DNA of 64,000 nucleotides from Komagataeibacter nataicola (GTDB lineage: Bacteria > Pseudomonadota > Alphaproteobacteria > Acetobacterales > Acetobacteraceae). Positions 1 to 64,000 of this stretch are shown here, piece after piece. Location: positions 186,001-250,000 of the forward strand of contig NZ_NIRT01000001.1 in the NCBI RefSeq assembly GCF_003207795.1, in the 5' to 3' direction. The notes beneath the pieces were generated by a model. That model worked only from the letters and a program-made list of their open reading frames with translations, had not been told where the DNA came from and did no database searches. Position 1 is the first letter of the stretch. Every line of letters begins with the position of its first letter. Position numbers and translations under genes: made by a program.

Positions 1-332
1 CCCCGGATGACCAGCAGCACCAGCGACTGCACCGCAATCGACTGCCCGTACTGCGAGATGGCCTTGGCCACCGTAATCACCACCACCAGAACGGGCACCT
101 GGTACAGGATGCGCGGATCATGATCGGCAAACATGTCGAGCGCGCGCTGGATCACCAGCGGGTAGAGCGCGCTGAATATGGCCATGAGCGCCGTCAGCAC
201 CATGACGGTCATGATACGCAGCTTGTGGTGGGCCAGTTCATCGCGCCACAGCCGCCGCATGAGGCGACGTGACGACGCCTGTGCATCAGGCGCCGCCGCA
301 CGATCCGGCGCGGTCATTTTGATTGCGTTCAT
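1..332 (-). CDS. MsbA-like ABC exporter, N-terminal part (runs off the left edge)
   Basis: Only the first 110 codons are in the window. The start chosen reads M-N-A-I-K-M-T; a second ATG lies five codons in, and neither has a strong ribosome binding site. A basic segment (about residues 22-39) is followed by two hydrophobic stretches around residues 39-57 and 75-92, the usual start of the membrane domain of a fused permease-ATPase half-transporter. Such proteins act as inner-membrane homodimers exporting lipids or drugs. The gene sits 59 bp after cca on the same strand, so it is probably the third gene of that operon. The ATPase domain is outside the window, so the substrate and the MsbA label are family-level inference. 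Confidence 0.6.
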   Translation of the reverse strand, partial: MNAIKMTAPDRAAAPDAQASSRRLMRRLWRDELAHHKLRIMTVMVLTALMAIFSALYPLVIQRALDMFADHDPRILYQVPVLVVVITVAKAISQYGQSIAVQSLVLLVIR

Positions 333-391
333 CAATCGGCCTATAGCCGCAAGCCCGCGTAAAACAAAGCGCTGCGACATGCGGTTACAAA

Positions 392-1612
392 TTATGTCGC
401 GCGGGCGGCACCTTCAGCCAGCACGGCGCGCAGGCGCGCAACACACGCGGCATGGTCCGGCGCGCAGCCCTCCTGCAGCCACCAGCGCCGCACCTGCCCC
501 AGCACCTGCCCCACCACGGCACCGGGCGGGCAGCCAGCCCCCATCACATCCCCACCGTTAAGGGGAAAAACCGGCGGCTGCGTATGCGCAAGCTGGCGGC
601 GCAGGGCGTCCCACCCGGCATCAGGCTGCCCCAGCGCGTCGGCCTGCCGCAGCCACGTCCGCCAGATCAGGTCACGCGCGGCATGGTCGGCCAGCAGGCG
701 CAGCATGGCCGCCCCGCCAAGACCGGGAGAGGGCACCGGCCCGCCGCGCGCACGGGCCAGCGCGCCCCCCTCCGCGCGGGAGAGCTTCAGCCGCCGCGCA
801 ACCTCACGTTCATCGCCCGCCACCAGCGCGGCCAGCCGCAGCACCGGCTCATCCGGCGCGCCGCAGGCCAGCAGGCGTCCGAGGCGGGGAATGGCGCAGC
901 CTTCGGGCAGGACATGGGCCAGCACGCCGCAGGCCTGCATCTGCACCAGGGTGCGCACCACCTCGGGGCCTGTCAGGATACGCCGCAGTTCCGACCAGAT
1001 CCGCTCGACCGAGAGGCGGTCGATCAGGGCGGCAAGAGCCGTCATGGCGTCGATCGCCTGCGCGTCCGGCTGACCGCGGCCATAACGGGCCTGAAAGCGG
1101 AAGAAGCGCAGGATCCGCAGCGCATCCTCGGTAATGCGCAGGCGGGCATCGCCCACGAAACGCACCCTGCCCGCCGCCAGATCGGCCTGCCCGCCAAAAT
1201 AATCATGCACCACGCCCGCGCTGTCACATGACATGGCGTTGATGGTGAAGTCACGCCTTGCCGCATCCTCGCGCCAGTCCTGCGTCCAGGCCACGGTGGC
1301 GTGGCGGCCATCGGTTTCCTCATCGCGCCGCAGGGTCGTGATCTCGAAGGGGCGGCGGTCGATGACGGCGGTGACCGTGCCATGCGCAAGCCCGGTGGGC
1401 ACGACCTTTATGCCCGCCGCCTTCAGCATCGCCATCACCGCATCGGGGGGCGTGGGGCAGGCCAGGTCGATATCGGCGACCGCCTGCCCGCGCAGCAGGT
1501 CGCGCACCGCGCCGCCCACCAACCTTGCATCAGGGATGATGGCCCAGATCCGGCCAAGCTGTTCCAGCACATCGGGCATGCCCTGGGCCAGCGTGGCAAG
1601 CGGGCTGGTCAC
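392..1612 (-). CDS. cca: CCA tRNA nucleotidyltransferase
   Basis: Adds or repairs the CCA end of tRNAs from CTP and ATP. The 406-residue protein has the class II nucleotidyltransferase signature: LVGGAVRDLLRG with the metal-binding D-I-D soon after, the RRDFTINAM motif, and ALRILRFFRFQARYG of the neck region. No HD phosphohydrolase domain is evident in the C-terminal third. The frame stays open for 68 more codons upstream, but the GTG at 1612 is chosen because it overlaps the TGA of the preceding gene (GTGA), giving translational coupling, and because the extension is low-complexity Arg-rich shadow sequence inside that gene. A later ATG (M-P-D-V) is possible. The MsbA-like gene follows downstream. 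Confidence 0.92.
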   Translation of the reverse strand: MTSPLATLAQGMPDVLEQLGRIWAIIPDARLVGGAVRDLLRGQAVADIDLACPTPPDAVMAMLKAAGIKVVPTGLAHGTVTAVIDRRPFEITTLRRDEETDGRHATVAWTQDWREDAARRDFTINAMSCDSAGVVHDYFGGQADLAAGRVRFVGDARLRITEDALRILRFFRFQARYGRGQPDAQAIDAMTALAALIDRLSVERIWSELRRILTGPEVVRTLVQMQACGVLAHVLPEGCAIPRLGRLLACGAPDEPVLRLAALVAGDEREVARRLKLSRAEGGALARARGGPVPSPGLGGAAMLRLLADHAARDLIWRTWLRQADALGQPDAGWDALRRQLAHTQPPVFPLNGGDVMGAGCPPGAVVGQVLGQVRRWWLQEGCAPDHAACVARLRAVLAEGAARAT

Positions 1613-2178
1613 GAAGCCGCCTCCATGACGGAAAGCGGGAAGAACACATGCTGGCTCCACACGCCAAGGCAGGGCACGCCCTGATGGTACCCCTCCACCG
1701 CGAGGGCGGCCAGTTCGTAATAGACGGGCCGCGCGATGCGGGCCTCGATCGGCAGCGCGCCATCGCCATCGCGCACATGCAGGTAGGGCACGGGGCCGGT
1801 GCCGCAGCCTTCGCACGGCACGTTCCAGTCACATCGAATCGGGTGATCCGGGCCTGCACAGATCACCTGATCGACATTGGTGCGAAACGAGAGCACCTGC
1901 CCCCGCCCGCAGCCATGCCATTCAAGGTGGTTGGCCACGAACGGAGCGTCCTCCACCTCGATCGTGCCCTGCTCCACCGGTGTCTGGAGCCTGAAGCCAC
2001 CCCGCGCGTCGCGCCGCAGGGTGGAGGCGAACAGGCAGACCATCGGCTTGCGGCGGATGGGGGAGCCACGGTACAGCCACGTTCCGTCACGCCTGATCAC
2101 GAACGGCAGCGCGCCGCATGTTCCCGCCTGCCCCGGCGCACGGGCGGGCGGGTTCTGTCCTGTCTCGAAATCGTCCAT
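1609..2178 (-). CDS. DUF1285 family protein
   Basis: A 189-residue protein that matches the DUF1285 family by its pattern: an early FVIRRDGTWLYRGSPIRRKP segment, then VCLFASTLRRD, an acidic V-E-D-A-P-F-V stretch and a long beta-rich remainder. Its biochemical role is unknown. The ATG at 2178 is preferred over a TTG one codon upstream. It is the first gene of an apparent operon with cca (4-bp GTGA overlap) and the MsbA-like exporter, and is divergent from the MoxR gene across 94 bp that must hold both promoters. Two Cys-containing segments in the middle (CDWNVPCEGC) stand out but I cannot assign a function to them. Confidence 0.82.
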   Translation of the reverse strand: MDDFETGQNPPARAPGQAGTCGALPFVIRRDGTWLYRGSPIRRKPMVCLFASTLRRDARGGFRLQTPVEQGTIEVEDAPFVANHLEWHGCGRGQVLSFRTNVDQVICAGPDHPIRCDWNVPCEGCGTGPVPYLHVRDGDGALPIEARIARPVYYELAALAVEGYHQGVPCLGVWSQHVFFPLSVMEAAS

Positions 2179-2272
2179 CAATTGCGTTAACCCGACACTA
2201 TGGAAGCTGCTGGACTTGATATAGGGATCAACACTGCCTTGATGAAACCCCCGGACCTGTCAGACTGTTGGA

Positions 2273-3325
<1,053 letters not shown>

Positions 3326-3327
3326 CA

Positions 3328-4329
3328 TTGGCTGCCCTTCCCTCCTTCCTGTCCCGGCTGATCCCGAACGCCGCCCGTACGCCCGGTGCGCCACGCCCCG
3401 CGCCTGAGGCGGCGGAGGCCGGGTTCCTGCCACGCAACGCCATCACCGCCACCGCGCTGGCTGATGACCTGGCAGGAAGGCTGCCCGCCCTGCTCGTTGC
3501 TGCCGAACGCCTGGCCCGCACCGTAGGTCAGGGTAGCCACGCACGCCGCAAGGCAGGCCAGGGCGACGAGTTCTGGCAATACCGCCCCGCAACACAGGGC
3601 GAGCCGGCCAGCGCCATTGACTGGCGGCAGTCGGCGCGGGGCGACCGGGCCTTCGTGCGCGAGCGCGAAGCACAGACTCCTCATATCATATGCATCTGGT
3701 GCGATAATAGCGCCTCCATGCGCTGGCATTCCGATCCCGCCCTGCCGCCCAAGGCCGAGCGGGCCTTCCTGCTGGCGCTGGCGAGTGCGGCCATGCTGCT
3801 GCGGCAGGGCGAACGGATCCGCCTGCTTGGCACCACTCCCACAACTCCGCCGCTGCGTCTGCACGGCCATCACGCGCTGGAACAGATGGCCCATGCGCTG
3901 CTGGCCGCCCTGCGCCATGCGCCCGATGCACCGGACCTGCCGCTGACCACCGCCATCCCCGCCCGCAGCCGCGTGCTGCTGTTTGGCGATGGACTTTACC
4001 CACCCGCGCAACTCGAGACCTTTTTGCGCCAGCTTGCCATGTGTCAGGCCACCACCACGCTGGTGGAGATCCTCGACCCCGCGGAGACCACCCTGCCCTA
4101 TACCGGCCCCACCCGCTTTACCGGCGTGGAGGAGGATATGGCCCGCCTGCTCCATGGCAGCCCCACGCTGCAGCAGGACTATGCCCTGGTCTGGCAGCGC
4201 CATCAGGCACGGCTGCGCACGCTGTGCGCAGCCGTGGGCAGCCCACCCGTGATGCACATGACCGACCAGCCGCCACTTGCGGCGCTGATGGCCCTGCACA
4301 CCCTGCTTGAAGCGGGAGGACGGCCATGA
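3328..4329 (+). CDS. DUF58 domain protein (VWA-like MoxR partner)
   Basis: A 333-residue soluble protein of the DUF58 family. The hallmark segment reads AIDWRQSARGDRAFVRERE, followed by a beta strand and D-N-S-A-S-M, a MIDAS-like metal-binding motif typical of VWA folds. The start is TTG, two bases after the TGA of the MoxR gene; no alternative ATG is better placed. Its stop overlaps the ATG of the next gene (ATGA), so the three genes are translationally coupled. DUF58 proteins are almost always encoded next to MoxR and are taken to be its client or adaptor; the physiological target is unknown here. Confidence 0.87.
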   Translation: MAALPSFLSRLIPNAARTPGAPRPAPEAAEAGFLPRNAITATALADDLAGRLPALLVAAERLARTVGQGSHARRKAGQGDEFWQYRPATQGEPASAIDWRQSARGDRAFVREREAQTPHIICIWCDNSASMRWHSDPALPPKAERAFLLALASAAMLLRQGERIRLLGTTPTTPPLRLHGHHALEQMAHALLAALRHAPDAPDLPLTTAIPARSRVLLFGDGLYPPAQLETFLRQLAMCQATTTLVEILDPAETTLPYTGPTRFTGVEEDMARLLHGSPTLQQDYALVWQRHQARLRTLCAAVGSPPVMHMTDQPPLAALMALHTLLEAGGRP

Positions 4330-7061
4330 TCCTGCTGGCGCCCTGGATGCTGCTGGGCCTGCTGGCCCTGCCCGCCGTGTGGTGGCTGCTGCATGCCCGC
4401 CCGCCCGCGCCGCGCACGCAGTCCTTCCCGCCCATGCGGCTGCTTGGCGCACTCGCGGCCCCGCCGCCCGATGCGACCTCCGCCCCGTTATGGCGCGTGC
4501 TGCTGCGCTGCCTGGCCGTGCTGGGGCTGGTGCTGGGGCTGGCACAGCCGGTTTTCCCACGCGGACAGGGCGGCCTGCCCGATGCCGACTGCCTTATTGT
4601 GCTTGATAACGGCTGGGCTGCGGCGGGCACATGGGCACAGCGCATCCACGCGCTTGATGGCCTGCTCGACCACCTTGCGCGCACGGGCCACACCGCCCGC
4701 CTGCTGCTTACCGCCCGCAATGACGCGCTCGACCCCATCACGGTCCAGCCTGCCGTGCAGGCCGACCTGCTGCGCAGCCAGATCGACCCGATGCTGCCAC
4801 GCGCCTGGCCCACCGACCGCCTTGCGGCCACCCATGCGCTCACCGCCCTTGCGGGCCAGGGCTGGCGCGGGCCGGTCATCTACATTGCCGACGGTCTGGC
4901 CACGGGAGGCGACACGGATTTTGCCACGGCGCTGGCCGCCATTGGCCCCGTGCATGACATGCAGGTGCCGCAATCCGATATCATGCTGCTCGCCCCGCCT
5001 GCCAGCAATCAGGGCAGCCTGGCCACGCGGCTGCGCACGGTTCCGCGCGACCATCCGCGCACGGGCCAGCTCCGCCTTGAAACCGCGTCTGGCGGCACGC
5101 TGGGCCTGCTGCCGGTGAACCTGCCCGCGGGCGCCGACCATGCCGATCTTGCCCCCGACCTGCCCGCCGAGCTGCGCAACAAGGTCGATCACCTCGCCCT
5201 TGATGGCATGGCGGGGCCTGCGGGCCTGCGCCTGCTTGACGAGCGCGAACGCCAGCGCCCGGTGGGGCTGATTGCAACCGGCAGTTCCGACACGCCGCTG
5301 ATGGGCAGCCTGTTCTACCTCCGCCGCGCGCTGCAACCCACCGCCGAACTGCGCGAAGGCGATCTCGATACGCTGCTCGCGCGCCCGCTTTCGGTCATCA
5401 TCGCGCCCGATGGCACATTGGGCAGCCCCGAAAGCCGCAAGAAAGTCGCGGCATGGGTGCGCGCGGGCGGCACGCTGATCCGCTTTGCCGGCCCGCTGCT
5501 CATTCAGGGCGCCGACGCCACGAATGGTGGTGACGAGACGCCACAGCCACAGACCGACCCGCTGCTGCCCGTGCCGCTGATGGATGGCGCCCGCGTGCTC
5601 GGCGGCGCAATGTCATGGAGCAGGCCCGAACATCTGGCCCCCTTCCCCGCCACATCGCCATTCCATGATCTGGACATCCCGGCCGATGTCACGGTGTCGC
5701 GGCAGGTGCTGGCCCAGCCTTCCACCGATCTCGACAGCCATAGCTGGGCACGGCTGGATGATGGCACGCCGCTGGTCACCCACGCTGCGCTCGGCGCGGG
5801 GCAGGTCGTGCTGTTCCATGTCACCAGCACGGCGGAATGGTCGAACCTGCCGCTTTCGGGGCTGTTCGTGGGCATGCTCCAGCACCTGATCGATCAGGCT
5901 TCAGGCATCGAAACGCCCGCTGGCACCACCCTGCTCGCCCCCTACATGGCGCTTGATGGCGATGGCACGCTGGTCTCGCCGCCCGCAGGGGCGCAGGCGC
6001 TGCGGGCCGATGCGTTTGGCCACACCGCCCCCAGCCTCGAACACCCGCCGGGGCTGTACGGGCCGCGCAACAGCCGCCGCGCGCTCAATGTGGGCGATGA
6101 CCCGGCAGCCCTTGCGGCCCAGCCCCCCATCGGCACCGTATCCGACCTGCGCGGGCAGGTGGCTGACCTGTCGATCGGGCCTGCGCTGCTCCTTCTGGCC
6201 GCCGTGCTGCTGCTGGCCGACGGGTTGATCAGCATCATGCAGCGCGGGCGGCAGTGGCGCGGGCTTGCGGCGCTGGCCCTGTGCTGCGGCATGGGTACTG
6301 CCTGCGCGCAGGCGGCCGACATACCGCCCGACGTGCCACGCGCCGCGCTCGAGACCCGGCTGGCCTATATCGTGACCGACCACCCCGAGATTGATGATGT
6401 ATCGAAGGAGGGGCTTCAGGGCCTGTCGGACTACGTCAACGCCCGCACCTCCGCCGTGCTTGGCCACCCCGATGGCGTGACGCCGGAGCATGATGACCTG
6501 TCCTATTACCCGCTCATCTACTGGCCGGTCACGCCAGATGCTCCCACCAGTCCCGCCCGCACTGCGGCGCTGAACACCTATATGCGCCACGGCGGCATCC
6601 TGCTGATCGACACGCAGGGCCAGGACCCGGCCACGGCCCCCGAAAACGCCAGCAGCTATACCGGCTCGGCACCCGGCACGGCAGCAGCACTCAAGCGCAT
6701 GACGGCGGGGCTGGACCTTCCGCCGCTCACCCGGCTCGACAGCCACCATGTGCTCTCGCACACCTTCTACCTGCTGCATGATTTTCCCGGTCGGTACGAT
6801 GGCATGCCCGTATGGGTGGCGCAGGAGGGCGACAGCACCAATGACGGGGTAAGTCCGGTCATCATCGGCAGCAATGACTGGGCACATGCCTGGGCGGTGG
6901 ATGAAGCGGGCAACACGCCCTATGCCCCCGTGCCCGACGGGGCGGAACAGCGCGTTACGGCCTACCGTTTTGGCGTGAATGCCGTGATCTATGCCCTGAC
7001 CGGCAACTACAAGGCGGACCAGGTGCATGTGCCTGCGCTGCTCAAACGGCTTGGGGAGTAA
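4326..7061 (+). CDS. BatA/DUF4159 membrane protein
   Basis: A 911-residue membrane protein built of two recognisable parts. The N-terminus is a BatA-type start: a hydrophobic helix (residues 2-22), then LHARPPAP...SFPPMRLL and a second helix near residue 60. The middle, about 80-600, has a degenerate VWA-like region (I-V-L-D-N-G-W in place of the usual D-x-S-x-S, so probably no intact MIDAS) and GATase-like sheets. A helix near 620-640 and another near 650 precede a DUF4159 domain (about 660-911) containing RLAYIVTDHPEIDD and a conserved GGILLIDTQ. It probably anchors the MoxR/DUF58 system in the membrane with large periplasmic domains. The start overlaps the DUF58 stop by 4 bp. Confidence 0.85.
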   Translation: MILLAPWMLLGLLALPAVWWLLHARPPAPRTQSFPPMRLLGALAAPPPDATSAPLWRVLLRCLAVLGLVLGLAQPVFPRGQGGLPDADCLIVLDNGWAAAGTWAQRIHALDGLLDHLARTGHTARLLLTARNDALDPITVQPAVQADLLRSQIDPMLPRAWPTDRLAATHALTALAGQGWRGPVIYIADGLATGGDTDFATALAAIGPVHDMQVPQSDIMLLAPPASNQGSLATRLRTVPRDHPRTGQLRLETASGGTLGLLPVNLPAGADHADLAPDLPAELRNKVDHLALDGMAGPAGLRLLDERERQRPVGLIATGSSDTPLMGSLFYLRRALQPTAELREGDLDTLLARPLSVIIAPDGTLGSPESRKKVAAWVRAGGTLIRFAGPLLIQGADATNGGDETPQPQTDPLLPVPLMDGARVLGGAMSWSRPEHLAPFPATSPFHDLDIPADVTVSRQVLAQPSTDLDSHSWARLDDGTPLVTHAALGAGQVVLFHVTSTAEWSNLPLSGLFVGMLQHLIDQASGIETPAGTTLLAPYMALDGDGTLVSPPAGAQALRADAFGHTAPSLEHPPGLYGPRNSRRALNVGDDPAALAAQPPIGTVSDLRGQVADLSIGPALLLLAAVLLLADGLISIMQRGRQWRGLAALALCCGMGTACAQAADIPPDVPRAALETRLAYIVTDHPEIDDVSKEGLQGLSDYVNARTSAVLGHPDGVTPEHDDLSYYPLIYWPVTPDAPTSPARTAALNTYMRHGGILLIDTQGQDPATAPENASSYTGSAPGTAAALKRMTAGLDLPPLTRLDSHHVLSHTFYLLHDFPGRYDGMPVWVAQEGDSTNDGVSPVIIGSNDWAHAWAVDEAGNTPYAPVPDGAEQRVTAYRFGVNAVIYALTGNYKADQVHVPALLKRLGE

Positions 7062-7066
7062 GCGGC

Positions 7067-9202
7067 ATGCCTGACCTGTCGCGCCACATGATGGCGCTCA
7101 GCCCGCTTGTGCCCGCATGGTGCATCAACCTGCTGGTGGTGGCCTGCGCCGCACTCGCCCTGTGGGGCCTTGCCCGCCGGGTGCGCGGGAGCGTATGGCG
7201 GCTGCTGGCCGGACTGGGCGTGGCCTTGTGGCTGTACAACCCCCAGCGCATTACCGAGACATGGCACCCCCTGCCTGAAACAGCACTTGTGGTGGTGGAC
7301 CAGTCGGCCTCGATGAACGAGCGCAACCGGGGCGAGATGGCGCGTAATGCGGCAACCCGCGTGCAGGCCGCCATGAACCGCGTGCCCGGCCTCGTGCCGC
7401 GCATCGTGACCGTGCGCGAGGCCCAGCATGGCGGCACGCGGCTGTTTGCCGCATTGCAGCAGGCAGCGGCTGATATTCCCCCCTCCCGCCTGGCGGGCGC
7501 GGTGCTGATTACCGATGGCGAGGACCATGACGTGCCCGCCGCCGTGCCCGACACGCTCAACCCCGATGATGGCAACGGCCACCACACGCTTCTGCCGCTG
7601 CACGTGCTGCTGACCGGCAAAGGCGAGGAAACCGACCGCCACCTGCGCGTACTTCAGGCCCCGCCCTTCGCCATCGTGGGCAAGGACGTGACCATCCGCG
7701 TGCAGATCGATGACCAGGGGGCACCTGCCCAGCCCGGCGCCACCACGCAGCTCACGCTCACGCAGGGCGATGGCGCGACCTTCACCCGGCCAGTCAGGAT
7801 TGGTGAGCCGCAGGACATTACCCTGCCCGTCACCCACCCGGGCGAGATGCTGGTGGGCCTGTCCGCCCCCGAACTGCCCGGCGAGGTCTCCACGCGCAAC
7901 AACCATGATGTCATCCGCATCAACGGCGTGCGCGACCGGCTGCGCGTGCTGCTGGTGTCAGGCACGCCCAACCAGGGCGAGCGGGTGTGGCGGCGGCTGC
8001 TCAAGGCCGACCCTTCGGTTGACCTCGTGCACTTCACCATCCTGCGGCCACCCGACCGTGATGACGGCACGCCGCTTTCCGACCTGGCGCTGATCGCCTT
8101 CCCGGTCAATGAACTGTTCCAGCAGAAAGTGGGACAGTTCGACCTCATCATTCTCGACGGGTTTGAAAACCGCGGCATCCTGCCCGAAGCCTATCTGCGC
8201 AACATCGTCAACCATATCCGCGAAGGCGGTGGGCTGCTGCTGATTGGCGGGCCGGAATTCCTTACCGCAGGCTCCCTTCAGGATACGCCGCTTTCCGATA
8301 TCCTGCCCGCGCATGTGACCACGGACAATGGCATGGCCATCAGGCGTTTTCAGCCTGACCTGACCGAAACCGGCATGCGCCACCCGGTTACCTCCGGCCT
8401 GCCGGGCGCGCCCGAGCATGCGGGGGCCAAACCTGGCTGGGGGCCGTGGTACCGCAGCCTGCGCAGCGATTCCGCCCGGGGCGAGGTGCTGATGACCGGC
8501 CCCGACCACCAGCCCCTGCTGGTGCTCGACCATGCGGACAAGGGGCGCGTGGCCTTCCTCATGTCCGATCAGGCCTGGCTGTGGTCGCATGGTGAGGGCG
8601 GCGGCGGCCCGCAGTCCGAACTGCTGCGCCGCATCTCGCACTGGCTGATGAAAGAGCCGGAACTCGAGGAAAACCAGCTTGAGGCCAGCATTACGGGGGG
8701 GCAGATGACCATCACCCGCCGCTCGGTCACCACCGGGCCTGCGCCGGTGGTGCATGTCACGGCGCCTGATGGCGCCAGCCGGCAGGTCACACTCGAGCCC
8801 GCGGGCAATACCGGCCTCGCCCGCGCCCGCCTGCCCGCAACACAGGAAGGCATATGGACCGTGCGTGATGACGCCGGGCATGAAGCCTTCGCCGCGCCGC
8901 GCGCGGAAGACCCGCTGGAGTTTGCCGACCTGCGGGCCACGGCATCCGTGCTTGGCCCCATGGCGGCGGCAACCGGTGGCGGCGTGCACTGGCTTGGCGC
9001 GGACGCGCAGGCTCCTTCCCTGCCGAAGATGGTGATGGCAGACGCAGGCCACGCTTCATCGGCCAGCCGTTTTGCCTTCCCCGCCCGCAATGCGCACAGC
9101 GTGTCCGGGCAACAGGCAAGTGCCGTGCTCCCGGCCTGGGCCGTGGGGCTGTTCGTGCTGCTGATGGTGTTCATGGCATGGTGGCGGGAGAGTCGGCCGT
9201 GA
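7067..9202 (+). CDS. VWA / glutamine-amidotransferase-like membrane protein
   Basis: A 711-residue protein and last gene of the MoxR cassette, five bases after the BatA/DUF4159 gene. Two N-terminal helices (about 17-33 and 40-58) are followed by a VWA-like domain with an intact D-Q-S-A-S-M MIDAS motif near residue 83 and LITDGEDHD near 150. A class I glutamine-amidotransferase-like fold follows (LIILDGFENRGILP, then IREGGGLLLIGGPE, about 360-395), probably non-catalytic since no clear nucleophilic Cys is placed in a GxCxG elbow. One C-terminal helix (AVGLFVLLMVFMAWW) ends the protein. Together with its neighbours it suggests a membrane-bound VWA complex driven by the MoxR ATPase. Its substrate is not known. 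Confidence 0.82.
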   Translation: MPDLSRHMMALSPLVPAWCINLLVVACAALALWGLARRVRGSVWRLLAGLGVALWLYNPQRITETWHPLPETALVVVDQSASMNERNRGEMARNAATRVQAAMNRVPGLVPRIVTVREAQHGGTRLFAALQQAAADIPPSRLAGAVLITDGEDHDVPAAVPDTLNPDDGNGHHTLLPLHVLLTGKGEETDRHLRVLQAPPFAIVGKDVTIRVQIDDQGAPAQPGATTQLTLTQGDGATFTRPVRIGEPQDITLPVTHPGEMLVGLSAPELPGEVSTRNNHDVIRINGVRDRLRVLLVSGTPNQGERVWRRLLKADPSVDLVHFTILRPPDRDDGTPLSDLALIAFPVNELFQQKVGQFDLIILDGFENRGILPEAYLRNIVNHIREGGGLLLIGGPEFLTAGSLQDTPLSDILPAHVTTDNGMAIRRFQPDLTETGMRHPVTSGLPGAPEHAGAKPGWGPWYRSLRSDSARGEVLMTGPDHQPLLVLDHADKGRVAFLMSDQAWLWSHGEGGGGPQSELLRRISHWLMKEPELEENQLEASITGGQMTITRRSVTTGPAPVVHVTAPDGASRQVTLEPAGNTGLARARLPATQEGIWTVRDDAGHEAFAAPRAEDPLEFADLRATASVLGPMAAATGGGVHWLGADAQAPSLPKMVMADAGHASSASRFAFPARNAHSVSGQQASAVLPAWAVGLFVLLMVFMAWWRESRP

Positions 9203-9221
9203 GAGCCTTATTGAACCCAAA

Positions 9222-9295
9222 TTATTGATAAAGAAGAATAAAAGTTTTGGGGCACCGCCTTTTTTCAAAAAGGCGGCGTTCTGTGAAGCGTTCTG
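9222..9295. repeat. AT-rich hairpin repeat, left-half copy
   Basis: An AT-rich arm (TTGATAAAGAAGAATAAAAG) leads into a perfect hairpin and then TGTGAAGCGTTCTGACG. The same order, TTGATAAA, then GCCT, Ts, CAAAA, GG, recurs at 28125-28200, and a matching right-half appears at 10100-10180. From memory such elements are dispersed in acetic acid bacteria as two back-to-back hairpins bounded by AATAAAAGTTTTTGG-type ends; here only the first hairpin is intact. Family membership is inference. Confidence 0.5.
9255..9276 (+). terminator. Hairpin downstream of the MoxR cassette
   Basis: CCGCCTTTTT pairs perfectly with AAAAAGGCGG (10 bp, 2-nt nominal loop). It lies 53 bp after the stop of the VWA/GATase-like gene, where a terminator is expected, but no T-run follows it, so termination may be weak or need the neighbouring repeat arms. 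Confidence 0.45.
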
Positions 9296-9304
9296 ACGAA
9301 TGCT

Positions 9305-9313
9305 TTATCCACA
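9305..9313 (+). promoter_or_regulatory. Isolated DnaA-box-like 9-mer
   Basis: TTATCCACA, identical to the strong DnaA box consensus, sits in the intergenic region before the ankyrin gene, next to the AT-rich repeat arm. I see no second box nearby, so this is not an origin on present evidence; it could be a chance match or a DnaA-responsive promoter site. Confidence 0.25.
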
Positions 9314-9479
9314 ACACCTTTATGATTGCCCGATGTTGAGCAGACTGGCTTTTCAGGCAGCCGTAGCGGGGAAGTGGATTAATCGTCGCATCAACCATCA
9401 TTTTGCGGTAATCAGCAGAACCGGCAGGCGGCGTAGGGCTGTTGCGCGGCTGGCTGAACGTTCACTCTCGGGACAGGAC

Positions 9480-10076
9480 ATGATTTCCAGATCCGGTATA
9501 TATCTTCTTGTCGCCGCCCTGTTCGCGGGCCTTCCTGCCGTGTGCATGCCGCTGCATGTGGCCCATGCACAGGACGCCGAAGACTCTGAAGCCGAGTCCG
9601 AAGCTGCCGACGCCGCCAAAAAGGCCGAAGCCCGCCGCGCGGCCAAGGCGGCAGCGCCTCCAGCCGCCCTGCCCGGTGCTGAATCGCGCGAGGAAGAGCA
9701 CGGCCACGCCAATGCCGACATGAACCCGACCAATGCGCTGTTCGATGCGATCAACCGTGGCAGCCTTGGCGCGGCGAAGGAAGCGCTGAACCGCGGGGCC
9801 GACATGATGGCCCAGAACCAGCTGGGCCAGACGCCGCTTGATATGGCGATCGACCTGAACCGTAACGACATCACCTTCCTGCTGCTGTCGATGCGCACTT
9901 TCTCGGATGCCGATCCGCATTTCGCCTCCAACAACCTTGAAAGCGGGGAAGACGACACCCCGCCACTCACCATGCCCCGGCATGCCTCGACCACCGCCTC
10001 ACCCGACCGGCGTTATGATGCGTCCGGCGGCCATGCCGACCCGTCAATCGGGTTCCTGGGCTTTGGCGGCAGCTAG
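9480..10076 (+). CDS. Secreted or periplasmic ankyrin-repeat protein
   Basis: A 198-residue protein. The start at 9480 is chosen over an in-frame ATG at 9300 because it gives a clear signal peptide (I-Y-L-L-V-A-A-L-F-A-G core, cleavage likely after A-H-A near residue 30) and has GGGA six bases upstream. An acidic, Ala/Lys-rich linker (about 31-80) precedes about two ankyrin repeats (about 82-140: N-A-L-F-D-A-I-N-R-G, then GADMMAQNQLGQTPLDMAID). The tail is Pro/Ser-rich and ends in FLGFGGS. Probably a periplasmic protein-binding module; no partner is evident. It stands alone between fragments of a hairpin repeat and is convergent with the methylase operon. Confidence 0.75.
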   Translation: MISRSGIYLLVAALFAGLPAVCMPLHVAHAQDAEDSEAESEAADAAKKAEARRAAKAAAPPAALPGAESREEEHGHANADMNPTNALFDAINRGSLGAAKEALNRGADMMAQNQLGQTPLDMAIDLNRNDITFLLLSMRTFSDADPHFASNNLESGEDDTPPLTMPRHASTTASPDRRYDASGGHADPSIGFLGFGGS

Positions 10077-10099
10077 ACTTACCGGGAGTGCCTGAAATG

Positions 10100-10180
10100 C
10101 TGGCGCATCAGAGGCTGCTTTTTTAAGTTACGGCAGTCTTTTCCAAAGCTTTTAAAAAAAAGCTTCACCAGAAACGTCTT
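10100..10180. repeat. AT-rich hairpin repeat, right-half copy
   Basis: AAGCTTTT (10146-10153) pairs with AAAAGCTT (10158-10165) and is followed by CACCAGAAACGTCTTTCTT, which resembles the right end of the element whose left part is at 9222-9295. It fills the 107-bp gap between the converging ankyrin and methylase genes and could also act as a bidirectional terminator. Confidence 0.4.
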
Positions 10181-10183
10181 TCT

Positions 10184-11458
10184 TCATGAGGCATCGTTCA
10201 GGCTGGTCTCAAGCGTGGTGATCTCGTGCCAGAGCTCATCGGCCGTGCGCTGTGGCGGGCGGCGGGTGTTGGTCAGCACGACGAATTCCAGCGTCATGGG
10301 GCGTGTGGAATAACGCTGGCGGCTGACACGGTAGCGCTTGTAGGGGCGGGTAAAGACCTGCACCGCACCGCGCTCGCAATTGGCCTGCAGCATGTCCCTG
10401 AGCGCAATGAAGCCATCGGTGCTGTAACTCGTGGCGATCCAGCGCGTATCGAGCACCGATAGCAGGTGCCGGTAGGCCGCAAGCGCCTGCCTGCGGTGGT
10501 TGTAGGGGCTGCGCCGCTCGGTGCGCCAGTCCTGGCGTATGGCCGCCTTGTCGCGCCCGGTAATCTTGGGGGCCAGGGGCGGGCTGTCCCACAGGGCGAT
10601 GGTGTTGAGCACGTGATAATTGGCGCCATAGGGGTGCTGGTTGTAGGGCGGGTCGATATAGGCGATGGCCGCCTCCCCCACTTCCCCCGCCAGGGTGTCG
10701 GCCAGGGCATGGGCATCCATGCGCAGCACCCTGTTCTCATGCCCGTTATCAATAAAGGCCGCCGGGCGTAGCGCAAGGTCGGCGGCAATGCGGTACAGCG
10801 CCGTGCCCGTGCGCCCGCCCCAGCCGTGGTGAAACCCCTTGAACAGCCCGCTGGTATTGCTGTTGTAGCTGGCGCTGTACAGCAGCGGAGCCAGCAGGCA
10901 GGCCTTCTGCTCCGCATCAAGCAGGCCATCGTGTTCCCACCGGGCAATCTGCGCGCGAATGGCGTCGATGCGCATGCCATTCTTGCGCATGTAGAACATC
11001 CGGTCGCGCGCGGTGTCATAATGCACGTCATCATCAGGGCACAGGTGGCGGGTGATCCAGCCTTCCAGCGGCGGCAGGGCGTTGAGTTCCGCCATGACCT
11101 GCTCATAACTGCGCCCGCCATGAAAGACCGGCGCGCGTGACTGGACGATATGGCAGCGGTTGATCTGTTCGCTATAGGGCTCCCAGTCATTGCACAGCAC
11201 GCGAAAGCCAAGCCGCTTGGCAAGCCTTGATACGACGCCGGTGCCCGCAAACAGGTCGATGAAGTCCGTGCGGGGCGGCGCCTCGCCCGTGGCCGCTATG
11301 GCCTGCGCGATCAGGCCGAGCAGCTTGCGCTTGTTGCCGATATAGGGAATGAGCTGGCTGAACAGGTAATCCCCGGTCAGCAGCGCGGAATGGCGGCCCG
11401 GGCTCCATTCCATGCCGGACGGGCCATGCGGCCCGTCAGGATCGGGGTGCCGGTTCAT
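10184..11458 (-). CDS. D12-class (Dam-like) DNA adenine N6-methyltransferase
   Basis: A 424-residue amino-methyltransferase of the D12/alpha group: the S-adenosylmethionine motif FAGTG (residues 70-74) comes before the catalytic DPPY (269-272), with the preceding Q-L-I-P-Y-I-G-N-K-R-K-L-L as motif X. It transfers methyl to adenine N6 in DNA; the recognition site cannot be read from sequence. The frame is open 46 codons further up, but that stretch lies inside ccrM, so the ATG 22 bp after the ccrM stop was taken. No restriction endonuclease gene adjoins it, so it is either an orphan methylase or part of a split system. It is third in the rnhB-ccrM operon. Confidence 0.85.
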   Translation of the reverse strand: MNRHPDPDGPHGPSGMEWSPGRHSALLTGDYLFSQLIPYIGNKRKLLGLIAQAIAATGEAPPRTDFIDLFAGTGVVSRLAKRLGFRVLCNDWEPYSEQINRCHIVQSRAPVFHGGRSYEQVMAELNALPPLEGWITRHLCPDDDVHYDTARDRMFYMRKNGMRIDAIRAQIARWEHDGLLDAEQKACLLAPLLYSASYNSNTSGLFKGFHHGWGGRTGTALYRIAADLALRPAAFIDNGHENRVLRMDAHALADTLAGEVGEAAIAYIDPPYNQHPYGANYHVLNTIALWDSPPLAPKITGRDKAAIRQDWRTERRSPYNHRRQALAAYRHLLSVLDTRWIATSYSTDGFIALRDMLQANCERGAVQVFTRPYKRYRVSRQRYSTRPMTLEFVVLTNTRRPPQRTADELWHEITTLETSLNDAS

Positions 11459-11480
11459 GCCACCCTGCCTTCCCCCGCCA

Positions 11481-12584
11481 TCAGGATGCGACGGCTGCCT
11501 GCTCCGCCCGGATCTCGCTGCGCAGCGTATCGAGTTGCACCAGTTCGCCTTCGTGCTCGAAATACCAGAACGTCCAGCCATTGCACGAAGGCGCATTGGT
11601 CAGCGTCGCCCCCATTTTATGAATGGAGCCCCGGTGCCGTCCGCTGACCAGCGTGCCATCGGGCGAGACGGTGGCGCGCACGCGCTTCTGCCGGTCCATG
11701 AGCACGGTGCCCGCAGGCACCATGCCGCGCTCGACCAGCACGCCAAAGGGCACACGCGGGCTTTCGCGCCGGGCGGGGGTGGTCAGCACGCTGTCAAGCG
11801 GCACGGGCTTTTCGCGCCGGGCGCGGCCTATCGCGGCCTCGGCATAATCGGGGTGGCGCTCGATGCCGATAAAGCGGCGACGCAGCCTGCGCGCCATGGC
11901 CGTGGTGGTGCCGGTGCCGGTAAAGGGGTCGAGCACCACGTCATCCACATTGGTCGAAGCCACGAGCACGCGGTGCAGCAGGCTTTCTGGCTTCTGGGTG
12001 GGGTGCAGCTTCAGGCCGTGTTCGTTGCGCAGCCGCTCGCCGCCGGTGCATAGCGGCAGGTACCAGTCCGAGCGCATCTGCACATCGTCATTGAGCGCCT
12101 TCATGGCCTGATAGTTGAATCGGTAGCGGCTGTCTGGGCCGCGCGCGGCCCAGATCAGCGTTTCATGCGCGTTGGTGAAGCGCCGCCCCCGGAAGTTGGG
12201 CATGGGGTTGGACTTGCGCCAGATCACATCGTTCAGGATCCAGAACCCCAGATCCTGCAAAATCGCCCCGATGCGGAAGATGTTGTGATACGAGCCGATG
12301 ACCCAGATCGTGCCATCCTTGCGCAGCACGCGGCGGGCCTCGGTCAGCCAGGCGCGGGTGAATTCGTCATAGGCCCGCAGATCGGCGAATTTGTCCCAGT
12401 CATCATCCACGCCATCGACCACGCTGTCATCGGGGCGGCGCAGTTCCCCCTTGAGCTGGAGGTTGTATGGCGGATCGGCAAACACGCAGTCGATCGAACC
12501 TGCGGGCAGGGTCTGCATCATCTCGACACAGTCGCCACGCAGCACCTGGTCAAGGGGCAATTCCATCATTACCGCACCGCTCAT
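11481..12584 (-). CDS. ccrM: CcrM-type cell-cycle DNA methyltransferase (GANTC)
   Basis: Methylates adenine in GANTC, the solitary methylase that marks replication state in alphaproteobacteria. The 367-residue protein is a beta-group enzyme: DPPY (residues 37-40) precedes the S-adenosylmethionine motif LDPFTGTGTT (about 216-225). It has the conserved W-I-G-S-Y-H-N-I-F-R and HPTQKPESLL segments and the C-terminal domain typical of CcrM, ending with S-C-N-G-W-T-F-W-Y. It starts 7 bp after rnhB; the ribosome binding site is weak, so coupling to rnhB is likely, and a second start at M-M-E-L-P six codons later is possible. A cluster of GANTC sites sits upstream of the operon. Confidence 0.95.
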   Translation of the reverse strand: MSGAVMMELPLDQVLRGDCVEMMQTLPAGSIDCVFADPPYNLQLKGELRRPDDSVVDGVDDDWDKFADLRAYDEFTRAWLTEARRVLRKDGTIWVIGSYHNIFRIGAILQDLGFWILNDVIWRKSNPMPNFRGRRFTNAHETLIWAARGPDSRYRFNYQAMKALNDDVQMRSDWYLPLCTGGERLRNEHGLKLHPTQKPESLLHRVLVASTNVDDVVLDPFTGTGTTTAMARRLRRRFIGIERHPDYAEAAIGRARREKPVPLDSVLTTPARRESPRVPFGVLVERGMVPAGTVLMDRQKRVRATVSPDGTLVSGRHRGSIHKMGATLTNAPSCNGWTFWYFEHEGELVQLDTLRSEIRAEQAAVAS

Positions 12585-12591
12585 GAATTGT

Positions 12592-13245
12592 TCAGCATGA
12601 TGGCTGCTCCGCGCTTGAATGTAAGGAAGAAGGACCGGCAGCCTGCATGATGCGGCGCACCGTGCCGAATGCCGCCCGGTGGTGGGGGCTGACGCCGTGG
12701 GCCATCAGGCCCGCGCGGTGGATGGGAGTGCCGTAACCGGCATTGCGCTCCCAGCCATAAGCGGGCCAGCGCCGGGACAGGCGCTCCATGGCCCGGTCGC
12801 GCACGACCTTTGCCACGACCGAGGCCGCGGCAATGGACAGGCTGACCGCATCACCGCCCACGACGCATTGCGCCGGGCACCCGAAATCGGGCGCGGCGTT
12901 ACCATCGACCAGAACCAGTTCGGGCCATTGCGGCAGGCGGCCAACGGCGCGCTGCATGGCGATCCATGACGCGCGCAGGATGTTGTGCTGTTCGATTTCG
13001 GCCACGGAGGCCGCGCCCACCCCGATCAGGACATCAGGGGTGTCATGCAGCGTATCGTAAAGCTGCTGCCGGACCCTGGGCTTGAGCTTTTTTGAGTCAT
13101 CAAGCGTGTCAGCCAGGTTGCCCGGCACGCCCGAGAGGAACATGACCGCCGCCGCGACGACCGGACCCGCCAGCGGGCCGCGACCGACTTCATCGACACC
13201 GGCGACCCGTCCCCCATGGGCGTGCTCAAGCGTGTAATCCGGCAT
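12592..13245 (-). CDS. rnhB: Ribonuclease HII
   Basis: Cleaves RNA in RNA-DNA hybrids, including single embedded ribonucleotides. The 217-residue protein has the type 2 RNase H active site: [14 protein letters not shown] (catalytic Asp and Glu), D-D-S-K-K-L, VLVDGN and a late Asp in VRDRAM. An AAGGA motif lies about five bases upstream of the ATG. It heads the rnhB-ccrM-methylase operon; the rnhB-ccrM order is common in alphaproteobacteria. The 156-bp upstream region carries the GANTC cluster described separately. Confidence 0.95.
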
Positions 13246-13263
13246 CCAGTCCTTCCCGTCCGG

Positions 13264-13392
13264 GTGCGAATCGGGGTTCAGGCCCGATTCGCACCAGATT
13301 CATGTTCTGGAAGGATGGAAACCATTTTTATGCACGGTTGTGCAAGATGCTGTGGACTCATCGAGTCCCTTAAAATGAAAAAAAAACGACTC
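13264..13392 (-). promoter_or_regulatory. GANTC-dense control region of the rnhB-ccrM operon
   Basis: Six GANTC sites fall within 129 bp: GAATC 13268-13272, GATTC 13286-13290, GATTC 13297-13301, GACTC 13355-13359, GAGTC 13363-13367 and GACTC 13388-13392. Four lie in perfect inverted repeats: a 12-bp stem 13264-13275/13283-13294 with a 7-nt loop, and GGACTC-ATC-GAGTCC at 13354-13368. A third small inverted repeat (TGCAC-GGTT-GTGCA, 13331-13344) sits between them. Roughly half a site would be expected by chance. The region directly precedes rnhB, so CcrM probably influences its own operon. A T-run on the minus strand at about 13379-13387 may also end the csbD transcript. Confidence 0.65.
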
Positions 13393-13401
13393 GAGCCGCG
13401 A

Positions 13402-13704
13402 TCAGCCCTTGCGACGGGGGATGAAAATCAGCCCCATGATGGTGCCGAGCACCGCCGCGATACCGAGGGAAAACAGCGGGCGTTCACGCACGAAGGTCAC
13501 GGCGCGCTCGAGCTTGCCTTCGCCTTCATCGTACAGATCGGCAAATTCCTGCCGCGCCATGCCCGAAAGCTGGTCGATCTTGCCTTCGGCCTGCATGCCC
13601 ACATTGCCCGTAAGGCCGCCAGCGGCGTCCTTCAGGCGGCCAATGCCTTCATCAACCATGCCTTCGCCCTTGGTCTCGATGTTTTTTGCCTTGTCTTCAG
13701 ACAT
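13402..13704 (-). CDS. CsbD-like stress protein with C-terminal membrane anchor
   Basis: A 100-residue protein. The N-terminal part has the CsbD-like pattern (K-G-E-G-M-V-D-E-G-I-G-R-L-K-D, then GKIDQLSG), a charged helical stretch follows, and the C-terminus is an ElaB/DUF883-style anchor: RERPLFSLGIAAVLGTIMGL and then P-R-R-K-G. The ATG at 13704 has GGAG eight bases upstream and is preferred over a GTG one codon earlier. CsbD-like proteins are usually stress-induced; the biochemical role is not known. A related protein with the same layout is at 25079-25339. Confidence 0.78.
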   Translation of the reverse strand: MSEDKAKNIETKGEGMVDEGIGRLKDAAGGLTGNVGMQAEGKIDQLSGMARQEFADLYDEGEGKLERAVTFVRERPLFSLGIAAVLGTIMGLIFIPRRKG

Positions 13705-13756
13705 CACTCACACTCCGTAATATCGCTGTTTTGTAGCGTGGACCCATAACGCCACG

Positions 13757-15271
13757 ATGGCGCTTGCAGTTCCGTACCTCTTATTATCATGCATGATGAC
13801 GCCGCCCTTGACGACAGCCCAAACCGAACGGCCCGCGCCCGGCACCGACATGCCTCCCCTTTCGCCCCGGCGCAAAAGGCTCATGGCGCTGATCGTATCG
13901 AGCCTGATGATGATGGAACAGATCGATGGCACGGCGCTGACCACGGCGCTGCCCGCCATGGCGGCGGACTTCCATGTCGATATTCCACAGACCAGCATCA
14001 CGCTTACGGTCTACATGCTGGGGCTTGCGGCGCTGATCCCGGCCTCGGGCCGCATTGCCGAGCGTTTTGGCAACCGAGTCACGCTGCGCTGGGCCATTGT
14101 CGTGTTCCTTGGCGGCTCGCTGCTTGGCGGGCTTGCGCCCAACCTGCCCGTGCTGGCGCTCGCACGGCTGGTGCAGGGGCTGGGCGGGGCGATGATGGTG
14201 CCGGTGGGCCGGCTCGTGATCCTGCAGAACGTGCCCAAATCGGAGCTGATGTCGGCCATGGCGTGGGTCATGCTCACCGCCACCATCGGCCCCATGGCAG
14301 GCCCGGTGCTGGGCGGCGTGCTGACCTCGCTGCTGTCATGGCGGTGGGTCTTCTACATCAACATCCCGCTCGGGCTGCTGGCCATCGGGCTGATCGGGCG
14401 GTTCATTCCGCAGGTGCGCATGCCCCATCCCCCGCCGTTTGACCTCAGGGGCAACGTGTGGTGCGCGCTGGCGCTGGCGGGGCTGATCTTCGGGCTGGAA
14501 CTGCTGACCCATTCCGGCACGGCCCGCATCATGGCCTGCGCCCTGCTCGTTCTGCCGCCGGTGTGCAGCGTGGCGTATATCCGCCACGCGGGCCGGGTCG
14601 CGCACCCGGTGCTTGACCTGTCGCTGCTGCGGGTCAGCACCTTCCGCATCTCGGTCATCGCGGGGGCGTGCACGCGCATCGCCACCGGGGGCATCATCTT
14701 TCTCCTGCCCTCCCTGCTCCAGACCCGCTTTGGCGCGAGTGCCGCGCAGAGCGGGCTGATCACCTTCATCGCCCCCATGGGCGCGCTGGTCATGCGCTTT
14801 GCCACGCCCTCGCTTTACCGCGCCCGGGGCTACCGTGCCGTCATGTGCGCCAGCAGCCTGACCCTGCCCTGCGTGTGCCTGCTGCTCGCCCTGTACAACC
14901 CCGCCATGGGCACGGCCGTGCTGCTGGCGCTGCTGGCCGTGCATGGCATGGGGCAGACCACGGTCTATACCGGCTACAACACCATCGCCTATGCCGACAT
15001 GCCGCCTGCGCGCATGGGGGCTGCGACAAGCCTGTATTCAACCGCCCAGCAGGTCATGCTCACGCTGGGCATATGCTTTGCAGCGGGGGGACTGACCTCC
15101 GCGCGCCTGGTGCTCCCGCCATCACTCCAGGCGCAGGACTACCGCCTGACCTTTATCCTGTGCGGCCTTGTCGCCATGATCGCGCTGCCTGTCCTGCTGC
15201 GGCTTTCGCCCAATGCGGGAGCGGCGGTGAGTGGTCATGACCACACCGCCACACAAAAGGACCGGTTATGA
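13757..15271 (+). CDS. MFS drug exporter, DHA2 (EmrB/QacA-like) family
   Basis: A 504-residue polytopic protein with 13-14 hydrophobic helices, fitting the 14-helix DHA2 group of proton-driven drug exporters. Helix 1 carries M-E-Q-I-D-G-T-A-L-T-T-A-L-P, the family start motif; the loop after helix 2 has R-I-A-E-R-F-G-N-R (motif A); helix 5 shows the antiporter motif G-P-M-A-G-P-V-L-G-G followed by WRWVFYINIPLG. Start codon choice is uncertain: 13757 gives an extra hydrophobic segment, and ATGs at 13793 and 13796 would begin MTPPLTT; none has a good ribosome binding site. No adaptor or regulator gene is adjacent. The gene is divergent from the CsbD-like gene. Confidence 0.85.
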   Translation: MALAVPYLLLSCMMTPPLTTAQTERPAPGTDMPPLSPRRKRLMALIVSSLMMMEQIDGTALTTALPAMAADFHVDIPQTSITLTVYMLGLAALIPASGRIAERFGNRVTLRWAIVVFLGGSLLGGLAPNLPVLALARLVQGLGGAMMVPVGRLVILQNVPKSELMSAMAWVMLTATIGPMAGPVLGGVLTSLLSWRWVFYINIPLGLLAIGLIGRFIPQVRMPHPPPFDLRGNVWCALALAGLIFGLELLTHSGTARIMACALLVLPPVCSVAYIRHAGRVAHPVLDLSLLRVSTFRISVIAGACTRIATGGIIFLLPSLLQTRFGASAAQSGLITFIAPMGALVMRFATPSLYRARGYRAVMCASSLTLPCVCLLLALYNPAMGTAVLLALLAVHGMGQTTVYTGYNTIAYADMPPARMGAATSLYSTAQQVMLTLGICFAAGGLTSARLVLPPSLQAQDYRLTFILCGLVAMIALPVLLRLSPNAGAAVSGHDHTATQKDRL

Positions 15272-15367
15272 AACATCGGGAGGTTTTTCGCCCTTCCACC
15301 TGCCGGATGGGATGTTACATTCGCTAACTTATTCCATTCACGCGCCATGTTAATACTGGGGCAATCC

Positions 15368-15396
15368 CAGGTTCGACCTTACGCTTTTTTTATAAT
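15368..15396 (+). promoter_or_regulatory. Possible promoter of the mdtABC-type operon
   Basis: A perfect TATAAT lies at 15391-15396, 56 bp before mdtA. With 17-bp spacing the -35 position (15368-15373, CAGGTT) is poor, so activation by a regulator or a false match are both possible. A small CTGGG-GCAAT-CCCAG hairpin (15356-15370) lies just upstream. Confidence 0.35.
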
Positions 15397-15452
15397 GGCC
15401 CGGTTATTCACACCGGCCCCAACCGACAGCAAGCAGGCAGAAACCCGACCGC

Positions 15453-16670
15453 ATGGATACAACGCCCCCCCCGCCCCGCGCCAGCGCCACCCCCACGCCC
15501 CCGACCGACCGACCGCGCCGCGGGCGGCGCGTGCTTTACCTGGCGGGCGGGGCGCTGGCGGTCATCCTGGCGGTCGCTTTCCTGCGCCCCCATGCCTCCA
15601 CCCACAAAAAGCACGCCACAAGCGGCGACCAGCCGGTGGCGGTCACCGCCGTAAGCAAGGGCGACATGCCCGTGGTGCTGACGGAACTCGGCACGGTGGT
15701 GCCCATCACCAACGTCACCGTGCAGTCGCGCATTGATGGCTACCTGATGCAGGTGCTCTTTACCGAGGGGCAGCATGTGCACAAGGGCGACCTGCTGGCC
15801 CTGATCGACACGCGCCCCTATGAGGTGCTGCTGGCGCAGTATGAAGGCCAGCTGGCACAGGACGTGGCCCAGCTTAAAGCCGCGCAGGTGGATAACGCCC
15901 GCTACCAGCGCCTGATCCAGCAGAACAGCGTTGCCGCCATGACGGCCAAGGACCAGCAGTACAAGGTCGAGCAGCTCGAAGGCACGGTCAAGGCCGACCA
16001 GGCGCTGGTCGATAACGAGAAGCTCCAGATCACCTACTGCCATATCGTGGCCCCCGTTGACGGGCGCGTGGGCATCCGTGAAGTGGACATGGGCAACTAC
16101 ATCACTGCGGGCCAGACCAATGGCCTCGTGATCCTGACGCAGATGCAGCCGATCTCGGTCATCTTCACCCTGCCTGAAAACGACATCGGCCCCGTGGCCA
16201 CCCGCCTGCGCGAAGGCACGCCGCTTGAAGTCGATGCCTGGGACAGCGCCAACCTCAACAAGATCGCCGCCGGCCAGGCCAGCGTGCTCGACAGCCAGAT
16301 CGATACCTCGACCGGCACGGTGCGCATGCGCGCGATCTTCCCCAACTCGCACGAAGAGCTTTTTCCCAACCAGTTCGTCAACGCCCGCATGCTGGTCAGC
16401 ACCGACCATGACGCCCTGCTCGTGCCCACCAATGCACTGCAGAACGGCCCCAACGGCCAGTTCGTGTACGTCGTCAAGGCGGACAGCACGGTCGAGGTGC
16501 GCAACGTCAAAACCGGCCATGCCAACAACACCATGACCGTGGTGACGGATGGCGTGAAGGAAGGCGAGCGCGTGGTGACCGATGGCGTGGACCACCTGCG
16601 TGATGGCGTAAAAGTCAGTATTCCCCAGGCCGCCGACAGCCCCGCCGCCCCGCAGAAGGGCAAGGAGTAG
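15453..16670 (+). CDS. mdtA: RND efflux periplasmic adaptor, MdtA-like
   Basis: Bridges the inner-membrane RND pump and an outer-membrane channel. The 405-residue protein begins with a Pro-rich cytoplasmic stretch and one membrane helix (about 29-45), then the barrel-sandwich/lipoyl half (VTVQSRIDGYLMQVLFTEGQ), an alpha-helical hairpin (about 125-190), the second lipoyl half with the MdtA-type pattern APVDGRVGIREVDMGNYI, and a beta-barrel ending L-V-P-T-N-A-L-Q. It heads an operon with two permease genes and an outer-membrane factor, the gene order of MdtABC systems. A 63-bp gap separates it from mdtB. Confidence 0.92.
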   Translation: MDTTPPPPRASATPTPPTDRPRRGRRVLYLAGGALAVILAVAFLRPHASTHKKHATSGDQPVAVTAVSKGDMPVVLTELGTVVPITNVTVQSRIDGYLMQVLFTEGQHVHKGDLLALIDTRPYEVLLAQYEGQLAQDVAQLKAAQVDNARYQRLIQQNSVAAMTAKDQQYKVEQLEGTVKADQALVDNEKLQITYCHIVAPVDGRVGIREVDMGNYITAGQTNGLVILTQMQPISVIFTLPENDIGPVATRLREGTPLEVDAWDSANLNKIAAGQASVLDSQIDTSTGTVRMRAIFPNSHEELFPNQFVNARMLVSTDHDALLVPTNALQNGPNGQFVYVVKADSTVEVRNVKTGHANNTMTVVTDGVKEGERVVTDGVDHLRDGVKVSIPQAADSPAAPQKGKE

Positions 16671-16733
16671 GGTGCGCGCCCGCCTGCCCGCCCCCCTGCC
16701 TGACCTGCCCTGCGCGTTGCCGGAGATTGCCGC

Positions 16734-19700
16734 GTGAATCCCTCCCGCCTTTTCATACACCGTCCGGTCGCGACCACGCTGCTCATGCTGGCCATCCTGC
16801 TGGCGGGGCTGCTGGGCTATCACTTCCTGCCCGTATCGGCCCTGCCGGAGGTGGAATACCCCACCATCACGGTGCAGACCTTCTACCCCGGCGCCAGCCC
16901 TGATGTGATGGCCACCTCCGTCACCGCCCCGCTTGAAACACAGCTCGGCGAAATGTCGGGGCTGGAGCAGATGACATCACGCTCCTCAGGTGGCTCATCG
17001 GTCATTACCCTGCGCTTTGGCCTGACCATGACCATGGACATTGCCGAGCAGGAAGTGCAGGCCGCGATCAACCAGGCCAATTCCCTGCTGCCCACCGACC
17101 TGCCTGCCCCCCCGGTCTATGCCAAGGTCAACCCCGCCGATACGCCGGTCGTGACCCTTGGCATCTCGTCCAAGACCATGCCGCTGACGGAGGTGGAGGA
17201 TTATGTCGATACCCGCCTGGCCGAGAAGATCAGCCAGATCTCGGGCGTGGGGCTCGTTACACTTTCGGGCGGCAACCGCAAGGCGCTGCGGGTGCGCGTC
17301 AACATCCCCAAGCTGACCTCGTTCGGCATCGACCTCGATACGCTGCGCACCACCATTGGCAACGTGAACATCAACTCCCCCACCGGCACGTTCGATGGCC
17401 CCAAGCGCGCGACCACGCTACGCATTGATGGCCAGATCACCGGGGTGCAGCAGCTGCTCGACCAGGTCATCGCCTACCAGAACAATGGCCCCGTGCGCAT
17501 CCGCGACGTAGCCAGCGTGGTGATCGGCCCCGAGAACACCGAGCTTGCCGCCTGGGCCAACCGCACGCCAGCCCTGGTCATGAACGTGCAGCGCCAGCCG
17601 GGTGCGAACGTGATCGCGGTGGTGGACAACATCAAATACGCCCTGCCCCGCCTGCAGGAATCCCTGCCGCCGGGCATCACCATCACGCCGCTGACCGACC
17701 GGACCACCACCATCCGCGCCTCGGTGGAGGATGTGGAGTTCGAACTGGGTCTGGCGCTGGTGCTGGTTGTGGGCGTGATCTTCGTGTTCCTGCGCAATGT
17801 GCCCGCAACGCTGATCCCCAGCCTGTCGGTGCCGCTGTCGCTGGTGGGCACGCTGGCGGTGATGTACCTGTTCGGCTTCTCGCTCGACAACCTCTCGCTC
17901 ATGTCGCTCACCATCGCCACGGGCTTTGTCGTGGATGACGCCATCGTCATGATCGAGAACATCGCCCGCTACATCGAGATGGGCGACACCCGCATGCAGG
18001 CCGCACTGAAGGGGGCGGGCGAGATCGGGTTCACCATCATTTCGCTGACCGTATCGCTGATCGCGGTGCTGATCCCGCTTCTGTTCATGGGTGATGTGGT
18101 CGGCCGCCTGTTCCATGAATTCGCCATGACGCTGGCGGTCACCATCATCCTCTCCGCCGTGGTCTCGCTCACGCTGGTGCCCATGATGTGCGCCCGCCTG
18201 CTGCATGAGCACGACACCAAGCACGCCGAACCGGCCTGGTCAGCCGCCATCGAGCGCTGGACGGTGGCCACGATCGAGGGCTATGGCCGCGCGCTCGATG
18301 TGGTGCTGCGCCACCGCAGGCTCACGCTGGGCGTGTTTGGCGCAACACTGATGCTGACCGGCGTGCTGGCGGTTATCATTCCCAAGGGGTTCTTCCCCGT
18401 GCAGGATACGGGCGTGATCCAGGGCATATCGGTCATGGCGCAGTCCACCTCGTTTACCGCCATGAAGCGCCACCAGCAGGAACTCGCCGAGCGGATCCTG
18501 CAAGATGAGGACGTGGCCAGCCTGTCCTCCTTCGTGGGGGTGGACGGGCAGAACGTCACCCTCAACCAGGGGCGCTTCCTCATCAACCTCAAGCCGGTGG
18601 ACAAGCGCTCGTCGACCGCGCAGCAGGTCGCAACCCGCCTGCGCGCCGAGACCGCCGACATAGCGGGGGCCGAACTGTACGTGCAGCCGGTGCAGGACCT
18701 CTCGCTCGATACCTCGGTCGCCGCCACGCAGTACCAGTTCCTGCTCGAAAACCCGGACTACAACCAGTTCACCACCTGGGTGCCGAAATTCATTGCCCGC
18801 CTGCAGCAGGAGAAGGCGCTGTCCGACGTGACATCGGACCTGCAGGCGTCAGGCCTCGTGGCGCATGTCGATCTCGACCGCACCACCGGCGCGCGCTACT
18901 CGATTACGCCACAGACCATCGACAACGTGCTGTATGACAGTTTTGGCCAACGCCAGATCTCGACCATCTTCACCCAGTCCAACCAGTACCGCGTGATCCT
19001 TGAGGCAACGCCCGCGTTCCAGCAGGACATGGGCTCGCTGAGCCAGATCTATCTGCCGGGCATCAGCGGCAATGCGGGCGAGAGCACCTCGGGGCCTACC
19101 CGCTCGCCCACGTCGGGGCTGGTGCCGCTTGCCTCCGTCACCACGGTAACGCAGGATACCGCACCGCTGCTCATCACGCATGTGGGGCAGTTCCCGGCCA
19201 CGACCGTCTCGTTCAACGTCAGGCCCGGCTATGCGCTGGGGGATGCGACGGATGCGATCGAGCGCGCGGCGAAGGACATCCACCTGCCCTCGAGCTTCCA
19301 GACCTCGTTCCAGGGCACGGCGGCGGCCTTCCGCAGTTCGCTGTCAAACGAGGCATGGCTGGTGCTGGCGGCGCTGGTTGCGGTCTATATCGTGCTGGGC
19401 ATTCTTTACGAGAGCTTCGTTCACCCCATCACCATCCTTTCCACCCTGCCCTCGGCTGGCATCGGCGCGCTGCTGGCGCTGTGGCTGACAGGATCGGGGC
19501 TGGACGTGATGGGCATCATCGGGCTGGTGCTGCTGATCGGCATTGTCAAGAAAAACGCCATCATGATGATCGATTTCGCGCTTGAGGCCGAGCGGGTGGA
19601 AGGCATGAGCCCGATCCATTCCATCCGCCACGCCGCCCTGCTGCGCTTCCGCCCCATCCTCATGACCACGCTGGCCGCCATGCTGGGTGCCGTGCCAATG

Positions 19701-19910
19701 ATGCTGGGCACCGGCACCGGCTCGGAACTGCGCCGCCCGCTGGGCATCGCCATCGTGGGCGGGCTTGCGGTGAGCCAGCTGCTCACGCTGTTCACCACCC
19801 CGGTCATCTACCTGCTCATGGACGGGATCAGCCAGAAGCTGGCCCGCCGCTTTGGCGCAGCGGATGCGGCCAAGCCTGACGGCCAGCCCGGCCCGCAGGC
19901 TTCTGCATGA
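16734..19910 (+). CDS. mdtB: RND efflux permease, MdtB-like
   Basis: One of two homologous proton-driven pump subunits of a heteromeric MdtBC-type transporter. The 1058-residue protein has the RND layout of 12 helices and two large periplasmic loops; the proton-relay pair D401-D402 sits in [15 protein letters not shown] on helix 4, and the second half repeats the topology (helix start [20 protein letters not shown]). The start is GTG, with CGGAG eight bases upstream. Its stop overlaps the mdtC ATG (ATGA). MdtBC pumps usually handle bile-salt-like, aminocoumarin or metal-related substrates; which one applies here cannot be told. Confidence 0.93.
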
Positions 19911-22900
19911 ACCCGCTTGCCATCTTCGTACGCAGGCCGGTCGCCACCGTATTGCTGACGGTGGCGCTGATCCTGGGCGGCGTGATCGGCTATACCACCC
20001 TGCCGGTGGCGGACATGCCCAATGTGGACTTTCCGGTCATACAGGTGCAGGCGCAGCAGGCCGGTGGCTCGCCCGAGGAAATTGCAAGCTCGGTGGCCGC
20101 CCCGCTCGAGCGGCATCTCGGCGCCATTGCCGACCTGACGGAAATGACCTCGCAGTCATCGGCCAATCAGGCGCGGATCACGCTCCAGTTCTCGCTCGAC
20201 CGCGACATCAACGGCGCCGCGCGCGACGTGGAGGCGGCGCTGCAGGCGGCCCATGCCGACCTGCCCTCCTCGCTGCGGCAGAACCCGAGCTACTTCAAGG
20301 CCAACCCCAACGGCGCGCCGGTCATGATCCTGGCGCTGACCTCGCGCACGCGCACGCCGCCGCAGCTTTATGACCTGGCCTCGAACGTGCTGCAGCAGCA
20401 CCTTTCGCAGATTCAGGGCGTGGGCCAGGTCGAGATCGGCGGCAGTTCGCTGCCCGCCGTGCGGGTGGAGATGAACCCGCTGGCGCTGTACAAATTCGGC
20501 ATCGGGTTTGAAGATATCCGCGCAGCCCTCGCCTCGGCCAACGCGCATACGCCCAAGGGCTTTATCGACCAGGGCGACAACCGCTTCGTGCTCTCCACCA
20601 ACGACCAGGCGCATAACGCCCAGGCCTATCGCGACCTGATCGTGGCCTACCATGACAGCCGCCCCGTGCGGCTTGAGGATGTGGCCTACGTGCATGACAG
20701 CGTGGAAGACGTGCGCAACGCGGGCTACGTGGATGGCAAGTCCGGCGTGCTGGCCATCATCTTCGCACAGGCCGGGGCCAACATCATCAACACCAATGAC
20801 CAGATCCGCGCGCAGCTGCCCATGCTGCGGGCCGCCCTGCCTGCGGATGTGGATCTTGGCAACTTCATGGACCGCTCCACCACCATCCGCGCGGCGCTGG
20901 CCGATACGCAGTTCACGCTGGTGCTGTCTGTCGTGCTGGTGGTGCTGGTGGTGCTCCTGTTCCTGCGCTCGCCGCGCATCACCGTCATCCCCGCCATTGT
21001 CGTGCCCACGTCCATCATCACCACCTTCGGCGCAATGAAGCTGATGGGGTATTCGATCGACAACCTCTCGCTCATGGCGCTGACCATTTCCACCGGCTTC
21101 GTGGTGGATGACGCCATCGTGGTGGTGGAGAACATCAGCCGCCACATGGAGGCAGGCATGGACCGGCTGCAGGCCACCCTGCTCGGCACGCGCGAGGTGG
21201 CGTTCACGGTGCTGTCGATTACGGTATCGCTGATTGCGGTGTTCCTGCCCATCCTGCTGCTCAGCGGGGTGGCGGGGCGCCTGTTCCATGAATTCGCCAT
21301 GACGATGTCGCTCACCATCGTCATCTCCATGGTGCTCTCGCTCTCGCTTACTCCCATGATGACCTCGCGCCTGCTCAGGCAGTATGAAAAGCCCACCTCG
21401 GGCAGCGGCGTGTTCGGGCGCTTTGGCCTGTGGCTGGAAAGAGGGCTGACCGCCGCCCAGCAGGGCTATGCCCACTCGCTGGAATGGGCGATCACGCACC
21501 GGCGCATCACCATCCTGTCGCTACCCGTCACCATTGCCATCATGGTTGGCCTGTTCATCAAGATGCCCAAGAGCCTGTTTCCTGAATCGGATACCGGCAT
21601 GCTGATGGGCCACCTGATGGGGGATCAGTCGATTTCGTTCCAGGCCATGCAGTCGCAGGTGCATACGGTGCAGTCCACCATCATGGCGGATCGAGACGTG
21701 GCGCATGTCATGGGCTTCATGGGCGGGCGCGGCAGTTCCAACCAGGCCAACATGTTCGTCACCCTCAAGGACAAGTCGGAGCGCAACGACACCCCGGCCC
21801 AGACCATCGCCCGCATCTCCCACCGGCTGCGCAACATGGTGGGAGCGACGTTCTATGCTTCGGCGCCGGGCCAGCTGCGCATTGGCGGGCGGCAGAGCAA
21901 TGCGGCCTACCAGTATTCGCTGCATTCCGATTCCTCGAAGGATCTGTACAAATGGACGCCGCTGCTGGTCTCGGCGTTGCAGAAGCATCATGAGCTGTCC
22001 GATATTTCATCGGATGTGCTGCAAGGCGGCTCGGCGCTTGACGTGCAGATCGACCGCGATACCGCAAGCCGCCTCAACATCACGCCGCAGCTTGTGTCAA
22101 ACACGCTATACGATGCGTATGGCCAGCGTTCGGCCTCGGTCATCTATAATGCGCTCAACCAGTACCGCGTGGTGATGGAGGTCGAGCCCCGCTTCTGGGC
22201 GGACCCGACCACGCTCAAGCAGGTCTGGGTCAGTGTTGCGGGCGGCACGGCGGGCGGCGGCACGCAGTCCAACACCATCCGCGTCAAGACCGATGCGGGC
22301 ACGACCGCCTCGCAGCTCAGTGCCCAGTCCTTCCGCAACCAGGTTGCCAACAAGCTTGCGGGCGGCAACAGCGCCTCGACCGGGTCGGCGGTGTCCACCA
22401 GCTCGGAATCCATGGTGCCGCTCACGCTGGTCTCCACCCTCAGGCCCACCAAGACCGCGCTCAGCATCAATCATGACGGGCAGACGGTCTCGAGCACGGT
22501 CTCGTTCAACCTGAGCAATGGCGTCTCGCTCAGCCAGGCGGTGCAGATCATCAATGAGGAGATGGTGCGCCTGCACATGCCCGATAACATACAGGGCGCA
22601 TTTGCCGGCAATGCCGCGCAGTTCCAGAAATCGGTCAATAACGAGCCGCTGCTCATCCTCGCCGCCCTGGCTGCGGTGTACATGGTGCTGGGCATCCTGT
22701 ATGAAAGCTACGTGCACCCGCTGACCATTCTCTCCACCCTGCCCTCGGCCGGGGTGGGCGCGCTGCTGGCGCTGCAGGTGTTTGGCGAGGCGTTCTCGCT
22801 GATTGCCATGATCGGGGTGATCCTGCTGATCGGCATCGTGAAGAAGAACGCCATCATGCTGGTCGATTTCGCCATCACCGCCGAGCGCGATGAAGGCCAT

Positions 22901-23206
22901 ACCGCGCTCGAGGCCATCCGCACCGCGTGCCTGCTGCGCTTCCGCCCGATCATGATGACCACGTTTGCCGCAGCCCTCGGCGCGCTGCCGCTCATCTTCG
23001 GCCATGGCTACGGCTCGGAACTGCGCCGCCCGCTGGGCATCGCCATCGTGGGGGGGCTGCTCGTCAGCCAGGCGCTCACACTCTATACCACGCCGGTTGT
23101 CTATCTCTATCTCGACCATATGGGTGTAGCCTGCCGCGACCTTTTCAACCGGCTGTATGGGCGGCTGTCCCGACGCCATCGTCTTTCCCACCAGCAGGAT
23201 TCCTGA
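19907..23206 (+). CDS. mdtC: RND efflux permease, MdtC-like
   Basis: Second permease subunit, 1099 residues, translationally coupled to mdtB. It carries its own D401-D402 pair in [15 protein letters not shown], the helix-6 segment F-H-E-F-A-M-T, and in the second half the conserved [14 protein letters not shown]. It is about 40 residues longer than MdtB, mainly through a Ser/Thr/Gly-rich insertion near residues 770-840 in the second periplasmic loop ([11 protein letters not shown], then [14 protein letters not shown]). Tandem non-identical permeases are the signature of MdtBC systems. Confidence 0.93.
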
Positions 23207-23211
23207 ACCGG

Positions 23212-24780
23212 ATGACACCTCCCTCGCCATCCCCCATCCGTGCCAGCCACATGCCCGCCCGCCGCCCGCGCCGGGCAGGGCGCCTTGCCCTGGCCCTTGT
23301 GCCGCTCGCGGCGCTGGGCGGGTGCATGATCGGGCCGAAATACCATCGCCCCGCCGCCATCGTCTCGGCCCGCTTCAAGGAATTGCGGCCCGAACCTGGC
23401 TGGGAAGCCGCCAATCCCAGGCTTGCGGAACTGCCCAAGCATGACTGGTGGACAATCTATAACGACCCCGTGCTGAACGGGCTGGAGGCGCAGGTTGCGA
23501 TCTCCAACCAGAACGTGAAGCAGTACGAGGCCAATTACCGTAACGCGCGCGCCATGATCGACAGCGTGCGCGCCCAGCTTTTCCCCACCATCAGCGGCAG
23601 CCTTGGCTTCAACCGCGCGGGGCATGGGGCGGGGTCGCTTTCCTCCACCGGCAGCAATTACGCCAAGGAGGGCACGACCTATAACACCTATGATATTGGC
23701 CCCAGCGCCAGCTGGGATCTCGACATCTGGGGCAAGATCCGCCGGCAGGTGCAGGAGCAGGTCACGGCGGCGCAGGCCAGTGCGGCCGACCTTGCCAACG
23801 CCACGCTATCCTATCAGGCGCAGCTGGCTACGGCCTATTTCAACCTGCGCTATCAGGACAGCCTGACCGACCTCTTGCGGCGCTATGTCCACTTCAATGA
23901 ACAGGCGCTGCAGATTACCCAGAACCAGTTCGAGGCGGGCACCGCAGACCCGACCGCCGTGCTGCAGGCCCGCACCACGCTGGAGCAGAACCGGGCCTCG
24001 CTGGTGCAGGCGGGCATCAACCGCGCGCAGTATGAGCACGCCATCGCCGTGCTGGTGGGCAAGCCGCCCGCCGATGTCACGATCGCGCCGGCCGAGCTTG
24101 CGCGCACCGTGCCGCCCATTCCGGTCAGCGTGCCAGCTGACCTGCTGCAACGCCGCCCCGACATTGCTGCCGCCGAGCGCACGATGGAGGAATACAACGC
24201 CATGATCGGCGCGGACATGGCGGCCTTCTTCCCCGACATCACCATCAATGCCAGCTATTCACAAAGTGGCGGCGACCCGGTGACCTCGCTGATGCAGGCC
24301 ATGAACCGGGTCTGGTCGCTTGGTGCCTCGGCCACTGAAGTGCTGTTTGAAGGCGGCTCGCGCACGGCCGCCGTGCATGAGGCCAACGCCCAGTATGACA
24401 GTGCGGTGGCCACCTACCGCCAGACCGTGCTGACAGCCCTGCAGAACACGGAAGACCAGCTCTCGAACCTGCGCATCCTGGCCGAACAGAGCAGCCAGCA
24501 GCAGAAGGCGCTGGACCTGGCCAACCGCACGGTCGAGGTCTCGCTCAACCAGTACCAGGCCGGAACCGCGATCTATACCACCGTCATCACCAACGAGAAT
24601 TCGGCCCTGAGCGATGCCGAGACGCTGCTTGGCATCCAGCAGCAGCGCATGGTCGATAGCGTGAGCCTGGTGCAGGCGCTTGGCGGCGGATGGGATGCTT
24701 CCCGCCTGCCCAGCAAGAACTCGCTCCAGAAAGACAACCCGCTCCTGCCCTCCTTCATCCAGAAGGACACCAACAAATAG
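23212..24780 (+). CDS. Outer-membrane efflux lipoprotein (NodT/OprM type)
   Basis: The trimeric channel partner of the Mdt-type pump. The ATG at 23212, five bases after the mdtC stop, gives 522 residues; the frame is open about 285 bp upstream but only inside mdtC. A basic N-terminus and hydrophobic core lead to L-A-A-L-G-G-C, a lipobox with Cys near residue 35. Two TolC-family repeats follow, with D-P-V-L-N-G-L-E-A-Q-V, the segment Y-D-I-G-P-S-A-S-W-D-L-D-I-W-G-K, and later L-L-Q-R-R-P-D-I-A-A-A-E. A terminator starts six bases after the stop. Having a dedicated channel gene makes this a complete four-gene tripartite pump. Confidence 0.9.
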   Translation: MTPPSPSPIRASHMPARRPRRAGRLALALVPLAALGGCMIGPKYHRPAAIVSARFKELRPEPGWEAANPRLAELPKHDWWTIYNDPVLNGLEAQVAISNQNVKQYEANYRNARAMIDSVRAQLFPTISGSLGFNRAGHGAGSLSSTGSNYAKEGTTYNTYDIGPSASWDLDIWGKIRRQVQEQVTAAQASAADLANATLSYQAQLATAYFNLRYQDSLTDLLRRYVHFNEQALQITQNQFEAGTADPTAVLQARTTLEQNRASLVQAGINRAQYEHAIAVLVGKPPADVTIAPAELARTVPPIPVSVPADLLQRRPDIAAAERTMEEYNAMIGADMAAFFPDITINASYSQSGGDPVTSLMQAMNRVWSLGASATEVLFEGGSRTAAVHEANAQYDSAVATYRQTVLTALQNTEDQLSNLRILAEQSSQQQKALDLANRTVEVSLNQYQAGTAIYTTVITNENSALSDAETLLGIQQQRMVDSVSLVQALGGGWDASRLPSKNSLQKDNPLLPSFIQKDTNK

Positions 24781-24785
24781 GCATG

Positions 24786-24822
24786 AAAAAACCCCCTGCG
24801 CCCGTGCGACAGGGGGTTTTTT
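24786..24822. terminator. Bidirectional intrinsic terminator
   Basis: AAAAAACCCCCTG (24786-24798) pairs with CAGGGGGTTTTTT (24810-24822) over 13 bp with an 11-nt loop. The T-runs on both strands let it end the mdt operon on the plus strand and the DUF1328 gene (stop at 24841) on the minus strand. Confidence 0.92.
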
Positions 24823-24840
24823 CATAAAAGGGGATGGTGC

Positions 24841-25017
24841 CTACTTGAACAGCGCACTGGCCGTGAGCAGCGCGACCAGCAGGGTGATCACGAACAGCAC
24901 GATCATGACAAAGAAAATAATCTTCGCCGCGCCGGCCGAAACCGCGGAAATGCCACTGAACCCGAACACGCCGGCCACGAGTGAGACAATGAGAAAAAAC
25001 AGCGCCAGTTTCAGCAT
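24841..25017 (-). CDS. DUF1328 small membrane protein
   Basis: A 58-residue protein of the DUF1328 family (two hydrophobic helices joined by a Gly/Ala-rich turn): M-L-K-L-A-L-F-F-L-I-V-S-L-V-A-G, then G-I-S-A-V-S-A-G-A-A-K-I-I-F-F, ending in A-L-F-K. AAGGA lies eight bases before the ATG. Such proteins are common in proteobacteria, often near stress genes, with no assigned function. The CsbD-like gene upstream on the same strand, 61 bp away, suggests a small stress-related pair. Too short to be picked up by usual length cut-offs. Confidence 0.88.
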   Translation of the reverse strand: MLKLALFFLIVSLVAGVFGFSGISAVSAGAAKIIFFVMIVLFVITLLVALLTASALFK

Positions 25018-25078
25018 GGCTTATTTCCTTGCAGATCAGTCATACCCCGTTCAACGCGGCAGCAACGCATATGTTGCC

Positions 25079-25339
25079 TCAGCCGCGCCTGCGGCGCAGA
25101 AACGCGGTTACGATAAAGCCCAGAAAGGATGCGCCGAGCAGCGCAACTAGCGGGCGGTCGGCAGTCACGTCACGCAGGCTGTCGCAGATCTCGCCCATGC
25201 CCTGCTGCGCAGCACCACCAGCGCCCTGCATGCGGGCTGACAGCGGCATGCCGGAATCACCGACAAAACCATCCAGCCCGTCCTGAAGGCGGCCAATGCC
25301 TTCCTCGAGATGCGCTTCAAGATTGGGGGGATTGGTCAT
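25079..25339 (-). CDS. CsbD/ElaB-like tail-anchored small protein
   Basis: An 86-residue protein: an acidic helical N-terminus (LEEGIGRLQDGLDGFVGDSG), a Gly/Ala-rich middle, and a C-terminal segment A-D-R-P-L-V-A-L-L-G-A-S-F-L-G-F-I-V-T-A ending in L-R-R-R-R-G. The layout, the EGIGRL motif and the R-P-L start of the anchor match the protein at 13402-13704, so the two are likely paralogues. GGAAG lies seven bases before the ATG. Probably a membrane-tethered stress protein, perhaps ribosome-associated as for ElaB-type proteins; that is inference. Confidence 0.65.
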   Translation of the reverse strand: MTNPPNLEAHLEEGIGRLQDGLDGFVGDSGMPLSARMQGAGGAAQQGMGEICDSLRDVTADRPLVALLGASFLGFIVTAFLRRRRG

Positions 25340-25438
25340 GTTCTGTCTTCCCTATGCTTGCCAGAGGCACAGGCCCGACCGCCCTGCCCCCATGCCTTCA
25401 TGCCCACCTGCGCCAGGCAGGGTGAGTGCCGAGACTTA

Positions 25439-26257
25439 TCATATCTCCGATGCCTGCCAATAGGCCGCATCCGCGCCGGGGTCGGCTTCACCGGCGATGA
25501 GCCGCTTCATCCGCCCGGCCATGGCGCGCACGGCAGTACCCTCATGCGGGCGTGGCCCCACCATGAAGTCGCCCTTCACCCCCGCCGGCTGCCCCTGCAG
25601 GATGATGATCCGGTCAGCGAGCAGCAGGGCCTCATCAAGATCATGGGTCACGAACAGCACCGTGCCCTGCCTGCGGGCATGAATGTCGAGCAGTTCGCGC
25701 TGAAGGCTGGCGCGCGTAATGGCGTCGAGCGCGCCAAAGGGTTCATCCATCAGCAGCAGGTCGGGTTCCACCGTCAGCGCGCGCGCAACCCCCACGCGCT
25801 GGCGCTGCCCGCCCGAAAGCTGGCGTGGCCACCGCCCGGCCCTGTCGGCCAGTCCCACCAGTTCAAGAGCTGACATGGCGCGGGCCTGCCGCTCGGCCCG
25901 GTTCAGCCCCAGCCCCTCGAGCCCGAGTTCCACATTGCGCCGCACACTGCGCCACGGCATGAGCTTGGCATCCTGAAACACCATGGCGGCGGGCCGGTGC
26001 GCCTGAGCAGGGCGCGATTGCAGCGTCACCAGCCCCTCGCTCGGCGGTACCAGCCCCATAATGACGCGCAACAGCGTGGATTTGCCCACGCCCGAGGGGC
26101 CAAGCAGCGCCACGAACTCGCCAGCCCGGATTTCAAGATCGACATGACGCAGGATGAAACTGCGCCCATGGTCGTGCGACAGGCCGATATTCTCCAGCCT
26201 TACAACGACATCTGCCGTGCCGGAGGCGGCTGTCTCGCGTATTGCCATCGTGTTCAT
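25439..26257 (-). CDS. ABC importer ATPase, NitT/TauT (SsuB/TauB-like)
   Basis: The 272-residue nucleotide-binding subunit powers uptake of an organic anion. Walker A is GPSGVGKS (residues 53-60), the Q-loop lies in MVFQDAKLMPW, the signature is LSGGQ (147-151) and Walker B is LLLMDEP (167-173), followed by the switch His in F-V-T-H-D-L-D-E-A. The pattern around Q-D-A-K-L-M-P-W fits the sulfonate/taurine/nitrate group. Its ATG overlaps the stop of the permease gene by 4 bp. Third gene of a binding protein-permease-ATPase operon. Confidence 0.9.
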   Translation of the reverse strand: MNTMAIRETAASGTADVVVRLENIGLSHDHGRSFILRHVDLEIRAGEFVALLGPSGVGKSTLLRVIMGLVPPSEGLVTLQSRPAQAHRPAAMVFQDAKLMPWRSVRRNVELGLEGLGLNRAERQARAMSALELVGLADRAGRWPRQLSGGQRQRVGVARALTVEPDLLLMDEPFGALDAITRASLQRELLDIHARRQGTVLFVTHDLDEALLLADRIIILQGQPAGVKGDFMVGPRPHEGTAVRAMAGRMKRLIAGEADPGADAAYWQASEI

Positions 26258-27018
26258 CCCTGCCAGCCCAGCAACCTGCGCCGCACCAGCATGAACAGCA
26301 TGTCTGTCACCGCATAAAGCAGCGCCATGGTGAGCATGTAGACCACCACCAGATCAGTCGCGAGCAGGCTTGAAGCCTGCATCATCCGCGCGCCAATGCC
26401 CGGCACGCCAAACAGTTCCGCCGCCACGACCGACATCCACGCCTGCCCGATGCCCGTGCGCAGCCCGTCGAGCACGCCGGGGCTTGCGGCAGGCAGGACC
26501 ACCGTGCGCAGCCGCGCCCAGAAGCCGCCATGGCCAAATGCGGCAGCGACCTCATACAGGTCCGGGTCGATCGCGCGCACCGCGCCGTAGGCTGCGTAGA
26601 AATTGATCCAGAACACCGAGATGGCGATGATGAACGTGGCTCCCGCCGTGTTTAGCCCGAACCACAGGATGGCAAATGGCACCCAGGCCAGCCCGGGAAT
26701 GGGGCGCAGCACGCGCACGATGCCCGAGAGCAGTCCATCGAGCACCGGCAGCGCCCCACACAGCAGCCCCACCAGCGTGCCCGTGACCGAGCCTGCCACA
26801 AGGCCCGTCAGGTAATGGGTCAGGCTGTCGCGGATGGCCTGCACCCACGCCCCGCTGCGCACCTCATCAAGCCATGCCGGACCGAGGCTGGAAGGCGCTG
26901 GCAGGAAGCCGGACTGTATCCACCCCCCGCGCACGGCTCCTTCCCATACGCCAAACAGCACGGCCAGCCCCGCTAGCCCCAGAGCAGGACGCAGCAGCCG
27001 GGAGCGGGCCTGATTCAT
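26254..27018 (-). CDS. ABC importer permease, NitT/TauT (SsuC-like)
   Basis: A 254-residue inner-membrane subunit with about six helices. The coupling-helix motif E-V-A-A-A-F-G-H-G-G-F-W-A-R (about 160-173) is of the E-A-A-x-x-x-G type used by binding-protein-dependent permeases, followed by VVLPAASPGVLDGLR. Family resemblance is to sulfonate/taurine/nitrate permeases. Overlaps both neighbours by 4 bp (ATGA), so the three subunits are made in step. Confidence 0.9.
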   Translation of the reverse strand: MNQARSRLLRPALGLAGLAVLFGVWEGAVRGGWIQSGFLPAPSSLGPAWLDEVRSGAWVQAIRDSLTHYLTGLVAGSVTGTLVGLLCGALPVLDGLLSGIVRVLRPIPGLAWVPFAILWFGLNTAGATFIIAISVFWINFYAAYGAVRAIDPDLYEVAAAFGHGGFWARLRTVVLPAASPGVLDGLRTGIGQAWMSVVAAELFGVPGIGARMMQASSLLATDLVVVYMLTMALLYAVTDMLFMLVRRRLLGWQG

Positions 27019-28058
27019 TGCCGGACCTGCCGGTAGGTTTCAAGATCGAACAGATCGGCCACCGGTTCCGCCTTGCGCAACAGCCCGCTTTCAACCTCGA
27101 AATCCTGCAATTTGCCCACGGCCTCCACGATCCGCTCAGGATCGGACACATAGCCTGCTGCCGAGGCTTTCAGCGCCTCGACGATAATCGCCCTGGGCAG
27201 CATGCCACCGCCAAGCGCCTGCTGCACGTAAGGCGCGGCCTGCTCGGGGTCAGTCGCCAGAAGCTGCGTGGCCTTGACGAAAGCACTGACAAACGCCTTT
27301 TTCCACGCGGCCCGGTCAGGTGCGTTTTCATTGACGATGGCCAGCACCGATCCCGGCTGGCCGGGCATGAGGTCATGACCCGAGGCCAGCACCCGGGTGG
27401 CCGGCAGGCGATGGCGGATAATAGTCAGCGCCGGTTCGCGCAGGATGGCGCCATCAACCGCGCCAGCCAGAAAGGCCTGCTGGGCGGCATCGATATCGAT
27501 CCCGACAATATCGGCCACCTGCTCCGGGTCCAGCCCGTTGCCCGCCTTCAGCCAGTAGCGCAGCAGCGTATCAGGCACCGAGCCCAGGGGCTGGGCGGCA
27601 AGTTTGGGCTTGTGCCCATCTTTCGCGGCAAAATCAGCCAGGCGCTGGCGCAGCGCATCGGGCGTGAGCGTTACCGGCTGCTCGGGCAGACCCATGGCCA
27701 GATCCCCGCGGGCAACGACTTCGAGTTCCTCCGTCGCCGCACTGGCCACAACCTTGACGTCCGCCCCATGCGCACGAGCCTGCAACAGCGGCAGGACACC
27801 AGCCACATAGGCATCAATCTTGCCCGATATCAGCGCCTGTATGGCCTGCGGCCCTGACTGGAAGCGCACAAGCTGCAGGTCCACGCCCGCTTCCTGCCCC
27901 CAATGCGTGCCCTGCATGACAAAAAGCGGCGCCGAGCCGATTACGGGAATATAGCCCACCCGCACGGAGGCCGCCTGCACCGTGCCGCACAGCATCATCA
28001 CGCTGGCCATGGCGTAAAGCCCGCACCGTAACAAATGCCCCCAAACCTTTGCTGCCAT
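27015..28058 (-). CDS. ABC importer substrate-binding protein, NitT/TauT (SsuA-like)
   Basis: A 347-residue periplasmic protein with a signal peptide (cleavage probably after V-Q-A near residue 29). The mature part starts S-V-R-V-G-Y-I-P-V-I-G-S-A-P-L-F-V, the usual start of SsuA/TauA/NrtA-type proteins; G-K-I-D-A-Y-V-A-G-V-L-P and D-G-A-I-L-R-E-P-A are the ligand-cleft segments. It likely binds an alkanesulfonate, taurine or a similar anion. No monooxygenase (SsuD, TauD) or nitrate reductase gene adjoins it, so the substrate is undecided. First gene of the operon. Confidence 0.87.
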   Translation of the reverse strand: MAAKVWGHLLRCGLYAMASVMMLCGTVQAASVRVGYIPVIGSAPLFVMQGTHWGQEAGVDLQLVRFQSGPQAIQALISGKIDAYVAGVLPLLQARAHGADVKVVASAATEELEVVARGDLAMGLPEQPVTLTPDALRQRLADFAAKDGHKPKLAAQPLGSVPDTLLRYWLKAGNGLDPEQVADIVGIDIDAAQQAFLAGAVDGAILREPALTIIRHRLPATRVLASGHDLMPGQPGSVLAIVNENAPDRAAWKKAFVSAFVKATQLLATDPEQAAPYVQQALGGGMLPRAIIVEALKASAAGYVSDPERIVEAVGKLQDFEVESGLLRKAEPVADLFDLETYRQVRQ

Positions 28059-28124
28059 GTCTTACGCCCTATCCTGCCGCGCAGGGGAACCCCTGCTGGT
28101 AAGAGATTTTTTAAAAACACCCGC

Positions 28125-28200
28125 TTGATAAAAGATGTCGCGTGCCGCCTGTTTTCAAAACGGACGCTGGTCTTCAAAGCTTTTTAAACAGCCCTCAAGT
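28125..28200. repeat. AT-rich hairpin repeat, degenerate copy
   Basis: TTGATAAAAG, then GCCGCCTGTTTTCAAAACGG, then CTTCAAAGCTTTTTAAAC follow the same order as the 9222-9295 element (TTGATAAA, GCCT, Ts, CAAAA, GG, GAAGC). Outer arms are mutated. It lies between the ABC importer and the end of the ribosomal cluster, in a 218-bp gene-free stretch; nothing else is recognisable there. Confidence 0.4.
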
Positions 28201-28276
28201 GTATTAATCAATAATATACGCAATCCTGCCTGTATATCTATATAACGATAAAAAAGATCAATTAGGCTGCGGGCAC

Positions 28277-28303
28277 AAAAAAACCCGGCATAAAGCCGGG
28301 TTT
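28277..28303 (-). terminator. Intrinsic terminator of the ribosomal superoperon
   Basis: AAACCCGGC (28281-28289) pairs with GCCGGGTTT (28295-28303) around a 5-nt loop. Read on the minus strand the stem is followed by a continuous T-run, at the expected distance (20 bp) after rplQ. Confidence 0.93.
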
Positions 28304-28323
28304 CCTTGAAGGAACGCGGTTCC

Positions 28324-28749
28324 TCAGGCTGCCAGGTTTTCTTCCGTGGCGGCCTCGGGGCGCGGACCGCTGTCCTGGCCCTTGGCCGACACATCGCGGT
28401 CAACCAGTTCGATCACGGCCATGTCGGCCGCATCGCCATGACGCATGCCCGCACGCAGCACGCGGGTGTAACCACCCGAGCGCGCCTTGTAGCGGTCAGC
28501 CACGGCGGCAAACAGCTTGGACACGATCTTGTCGTCACGCAGCTGGGCGAAAGCCTGGCGGCGGGCATGCAGATCGCCGCGCTTGCCAAGAGTGATCAGC
28601 TTTTCCACGACCGGGCGGAGTTCCTTCGCCTTGGGCAGCGTGGTGGTGATCTGTTCGTGCTTGATCAGGGCGACAGCCATGTTGCGAAACATGGCCTGTC
28701 GATGGGACGAGGTAACGCCGAGCTTACGGCCGGCAACACCGTGACGCAT
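28324..28749 (-). CDS. rplQ: 50S ribosomal protein L17
   Basis: A 141-residue large-subunit protein near the tunnel exit. The N-terminus [17 protein letters not shown] is diagnostic, as is [20 protein letters not shown]. It has a short Pro/Glu/Ala-rich tail absent from the 127-residue E. coli protein. Last gene of the alpha operon, 33 bp after rpoA and just before the terminator. Confidence 0.97.
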
Positions 28750-28782
28750 GATGTAATTTCCTGTTTTATCCGGTTCGGAGGA

Positions 28783-29802
28783 TCAGAACGGCTCGTCGAG
28801 CCTCTTGGCCAGATCTTCGATATTTTCCGGCGGCCACGCCGGCACATTCATACCCAGTGAAAGCCCCATGGCGGTCAGGACTTCCTTGATCTCGTTGAGC
28901 GACTTGCGGCCGAAGTTCGGGGTACGCAGCATCTCCTGCTCGGTCTTCTGAACCAGATCACCGATATAGACGATGTTGTCGTTCTTCAGGCAGTTGACAC
29001 TGCGGACCGACAGTTCCAGCTCATCAACCTTGCGCAGCAGGTTACGGTTGAACGGCAGGTCATCCTGCGGCTCTTCCGTGCGCACCGTGCGCGGCTCATC
29101 GAAGTTGATGAACAGCTGGAGCTGATCCTGCAGGATACGCGCGGCCAGGGCCACCGCATCTTCCGGCGTCACCGCGCCGTTGGTTTCCACCGTCAGCAGC
29201 AGGCGGTCATAATCGGTGACCTGACCCACACGGGTCTGCTCCACCTTGTACGACACGCGACGGACCGGGGAGTAGATGGCGTCAACCGGGATCAGGCCAA
29301 TCGGCGCATCTTCCGGGCGGTTTGCCGCTGCCGGAACATAGCCCTTGCCCATGTTCACGGTGAATTCCATCCCGAACTTCACCCCTTCATCAAGGGTGCA
29401 GATCACGAGATCGGGGTTCATGACTTCAATGTCATGCCCGGTCTGGATCTGGCCGGCACGCACTTCGCCGGGACCCGTGGCCGTCAGCACCATGCGCTTG
29501 GGGCCTTCACCATGCATCCGCAGCGCGAGCTGCTTGATGTTCAGCACGATGTCGGTCACGTCTTCACGAACACCCGCCACCGACGAGAATTCATGCAGCA
29601 CGCCGTCAATCTGGATTGCCGTAACCGCAGCCCCCTGCAGGGACGACAGCAGAACCCGACGGATCGCGTTGCCCAGCGTCATGCCGAAGCCGCGTTCCAG
29701 CGGCTCGGCTACGACGGTAGCAATGCGTGAAGGTTCCGCCCCCGGTTCGACTTCCAGCTTTTCCGGCTTGATCAGGGATTGCCAGTTTTTCTGGAGGACC
29801 AA
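28783..29802 (-). CDS. rpoA: RNA polymerase alpha subunit
   Basis: A 339-residue subunit that nucleates core assembly and contacts activators. The N-terminal domain (to about 235) has [18 protein letters not shown]; the C-terminal domain has [20 protein letters not shown] and [14 protein letters not shown], the surface that binds UP elements and activators. The start is TTG (residues M-V-L-Q-K-N-W), with AAAGG eight bases upstream and no in-frame ATG nearby. Two hairpins lie in the 121-bp gap after rpsK, so expression is probably tuned after transcription. Confidence 0.97.
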
Positions 29803-29923
29803 GGTAATGGCCTTTCAAGACTGATCTGCCACCCGAGAGTGGCAGATGGTACCCTGTGGCAGGATACCGGAATGACAATCTTCCCCCGCATGCGGGGGAA
29901 ATACGACTAAGGCAGACGGCGTA
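29803..29923 (-). promoter_or_regulatory. Two strong hairpins between rpsK and rpoA
   Basis: ATCTGCCAC (29824-29832) pairs with GTGGCAGAT (29839-29847), and a perfect 20-bp palindrome at 29881-29900 folds as TTCCCCCG-CATG-CGGGGGAA. Neither is followed by a T-run, so they look like RNA processing, protection or translational control elements rather than terminators. Confidence 0.5.
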
Positions 29924-30316
29924 TCAGACGCGACGGCGCTTGCGGGGACGGCAGCCGTTATGCGGCACCGGCGTCATGTCACGGATGGCCGTGATCGAGA
30001 AGCCGACAGCCTGCAGCGCGCGCAGGGCGCTCTCACGCCCCGAACCCGGACCGGAAACCTCGATCTCCAGCGTTTCCATGCCGTGCTCGCGGGCCTTGCG
30101 GCCTGCATCTTCAGCGGCGACCTGCGCCGCATACGGCGTGGACTTGCGCGAGCCCTTGAAACCCTGGGCACCAGCGGAAGACCAGGCAATCGCATTGCCC
30201 TGCGCATCCGAGATGGTGATCATGGTGTTGTTGAAGGTGGACAGCACATGCGCCACACCGGAGATGATGTTTTTCCGCTCTTTCTTACGAATACGCGGAG
30301 CCGCAGCTTTCGCCAT
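29924..30316 (-). CDS. rpsK: 30S ribosomal protein S11
   Basis: A 130-residue platform protein of the small subunit. Recognised by [16 protein letters not shown], the [11 protein letters not shown] segment and the basic end [18 protein letters not shown]. Preceded by rpsM (77 bp) as in other alphaproteobacterial alpha operons, which lack rpsD. Confidence 0.98.
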
Positions 30317-30393
30317 AATTTTCTCGATCCTGTCAGTTCAAACGGTGCACGGAACCCGCAGGCTCCATGCACTCATACCAGGCAATCCGCTGA

Positions 30394-30771
30394 TTAGCGG
30401 GTCGCCTTCTTCTTGCCCGCAATAGCCACGGCCTTACCCTTGCGGGTACGGGCGTTGGTATGAGTCCGCTGACCATGGACAGGCAGGCCACGACGGTGGC
30501 GCAGGCCACGGTAGCAGCCGAGGTCCATCAGGCGCTTGATGTTCATCGCCACTTCACGGCGAAGGTCACCTTCAACGCGGTAATCGCTGTCGATCAGTTC
30601 ACGGATCTTGCCGATCTCGTCGTCAGACAGTTCGTTGACGCGCCGCTCAGCCGGGATTTCCAGCTTGTCGCAGATCGCCTGGGCCTTGGTGGCCCCGATA
30701 CCATAGATATAACGAAGGCCAATTGTGACCCGCTTGTTGCTAGGGATGTTCACGCCGGCAATACGTGCCAC
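30394..30771 (-). CDS. rpsM: 30S ribosomal protein S13
   Basis: A 125-residue head protein that contacts L5 and P-site tRNA. It opens with [14 protein letters not shown] and ends with the basic tail [19 protein letters not shown]. No rpmJ precedes it, which is usual in this class. It heads the alpha operon, with its own promoter candidate behind adk. Confidence 0.98.
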
Positions 30772-31005
30772 GCCACTTACTCCTCGTCCGCCCCTGATTC
30801 AGGGCACTAACTATCAGGCAGGGCTGCGTCACACCACCCGCCCTGTGTGGCGGGAGCATCGTGAACATACCGGTTTACGGACCGGCCAACCCCATCATCA
30901 TACATTCTGGCCCTACGAGCCGCCCCTCATGGACGACTCACACGACGCTCATACCTTGAGGGCGCGCAATATACTGCTGCCCCCCATTGAGTCAATTATT
31001 TTGCA
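30772..31005 (-). promoter_or_regulatory. Promoter and structured leader of the alpha operon (rpsM-rpsK-rpoA-rplQ)
   Basis: TTGACT (30990-30995) and TATATT (30968-30973) are spaced 16 bp apart on the minus strand, followed by GCGCGCC (30961-30967) at the expected start region. The roughly 190-nt leader that follows has a CCCGCC-N6-GGCGGG hairpin (30837-30854) and smaller ones near 30790-30805 and 30870-30885. The -35 box begins 11 bp after the adk stop. Probably a growth-rate-controlled promoter with a ribosomal-protein-sensing leader. Confidence 0.6.
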
Positions 31006-31665
31006 TCACTTTTTGGTGATACGATCGATAACATCAAAGACCTGCTTCGTCACGTCATCGATATCCGCCATGCCGTCCACACGATACAGTCGGCCTTCCG
31101 CCTCGTAATAAGGCAGGATCGGCGCCGTAAGTTCCCGATAGGTCTTCAGGCGCGCAGCCACGGTGTCCCGCCGGTCATCTTCGCGGCGAATAAACTCGTG
31201 ACCACCACACACATCGCATGTGCCTTCCACCTTCGGCCGCTTCGACACGTCGTTATATCCCGCGCCACAGCTGGCGCAGGTGTAACGGCCCGCGATGCGG
31301 TCGGCCAGGGCGTCCTCGTCCACATCCAGCAGCAGCACGGCATCAATGTGCTGCCTGCTACGGGCCAGCATGGCATCAAGCGCTTCCGCCTGCGCCCGCG
31401 TGCGCGGGAATCCATCAAGAATGAACCCCTTGGCGCAGTCCGGCTGGCGAATGCGGTTTTCAATCATGGCAATGATCAGGTCATCAGACACAAGCTGCCC
31501 ATTCGCCATGACCGCCTTGACCTTCTGCCCCAGAGGGCTGCCGGTCGCGACTTCAGCCCGCAGCATATCGCCGGTTGAAATCTGGGCGATTCCGTAGCGT
31601 TCTTCCAGCCGCTTTGACTGGGTGCCTTTTCCAGCACCCGGCGGCCCGAGAAAAATAATATTCAC
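31006..31665 (-). CDS. adk: Adenylate kinase
   Basis: Interconverts ATP+AMP and 2 ADP. The 219-residue long-form enzyme has the P-loop GPPGAGKGTQ (residues 7-16), D-G-F-P-R-T and a lid with four cysteines (C-A-S-C...C-D-V-C), so the lid probably binds zinc, unlike E. coli Adk. The start is GTG, overlapping the secY stop (GTGA). Linkage to secY is common in bacteria. Confidence 0.97.
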   Translation of the reverse strand: MNIIFLGPPGAGKGTQSKRLEERYGIAQISTGDMLRAEVATGSPLGQKVKAVMANGQLVSDDLIIAMIENRIRQPDCAKGFILDGFPRTRAQAEALDAMLARSRQHIDAVLLLDVDEDALADRIAGRYTCASCGAGYNDVSKRPKVEGTCDVCGGHEFIRREDDRRDTVAARLKTYRELTAPILPYYEAEGRLYRVDGMADIDDVTKQVFDVIDRITKK

Positions 31666-33011
31666 CGCATTTTGCCCTTTCGGCCCCGTCCGCGACGCAT
31701 GAGGCCCTGATACTGATGCGCCACGAGATGCGACTGCACCTGTGTCACCGTATCGATCGTCACGGTCACGATAATGATCAGACTCGTACCACCAAAATAG
31801 AACGGCACGTTGTAATGGCTGATCAGGATCTGCGGCAACAGGCAGACAGCGACAAGATAGAGCGCCCCGATGGTCGTGATGCGCGTCAGGATGCGATCAA
31901 AGAATGCCGCCGTGTTGGCGCCAGGCCGGATCCCCGGCACGAACCCACCCTGCTTGCGCAGGTTCTCCGCCGTCTCCTGCGGGTTAAACGTCACCGCCGC
32001 ATAGAAATACGAGAAAAATACGATCATCGCCGCATAGAACAGCATGTAGAGCGGCTGGCCCTGCCCCAGCGATTGCCCCAGAAAGGACAGCCAGCCAGGC
32101 ATCGAGCTGTTATTGACGAATCCCGCAATGGTAACGGGAATCAGCAATACCGATGAGGCGAAGATCGGCGGAATCGAACCTGCGGTGTTCACCTTCAGCG
32201 GCATATGCGTCGAATCACCGCCAAACATGCGCTGGCCGACCTGCCGCTTGGGGTACTGGATCACCACGCGCCGCTGCGCCAGTTCCATGAACACAATGAA
32301 CGCAATGGTCACAGCGGCCAGCACCAGGAAAACCAGCACGAAAAACGGCGAAAGCGCGCCTGTATAGCCAAGCTGGAACAGGCTTGCGAGCGCATTGGGC
32401 AGGTTTGCCACAATACCCGCGAAGATGATCAGCGAGATGCCGTTACCCACCCCCCGCGACGTTATCTGCTCGCCCAGCCACATCAGGAACATGGTGCCGC
32501 CCACCAGCGTCAGCACGCACGAGACGATGAAGAACATGCCTGGTGAGACAACGGCCGAGCCCGCCTCCGTATGCATGTTCTCCAGCCCGATGGCGATGCC
32601 GTAGGCCTGGAACAGCGCAATGACCACCGTCAGGTAACGGGTATATTCATTCAGCTTGCGCCGCCCGCCCTCGCCTTCCTTCTTCAGGGCTTCAAGGGAA
32701 GGTATGGCCGCCGACATGAGCTGCACGATGATCGAGGCACTGATATAGGGCATGATGTTGAGTGCGAACACGGTCATGCGCCCCAGCGCACCACCCGTGA
32801 ACATATCGAACATACCCAGGATACCGCCCTGATGCCGGGCCAGAAGCTGCCCCATCACCGTCGCATCGACGCCAGGGACGGGGATATAGGTGCCAATCCG
32901 GTAAACGATCAGCGCACCGAGGGTAAACCAGATACGCTTCTTCAGTTCCGTTGCGTTGGCGAAGGAACTGAAATTCAGATTGGCAGCCAACTGTTCGGCC
33001 GCGGAGGCCAT
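31662..33011 (-). CDS. secY: Protein translocase subunit SecY
   Basis: The pore of the general secretion channel; 449 residues with ten predicted helices. Landmarks are L-G-A-L-I-V-Y-R-I-G-T-Y-I-P-V-P-G-V-D, TGGALGRMTVFALNIMPYI in the helix-2 plug region, and the cytoplasmic C-terminal loop P-G-I-R-P-G. It is coupled to adk and lies 158 bp after rplO, a gap that holds a strong hairpin. secE is not in the window. Confidence 0.97.
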   Translation of the reverse strand: MASAAEQLAANLNFSSFANATELKKRIWFTLGALIVYRIGTYIPVPGVDATVMGQLLARHQGGILGMFDMFTGGALGRMTVFALNIMPYISASIIVQLMSAAIPSLEALKKEGEGGRRKLNEYTRYLTVVIALFQAYGIAIGLENMHTEAGSAVVSPGMFFIVSCVLTLVGGTMFLMWLGEQITSRGVGNGISLIIFAGIVANLPNALASLFQLGYTGALSPFFVLVFLVLAAVTIAFIVFMELAQRRVVIQYPKRQVGQRMFGGDSTHMPLKVNTAGSIPPIFASSVLLIPVTIAGFVNNSSMPGWLSFLGQSLGQGQPLYMLFYAAMIVFFSYFYAAVTFNPQETAENLRKQGGFVPGIRPGANTAAFFDRILTRITTIGALYLVAVCLLPQILISHYNVPFYFGGTSLIIIVTVTIDTVTQVQSHLVAHQYQGLMRRGRGRKGKMR

Positions 33012-33169
33012 GCGCCCATCCTTTCACAAGAACAGCGCCACCGCCGAAAACGGGACGCTGTCATGATAAAAAAAACCGCAGAAAGTAATAAAGCGATGCG
33101 CCCGCCGAGTGCAAGCAGCATCGCTTTTATCATGCTTCGGGTACAGAACGTGCCTGTGCCCCCAGCCGG
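33012..33169 (-). promoter_or_regulatory. Hairpin between rplO and secY
   Basis: AAAGCGATGC (33090-33099) pairs with GCATCGCTTT (33118-33127) over 10 bp with an 18-nt loop. On the minus strand a run of eight Ts comes about 15-20 nt later. It may attenuate transcription between the spc genes and secY; the spacing is poor for a standard terminator. Confidence 0.45.
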
Positions 33170-33658
33170 TCATTCGGCGGCAGGAGCCTGCTGCTTCTGG
33201 ACCTTGACCTGCACCTTGCCGCCAGCCTTTTCAACTGCGGCAATGGCACCGGCCGAAGCACCGGACACTTCAATGGTCACAGCGTGGTTCAGCGCGCCAT
33301 CGGCCAGCAGGCGGATGCCATCGAAGCGGCCCGACCCGGCCAGACCGGCAGTGGCCAGAATCTCTTCCGTCACCACGGCCTTGGCATCGATCTTGCCAGC
33401 AGCAATCGCCTTGTCGAGCACGCCCAGATTCACCACCGCATAATCCTTGCGGAAGATGTTCTTGAAGCCGCGCTTGGGCAGACGACGGTAGATGGGCAGC
33501 TGACCGCCTTCAAAACCGTTCAGAGACACACCGGAGCGTGCCTTCTGACCCTTCACACCCTTGCCCGACGTCTTGCCCTTGCCAGAGCCGATGCCGCGAC
33601 CAAGGCGCTTCTTGCGATAGCGCGCGCCCTCGTTGTCACGAAGTTCGTTCAGGTTCAT
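33170..33658 (-). CDS. rplO: 50S ribosomal protein L15
   Basis: A 162-residue protein; the Gly-rich basic N-terminus [20 protein letters not shown] is unmistakable. The C-terminus is extended ([10 protein letters not shown]) relative to the 144-residue E. coli protein. One base separates it from rpmD. Confidence 0.98.
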
Positions 33659-33659
33659 C

Positions 33660-33848
33660 TCAATCCTCCACCTTGATCAGGTGGGACACCTTGCGGATCA
33701 TGCCACGAACCGAAGGAGTATCCTCCAGCTCGCGGGTACGACCGATCTTGTTCAGGCCCAGGCCCACCAGCGTAGCCTGCTGGCCCGGCTTCTGGCCATT
33801 GCCAGAATGCACCTGGGTAACGCGAATGGTTGCCTTGGTATCAGACAT
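33660..33848 (-). CDS. rpmD: 50S ribosomal protein L30
   Basis: A 62-residue protein recognised by [20 protein letters not shown] and the ending [12 protein letters not shown]. Its ATG lies inside the last codons of rpsE (8-bp overlap), so it is translationally coupled. Confidence 0.97.
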
Positions 33849-34419
33849 CGGCCGCAGCCTCCGTCGCTACCGCAGCCTCGCGGCGCCCCAGGATGTCCGA
33901 AACCTTCTTGCCACGGCGGTTGGCAACCGAACGCGGGCTGGCGCAACGCTCCAGCGCGGCGAAAGTCGCCTTGACCATGTTGTGCGGGTTGCGGGTGCCG
34001 AGCGACTTGGCCACCACGTCATTGATGCCCAGGCTCTCGAACACGGCGCGCATCGGACCACCGGCAATGATGCCCGTGCCCGCATCAGCGGAACGCAGGA
34101 CAACCTTGCCCGCACCGAAGTGACCGGCCACATCGTGATGCAGCGTACGGCCTTCCTTCATCGGAACGCGGATCATCGTCCGCTTGGCGCGGTCGGTTGC
34201 CTTGCGGATTGCCTCGGGAACCTCACGGGCCTTGCCCGCACCGAACCCGACGCGACCCTTCTGGTCACCAACAACAACCAGTGCCGCGAATGCAAAGCGG
34301 CGACCGCCCTTTACAACCTTGGCAACACGATTGATCGTGACCAGCTTGTCGACCAGATCGTCGCCTTCGCGGTCACGATCGCGACCACCCCGGCCGCCTT
34401 CTCTCGGTTCACGTGCCAT
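33841..34419 (-). CDS. rpsE: 30S ribosomal protein S5
   Basis: A 192-residue accuracy protein. [18 protein letters not shown] and [20 protein letters not shown] are conserved, as is GTGIIAGG. The Arg/Gly/Asp-rich N-terminal extension ([13 protein letters not shown]) is typical of alphaproteobacteria and explains the length over 167 residues in E. coli. Confidence 0.98.
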
Positions 34420-34436
34420 TATGCGTGACCCTTTCG

Positions 34437-34799
34437 TCAGAACGAGAGACCGCCCTCACGGGCAGCCTCCGCCAGGGCCTTGATACGCCCATGATACAGA
34501 TACGAGCCGCGGTCGAAAACGACCTTCGACACACCAGCAGCCACCGCGCGCTCGGCAAGAAGCTTGCCGACCGCACCGGCTGCCTTCACGTCCGTACCAC
34601 CCTTGAGGGTGGAACGCAGATCCTTGTCGAGGGTCGAAGCTGCGGCCAGCGTACGGCCAGCGGCATCGTCGATCACCTGCGCGTAGATATTCTTGCCCGA
34701 ACGGAACACCGACAGACGCGGACGGCCACCACTCTTGAGGCGAAGCTGGAAACGGAGGCGCTGGCGCCGCCGCTCCCGCAGATCCTTCTGCGTGCTCAT
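34437..34799 (-). CDS. rplR: 50S ribosomal protein L18
   Basis: A 120-residue 5S rRNA-binding protein: [20 protein letters not shown] and the ending [20 protein letters not shown]. Its ATG overlaps the rplF stop by one base (TAATG). Confidence 0.98.
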
Positions 34800-35332
34800 T
34801 ATTTCTTCTTGCCTTCCTTGCGACGGATGGTTTCCGTTTCATAACGGACACCCTTGCCCTTATAGGGCTCAGGCTTGCGGAAGCTACGGATATCAAGCGC
34901 AACCTGACCAACCCGCTGCTTGTCGATTCCCTCGACAGTCACGGCCGTCGGCCGCGGGGTGGTGATCTTGATGCCTTCGGGAATCGCATAGACGATGTCA
35001 TGCGAATAACCGAGGTTCATGACCAGGTTCTTGCCCTGCACCGCAGCGCGGTAACCGGTCCCGGAGATTTCCAGAGTCTTGGAAAACCCTTCCGACACAC
35101 CCTTGACCATGCTCGCGATCAGGGAACGCGTGGTCCCCCACATCATGCGGGCCTGGGCCTCGGTGCCAACCGGCTTTACCGCAACCTTGCCATCCGCGAC
35201 ATCAACGGCGATGTGACTGGACAGGGGCAGCTTGAGCTCCCCGAGCTTGCCCTTCGTGATCAGCACGCCATCAGCAACGGAAACCTGAACGCCCGACGGA
35301 ACTTCGACGGGATATTTGCCCACTCGCGACAT
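34799..35332 (-). CDS. rplF: 50S ribosomal protein L6
   Basis: A 177-residue protein, same length as in E. coli. It opens [15 protein letters not shown] and near its end has [22 protein letters not shown]. One-base stop/start overlap with rplR. Confidence 0.98.
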
Positions 35333-35342
35333 TTATCCCTCC

Positions 35343-35741
35343 TCAGAACACACGGCAGAGGACTTCACCGCCAACATTGGCAGCGCGGGCCTCCGCATCG
35401 GACAGAACACCACGCGGCGTCGACAGGATCGACACACCCAGCCCGGCATAGACACGCGGCAGTTCCTTGATCTTGGAATAGACGCGGCGCCCCGGTTTGG
35501 ACACACGGTGGATTTCTTTGATGACCGGCTCGCCATCGAGATATTTCAGCTCGATGCGCAGCTGGGCCACACCCTTGCGCAGTTCCTCACGCGAGAAACC
35601 ACGGATATACCCCTCGCGGCGAAGCGCCTCGAGAACACTGGCGCGCAGCTTGGAAGCCGGCGCCACGCAGGCAGCATGCCGTGCACGCTGCGCATTGCGG
35701 ATCCGGGTGAGCAGATCACCCAAAGGATCAGAAAGTGACAT
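35343..35741 (-). CDS. rpsH: 30S ribosomal protein S8
   Basis: A 132-residue 16S-binding protein and, in E. coli, translational repressor of the spc operon. Landmarks: D-P-L-G-D-L-L-T-R-I-R-N-A-Q and the ending VSILSTPRGVLSDAEARAAN...GGEVLC. Its usual repressor target lies near rplE; no such structure was traced here. Confidence 0.98.
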   Translation of the reverse strand: MSLSDPLGDLLTRIRNAQRARHAACVAPASKLRASVLEALRREGYIRGFSREELRKGVAQLRIELKYLDGEPVIKEIHRVSKPGRRVYSKIKELPRVYAGLGVSILSTPRGVLSDAEARAANVGGEVLCRVF

Positions 35742-35753
35742 CGTTCCCTGCCC

Positions 35754-36059
35754 TTACCAGCTTGACTTGACCATGCCCGGGATCTGACCATTAGAGGCCA
35801 GGTCGCGCAGGGCGATACGGCAGAGTTCAAACTTTCTGTAATTGGCGCGAGGACGCCCGGTGAGCTTGCAGCGCAGACGCACGCGCACGCGCGACCCATT
35901 GCGAGGAAGTTCAGCAAGCTTGAGCGACGCATCGAATCGATCTTCAACCGGCAGAGACCGATCCATGATGATGTTCTTCAATGCAGTCCGCTTAGCCCGG
36001 TCCCGGTCTGCCATGCGCTCGCGCTTGACATTCCGGTTTACGGCGGAAATTTTGGCCAT
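35754..36059 (-). CDS. rpsN: 30S ribosomal protein S14
   Basis: A 101-residue zinc-independent form, starting [10 protein letters not shown] and ending [24 protein letters not shown] lacks the CxxC pairs of the zinc type. The frame is open 17 codons further, but this start matches the family length exactly. The 105-bp gap to rplE is unremarkable. Confidence 0.98.
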
Positions 36060-36164
36060 GCCTTGTTTTACCCTCCGGAACCTGTCGGGCCAGTCCCAAC
36101 GGTTTTCCAAACAACGTGTGTATTAGGTCTTCTGGACTTCAGACGGAAGCCCTTTCGCTACATT

Positions 36165-36734
36165 TTATGCAGCGAAGGGCAGATCAAACGCCTTCAGCAG
36201 AGCCTTCGCTTCCGCATCCGTCTTCGCAGTGGTCACGAAGATGATGTCCATGCCGCGGATTTCGTCTACCTTGTCGTATTCGATTTCCGGGAAGACAATC
36301 TGTTCCTTCAGCCCCATAGCGAAGTTGCCACGGCCGTCGAAACCCTTGTTCGCCGGCAGCCCGCGGAAATCACGCACGCGCGGCAGGGCGATCGTCACGA
36401 AACGATCCAGGAATTCGAACATCTGGGCACGGCGCAGCGTCACCTTGCACCCGATGGGCAGACCTTCACGGATCTTGAAGCCGGCGATTGCCTTCTTGGC
36501 AACCGTCTTGACCGGCTTCTGACCAGCGATAAGGGTCATTTCCTTGACCGCCGCGTCGAGCTTCTTCTGGTCGCCAGCGGCTTCGCCAACACCCATGTTC
36601 AGGACAATCTTCTCGAGACGCGGAACCTGCATCTCGTTCTTGTACCCGAATTCCTCACGCAGCTTCGCGCGCAGCTCGTCCTGATAACGCTGCTGCATGC
36701 GCGGCAGGGCGCGGGCTTCTTTCACTTCAGACAT
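36165..36734 (-). CDS. rplE: 50S ribosomal protein L5
   Basis: A 189-residue 5S rRNA-binding protein contacting S13 and P-site tRNA. Conserved [21 protein letters not shown] and [21 protein letters not shown] short N-terminal extension of about ten residues precedes the usual start. Confidence 0.98.
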
Positions 36735-36744
36735 TCCCGCCCCC

Positions 36745-37065
36745 TCAGCCTTCGATTACTTCGCCGGTCGCCTTGGCGACACGAACCTTGCGACCATCTT
36801 CCAGAATACGGAAGCCGACTTTCGTCGGATCGCCGCTCTTGGGATCGATCAGCTTCAGGTTGGACAGGTGCACCGGCATTTCCTTCTGGACAATGCCGCC
36901 CTGCTCACCCATGCGCGAAGGGCGGGTATGACGCTTCGCAATGGCAACGCCACGCACCACGGCCTTGTTGGCCGCGGGCAGGACCGTAACGACCTCGCCA
37001 CGGGTCCCCTTGGAACCACCGGTGGTGACCAGAACCTGGTCACCCTTCTTGATACGAGCAGCCAT
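36745..37065 (-). CDS. rplX: 50S ribosomal protein L24
   Basis: A 106-residue assembly-initiator protein with a KOW motif at the N-terminus ([20 protein letters not shown]) and [13 protein letters not shown] at the end. Its ATG overlaps the rplN stop by one base. Confidence 0.98.
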
Positions 37066-37433
37066 TACAGCACCTCCGGCGCCAGCGAGATGATCTTCAT
37101 GAACTTGCGGGCACGCAGCTCACGCACGACCGGGCCAAAGATACGGGTGCCGATCGGCTCCTGCTGCTTGTTGATCAGCACGGCCGCATTGCGGTCAAAA
37201 CGGATGGCGCTGCCATCAGCCCGGCGCACGGGGTAGGAAGTACGCACGATCACCGCCTGGTGAACATCGCCCTTCTTGACCTTGCCGCGGGGAATGGCTT
37301 CCTTGACGGACACGACAATCACGTCGCCGACCGAGGCAGACTTCCGCTTGGAACCGCCCAGTACCTTGATGCACTGCACCTGACGGGCGCCGGAATTGTC
37401 GGCGACGTCAAGGTTGGTCTCGGGATGGATCAT
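37065..37433 (-). CDS. rplN: 50S ribosomal protein L14
   Basis: A 122-residue intersubunit-bridge protein. It opens [17 protein letters not shown] and has [20 protein letters not shown], then FGPVVRELR. Coupled to rplX. Confidence 0.98.
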
Positions 37434-37447
37434 GGTCTATGCCTTCT

Positions 37448-37729
37448 TTACGCCTGGGCGCCAGACGCAGCACCGGTGGCTGCCGCGAGCGGCTGGCCAT
37501 TCCGGACAACGACCGTCCAGGTCTTGCGGCGGGAAATCGGCTTGCATTCTTCAATGCGCACCGTGTCGCCCACCTTGCATTCGTTCAAGCCGTCATGCGC
37601 CGCATACTTCTTCGAGCGACGAATGAACTTCTTATACAGCGGGTGGATAATGCGACGATCGACAAGAACCGTAACGGTCTTGTCCATCTTGTCGCTGGTT
37701 ACCCGCCCGGTCAGGACGCGCCTTGGCAT
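37448..37729 (-). CDS. rpsQ: 30S ribosomal protein S17
   Basis: A 93-residue primary 16S-binding protein: [18 protein letters not shown], then [17 protein letters not shown] short Ala/Gly-rich tail extends past the 84-residue E. coli form. Confidence 0.97.
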
Positions 37730-37742
37730 CGCCCGTCTCCCT

Positions 37743-37979
37743 TCAGGACTTTACTGCCGGCGCATGGCCAGCAGAACTCTTCTTAACAACCTGGGTCGCA
37801 ATCGTCTTTACACGCGCGATCTCACGACGAACCGCACGCATGCGGGACTGCCCCTCGGTCTGACCGGTCGCATGCTGAAACCGAAGATTGAACTGCTCGC
37901 GCTTCAGATCGACGAGAAGCGTATCCAGTTCTTCAACAGTCTTGGCACGCAGATCGGCCGGCTTTGTTGCCTTTGCCAT
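37743..37979 (-). CDS. rpmC: 50S ribosomal protein L29
   Basis: A 78-residue tunnel-exit protein, target area for SRP and trigger factor. [14 protein letters not shown] is the family signature. N- and C-terminal extensions ([17 protein letters not shown]) exceed the 63-residue E. coli form. Confidence 0.97.
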
Positions 37980-37980
37980 C

Positions 37981-38397
37981 TCACGCCTCTCCGATACGGG
38001 TCACGAATTTGGTCTTGATCGGCAGCTTCGCCGCACCGAGAGCCAGCGCTTCACGCGCGACTTCCGGCGGCACACCTTCGATCTCGAACAGGATTCGACC
38101 CGGCTTCACACGAGCCACCCAATATTCGGGCGACCCCTTGCCGGACCCCATACGCACTTCTGCCGGCTTTGTCGAGACCGGAAGATCAGGGAAAATCCGA
38201 ATCCAGACACGACCCGCACGCTTCATGGCACGGGTAATGGCCCGACGGGCCGCTTCGATCTGGCGGGCCGTGATCCGTTCAGGCTGGAGAGCCTTCAGGC
38301 CAAAAGCCCCGAAATTCAGGGTTGTGCCGCCCTTGGCCAACCCATGAATGCGCCCTTTGTGGGCCTTGCGGTACTTTGTCCGCTTGGGAGAAAGCAT
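37981..38397 (-). CDS. rplP: 50S ribosomal protein L16
   Basis: A 138-residue protein near the A-site. It opens [17 protein letters not shown] and contains [19 protein letters not shown], where a modifiable Arg lies in the family. One base separates it from rpmC. Confidence 0.98.
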
Positions 38398-38450
38398 TTT
38401 TCAAATCCTCACGCGCCGCCTGGCGCATCTAGGTCCATTGGACCCCGCAG

Positions 38451-39128
38451 TTAGCGCTGCGGGGCCTGTTCGGCGGCGCGACGGTCCTGCGCCAGCGGAT
38501 CATGGGCAAGAATCTCGCCCTTGAAGATCCAGACCTTCACACCACAGGTGCCATAGGTCGTCTTGGCGGTCGCCACACCATAGTCGATGTCCGCACGCAG
38601 AGTATGCAGCGGCACCCGACCTTCACGATACCACTCGACGCGCGCGATTTCCGCGCCGCCAAGACGGCCCGAGCAGTTGATCCGGATACCCTGCGCGCCA
38701 AGGCGCATGGCGGACTGCACGGCGCGCTTCATGGCGCGACGGAAGGCAACGCGGCGCTCGAGCTGCTGGGCGATGTTCTCGGCCACCAGGGTCGCGTCGA
38801 TTTCCGGCTTGCGGATTTCGACGATGTTCAGCGCGACGTCGGTCTTGGCCATGCGGGCCAGATCCTTGCGCAGCACATCGATGTCCTGACCCTTCTTGCC
38901 GATCACCACGCCGGGCCGTGCCGCATAGATGGTCACGCGCGGCTTCTTGGCCGGGCGCTCGATCACCACGCGGGACACGCCGGCACCTGCCAGCTTGCGG
39001 CGCAGGTAGGCGCGCAGCTTCAGGTCATCATGCAGCAGGCGGGCATAGTCCGCATCGGCGTACCAGCGGCTGTCCCATGTCCGGTTAATACCGAGCCGAA
39101 GCCCGATCGGATTAACTTTATGTCCCAT
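38451..39128 (-). CDS. rpsC: 30S ribosomal protein S3
   Basis: A 225-residue mRNA-entry protein. It opens [13 protein letters not shown]; the KH domain has [14 protein letters not shown]; the C-terminal half has [18 protein letters not shown]. Lies three bases after rplV. Confidence 0.98.
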
Positions 39129-39131
39129 GGA

Positions 39132-39533
39132 TCAGGCCGCCTTTTTTTCGGTTTCAGCTTCGGGCTTCTTTTCGGCCACGACGATGGTCAGGTGGCTGAA
39201 AAACTTCTCGATGCGGGCCGAACGGCCACGACCACGTGCGTGGAAACGACGCATCACGATCGACTTGCCCACCTCAGCGCGGGCAACGACCAGCTGGTCA
39301 ACGTCCAGCTGGTGGTTGTTCTCGGCGTTGGCGATCGCACTTTCCAGCGTCTTCTTGACCTGCTGGGCAATACGACGCTTGGAGAATGTGAGAGTGGCGA
39401 TTGCCTGCGCGGCCGGCTTGTTGCGGATCAGACCCGCAACAAGGTTCAGCTTGCGCGGGCTGATGCGGATGTTCCGCGTCAGCGCCTGCGCCTCGGTTTC
39501 CGCGAGCGTGCGCGGATGCTTAGGCTTGCTCAT
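39132..39533 (-). CDS. rplV: 50S ribosomal protein L22
   Basis: A 133-residue exit-tunnel protein: [18 protein letters not shown] and [20 protein letters not shown]. The basic Lys/Glu tail after residue 122 is an extension over the 110-residue E. coli protein. Two bases after rpsS. Confidence 0.98.
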
Positions 39534-39535
39534 GT

Positions 39536-39814
39536 TCAGCCCCGCTTCGCTTTCTTGTCCGAAGAATGACCCGTGAAGGTACGGGTCGGTGAGAACTCAC
39601 CGAACTTGTGCCCCACCATGTTCTCGGAAACCTGCACGGGCAGGAATTTGTGCCCGTTATAGACGCCGAACGTCAGTCCGACGAACTGCGGCAGGATGGT
39701 GGATCGACGCGACCAGATCTTGATCACTTCGTTACGGCCCGACGCGCGCGATGCATCGGCTTTGTTCAGCAGATACCCGTCCACGAACGGGCCCTTCCAG
39801 ACGGAACGTGCCAT
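39536..39814 (-). CDS. rpsS: 30S ribosomal protein S19
   Basis: A 92-residue head protein, identical in length to E. coli S19. It opens [15 protein letters not shown] and ends around [16 protein letters not shown]. Standard position between rplB and rplV. Confidence 0.98.
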
Positions 39815-39826
39815 CTTAAATGCCCC

Positions 39827-40657
39827 TTACTTGCCGGTCTTCCGGCGACGGATGATCAGACTGTCCGTACGCTTGTTGACCCTGGTCTTGTAACCCTTAG
39901 TCGGCTTGCCCCATGGCGTAACCGGATGACGCCCACCCGAAGTGCGTCCTTCACCACCACCATGCGGATGGTCAACCGGGTTCATGACAACACCACGGTT
40001 GTGCGGGCGGCGGCCCAGCCAGCGATTGCGGCCGGCCTTGCCCAGGTGCTGGTTCATGTTGTCCGGGTTGGACACGGCACCGATGGTGGCCATGCACTCC
40101 GCGCGAACAACACGCAGCTCACCGGACTGCAGCTTGATCTGGGCATAGCCCATGTCCTTGCCGACCAGCTGTGCATACGTGCCAGCCGAGCGGGCGATCT
40201 TGCCACCAGCACCGGCCTTGAGCTCGATGTTGTGGATGATCGTGCCCACCGGAACGGCAGACAGGGGCATGGCGTTGCCCGGCTTGATATCGGCGCGCGC
40301 ACCGGCGATGACTTCGTCACCCACCTTCAGGCGCTGCGGCGCGATGATGTAGGCCAGCTCGCCATCAGCATACTTGATGAGCGCGATGAACGCCGTACGG
40401 TTGGGATCGTATTCCAGGCGCTCCACCGTGCCGACCACGTCGAACTTGCGACGCTTGAAGTCAACATAACGGTAGGACTGCTTGTGTCCGCCACCGATGA
40501 AACGCGAGGTGGTGCGGCCGTGGTTGTTACGGCCGCCGCTCTTGTTCTTCCCCTCGGTCAGGCCCTTGACGGGCTTGCCTTTCCACAGCTCCTTGCGGTC
40601 GATCAGAACCGTTCCGCGCAGGCTGGGGGTAACTGGATTAAAGTGCTTCAATGCCAT
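39827..40657 (-). CDS. rplB: 50S ribosomal protein L2
   Basis: A 276-residue protein needed for subunit joining and peptidyl transfer. The C-terminal [13 protein letters not shown] holds the conserved His at the transferase region; also [18 protein letters not shown]. Sixteen bases after rplW. Confidence 0.99.
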
Positions 40658-40673
40658 TTCTTGTCACCCCGCG

Positions 40674-41009
40674 TCAGACCAGCTTCGCGGTCAGGTCGAT
40701 GGACTGACCTTCTGCAAGCTGAACAAACGCTTTCTTAACATCCGAACGCTGGCCGGGACGTCCCTTGAAGCGCTTGGCTTTCCCCTTCTGGATGAGCGTG
40801 TTCACACCCAGAACCTTCACGCCAAACAGCGTCTCGACCGCAACCTTGATCTCTGGCTTCGTGGCGCTGATCGCGACCTTGAAGCCAACCTGATTCTTCT
40901 CGGAAAGGGCGGTCGCCTTTTCCGTGATCAGGGGGGAGCGGATGATGTCGTACATCGCTTCCCGAGACATACGCTCCGCCTTCTTGCGGATTGCAAGGAT
41001 GTTGGTCAT
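40674..41009 (-). CDS. rplW: 50S ribosomal protein L23
   Basis: A 111-residue tunnel-exit protein and trigger-factor docking site. [15 protein letters not shown] is the family start motif. The start shown overlaps the rplD stop (ATGA) and gives a 13-residue Lys-rich extension; an internal ATG (M-S-R-E-A-M) would give a length nearer E. coli, but the coupling favours the longer form. Confidence 0.95.
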
Positions 41010-41620
41010 GCCAGACGCTCCTTCAGACCCTCAACCCCGGCGCGCGTGATCGCGAGCACATCGTGGTTCAGGATATCGTAGACATTGGCGCCCACCGTCG
41101 GAAGAATGTCGATCTTCGGCAGGTTGCGCGCCGCGCGGCCAAAGTTCTCTTCAACCGCGGCATCCACGATCAGCGCGGATGTCCAGCCCAGGACCTTCAG
41201 CTTCTTGGCCAGCTCGGCCGACTTGCCCGAGGCGGTCGCAGCATCGAGCACCACCAGCTTGCCTTCCGCCGCCTTCTGCGACAGGGCGGAAATCAGGCCA
41301 AGGCGACGCACCTTCTTGGGCAGGTCATAGCCATGGTCACGCACCACGGGGCCATGAACAATACCACCGGTGCGGTACTGCGGCGCACGCAGCGAACCCT
41401 GGCGGGCGCTACCCGTGCCCTTCTGGCGATACGGCTTCTTGGTCGTGCCGGAGACTTCCCCCATGCCCTTGACCTTGTGCGTACCAGCCCGGCGCTTTGC
41501 CAGCTGCCAGTGCACCACACGCGCCAGAATATCCGTGCGCGGCGTTGCGGCGAAAATCTCGTCGGGAAGGCTGGCGGTACCTGCGCTTCCGTTATCGAGG
41601 GTTTTGATCTCGTAATCCAT
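41006..41620 (-). CDS. rplD: 50S ribosomal protein L4
   Basis: A 204-residue tunnel protein; in E. coli also the repressor of the S10 operon. Conserved loop [20 protein letters not shown] and G-P-V-V-R-D-H-G-Y. No E. coli-style S10 leader is obvious: only about 100 nt separate tuf from rpsJ. Confidence 0.98.
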
Positions 41621-41632
41621 TGCCCTCTATCC

Positions 41633-42316
41633 TCAGCCCGCAGCCTCAACCAGGGCCGCCGGATACGGCGCCTCGGCATGACGGGCCTTCTTGATCGCAT
41701 CACGAACGAGAACCGTTTCATTCTTTCCGCCCGGCACGGAGCCGCGGATCATGATCAGGTTCTTTTCGGCGTCAACAGCCGCAACCTCAAGGTTCAGCGT
41801 AGTGATACGCTCGGAACCGAGATGGCCGGCCATCTTCTTGTTCTTGAAAACCTTGCCCGGATCCTGGCGGTTACCCGTGGAACCGTGCGAACGGTGACTG
41901 ATCGAGACACCGTGGGTGGCTTCGAGACCGGCAAAGTTCCAGCGCTTCATCGCGCCGGCAAAACCCTTACCCTTGCTGGTGCCGGTAACGTCCACCTTCT
42001 GCCCCACCACAAAATGGGCGGCGGACAGAGAAGCCCCGACTTCCAGGACGGCGTCATCCGATACACGGAATTCCGCCAGCTTCTTCTTGGGCTCGACCTT
42101 GGCCTTGGCAAAATGGCCGCGGTTCGGCTTGGACACATTTTTGACCTTGGCCTTGCCCGCGCCAAGCTGGACGGCTGTGTAGCCATCACGCTCGGTGGTG
42201 CGAACATCAACCACCTGCAGATCATCAAGCTGCAGGACAGTCACCGGCACATGTGTGCCGTCTTCCTTGAACAGCCGGGTCATACCCAGCTTTTTTGCGA
42301 TCAATCCGGTGCGCAT
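41633..42316 (-). CDS. rplC: 50S ribosomal protein L3
   Basis: A 227-residue protein that starts 23S assembly. The chosen start, [14 protein letters not shown], matches the family; a further 10 codons upstream would run into rpsJ. Contains [14 protein letters not shown] and [15 protein letters not shown], the loop that reaches the peptidyl-transferase centre. Confidence 0.97.
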
Positions 42317-42326
42317 CGTCTGGACC

Positions 42327-42635
42327 TTAGAGTTTAATCTCGACATCTACGCCAGCGGCGAGGTCGAGTTTCATGAGAGCGTCCACGGTCTGCGGGGTCG
42401 GCTCGACAATGTCGAGCAGCCGGCGATGGGTCCGAATTTCGAACTGCTCGCGGCTTTTCTTATCCACGTGGGGGGAGCGGTTTACGGTAAACCGTTCAAT
42501 ATGCGTCGGCAGCGGGATAGGACCCCGAACCCGCGCACCCGTACGCTTCGCCGTATTGACGATCTCCTTCGTGCTGTTGTCTAGCACCCGATGATCGTAC
42601 GCCTTCAGGCGAATGCGGATGTTCTGGTTGTCCAT
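42327..42635 (-). CDS. rpsJ: 30S ribosomal protein S10
   Basis: A 102-residue protein that is also NusE, the antitermination factor. It opens [19 protein letters not shown] and has G-P-I-P-L-P-T. First gene of the S10 block; 10 bp before rplC. Confidence 0.98.
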
Positions 42636-42691
42636 CTTTCTGTTTCAGTCCAACTTTACCTGATTCGGGGGAACCCGATCCGCAATGGAAA

Positions 42692-42715
42692 CCCGGCCGG
42701 ATTGCTCCGACCGGG
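42692..42715 (-). terminator. Hairpin between tuf and rpsJ
   Basis: CCCGGCCGGA (42692-42701) pairs with TCCGACCGGG (42706-42715) with one G-U pair, giving on the minus strand a 10-bp stem capped by GCAA, a GNRA tetraloop, then TTTCC. The short T-run suggests partial termination or mRNA stabilisation after tuf. Confidence 0.5.
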
Positions 42716-42740
42716 ATGCCACAGTTCAGTTACTGTCCAA

Positions 42741-43931
42741 TCACGCGGTGATGGAAGCAACAACACCTGCACCAACGGTGCGGCCGCCTTCGCGGATAGC
42801 GAAGCGCAGGCCTTCATCCATGGCGATCGGAGCGATCAGCTCGACATCCATGGCGACGTTATCGCCAGGCATGACCATTTCCGTGCCTTCCGGCAGGTGA
42901 ACGACGCCGGTGACGTCGGTCGTGCGGAAATAGAACTGCGGACGATAGTTGGTGAAGAACGGCGTGTGACGGCCACCCTCTTCCTTCGTCAGGATGTAGG
43001 CTTCAGCCTTGAACTTGGTGTGCGGGGTGATCGAACCCGGCTTTGCCAGCACCTGGCCACGCTCAACGTCTTCACGCTTCGTGCCACGCAGCAGCGCGCC
43101 GATGTTGTCACCTGCTTCACCACGATCAAGCAGCTTGCGGAACATTTCCACGCCGGTCACGGTCGTCTTCTGCGTCGGGCGCAGGCCAACGATCTCGATT
43201 TCGTCGCCAACGTTCACGGCGCCACGCTCGACACGGCCCGTCACCACGGTGCCACGGCCCGAGATGGAGAACACGTCTTCGATCGGCATCAGGAACGGAC
43301 GGTCGATCGGACGCTCCGGCTGCGGGATGTACTCATCCACAGCGTTCATCAGGTCCATGACGCGGTTTTCACCAACTTCCGCATCGCCGTCTTCCAGCGT
43401 CACCAGGGCGGAACCCTTGATGATGGGGATATCGTCGCCGGGGAACTGGTAAGCGGAAAGCAGCTCGCGCACTTCCATTTCCACCAGCTCGAGCAGCTCC
43501 GGATCATCAACCTGGTCAACCTTGTTCAGGAAGACGACCAGGGCCGGCACGCCAACCTGACGGGCAAGCAGGATGTGCTCGCGGGTCTGGGGCATCGGGC
43601 CGTCAGCAGCCGACACGACCAGGATCGCGCCGTCCATCTGCGCGGCACCGGTGATCATGTTCTTCACATAGTCAGCATGGCCGGGGCAGTCGACGTGTGC
43701 GTAGTGACGCTTGGCGGTCTCGTACTCGACGTGGGCGGTCGAGATGGTGATGCCACGGGCGCGCTCTTCCGGCGCAGCGTCGATCATGTCGTACGCCTTG
43801 AATTCCGCGCCACCGGCCTTCGCCAGCGTCTTGGTGATAGCAGCGGTCAGCGAGGTCTTGCCGTGATCGACGTGACCAATCGTGCCGATGTTGCAGTGCG
43901 GCTTATTCCGCTCAAATTTAGCCTTTGCCAT
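42741..43931 (-). CDS. tuf: Elongation factor Tu
   Basis: GTPase that delivers aminoacyl-tRNA. The 396-residue protein has G-H-V-D-H-G-K-T (19-26), D-C-P-G-H-A-D-Y and N-K-V-D. It stands 93 bp after rpsG with no fusA between them, and before rpsJ. A GGCCGGT-N6-ACCGGCC hairpin (43996-44015) lies in the short gap. A second tuf copy elsewhere in the genome is possible but cannot be judged here. Confidence 0.98.
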
Positions 43932-44024
43932 CGTTTTCTCCGTTAACTCGGCCTCGTGCCGAGAGTCGGGTTGGAAAGTTCCGTTTCGGAAGCCGGGCCG
44001 GTGAATAGACCGGCCTGACCGCCT

Positions 44025-44501
44025 TTACCAGCGGTAATGACTGAATGCCTTGTTGGCTTCGGCCATGCGGTGCGTGTCTTCGCGCTTCTTGACCGCGGCG
44101 CCACGATTGTTGACGGCGTCAAGAAGTTCGTTCGACAGGCGATCCTGCATGGTGTTCTCGCCGCGCTTGCGCGAGGCGTCGATCAGCCAGCGGATGGCCA
44201 GCGCCTGACGACGCTCGGCCCGGACTTCGACCGGAACCTGGTAGGTGGCGCCACCAACACGGCGGGAACGCACCTCGACAGCCGGCTTGACGTTGTCCAG
44301 CGCGCTGTGGAACATGACCACAGGGTCGGCCGCGGCACCGCCACGGCGGCGCAGCACCTCAAGGGCGCCATAGACGATCCCTTCAGCGGTGGACTTCTTG
44401 CCGTCGTACATCAGGGCGTTCATGAAACGCGTAATGACGACATCACCAAATTTCGGATCGGGAAGAATCTCGCGCTTGACTGCGCGATGACGGCGACTCA
44501 T
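44025..44501 (-). CDS. rpsG: 30S ribosomal protein S7
   Basis: A 158-residue head protein, primary 16S binder and, in E. coli, repressor of the str operon. Landmarks: [25 protein letters not shown] and the ending A-F-S-H-Y-R-W. Fifteen bases after rpsL. Confidence 0.98.
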
Positions 44502-44516
44502 GCCTCGTTATTCCTT

Positions 44517-44888
44517 TTACTTAGGACGCTTCGCGCCATAGAGCGAGCGACGCTGACGACGCTTGGCGATACCCTGGGTGTCCAGAACGCCGCGCAGGAT
44601 GTGATAACGCACGCCAGGAAGATCCTTAACGCGACCACCACGGATCAGGACAACGCTATGTTCCTGGAGGTTATGCCCCTCACCCGGAATATAGCTCACA
44701 ACCTCATAACCGTTGGTCAGGCGTACTTTTGCCACCTTACGCAGAGCCGAGTTCGGCTTCTTCGGTGTGGTTGTGTAAACACGAGTGCAAACGCCACGCT
44801 TCTGCGGACAGCCCTGCAGGGCAGGAACCTTATTGCGTTTGGCTGCGGGTTCGCGACCTTTCGCGATCAACTGGTTGATGGTCGGCAT
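44517..44888 (-). CDS. rpsL: 30S ribosomal protein S12
   Basis: A 123-residue decoding-centre protein. [16 protein letters not shown] contains the Lys pair whose mutation gives streptomycin resistance, and [13 protein letters not shown] the second hot-spot Lys; both are wild type. First gene of the str block, behind a 415-bp region with its own promoter. Confidence 0.98.
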
Positions 44889-45303
44889 ACGCCTTTCCCG
44901 ATCCTTACAAAATTCGGCCGGCCAACCCCATATCTGGTTGCCGACTGTCGTTCACAACAAAACCCCAACGAATGACAACCATTCGTTCGGGCATCATATT
45001 TACATCCGGCCTGGGCAGCCCGATTCCCGGACTGCGGCACCGCATGTCTGCATGCTGCATTCGACGGCCAACGACGTCTTTCAGACAGGGCTAGCCGAGG
45101 GCGCGTTACCTACGGGCAAACTGACCAAAAGTCAAGCCTTGCGCAGGATTCGCTAGCAGTCTGACGAAACGACTCTGTTCCGCCGGACTCGGAGCACCGC
45201 TCCGTCAGGCTGCTGATACCGCCTGAATCGGATGGTGACAATAGTGCAGCACCGAATCATGCCGGATAACGGTTCCCCGCCATCCGGCATTTCTCTCGTA
45301 TGG
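44889..45303 (-). promoter_or_regulatory. Promoter and long leader before rpsL
   Basis: This 415-bp gene-free stretch holds TTGACT (45130-45135), a 17-bp spacer, TAGGTA (45107-45112) and then ACGCGCC on the minus strand. The roughly 210-nt leader has an AACGAATG/CATTCGTT stem (44967-44974/44980-44987, minus-strand T-rich after it) and a GCATG-TCTG-CATGC hairpin (45042-45055). Just after rpoC lies a 9-bp inverted repeat (45259-45267/45282-45290) without a T-run. Likely a growth-controlled promoter with a ribosomal-protein leader. No coding sequence is evident. Confidence 0.6.
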
Positions 45304-49599
<4,296 letters not shown>

Positions 49600-52500
49600 T
49601 CAGTTACCGCTCTGTTCCAGGTCAACATTCAGGCCAAGGGACTTCAGTTCCTTGATCAGCACGTTGAAGCTTTCCGGAATACCGGCCTCGAAATCATCCT
49701 GCTCGCGCACGATGGCCTCATAGACCTTGGTACGACCGGACACGTCATCCGATTTGACCGTCAGCATTTCCTGCAGCGTGTAGGCGGCGCCGTATGCCTC
49801 GAGCGCCCACACTTCCATCTCACCAAAGCGCTGCCCACCGAACTGCGCCTTACCGCCCAGCGGCTGCTGGGTCACCAGCGAATACGGACCGATGGAACGG
49901 GCATGGATCTTGTCATCAACAAGATGATGCAGCTTGAGCATGTAGATGTAGCCGACCGTGGTCTTGCGCTCGAACGGCTCGCCCGTGCGCCCGTCGATCA
50001 GCTGCGACTGGCCGGACTTGTCCACGCCCGCCCGGGTCAGCATCGCCTCGATGTCGGGGATGGACGCGCCATCGAACACCGGGGTCGCGATCGGCACGCC
50101 CTTGCGCAGGTTGCCGCACAGTTCGAGCAGCTGGCCATCGGTCATGTCACCGATCTGCTCGTCATAAACCGCGTCGCCATAGACCGACTTCAGTTCATCA
50201 AGCAGTTCCTGCCGCTTCTCGCCCGTGCGCTGGTAGTCATTGGCCAGCTGACCGATCTGGCGGCCAATATTGGCGCACGCCCAGCCCAGATGCGTCTCGA
50301 GGATCTGCCCCACGTTCATGCGCGAAGGCACGCCGAGCGGGTTGAGCACGATATCGACCGATGTGCCATCTTCAAGGAACGGCATGTCTTCCACCGGCAC
50401 AACGCGCGAGACGACACCCTTGTTGCCATGACGGCCAGCCATCTTGTCACCCGGCTGCAGCTTGCGCTTTACCGCGACAAAGACCTTGACCATCTTCATC
50501 ACGCCCGGCGGCAGTTCATCACCACGCTGCAGCTTCTCGACCTTGTTGTCGAAGCGGGCCTGGATCTTGGCCACCGCCGCGTCAAACTCACGGCGCAGCG
50601 TCTCGAGTTCCGCCATGACCTCATCGGACACGACAGTGATGTTGCGCCATGCACCGCGCGGATGCTCGGAGAGAACCTCGTCCGTGATCTCGGTGCCCGA
50701 ACGGATGCCCTTGAAGCCTGCACCCGCAGTCTGGCCGATCAGGTGCTCGCGCAGACGGTTGTAGAAGGAACGCTCCTGAATGGCGCGCTCGTCATCACGG
50801 TCCTTGGCGAGGCGTTCGATCTCGGCGCGCTCGATGGCCATTGCGCGCTCGTCCTTGTCCACGCCACGGCGGGAGAAGACGCGCACGTCAACGATGGTGC
50901 CGGTCGTGCCGGGCGGCAGCTTGAGCGAGGTGTCGCGGACGTCGGACGCCTTTTCGCCGAAAATGGCGCGCAGCAGCTTTTCTTCCGGCGTCATCGGGCT
51001 TTCGCCCTTGGGCGTGACCTTGCCGATCAGGATATCGCCGGGGTTCACTTCCGCGCCGACATAGACGATGCCCGCCTCATCGAGGTTGCGCAGGGCTTCC
51101 TCGCCAACATTGGGAATGTCGCGCGTGATCTCTTCCTGGCCCAGCTTGGTGTCGCGGGCCATGACCTCGAATTCCTCGATATGGATCGAGGTAAACACAT
51201 CATCACGCGCGATCCGCTCGGAAATCAGGATCGAATCTTCGAAGTTGTAACCGTTCCAAGGCATGAACGCGACCAGCACGTTGCGGCCCAGCGCCAGTTC
51301 ACCCAGCTCGGTGGAGGGACCATCGGCGATGATCTCGCCCGCACGCACCTGGTCACCCACGCGCACCAGCGGACGCTGGTTGATGCAGGTGGACTGGTTG
51401 GAGCGCATGTATTTGCGCAGGCGGTAGATATCCACGCCCTGCGTCGCACCGGCATCATCGGTGGCGCGCACCACGATACGCGCACCGTCGATCTGGTCCA
51501 CCACGCCATGGCGGCGGGCCACGATGGCGGCGCCGGAATCGTGCGCCACAGCCGCTTCCATGCCCGTGCCGACCAGCGGCGCATCAGAGCGCACCAGTGG
51601 CACCGCCTGACGCTGCATGTTCGAACCCATCAGGGCGCGGTTGGCGTCATCGTTCTCAAGGAACGGAATGAGTGCCGCGGCTACAGAGACAAGCTGCTTG
51701 GGTGACACGTCGCAGGCGGTCACCTCGGTCGGGGGCACCTGGCGGAAGTCGCCGCCACGGCGCACGGAGACCAGGTCATCGGTCAGATGACCCTGCGCGT
51801 CCTGCTTCGCATCGGCCTGGGCGACGATCAGCTTCTCTTCTTCCATGGCGGAAAGATATTTCCAGCCATCCTGAAGCACGCCGTCCTCGACCATGCGGTA
51901 CGGGGTTTCGATAAAGCCGTACTTGTTCACCTTGGCATAGGTGGCCAGCGAGTTGATCAGACCGATGTTCGGGCCTTCCGGCGTCTCGATCGGACAGATG
52001 CGGCCATAATGCGTCGGGTGCACGTCACGGACTTCAAAGCCCGCGCGCTCACGTGTCAGACCACCCGGGCCAAGCGCCGAGAGCCGGCGCTTGTGCGTCA
52101 CTTCCGAGAGCGGGTTGGTCTGGTCCATGAACTGGCTGAGCTGCGAGGAGCCGAAGAACTCGCGCACGGCGGCGGCAGCCGGCTTGGCGTTGATCAGGTC
52201 ATGCGGCATGACCGTATCGATATCGACCGAGCCCATACGCTCGCGGATGGCGCGCTCCATGCGCAGCAGGCCGACGCGGTACTGGTTCTCCATCAGTTCG
52301 CCCACGGAGCGGACACGACGGTTGCCGAGGTTGTCGATATCGTCGATCGCGCCGCGGCCGTCTTTCAGCTCGCACATGATCTTGACGGTGCGCAGAGTGT
52401 CTTCCTTGCGCAGCACGCGCACCGTGTCGGGCACGTCCACGCCAAGGCGCATGTTCATCTTCACGCGGCCCACGGCGGACAGGTCGTAGCGGTCGGGGTC

Positions 52501-53772
52501 GAAGAACAGGCCGGAGAACATCGCTTCCGCCGTCTCGGGCGTGGGCGGCTCGCCGGGGCGCATGACACGGTAGATGTCGGTCAGCGCTTCCTCGCGTGAG
52601 GCGTTCTTGTCCACCGCCAGCGTATTGCGGATCCACGGGCCATTGGCCGCGTCCACCGCCAGCGTGGTCAGCGTGGTCAGGCCTTCGCTCTCGAGTTCCT
52701 CAAGCTTCTGCTCGGTCAGCTCGTCGCCAGCCTCGGCATAGATCTCACCGGTGTGCTCGTTGACGATATCGCTTGCAATGAAGCGGCCGATCAGCCCTGC
52801 GGGGCCGACAAGCACCTCCTTGGTGGTCTCGGCGATCTTGCGGACCATGCGCGCGGTCAGCTTGGCATCGGCCGGCGCCACTTCCTCGCCGGTCTGGGCG
52901 TCGATCAGCGGTTCGAGCAGCTTCTGGCCACGGAAGGCTTCGGCATCGAAACGGCGCGCCCAGCCCTTCTCGGTCTTGGTGAACTCAACCTTGCCGTAGA
53001 AGTAGGACAGGATCTCATCAGGGTCCATGCCCTGGATTTCCATCGACTCCACATCCCCGCCCTCGGCGGCCTTGGCGGCGCGGGCGGCCTCGGAGGCAGC
53101 GCCTTCGAGGGCGTACAGCAGCGTCGTGACCGGCAGCTTGCGCTTGCGGTCGATACGGACGTAGATCAGGTCCTTGCTGTCGAACTCGAAATCAAGCCAC
53201 GAGCCACGATAGGGAATGACACGCGCGGCAAACAGGAACTTGCCCGAGGAGTGGGTCTTGCCCTTGTCATGGTCAAAGAACACACCGGGGCTGCGATGCA
53301 TCTGGCTGACGATGACGCGCTCGGTGCCGTTGATGATGAAGGTGCCGTTATCGGTCATGAGCGGCATGTCGCCCATATAGACCGGCTGTTCCTTGATATC
53401 GCGGATCGAGCGCGATCCGGTATCCTCATCCACATCCCACACGATCAGGCGCAGGATCACCTTCAGCGGGGCGGCAAAGGTCAGCCCGCGCTGGATGCAT
53501 TCCTCAACGTCGTATTTCGGCTCCTCGAGTTCGTAGCTTACGAACTCCAGACGCCCGCGCCCCGCGAAGTCATTGATCGGAAAGACGGAACGGAACACTT
53601 CCTGCAGGCCCGTCGGCGTCCGGCTGTCGGGCGCCACATTCATCTGAAGGAACGTTTCGTAGCTTGCCCGCTGCACGTCAATCAGATTGGGCATCGGAGC
53701 CACTTCGGGTATGTGCCCGAAGCTCTTGCGGATGCGTTTGCGTCCCGTGAACGATTTCGTAATCGCGTTCAT
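49600..53772 (-). CDS. rpoB: RNA polymerase beta subunit
   Basis: A 1390-residue subunit. The rifampicin pocket reads [19 protein letters not shown] and [11 protein letters not shown]; the residues matching E. coli D516, H526 and S531 are wild type, with Thr at the 518 equivalent. Also [15 protein letters not shown]. The 256-bp gap to rplL is rich in hairpins. Confidence 0.98.
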
Positions 53773-54028
53773 CGCCTATCCAGCCCCCATCCACACAGGC
53801 CCGCACGGTCGTGACATGGTCATGTCACGCGGACTGCGCGGCCCTTGAAAATCCTTGGCAGGTCGGCCGGGCCTGCGCCCGACCAACCTTTCACTACCGC
53901 CAAAGGCACCCGAAGCCTCGCGGCCAGGGTGCCTGTAACGCCCAAGGGGGCGGAAACCAGACGGTTTCCACCCTCACCTGAACAATCAGCCTGAGTGCGT
54001 CATAAACGACGCATCCCGATTGGCCAAC
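53773..54028 (-). promoter_or_regulatory. Structured rplL-rpoB spacer
   Basis: At least three hairpins lie in this 256-bp spacer: TGCGTC/GACGCA (53996-54001/54008-54013) right after rplL, GGAAACC/GGTTTCC with a tetraloop (53952-53958/53963-53969), and GTGACATG/CATGTCAC with 2-nt spacing (53811-53818/53821-53828) near the rpoB start. In E. coli this spacer holds an attenuator and an RNase III site; an analogous role is inferred. Confidence 0.5.
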
Positions 54029-54403
54029 TTATTTGATTTCGACCGAAGCGCCGTTGTCTTCAAGGGTCTTCTTGATCTTCTCGGCTTCATCCTTGCTGGC
54101 GCCTTCCTTGATGGTCTTGGGCGCGCCCTCGACCAGGTCCTTGGCTTCCTTCAGGCCCAGACCGGTGATCGCACGGATTTCCTTAATCACGTTGATCTTC
54201 TTGTCGCCAGCCTTGGTCAGGACAACGTCAAACTCGGTCTTCTCTTCTGCCGGAGCAGCGCCAGCGCCCGGAGCGGCAACAGCAACAGCAGCCGGAGCAG
54301 CGGCGGAAACGCCCCACTTCTCTTCGAGCAGCTTGGACAGCTCAGCCGCTTCCAGAACGGTCAGGGCGGACAGGTCTTCAACAATCTTGTTCAGATCGGC
54401 CAT
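54029..54403 (-). CDS. rplL: 50S ribosomal protein L7/L12
   Basis: A 124-residue stalk protein that recruits translation GTPases. Dimerisation domain, Ala/Gly/Pro hinge ([15 protein letters not shown]) and the C-terminal [17 protein letters not shown]. Separated from rplJ by 102 bp. Confidence 0.98.
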
Positions 54404-54505
54404 GATATTGGTCTTCCTAATTTATACACTGGTTGGCACGACACAATCCCGTTTTTAGGGAAAATGCCGTTTTGTTGATAGCCCGGCGGGCCGGGCCATG
54501 GGGTC

Positions 54506-55024
54506 TCAGGCGGCTTCGCCCGTCTTGGCATAGGCACCAAAAACCCGTGCAAGCTGTCCGGCCGGCGCCTGCAGCACGCCTGCGATCCGCGTAGCGGGGG
54601 TGGAGATAAGCCCCACCAGCTGCGCGCGCAGAACGTCAAGCGACGGCAGTTCGGCCAGAGCCTTGATGCTTTCGACGTTGAGCGTCTGGGCACCAAGCGA
54701 TCCGCCGAGCAGAACAAGCTTGTCATTGGTTTTGGCGAACTCGACGAGCACCTTCGCCACGGCTACCGGTTCATCCGCCCACGACAGCGCGGTCGGCCCC
54801 TTAAGCAGCGGCTTGATGCCTTCGAACTGGGTCCCTGCCAGGGCGAGAGAGGCCAGCCGGTTCTTCGCGACCTTGTGTGTAGCTCCAGCCGCACGCACGC
54901 GACGCCGAAGGTCCGTCACATCAGCCACGCTCAGCCCGTCATTACGGGTGACAATGACCATGGACGTTTCAGCGAACACGGCTGCGAGGGAGGCAACAAA
55001 CTCCCGCTTCTCCGTACGGTCCAA
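54506..55024 (-). CDS. rplJ: 50S ribosomal protein L10
   Basis: A 172-residue stalk base carrying the L7/L12 dimers and, with them, the usual autoregulator of this operon. It opens M-D-R-T-E-K-R-E-F-V-A-S-L and has KVAKNRLASLALAGT. The start is TTG with GGAG seven bases upstream; no in-frame ATG fits the family length. The 281-bp leader upstream is probably the L10 leader. Confidence 0.96.
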   Translation of the reverse strand: MDRTEKREFVASLAAVFAETSMVIVTRNDGLSVADVTDLRRRVRAAGATHKVAKNRLASLALAGTQFEGIKPLLKGPTALSWADEPVAVAKVLVEFAKTNDKLVLLGGSLGAQTLNVESIKALAELPSLDVLRAQLVGLISTPATRIAGVLQAPAGQLARVFGAYAKTGEAA

Positions 55025-55305
55025 ATCCCGTCTCCATCATCACCTGCCAGCCTGGGCCAGCAGGTAGGGTTTACCCTGGGGATGCGCCAACAAGCCGACG
55101 CGATCCCGGTTCGCCTGTCCTTTTTAACGGAACAACCAGTGTGGGCTTTCGCCCCGATCCGGTAATCCCCGTCTCCCGGTTGCCGCCCTTTCGGGGCCAT
55201 CAAGGCTTGCGCCACATCCGGTCATGGACAGGTTCGGAAACTGGCGGCAAGACCGCCAGCCCCTGTCCCCTCTCCCTTGGCGGGAAAGGGTCATCTCGTG
55301 GTTAA
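55025..55305 (-). promoter_or_regulatory. Probable ribosomal protein L10 leader
   Basis: 281 bp between rplA and rplJ, without a gene but with much pairing potential (for example CTGGCGG/CCGCCAG near 55242-55262 and CCTGC/GCAGG near 55043-55065 on the minus strand). Position and length match the autoregulatory L10 leader of other bacteria; I did not fold it fully. Confidence 0.45.
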
Positions 55306-56001
55306 TCAGCCCGCCGTGAAAGCGGCGACGTCAACCGTAACACCCGGCCCCATGGTGGAGGACAGGGCGATCTTCTTCACGTACGTGCCCTTGGCACCCG
55401 TGGGGCGGGCCTTCTGCACGGCATCCACGAAAGCGCGGATGTTCTCGGCGAGCTTGGATTCGTCAAACGAAGCCTTGCCAACGCCTGCATGCACGATACC
55501 GGCCTTTTCAGCGCGGTATTCAACCTGGCCGGACTTGGCAGCGGAAACCGCGCCCTTCACGTCCATGGTCACGGTGCCCAGCTTGGGGTTGGGCATCAGG
55601 CCACGCGGGCCGAGGATCTTGCCCAGACGGCCCACGAGCGCCATCATGTCCGGCGTCGCGATGCAGCGGTCGAAGTTGATCTCGCCAGCCTGCACCTTCT
55701 CGGCGAGGTCTTCCGCACCGACCACGTCGGCACCGGCGGCCTTCGCTTCCTCGGCCTTGGGGCCGCGGGCGAACACGCCAACGCGCAGGGTCTTGCCCGT
55801 GCCGTTGGGCAGGGACAGCAGGCCACGGACCATCTGGTCGGCATGACGCGGGTCAATGCCGAGGTTCATGGAGATCTCGACCGTCTCGTCGAACTTCGCC
55901 TTGGCGTTGTTCTTGACCAGGTTGATCGCCTCATCAAGGCCATACTGCTTGGTGGAATCGACTGCGGCGCGGGCTGCGGTCAGACGCTTGTTCTTTGCCA
56001 T
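55306..56001 (-). CDS. rplA: 50S ribosomal protein L1
   Basis: A 231-residue stalk protein and, in E. coli, repressor of the L11 operon. Landmarks: [15 protein letters not shown] and [16 protein letters not shown]. Five bases after rplK, so the pair is co-translated. Confidence 0.98.
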
Positions 56002-56006
56002 TGTAA

Positions 56007-56441
56007 TCAGCCCTCCACCACGTCGAGGCCCATGGAGCGGGCAGAACCTGCCAGCATGCGCACGGCGCCTTCGATGTCGTTGGCGTTCATGTCTTTCTGC
56101 TTCGTCTCGGCAATCTCGCGCAGCTGCGCAATGGTCACCTTACCAACGCTCGCGGCCTTGCCTACGGTCGAGCTACCCTTGGAAATCTTGGCAGCCTTCA
56201 TGAGGAAGTAGGTGTTCGGCGGGGTCTTGGTGATGAAGCTGAACGTACGGTCGGCATAGGCGGTAATGACGACGGGAATCGGCATACCGGGCTCGAGGCC
56301 CTGCGTCTTGGCGTTGAACTCCTTGCAGAACTGCATGATGTTCAGGCCGCGCTGACCGAGTGCCGGACCAACCGGCGGTGACGGATTCGCCTTGCCGGCG
56401 GGGATTTGCAGCTTGATGTAGCCAACGATTTTTTTGGCCAT
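56007..56441 (-). CDS. rplK: 50S ribosomal protein L11
   Basis: A 144-residue GTPase-centre protein. The start [20 protein letters not shown] matches the family; eight more codons upstream are open but unneeded. Also [11 protein letters not shown]. First gene of the superoperon as present here; nusG, the common neighbour, is absent and an efflux gene ends 106 bp upstream. Confidence 0.97.
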
Positions 56442-56538
56442 ATCCGGGGCTCCTGACTGTTTCACCCGGACCGCGGTTCTGATGGCCGCCCGCTACCCCG
56501 CATGGGCAGGGAGGGCGACCTCCCGCGTTCCGATAAGA

Positions 56539-56574
56539 GGCGCGCACCTACCGCTGTTTTGGGGTGCCTGTCAA
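56539..56574 (-). promoter_or_regulatory. Candidate rplK promoter overlapping the end of the efflux gene
   Basis: TTGACA (56569-56574), an 18-bp spacer, TAGGTG (56545-56550) and CGCGCC (56539-56544) on the minus strand. The -10 box includes the TAG stop codon of the outer-membrane factor gene, so its last codons and the promoter share DNA. The TAGGT plus CGCGCC layout repeats that of the rpsL promoter. A GGGAGG-GCGA-CCTCCC hairpin (56509-56524) follows in the leader. Confidence 0.6.
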
Positions 56575-58191
56575 GTCTTTGTCATGAAATCCGCTGCCGG
56601 ACAGGTCAAAGGACTCGGGGCCGTTATCGACGCTGACACCACTGACAGCCTTGGGCATGCGCAGGTGGCTGTACTGCATTACGTCAAACGGGCGGATCTG
56701 CTTGTTGTTGGGCAGCTCTGCCGTGCTCCAGCCACCACCAAGCGAGCGGATGAGTTCCACCTGCGCCTGCATGTAGCGGGTCTCGACCTGCACCTCGGCA
56801 ATGCGGGCCTGGAGGGCCGCCACCTGCGCCACCACTACGTCAAGGTAGTTGGTCAGACCGCCGGTATAGAGCTGCATGGTCATGTTCTGCGTGCGCATGG
56901 AGGCCTGCACGGCCTCGGCCTGCTGGCTGGCCTCGATATTGAGGTCATGCGTCATGCTCAGCCCGTCTTCCACGTCCTTGAAGGCATCGAGCACGGTGGC
57001 GCGGTACTGGTCTTCCGACTGACGGTACTGCGACCAGTTGCGTTGCAGTTCCGCACGCCGCAACCCACCCTGGAACAGCGGCAGCACCGCCTGCGCGGCA
57101 TAATTGTACATGCCGTTGGCGATCTTATCGAGTGTGAAGCCGTTATCCATGAAACCGGCCATGGCGCTGAAGGTCACATGCGGATAGAACGCCGCGCGTG
57201 AAATGCCGATGGCCCGGTTGGCCGCCGCCATGTGCCGCTCGGCGCTGGCAATGTCGGGCCGCCGCTCGAGCAGGGTCGAGGGCAGGCCTGCCGGAATCTT
57301 CACCTTGGGGAAGCTGATCTGCTCCCGTGGCGTGATATGAAAGCTGGAAGGCGCCACGTTGCACAGGATGGCGATGGCATGCTCCATCACCGCGCGATGG
57401 GCCTGCAGGTCGGTATCCGCCGCCTGGGTGGAGGCAAGCTGGGTCTGGGCGCGCGCCACGTCGATGCCCGCCGCAATCGCGCCCGCCTGCCGCATCTTCG
57501 TGATCTGCACGGCGGTCTGATAATAATGAATCGAGTCGAGATAGACGGCGTGCTGTGCGTCCATGCCACGCAGCTGCATGTAGTCATTGGCCAGCTCGGA
57601 CTGGATGCTCAGCCGGGCCACCGCGAAATCCGCCGCCGCCGCCTGCGCCATGCGCTGCTGCACCCGCCTGCGGTTGCGGATGGCCGACCAGAAATCCGGC
57701 TCCCACCGCGCCGTGGCGCTGTACTGCTCGGATGACATGTAGATCGGCCCCGTCGAACCCGCGCCACGCCATAGCCTGTGCGATGAGGCCTGGTTGTTCG
57801 AGGCCCCGCTGCTGCCCGATATCTGCGGGTACAGGTTGGACTGCGCCTCGGCGGCGATGTCACGCGCCTGGGTGAAGGTTTCCGCATCGGCCTGCAGGTT
57901 GGGGTTCATGCGGCTGGCGCGGTCCTCGAGGTCATCGAGGGTGGAGTCGTTGAAGACAGTCCACCAGTCCCCGCGCGGCGCGCCATCCTGCGGCGTGCCG
58001 TACTGCATCAGGCTGTCGCCCTTCCAGTTATCGGGCAGCAGATAATGCTGGTGGCGATATTTGGGCGCCAGGTCCACGCACCCGGCCAGGCTGCCCGCAA
58101 GGGCGGCGCATCCGGCCAGGGACAGCATACGACGCGAAATCATACGACGGGACAGGATATGGCGTGACCGGCTACGCGGCGCTGCACTCAT
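56548..58191 (-). CDS. Outer-membrane efflux lipoprotein (NodT/OprM type)
   Basis: A 547-residue TolC-family channel, third gene of the second RND operon. The signal sequence ends in L-A-G-S-L-A-G-C, a lipobox with Cys near residue 38. Two repeats follow, with W-W-T-V-F-N-D-S-T-L-D-D-L, SLGGGW-type ending (L-I-R-S-L-G-G-G-W-S) and L-L-E-R-R-P-D-I-A-S-A-E. After SLGGGW a tail of about 55 residues continues to T-G-T-P-K-Q-R, longer than usual, and its last codons overlap the candidate rplK promoter. The start overlaps the adaptor stop (ATGA). Confidence 0.9.
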   Translation of the reverse strand: MSAAPRSRSRHILSRRMISRRMLSLAGCAALAGSLAGCVDLAPKYRHQHYLLPDNWKGDSLMQYGTPQDGAPRGDWWTVFNDSTLDDLEDRASRMNPNLQADAETFTQARDIAAEAQSNLYPQISGSSGASNNQASSHRLWRGAGSTGPIYMSSEQYSATARWEPDFWSAIRNRRRVQQRMAQAAAADFAVARLSIQSELANDYMQLRGMDAQHAVYLDSIHYYQTAVQITKMRQAGAIAAGIDVARAQTQLASTQAADTDLQAHRAVMEHAIAILCNVAPSSFHITPREQISFPKVKIPAGLPSTLLERRPDIASAERHMAAANRAIGISRAAFYPHVTFSAMAGFMDNGFTLDKIANGMYNYAAQAVLPLFQGGLRRAELQRNWSQYRQSEDQYRATVLDAFKDVEDGLSMTHDLNIEASQQAEAVQASMRTQNMTMQLYTGGLTNYLDVVVAQVAALQARIAEVQVETRYMQAQVELIRSLGGGWSTAELPNNKQIRPFDVMQYSHLRMPKAVSGVSVDNGPESFDLSGSGFHDKDLTGTPKQR

Positions 58192-59477
58192 TGACGCACT
58201 CCCGCGTCACTTGCATTGCTGTCTCCTGCTGGCATGGCCCGCACGTCATCTCCCTTGCCCACGGCGGCCGAGGTGGCGGTGGCGCCGGCATCGTTATAGC
58301 CGGGCGTCGATCCGACCAGATAGACCTTCTGGCCTTCCAGCAGCCCCGCCGAGGGGTTGTTCACAATCCGGTCCTGCGGGCCGACGCCCGCCAGGATCTG
58401 CACTTTGGTACCCAGGTTCGTCCCCACCGTTACATTATGCAGGCGGATGCGGTCGTCCTTGTCCACGATCGCCACCTGCATGCCCTGCGCACGAAATACG
58501 AGCGCGCCTTCAGGCACTATCAGGATATCGGGGTCGCCGGGTGCGACAAAGTGTACATTGGCGTAAGAATCAGGCCACAGTTCGCGCTTGTCGTTATCGA
58601 CCACCAGTTCGGTGGTCACGGTGCGGGTGCCCGCGTTGAACGCCTTGGCGGTGGCGAGGAACTTGGCCTTGAACACCCGGCCCGGATATTGCGGCACCGA
58701 CACATCACCCTCAAGCTTGGGGCTGATGATATCGGCATAATCCTGCGGCACCGACACGAACACGCGCATGCGGTGCACATCGGCCACGCTGAACAGTTCG
58801 GTGGCCGTGCCGCGTGAGGAGACATCGCCGCCGCCCGCGTTCACATAGTCACCCACATCGGCCAGGCGGGAGGTCACGACGCCATCAAAGGGAGCGACAA
58901 GCTGCTTGAACCCGATCAGCGCCGCATAGCGCGAGACCTCGTGGCGGGCGGCCTCGACCTCGGCCTGGCGGGCCTCGGCATCGGCGGCCTGCACGTCCAC
59001 CTCCTGCTGCGAGACGGCCTGCGTGCCCTGCAGCGCACGCCAGCGCCGGGCCGTGATCTGCGCCAGACGGTAGCGCGCCATCGCCACGTCAAAATTGGCT
59101 TTTGAAGCCGCGTACTGCGCATCAAGGCCCGGCGTGTCGATGGTAGCCAGGATCTCGCCCGCCTTCACCTTGGCGCCAATGTCCTTGTACCACATCTGCA
59201 CATAGCCCGAGACCTGCGCGTAGATCGGCGCCTGGTACCATGCCGAGATGTTGCCCGGCAGGTCGAGCGTGCGGGTGGTGGGGCCTTTTTCAGCCGTGAT
59301 GACCTGCACACGCGGGATGGCGGCATCCTGCGCCGCATCCTTGAGGTTCGAGACATGGATGCGGCGCTCGAGAATACCCCCTGCAACGATGGCGGCCAGC
59401 ACAACCCCGCCAAGGGTCACGTACAGCCGCCCACGCCTGGACATGCGCGGCGTCTGGTTTTCCCCTGAGGCGGTCAT
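58188..59477 (-). CDS. RND efflux periplasmic adaptor
   Basis: A 429-residue membrane fusion protein. One N-terminal helix (about 18-35), lipoyl halves around I-Y-A-Q-V-S-G-Y-V-Q-M-W-Y-K and VAPFDGVVTSRLADVGDYV, a helical hairpin between, then beta-barrel domains. The ATG at 59477 overlaps the permease stop; the frame is open a further 128 codons but inside the permease gene. Ends with an Ala/Gly/Asp-rich tail and overlaps the next gene by 4 bp. Confidence 0.9.
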   Translation of the reverse strand: MTASGENQTPRMSRRGRLYVTLGGVVLAAIVAGGILERRIHVSNLKDAAQDAAIPRVQVITAEKGPTTRTLDLPGNISAWYQAPIYAQVSGYVQMWYKDIGAKVKAGEILATIDTPGLDAQYAASKANFDVAMARYRLAQITARRWRALQGTQAVSQQEVDVQAADAEARQAEVEAARHEVSRYAALIGFKQLVAPFDGVVTSRLADVGDYVNAGGGDVSSRGTATELFSVADVHRMRVFVSVPQDYADIISPKLEGDVSVPQYPGRVFKAKFLATAKAFNAGTRTVTTELVVDNDKRELWPDSYANVHFVAPGDPDILIVPEGALVFRAQGMQVAIVDKDDRIRLHNVTVGTNLGTKVQILAGVGPQDRIVNNPSAGLLEGQKVYLVGSTPGYNDAGATATSAAVGKGDDVRAMPAGDSNASDAGVRQ

Positions 59478-62400
59478 GCGTGCTCTCCTTCGCCAGCAGC
59501 GGCGGCTTTCTTGGACTTTCTGGAATGGATCAGCGCAAAAACGCACGGCACGAACAAAAGCGTGGCGCAGGTGGCCACCAGCAGCCCCCCCATCACCGCG
59601 CGCCCGAGCGGCGCATTCTGTGAATTGCTCAGCGACATGGGCAGCATGCCGATGATCATGGCGGACGCCGTCATCAGCACCGGGCGGATACGCTCGTAGC
59701 CCGCTTCGATCGCAGCTTTCACCGCATCGCCATGCAGGTCCATCCGCTCCCGCGCAAACGACACGACAAGGATGGAGTTGGCCGTGGCCGTGCCCATGCA
59801 CATGATCGCCCCCGTCAGCGCCGGAACCGACAGCGCCGTGTGCGTGAGGAACAGCGCCCACGCGATGCCGCCAAGTGCGCCCGGCAGCGCGGTGATGATG
59901 ATGAACGGATCAAGCCACGACTGGAAGTTGACGACAATAATCAGGTACACCAGCAGGATCGACATCGCGAGGCCGCCGATCAACTGGGTATAGGCCCCGT
60001 TCATGGTCGAGGCCTGACCATAGATGGTCAGGCTCGAGCCCTGCGGCAGTTCCTTGCGGGTTTCATCCACCACGCGCGCGACCTCACGCGAGACCGCGCC
60101 AAGGTCAAGCCCCTCGTTCGAGGCATAGATGTTGAACACGGGCATGATGTTGTAGTGCGACACCTCGCCCGGCGTGCCGGTCTGCACGATCTCGCTCAGG
60201 CCGCCAAGGATCTGGGGCGCCTTGTCAGACGGGTTGCCGTCGCCCTTGTCGATGGGAATGGTCTCGAGGTCGTTCATGGTCTGCAGGAACTGCAGCGGCG
60301 TCTGGATATCGACCAGATGCGAAACTCCGGTCTTGGGGTCGAGCCAGTAGGTCGGCGCCACCTGCCCGCTGCCCGACAGCACGGCGAGCGCGTTGTTGGC
60401 CACATCCGCTTCCGTCAGCCCCGTGCCCAGCGCGTAGGTGCGGCGAGCATTGACGCGCAGCGTGGGCGTGTTGAGCGGCTCCTGCACCGACACGTCGGCA
60501 ATGCCGGTGACGTGGCGCAGCTTCTCGGCCAGTTTCTCGGCAAAATCGAAGTTGTCATACAGGTTGCGCCCCGACACCTGCACGTCGAGCGGCGCGGGCA
60601 GCCCGAAATTCAGGATCTTGGCGGTCAGGTCGGCAGGCATGAAGGTGATGTCGGTGCCGGGGAATTTCTCGGCCAGCCCCTTGCGCAGGATGGTGCGGAA
60701 CTTCGCCACCGGCGCTTCCTCGTCCTTCAGCGTCACGGTCAGGTCGCAGTCCTGCGCGCCGACGGTGGGCGTGGGGATGAAGGCCTGGTTGAGCGGGCTG
60801 AACGGCAGGCCGCAGTTGTTGACAATACCCTCGACTTGGCCGGGCAGCAGGCGCTCGATCTCGCCATTGACCAGCATGGCGATCTTGCCTGCCTCCGCGA
60901 TCTTGGTGCCCATGGGCGCGCGCATGTGAATGGCCAGCGCGTTGGAATTGATCTCGGGGAAGAAATCCTGCCCAGCAAACAGCAGCAGTCCCAGCGAGGC
61001 GAACGCCGAGATGCCAAAGATCGGCACAAAGCGCCCGCGGATGAGCAGCAGGTGCTCGAGCAGCGCCTTGTAGCGGTTACGGAAGGTGACGAAACGCCGC
61101 TCGAAACCCTGCTGGAAGCGGCCGAAGATGTTGGTCGGCTCATGGTGGCCGCCCTCCGCCTTCGCCTTGGCGTGGGCTGCGACCTGCGCTGCGAGCATGT
61201 ATTTGGCCATGGTGGGCACCAGCGTGCGCGAGAGGATGAACGACGCGATCATGGCGAAGATGATGGCTTCCGCCATGGGCATGAACAGCCAGCCCGCAAC
61301 GCCCGTGAGCTGGAACAGCGGCATCCACACGATACAGATGCACAATGTCGAGACAAAGGTGGGAATGACGATCTGGTTGGCGGCGTCAATGATGGCCGTT
61401 TCCAGATCCTTCTCCATTTCCAGATGCGCGTCGATGTTTTCGATCATCACCGTCGCATCATCGACAAGAATACCCACCGCCAGCGCAAGGCCGCCGAGCG
61501 TCATGACGTTAATGGTCTGGCCCGCTGCCCCAAGCCCCACGACCGAGCACAGCATGGCCAGCGGAATGGAAGTGGCGATAATCACGGTCGATCGCCACGA
61601 GCCGAGGAACAGCAGCACGACAAGGCTTGTCAGCAGGGCGGCGGTGCCCATTTCCTGCACCACGTCACGCACTGCCTCCTTCACGAAGGTCGAGGCATCG
61701 CCCAGCACGGTAATATCGACGCCTGGCGGCAGCGTGCGCACAATGGAGGGCAGCAGCGCCTTGATCCCGCTCACCACCGAAAGCGTCGAGGCATCGCCGC
61801 TTTTCATGATCACGATCAGCACCGCCTGGTGGCCCTTGACCAGCACCATGTTGGTCTGTGGCGGTCCGCCCGCATGCACCCAGGCCACATCGCGCAGGTA
61901 GACGACGGAATTCCCCTCCTGCTTGATGGGCATGTTGTTGAAGGTGTCAATCTCCTCGGGCGAGGCGTTGGTCTGCACCATCCAGTCAAACGCACCGATC
62001 TGCTGGTCGCCTGCTGGCAGCACGATGTTCTGCTTGCTCAGCGCATTGCCGATATCGGTGGCCGAAAGCCCGTGCGCCAGCAGCTTGCTCTGGTCGAGGT
62101 CGACCATGATGTTGCCCGGCTGGCCACCATAGGGGTTGGGGATGGCCGCCCCCGCGACCGAGACCAGCGCGGGCCGGATCAGGTTGGAGGACATGTCGTA
62201 AATCTGCGACGCTGTCATGGAATCCGACGAGACCTGCAGGGTCAGCACCGGCACGGACGAGGCATTGTAGGTCAGCACCAGCGGCGGGGTCATGCCGGCG
62301 GGCATCTGTTTGATGACGGTCTGGGAGACGGCGGTGATCTGCGTCTGCGCCACGGCGGTGTCGGTGCCGGGCTGGAAGAACACCTTGACGATGCCACGCC

Positions 62401-62665
62401 CGTAATAGGACTGGCTCTCGATATGTTCGATATTGTTGACCGTGGCGGTCAGCGCGCGCTCGTAATAATAGACCACGCGGCCGGACATGTCTTCGGGCAT
62501 GAGGCCGGTATAGGTCCAGCAGATCGCCACCACGGGGATGTTGATGCTGGGGAAGACATCGGTTGGCGTGCGGAGCAGGCCACGGACACCGAACACGACG
62601 ATGAGAATGGACAGGACGACAAAAGTATAGGGCCGCTTGAGCGCGGTAACGACAATACCGTTCAT
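59474..62665 (-). CDS. RND efflux permease
   Basis: A 1063-residue proton-driven pump. It opens M-N-G-I-V-V-T-A-L-K-R-P-Y-T-F; the proton-relay pair is D402-D403 in G-I-L-V-D-D-A-T-V-M-I-E-N-I. The periplasmic loops differ from the MdtB/MdtC pair, and this is a single-permease system, closer to the multidrug or solvent pumps with P-T-D-V-F-P-S-I-N-I-P-V-V at the start. It is preceded by a short ORF whose stop overlaps its start, and its own ribosome binding site is weak. Confidence 0.92.
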   Translation of the reverse strand: MNGIVVTALKRPYTFVVLSILIVVFGVRGLLRTPTDVFPSINIPVVAICWTYTGLMPEDMSGRVVYYYERALTATVNNIEHIESQSYYGRGIVKVFFQPGTDTAVAQTQITAVSQTVIKQMPAGMTPPLVLTYNASSVPVLTLQVSSDSMTASQIYDMSSNLIRPALVSVAGAAIPNPYGGQPGNIMVDLDQSKLLAHGLSATDIGNALSKQNIVLPAGDQQIGAFDWMVQTNASPEEIDTFNNMPIKQEGNSVVYLRDVAWVHAGGPPQTNMVLVKGHQAVLIVIMKSGDASTLSVVSGIKALLPSIVRTLPPGVDITVLGDASTFVKEAVRDVVQEMGTAALLTSLVVLLFLGSWRSTVIIATSIPLAMLCSVVGLGAAGQTINVMTLGGLALAVGILVDDATVMIENIDAHLEMEKDLETAIIDAANQIVIPTFVSTLCICIVWMPLFQLTGVAGWLFMPMAEAIIFAMIASFILSRTLVPTMAKYMLAAQVAAHAKAKAEGGHHEPTNIFGRFQQGFERRFVTFRNRYKALLEHLLLIRGRFVPIFGISAFASLGLLLFAGQDFFPEINSNALAIHMRAPMGTKIAEAGKIAMLVNGEIERLLPGQVEGIVNNCGLPFSPLNQAFIPTPTVGAQDCDLTVTLKDEEAPVAKFRTILRKGLAEKFPGTDITFMPADLTAKILNFGLPAPLDVQVSGRNLYDNFDFAEKLAEKLRHVTGIADVSVQEPLNTPTLRVNARRTYALGTGLTEADVANNALAVLSGSGQVAPTYWLDPKTGVSHLVDIQTPLQFLQTMNDLETIPIDKGDGNPSDKAPQILGGLSEIVQTGTPGEVSHYNIMPVFNIYASNEGLDLGAVSREVARVVDETRKELPQGSSLTIYGQASTMNGAYTQLIGGLAMSILLVYLIIVVNFQSWLDPFIIITALPGALGGIAWALFLTHTALSVPALTGAIMCMGTATANSILVVSFARERMDLHGDAVKAAIEAGYERIRPVLMTASAMIIGMLPMSLSNSQNAPLGRAVMGGLLVATCATLLFVPCVFALIHSRKSKKAAAAGEGEHA

Positions 62666-62757
62666 GCGCGGCCTGTTGCCCCCTGCCCTTGCGGCAGGCC
62701 CGGCCGCATGAAGCGCGCAAAGGGCGCTCCGGGCCGGGACAGGTGGTGTTCTTGCAT
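62662..62757 (-). CDS. Possible 31-residue leader peptide before the RND permease
   Basis: M-Q-E-H-H-L-S-R-P-G-A-P-F-A-R-F-M-R-P-G, ending G-A-T-G-R-A, with GGGGAG about ten bases upstream of the ATG. Its TGA overlaps the permease ATG (ATGA). Size, placement and the better ribosome binding site suggest a coupled upstream ORF. No homology is known to me, so it may simply be an open frame in GC-rich DNA. Confidence 0.35.
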   Translation of the reverse strand: MQEHHLSRPGAPFARFMRPGLPQGQGATGRA

Positions 62758-62812
62758 CTCTCGTCTCCCCGTCTGTCCATTCGGTGTTAATGGGGGTGCG
62801 TCAGGTGGCAAA

Positions 62813-62822
62813 TGAAATTTCA
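62813..62822. promoter_or_regulatory. Small AT-rich palindrome between kinase and permease genes
   Basis: TGAAATTTCA, perfect over 10 bp inside AT-rich DNA, directly before the kinase stop codon region and about 150 bp upstream of the permease. It stands out from the GC-rich surroundings and could be a regulator site for the efflux operon; a single short copy is weak evidence. Confidence 0.25.
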
Positions 62823-62824
62823 AT

Positions 62825-64000
62825 TTAGTTTCCGGCCTGCACCACACAAAAAGGCGGAAAAATTATGTTCATGGTGACACCCGGCATCCGCTCATGCACA
62901 CGCGTGGGCGTGATGTCGAGCCGCGCGTGATGCAGCGCCACGATGGCTGATACCAGGCTCAGCCCCAGGCCTGACCCGGGAATGTGGCGGCTCTTGTCCG
63001 AGCGGTAGAAGCGCCCCGTTACCGCCTTGCGCTCGGCTGCGGGAATGCCAATGCCCGTATCGATCACCTGCAGCAGGGCGCACTCCCCGTTCATGGCGGT
63101 ATGAATTTCAACCCGGCCGCCGCCGGGGGTGAACTTGATGGCGTTGTCCACAAGGTTGGCCAGCACCTCGATCAAAAGATCGCGGTCGCCCTGTACCTTG
63201 ATCGGCACCTCACGGGCGGCGCAGGCCAGGATGATACCCTTGGTTTCGGCTATGGGTTCATACAGATCGACGATATCGGCCACCAGCGCATCGAGGTCCA
63301 CCGTGCCAAATCCGGCCCGCCTGCGCCCGTTCTCGATCTCGCCTATGCGCAGCAGCGCGGTAATGATGGCAAAAGACTGGTCAAGGTCATCAATGGTGCG
63401 GGCGATGACATTGCGCAGCGCCTCCGCCGAGTGACCGGCATTGAGCGCGCGGTCAAGGCGCGCACGCACGCGGGCGAGCGGCGTGCGCAGGTCGTGAGCG
63501 ATGTCGTTGCCCACGTCGCGTATTTCATCAAGCAGCTGCTCGAGGCGGTCGAGCATGCGGTTGACGCTGCCCGCAAGGCGCTGGAGGTCGTCATTCTGCC
63601 TTCCTGCAGGCAGGCGCTCGTGCAGGTCGCCCTCCATGATGCGGTCGATCGCCTCATGCATGTCCTTGACGCGCGAGAGCGCCCGGTGGCTGAGGATGAT
63701 GCCAGTAATAAGCGCGAACAGCACGGTCGGCACGATCGAGACCAGCATGGAATGCCGCATCATCAGCCGCAGCTCGGTGCGCATCTGCCGGCTGCGCCCC
63801 AGCACCAGATAGCGCCCGCCGGGCACGCTTACGGCCACCATGCGCAGCACGGTGGCGGAACTGCCCCCCGTGGCCTCGGGAGCGATGACATGCACGCGCC
63901 CGTCGGCCACAAGCCCCGTGGGCCAGCTGTGCAGGTCGCCCACGATATAATGCTGCCCGGCATCGAACAGGGTGGTGGCGTTCATGATGATGCGCAGGTC
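62825..64000 (-). CDS. Sensor histidine kinase, N-terminus beyond the right edge
   Basis: At least 391 residues are in the window and the frame remains open to the edge (D-L-R-I-I before the first internal Met), so the true start is outside. Order of parts, counted from that Met: a periplasmic sensor segment, a helix (about 80-98), a HAMP domain, the H-box D-I-A-H-D-L-R-T-P-L (phosphorylated His 164), the N-box N-L-V-D-N-A-I-K-F, the G1 box D-T-G-I-G-I-P, an F-box F-Y-R-S-D-K-S-R and the G2 box G-S-G-L-G-L-S. It likely pairs with a response regulator upstream and controls the RND operon 160 bp downstream; the ligand is unknown. Confidence 0.9.
   Translation of the reverse strand, partial: DLRIIMNATTLFDAGQHYIVGDLHSWPTGLVADGRVHVIAPEATGGSSATVLRMVAVSVPGGRYLVLGRSRQMRTELRLMMRHSMLVSIVPTVLFALITGIILSHRALSRVKDMHEAIDRIMEGDLHERLPAGRQNDDLQRLAGSVNRMLDRLEQLLDEIRDVGNDIAHDLRTPLARVRARLDRALNAGHSAEALRNVIARTIDDLDQSFAIITALLRIGEIENGRRRAGFGTVDLDALVADIVDLYEPIAETKGIILACAAREVPIKVQGDRDLLIEVLANLVDNAIKFTPGGGRVEIHTAMNGECALLQVIDTGIGIPAAERKAVTGRFYRSDKSRHIPGSGLGLSLVSAIVALHHARLDITPTRVHERMPGVTMNIIFPPFCVVQAGN

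Follow-up and report, generated by a model that had tools for sequence, protein, structure and literature searches.

The methylase CcrM acts on the adenine of GANTC, replication leaves GANTC hemi-methylated, and both GcrA and RNA polymerase can respond to the methylation state of the site. The ccrM gene of Caulobacter is itself described as "most probably" controlled by methylation (PMC3973325), and transcription starts in that organism whose -10 to -35 interval holds GANTC become active at 40-60 minutes (PMC4287350). Of five GcrA-target promoters, four lost 60-80% of their activity on mutation of GANTC and the fifth did not change (PMC3667746), and CcrM opens a bubble at its DNA site (PMC6787082). 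The gcrA promoter region of A. tumefaciens holds six GANTC in 250 bp and is less active when methylated (PMC11514494), and hypomethylated promoters occluded by MucR carry up to four GANTC whose methylation is set by binding competition (PMC5172544). A comparison of 13 species, one per order, predicts strong GcrA control of ccrM in many of them from an extended GANTC motif upstream of the gene, and reports this motif as lost in Caulobacterales; it is given as YGAKTCK, with no such preference in Brevundimonas (PMC7987155). Genomes hold fewer GANTC than expected, and the sequence between genes holds more (PMC3973325); the accessible part of an earlier survey counts GANTC per promoter and draws no conclusion on control (PMC2877005). 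A literature search whose coverage excluded most subscription journals found no paper on GANTC in Acetobacteraceae, on ccrM or GANTC in Acetobacter, or on an rnhB-ccrM operon.

Here we analyze a GANTC cluster of Komagataeibacter nataicola within a 64-kb stretch of its genome (the window). A preliminary description of this DNA had counted six GANTC sites in 129 bp in front of the gene for the GANTC methylase, and had proposed that they control rnhB, ccrM and a second methylase; all six sites were confirmed, directly before rnhB, the minus strand reading csbD-like gene, GANTC cluster, rnhB, ccrM and D12 methylase (Table 1).

Table 1. Features of the rnhB-ccrM locus, in window coordinates; site positions in gene direction are relative to rnhB.
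Feature	Coordinates	Strand or sequence	Remarks
D12-class adenine methylase ORF, lineage-specific	10184..11596	-	PF02086
ccrM, GANTC-type adenine methylase with RAMA domain	11481..12584	-	PF01555, PF18755
rnhB, ribonuclease HII	12592..13245	-	PF01351
Shine-Dalgarno-like GGAAGGA of rnhB	13250..13256	-	sequence; pairing predicted
Proximal inverted repeat	13263..13295	-	arms 13263-13275 / 13283-13295, 13 bp, 7-nt loop
GANTC site 1	13268..13272	GAATC on +	gene-direction -27; proximal dyad, right arm; context CGANTCG
GANTC site 2	13286..13290	GATTC on +	gene-direction -45; proximal dyad, left arm; context CGANTCG
GANTC site 3	13297..13301		gene-direction -56; 11 bp from site 2
Conserved block GGTTTCCATCCTTCC	13309..13323	-	anti-Shine-Dalgarno or promoter part
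Conserved TTGCAC, candidate -35 element	13340..13345	-	17 bp before GTTTCC
Distal dyad GGACTC-ATC-GAGTCC	13354..13368		6 bp each side of ATC
GANTC site 4	13355..13359		one half of distal dyad
GANTC site 5	13363..13367		other half of distal dyad
GANTC site 6	13388..13392		just past csbD 3' end, beside T run
csbD-like gene, conserved upstream neighbour	13402..13707	-	PF05532; in 31/32 loci

The RnhB of the window is 96% identical to that of two K. xylinus loci. Its neighbour has the domain order of CcrM, an N6_N4 methylase domain (PF01555, 3.7e-61) followed by RAMA (PF18755, 1.2e-17), and scores 623.6 bits over residues 10-357 against NCBIfam NF050803, below the equivalog cut-off of 830; homology to CcrM is clear from these matches, and the strict equivalog label is uncertified. 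Only 7 bp separate rnhB from ccrM, so that the region before rnhB would drive ccrM as well, and the two genes are presumably co-transcribed. The true start of the D12 methylase probably lies inside its ORF, after the ccrM stop. That this second methylase falls under the same control, as had been proposed, was not supported by the comparison of loci: it is found downstream in only 10 of 32 (9/9 Komagataeibacter and one Novacetimonas), the other 22, some with little downstream DNA, giving no match. GcrA (PF07750 above cut-off) is present in all 19 Komagataeibacter genomes. The PF07750 model also scored above its cut-off in one of the control genomes, Sulfolobus acidocaldarius. Before gcrA itself, a GANTC stands at a fixed place, about -83 from the start of the hit, in all 14 of the 19 Komagataeibacter genomes examined there (L183-L196), three of which have extra sites.

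The stem of the proximal repeat, previously given as 12 bp, is 13 bp long, and the distal dyad is as first described. The chance expectation of about half a site per 129 bp is matched by dinucleotide shuffles (about 0.45) but falls to 0.14 at the real density, taken from a 464-kb sample of the same genome with 496 GANTC. The 64-kb window holds 74 GANTC, against 224 in dinucleotide shuffles, a depletion that would be at most an indirect sign of GANTC methylation in this organism. The 464-kb sample joins to the window 20 further stretches drawn from two contigs and covers 12.6% of the genome; the cluster of six in 129 bp is unique in it, against a Poisson expectation of 1.6e-4. The second densest cluster of the sample, five GANTC in 112 bp at 45147-45258, sits between minus-strand ORFs that we take, by eye, to be rpoC and rpsL; a further cluster in the window has four GANTC in 99 bp (32118-32216). 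The rnhB cluster is not a dispersed repeat, as the 156-bp region lacks a second full copy in the genome; its partial copies reach at most 33 bp, one of them being its own inverted repeat, and a conserved 18-mer has one exact occurrence and two matches with 3 mismatches, against one such match in the control. A weak terminator-like stem is present at site 6, but a terminator was rejected as the sole reason for this site, the matching Gluconacetobacter site being kept while most flanking columns vary.

Comparison of the rnhB upstream region across Acetobacteraceae, which the preliminary description had proposed, bore out conservation of the sites as GANTC in relatives. Among 19 Komagataeibacter genomes, the window's own included, sites 6, 5, 4 and 2, which lie near -147, -123, -115 and -46 relative to the start of rnhB, occur in every one, site 1 (near -27) in 18 and site 3 (near -57) in seven; the place matching site 3 carries GANTC in 11/11 Gluconacetobacter. 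In all 11 of these an isolated site near -161 is GAGTC, amid neighbouring columns most of which vary. The distal dyad is intact across the 19 Komagataeibacter genomes, bar an outer base in one, and has a changed N in Novacetimonas. Gluconacetobacter has in its place two sites at a distance of 11 bp that are not symmetric to each other, and 8/11 of its members have lost the GANTC in the right arm of the proximal dyad, so the symmetric arrangement first emphasized is not a general feature.

Similar arrays stand before rnhB in Gluconacetobacter, Novacetimonas, Acetobacter and other genera. At least five GANTC were counted in the 400 bp before rnhB in 31 of 32 Acetobacteraceae loci (L001-L031 and L041, nine further loci outside the family being excluded), L030 having two. 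CcrM was found at E<=1e-100 in 233 of the 249 family genomes searched, and among 80 upstream regions taken from the family, mostly best-scoring and in places several per genus, rnhB precedes ccrM in 65 and does not in 15, in two of these for want of contig. For a set of 46 genera, consisting of the first locus of each genus and the window, the 170 bp preceding rnhB show a 7.05-fold enrichment of GANTC, as against 1.65-fold for the next of 24 like pentamers; the reference is the rest of each locus, which is mostly coding, and GANTC is known to be commoner between genes (PMC3973325). At least three sites occur in this interval in 17/46 genera (5/46 for the next pentamer) and none in 14/46. The GANTC-positive genera would, by likeness to named loci, be acetic acid bacteria. 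Several family members (L118, L149, L144, L140) have no GANTC before either gene; together with the 14 genera siteless before rnhB, they show that any feedback through these sites is not universal.

In many genera the array takes the form GANTCG-n4/5-GATTCaaaagcGANTCG or part of it. Pairs of sites 10-11 bp apart number 21, compared with 5.9 under random placement of the inner sites within the same span (0/5000 simulations as high), and complementary flanks, most commonly CGANTCG and TGATTCA, are found at 62/87 sites versus 131/490 in the own-genome sample; both tests, like the gap analysis below, count related genera as independent. The flank preference is weak outside the family (60/144 versus 41/134 elsewhere, p 0.06). 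Any of the four bases may stand at the N position, with counts across genera of T 33, C 26, A 15 and G 14, as expected for a methylase site; the own genome prefers A and T. By eye, the extended motif YGAKTCK is present on one strand at three of the six window sites (13268, 13286, 13388). The one-turn spacing and the palindromic flanks make a prediction about what reads the sites.

To place the cluster within the class, we used 40 of the 83 genomes outside the family with a CcrM, mostly best-scoring; in all, 85 of 115 alphaproteobacterial genomes have a CcrM match at E<=1e-80. In 39 of the 40 loci rnhB lies upstream of ccrM. GANTC is concentrated in the 170 bp before ccrM (21 per kb, n=40) and not before rnhB (2.1 per kb, 39 loci); the enrichment before ccrM is 12-fold over the rest of the same loci, compared with 2.2-fold for the next pentamer. 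At least three GANTC stand directly before ccrM in 30/40 of these loci, and two of the 40 have eight sites in 170 bp, so that the density of the Komagataeibacter cluster, which had been thought greater than in Caulobacter, is not exceptional in the class. In genera of the acetic acid type, ccrM starts no more than a few bases from the rnhB stop with almost no site directly before it, the cluster standing before rnhB. As the rnhB-ccrM gap widens across 105 loci, fewer sites stand before rnhB (Spearman -0.55) and more before ccrM (+0.51). Starts and stops were assigned by rule for this analysis, and three loci whose gaps fall below -100, probably start-site errors, do not enter the binned table. 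On a rapidly built RnhB tree, with 54/102 weak inner branches, the before-rnhB state requires five changes within the family, of which three or more fall on starred branches; an independent-pair test of gap against cluster place, limited to four pairs on starred branches, was underpowered and its sign test not significant. Because several family members are siteless before both genes, loss and regain is as likely as simple relocation. On this comparison of loci, a putative GANTC-rich ccrM promoter is widespread in the class and stands before rnhB where ccrM abuts rnhB, which suggests that the element is tied to where the ccrM transcription unit begins and not to the ccrM gene itself.

On balance we think it likely that the cluster controls a putative rnhB-ccrM operon in response to methylation. 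CcrM would methylate the sites before the operon, and their full, hemi- or unmethylated state would set the efficiency with which RNA polymerase starts, with or without GcrA, such that CcrM would limit its own synthesis and time it with replication. The net sign would be negative, the region being active while hemi-methylated and damped when fully methylated. In Komagataeibacter and Acetobacter, the covarying leader hairpin formed by the proximal pair would be a probable second, translational layer. The enrichment, the conserved positions, the free N, the phasing, the complementary flanks, the place of the sites before ccrM in most of the class, the presence of GcrA and the precedents above speak for this reading, in which methylation of the sites, its effect on transcription and the negative sign are inferred. 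The reported loss of the GcrA motif before ccrM in Caulobacterales counts against such feedback (PMC7987155), as do the siteless family members, the weak flank effect in the class, the few independent shifts of the cluster, the negative sigma-70 consensus scan and the CcrM score below the equivalog cut-off. Read in this way, the array would give CcrM feedback a concrete, conserved cis-element in acetic acid bacteria.

A consensus scan found no sigma-70 promoter before rnhB, and inspection by eye of 13246-13401 found no TTAA-N7-TTAA CtrA box (as given in PMC4287350). TTGCNN-N17-GTTTCC is a candidate -35/-10 pair, but GTTTCC is no usual -10 and the block also pairs with the Shine-Dalgarno region. 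A permissive form of this pattern fits 13 of 66 sequences at spacing 17, 11 at 18 and 1-9 at other spacings from 8 to 29, several of the fitting sequences being near relatives. Written as TTGCNN-N17-[GC]TTTCC (window 13309-13345), the pair has a constant spacing of 17 bp even among diverged genera and may be either promoter or anti-Shine-Dalgarno. For Gluconobacter oxydans the promoter consensus (ttGnnn, nAtnnn, spacer 16-23; PMC5756330) is too lax to decide whether TTGCAC/GTTTCC is a promoter.

An alternative that we consider unlikely gives the leader RNA the primary role: a GANTC hairpin and an outer stem hiding the Shine-Dalgarno sequence would provide translational control, and the clustering of sites would partly be a by-product of the hairpin. 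The predicted folding of the leader (-95 to +6) agrees with this, with a mean z of -2.69 in 44 acetic-acid-type or near sequences (26/44 below -2) and of -0.05 in 28 other family members (0/28 below -2), a grouping made by sight after the upstream sequences had been viewed. In ten leaders folded for named genera, z was -4.6 for the window, -5.7 for both K. europaeus and K. rhaeticus, -1.9 for Novacetimonas, -2.6, -0.7 and -2.8 for three Gluconacetobacter, and -2.4, -6.6 and -5.4 for three Acetobacter. Covariation also agrees: the hairpin arms are GACTC/GAGTC in Acetobacter where Komagataeibacter has GAATC/GATTC, and the N pair is complementary in 12/12 Acetobacter-type rows and 19/19 Komagataeibacter rows, including one in which the right arm is no longer GANTC. 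A further g31 locus, L076, which is outside this table, is without the pair. In two alignments, one of the 12 Acetobacter-type rows and one of 16 Komagataeibacter, Novacetimonas and Gluconacetobacter rows, the covariation score and the double-change cells exceeded all 500 shuffles, although related rows can also exceed such shuffles without structure; pairs with two-sided change were reached in 11/500 and 7/500 shuffles and further pair types in 67/500 and 20/500. In Komagataeibacter and Acetobacter these alignments show covariation of the proximal dyad in its hairpin form, which together with the strong predicted folding makes plausible the earlier suggestion that the hairpin could act in the transcript.

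The outer stem is the second element of this leader RNA explanation. In the predicted fold, 13309-13315 pairs with the Shine-Dalgarno-like 13250-13256, so that the leader may hide the ribosome-binding site of rnhB. Each alignment has one outer-stem pair with a two-sided change, 2/12 Acetobacter-type rows show a compensated change from C-G to U-A, and duplexes of a sequence's own upstream arm with its Shine-Dalgarno region beat permuted ones (0/2000 as good, versus 735/2000 for other family members), though differing G+C may inflate this permutation test. The evidence for the outer stem is nevertheless weaker than that for the hairpin: the stem is broken at up to 4 of 11 pairs in 4-6 of the 12 Acetobacter-type rows, one varying pair is broken in 5/16 rows of the other alignment, and shuffles of the upstream arm itself give p<=0.05 in 10/44 sequences (versus 1/28 others), with p 0.14 for the window. 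More generally, GANTC pairs or arrays persist at a leader z above -1 in loci of g85, g9 and g47 and in Gluconacetobacter L014, sites 4-6 lie outside the hairpin, and Rfam gave no match at E<=10 in 13150-13480, all of which argues against a primary role of the leader RNA.

A further proposal involving the leader seems to us more doubtful still, and quite improbable. The same bases would be read twice for feedback, in the DNA as a phased palindromic GANTC array through its methylation, and in the RNA as a GAAUC/GAUUC hairpin set in a Shine-Dalgarno-hiding stem. In its boldest form CcrM, which opens a bubble in its DNA site, would also bind this target-like hairpin of its own mRNA and repress translation, the module having arisen independently wherever ccrM abutted rnhB. 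The leader hairpin makes a prediction about translation that is separable from the one on what reads the sites.

The array may instead be an operator for a dimeric regulator that shields GANTC from CcrM, as MucR does elsewhere, a possibility that we hold to be rather unlikely. A dimer bound on one face of the DNA would fit both the palindromic context and the one-turn phasing, and MucR does occlude GANTC in Caulobacter and Sinorhizobium (PMC5172544); yet GANTC persists from genus to genus through changes of the N base and of the spacers, and the regulator is purely hypothetical at this locus. Finally, a chance peak of a site that is over-represented more than 1.5-fold intergenically in CcrM-bearing orders (PMC3973325) is very improbable, being contradicted by the conservation of the sites, with 7- to 12-fold enrichment across genera and families, fixed positions and phasing.

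The cluster is real, conserved and locally striking, a probable control region and variant of the GANTC-rich ccrM promoter, which has in part already been predicted in print (PMC7987155). That prediction concerns the upstream region of ccrM itself and, in the accessible text, comes without the rnhB arrays, the one-turn spacing and the leader structure of this locus; the place before rnhB, the spacing and the leader structure are apparently new features. As at the Caulobacter ccrM promoter (PMC3973325), GANTC sites would stand in the region controlling the very methylase that modifies them. The region here differs in standing before rnhB instead of ccrM, in having five to six sites, one-turn spacing and a leader hairpin, and in the lack of the CtrA box noted above. 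The MucR-occluded promoters differ in that an occluding protein is here only hypothetical. The gcrA promoter of A. tumefaciens shares with the cluster its six GANTC motifs and the same GcrA/CcrM circuit (PMC11514494). It controls gcrA, however, and not ccrM (PMC11514494), and the Komagataeibacter gcrA has one fixed site in 14/14 genomes examined, with extras in three.
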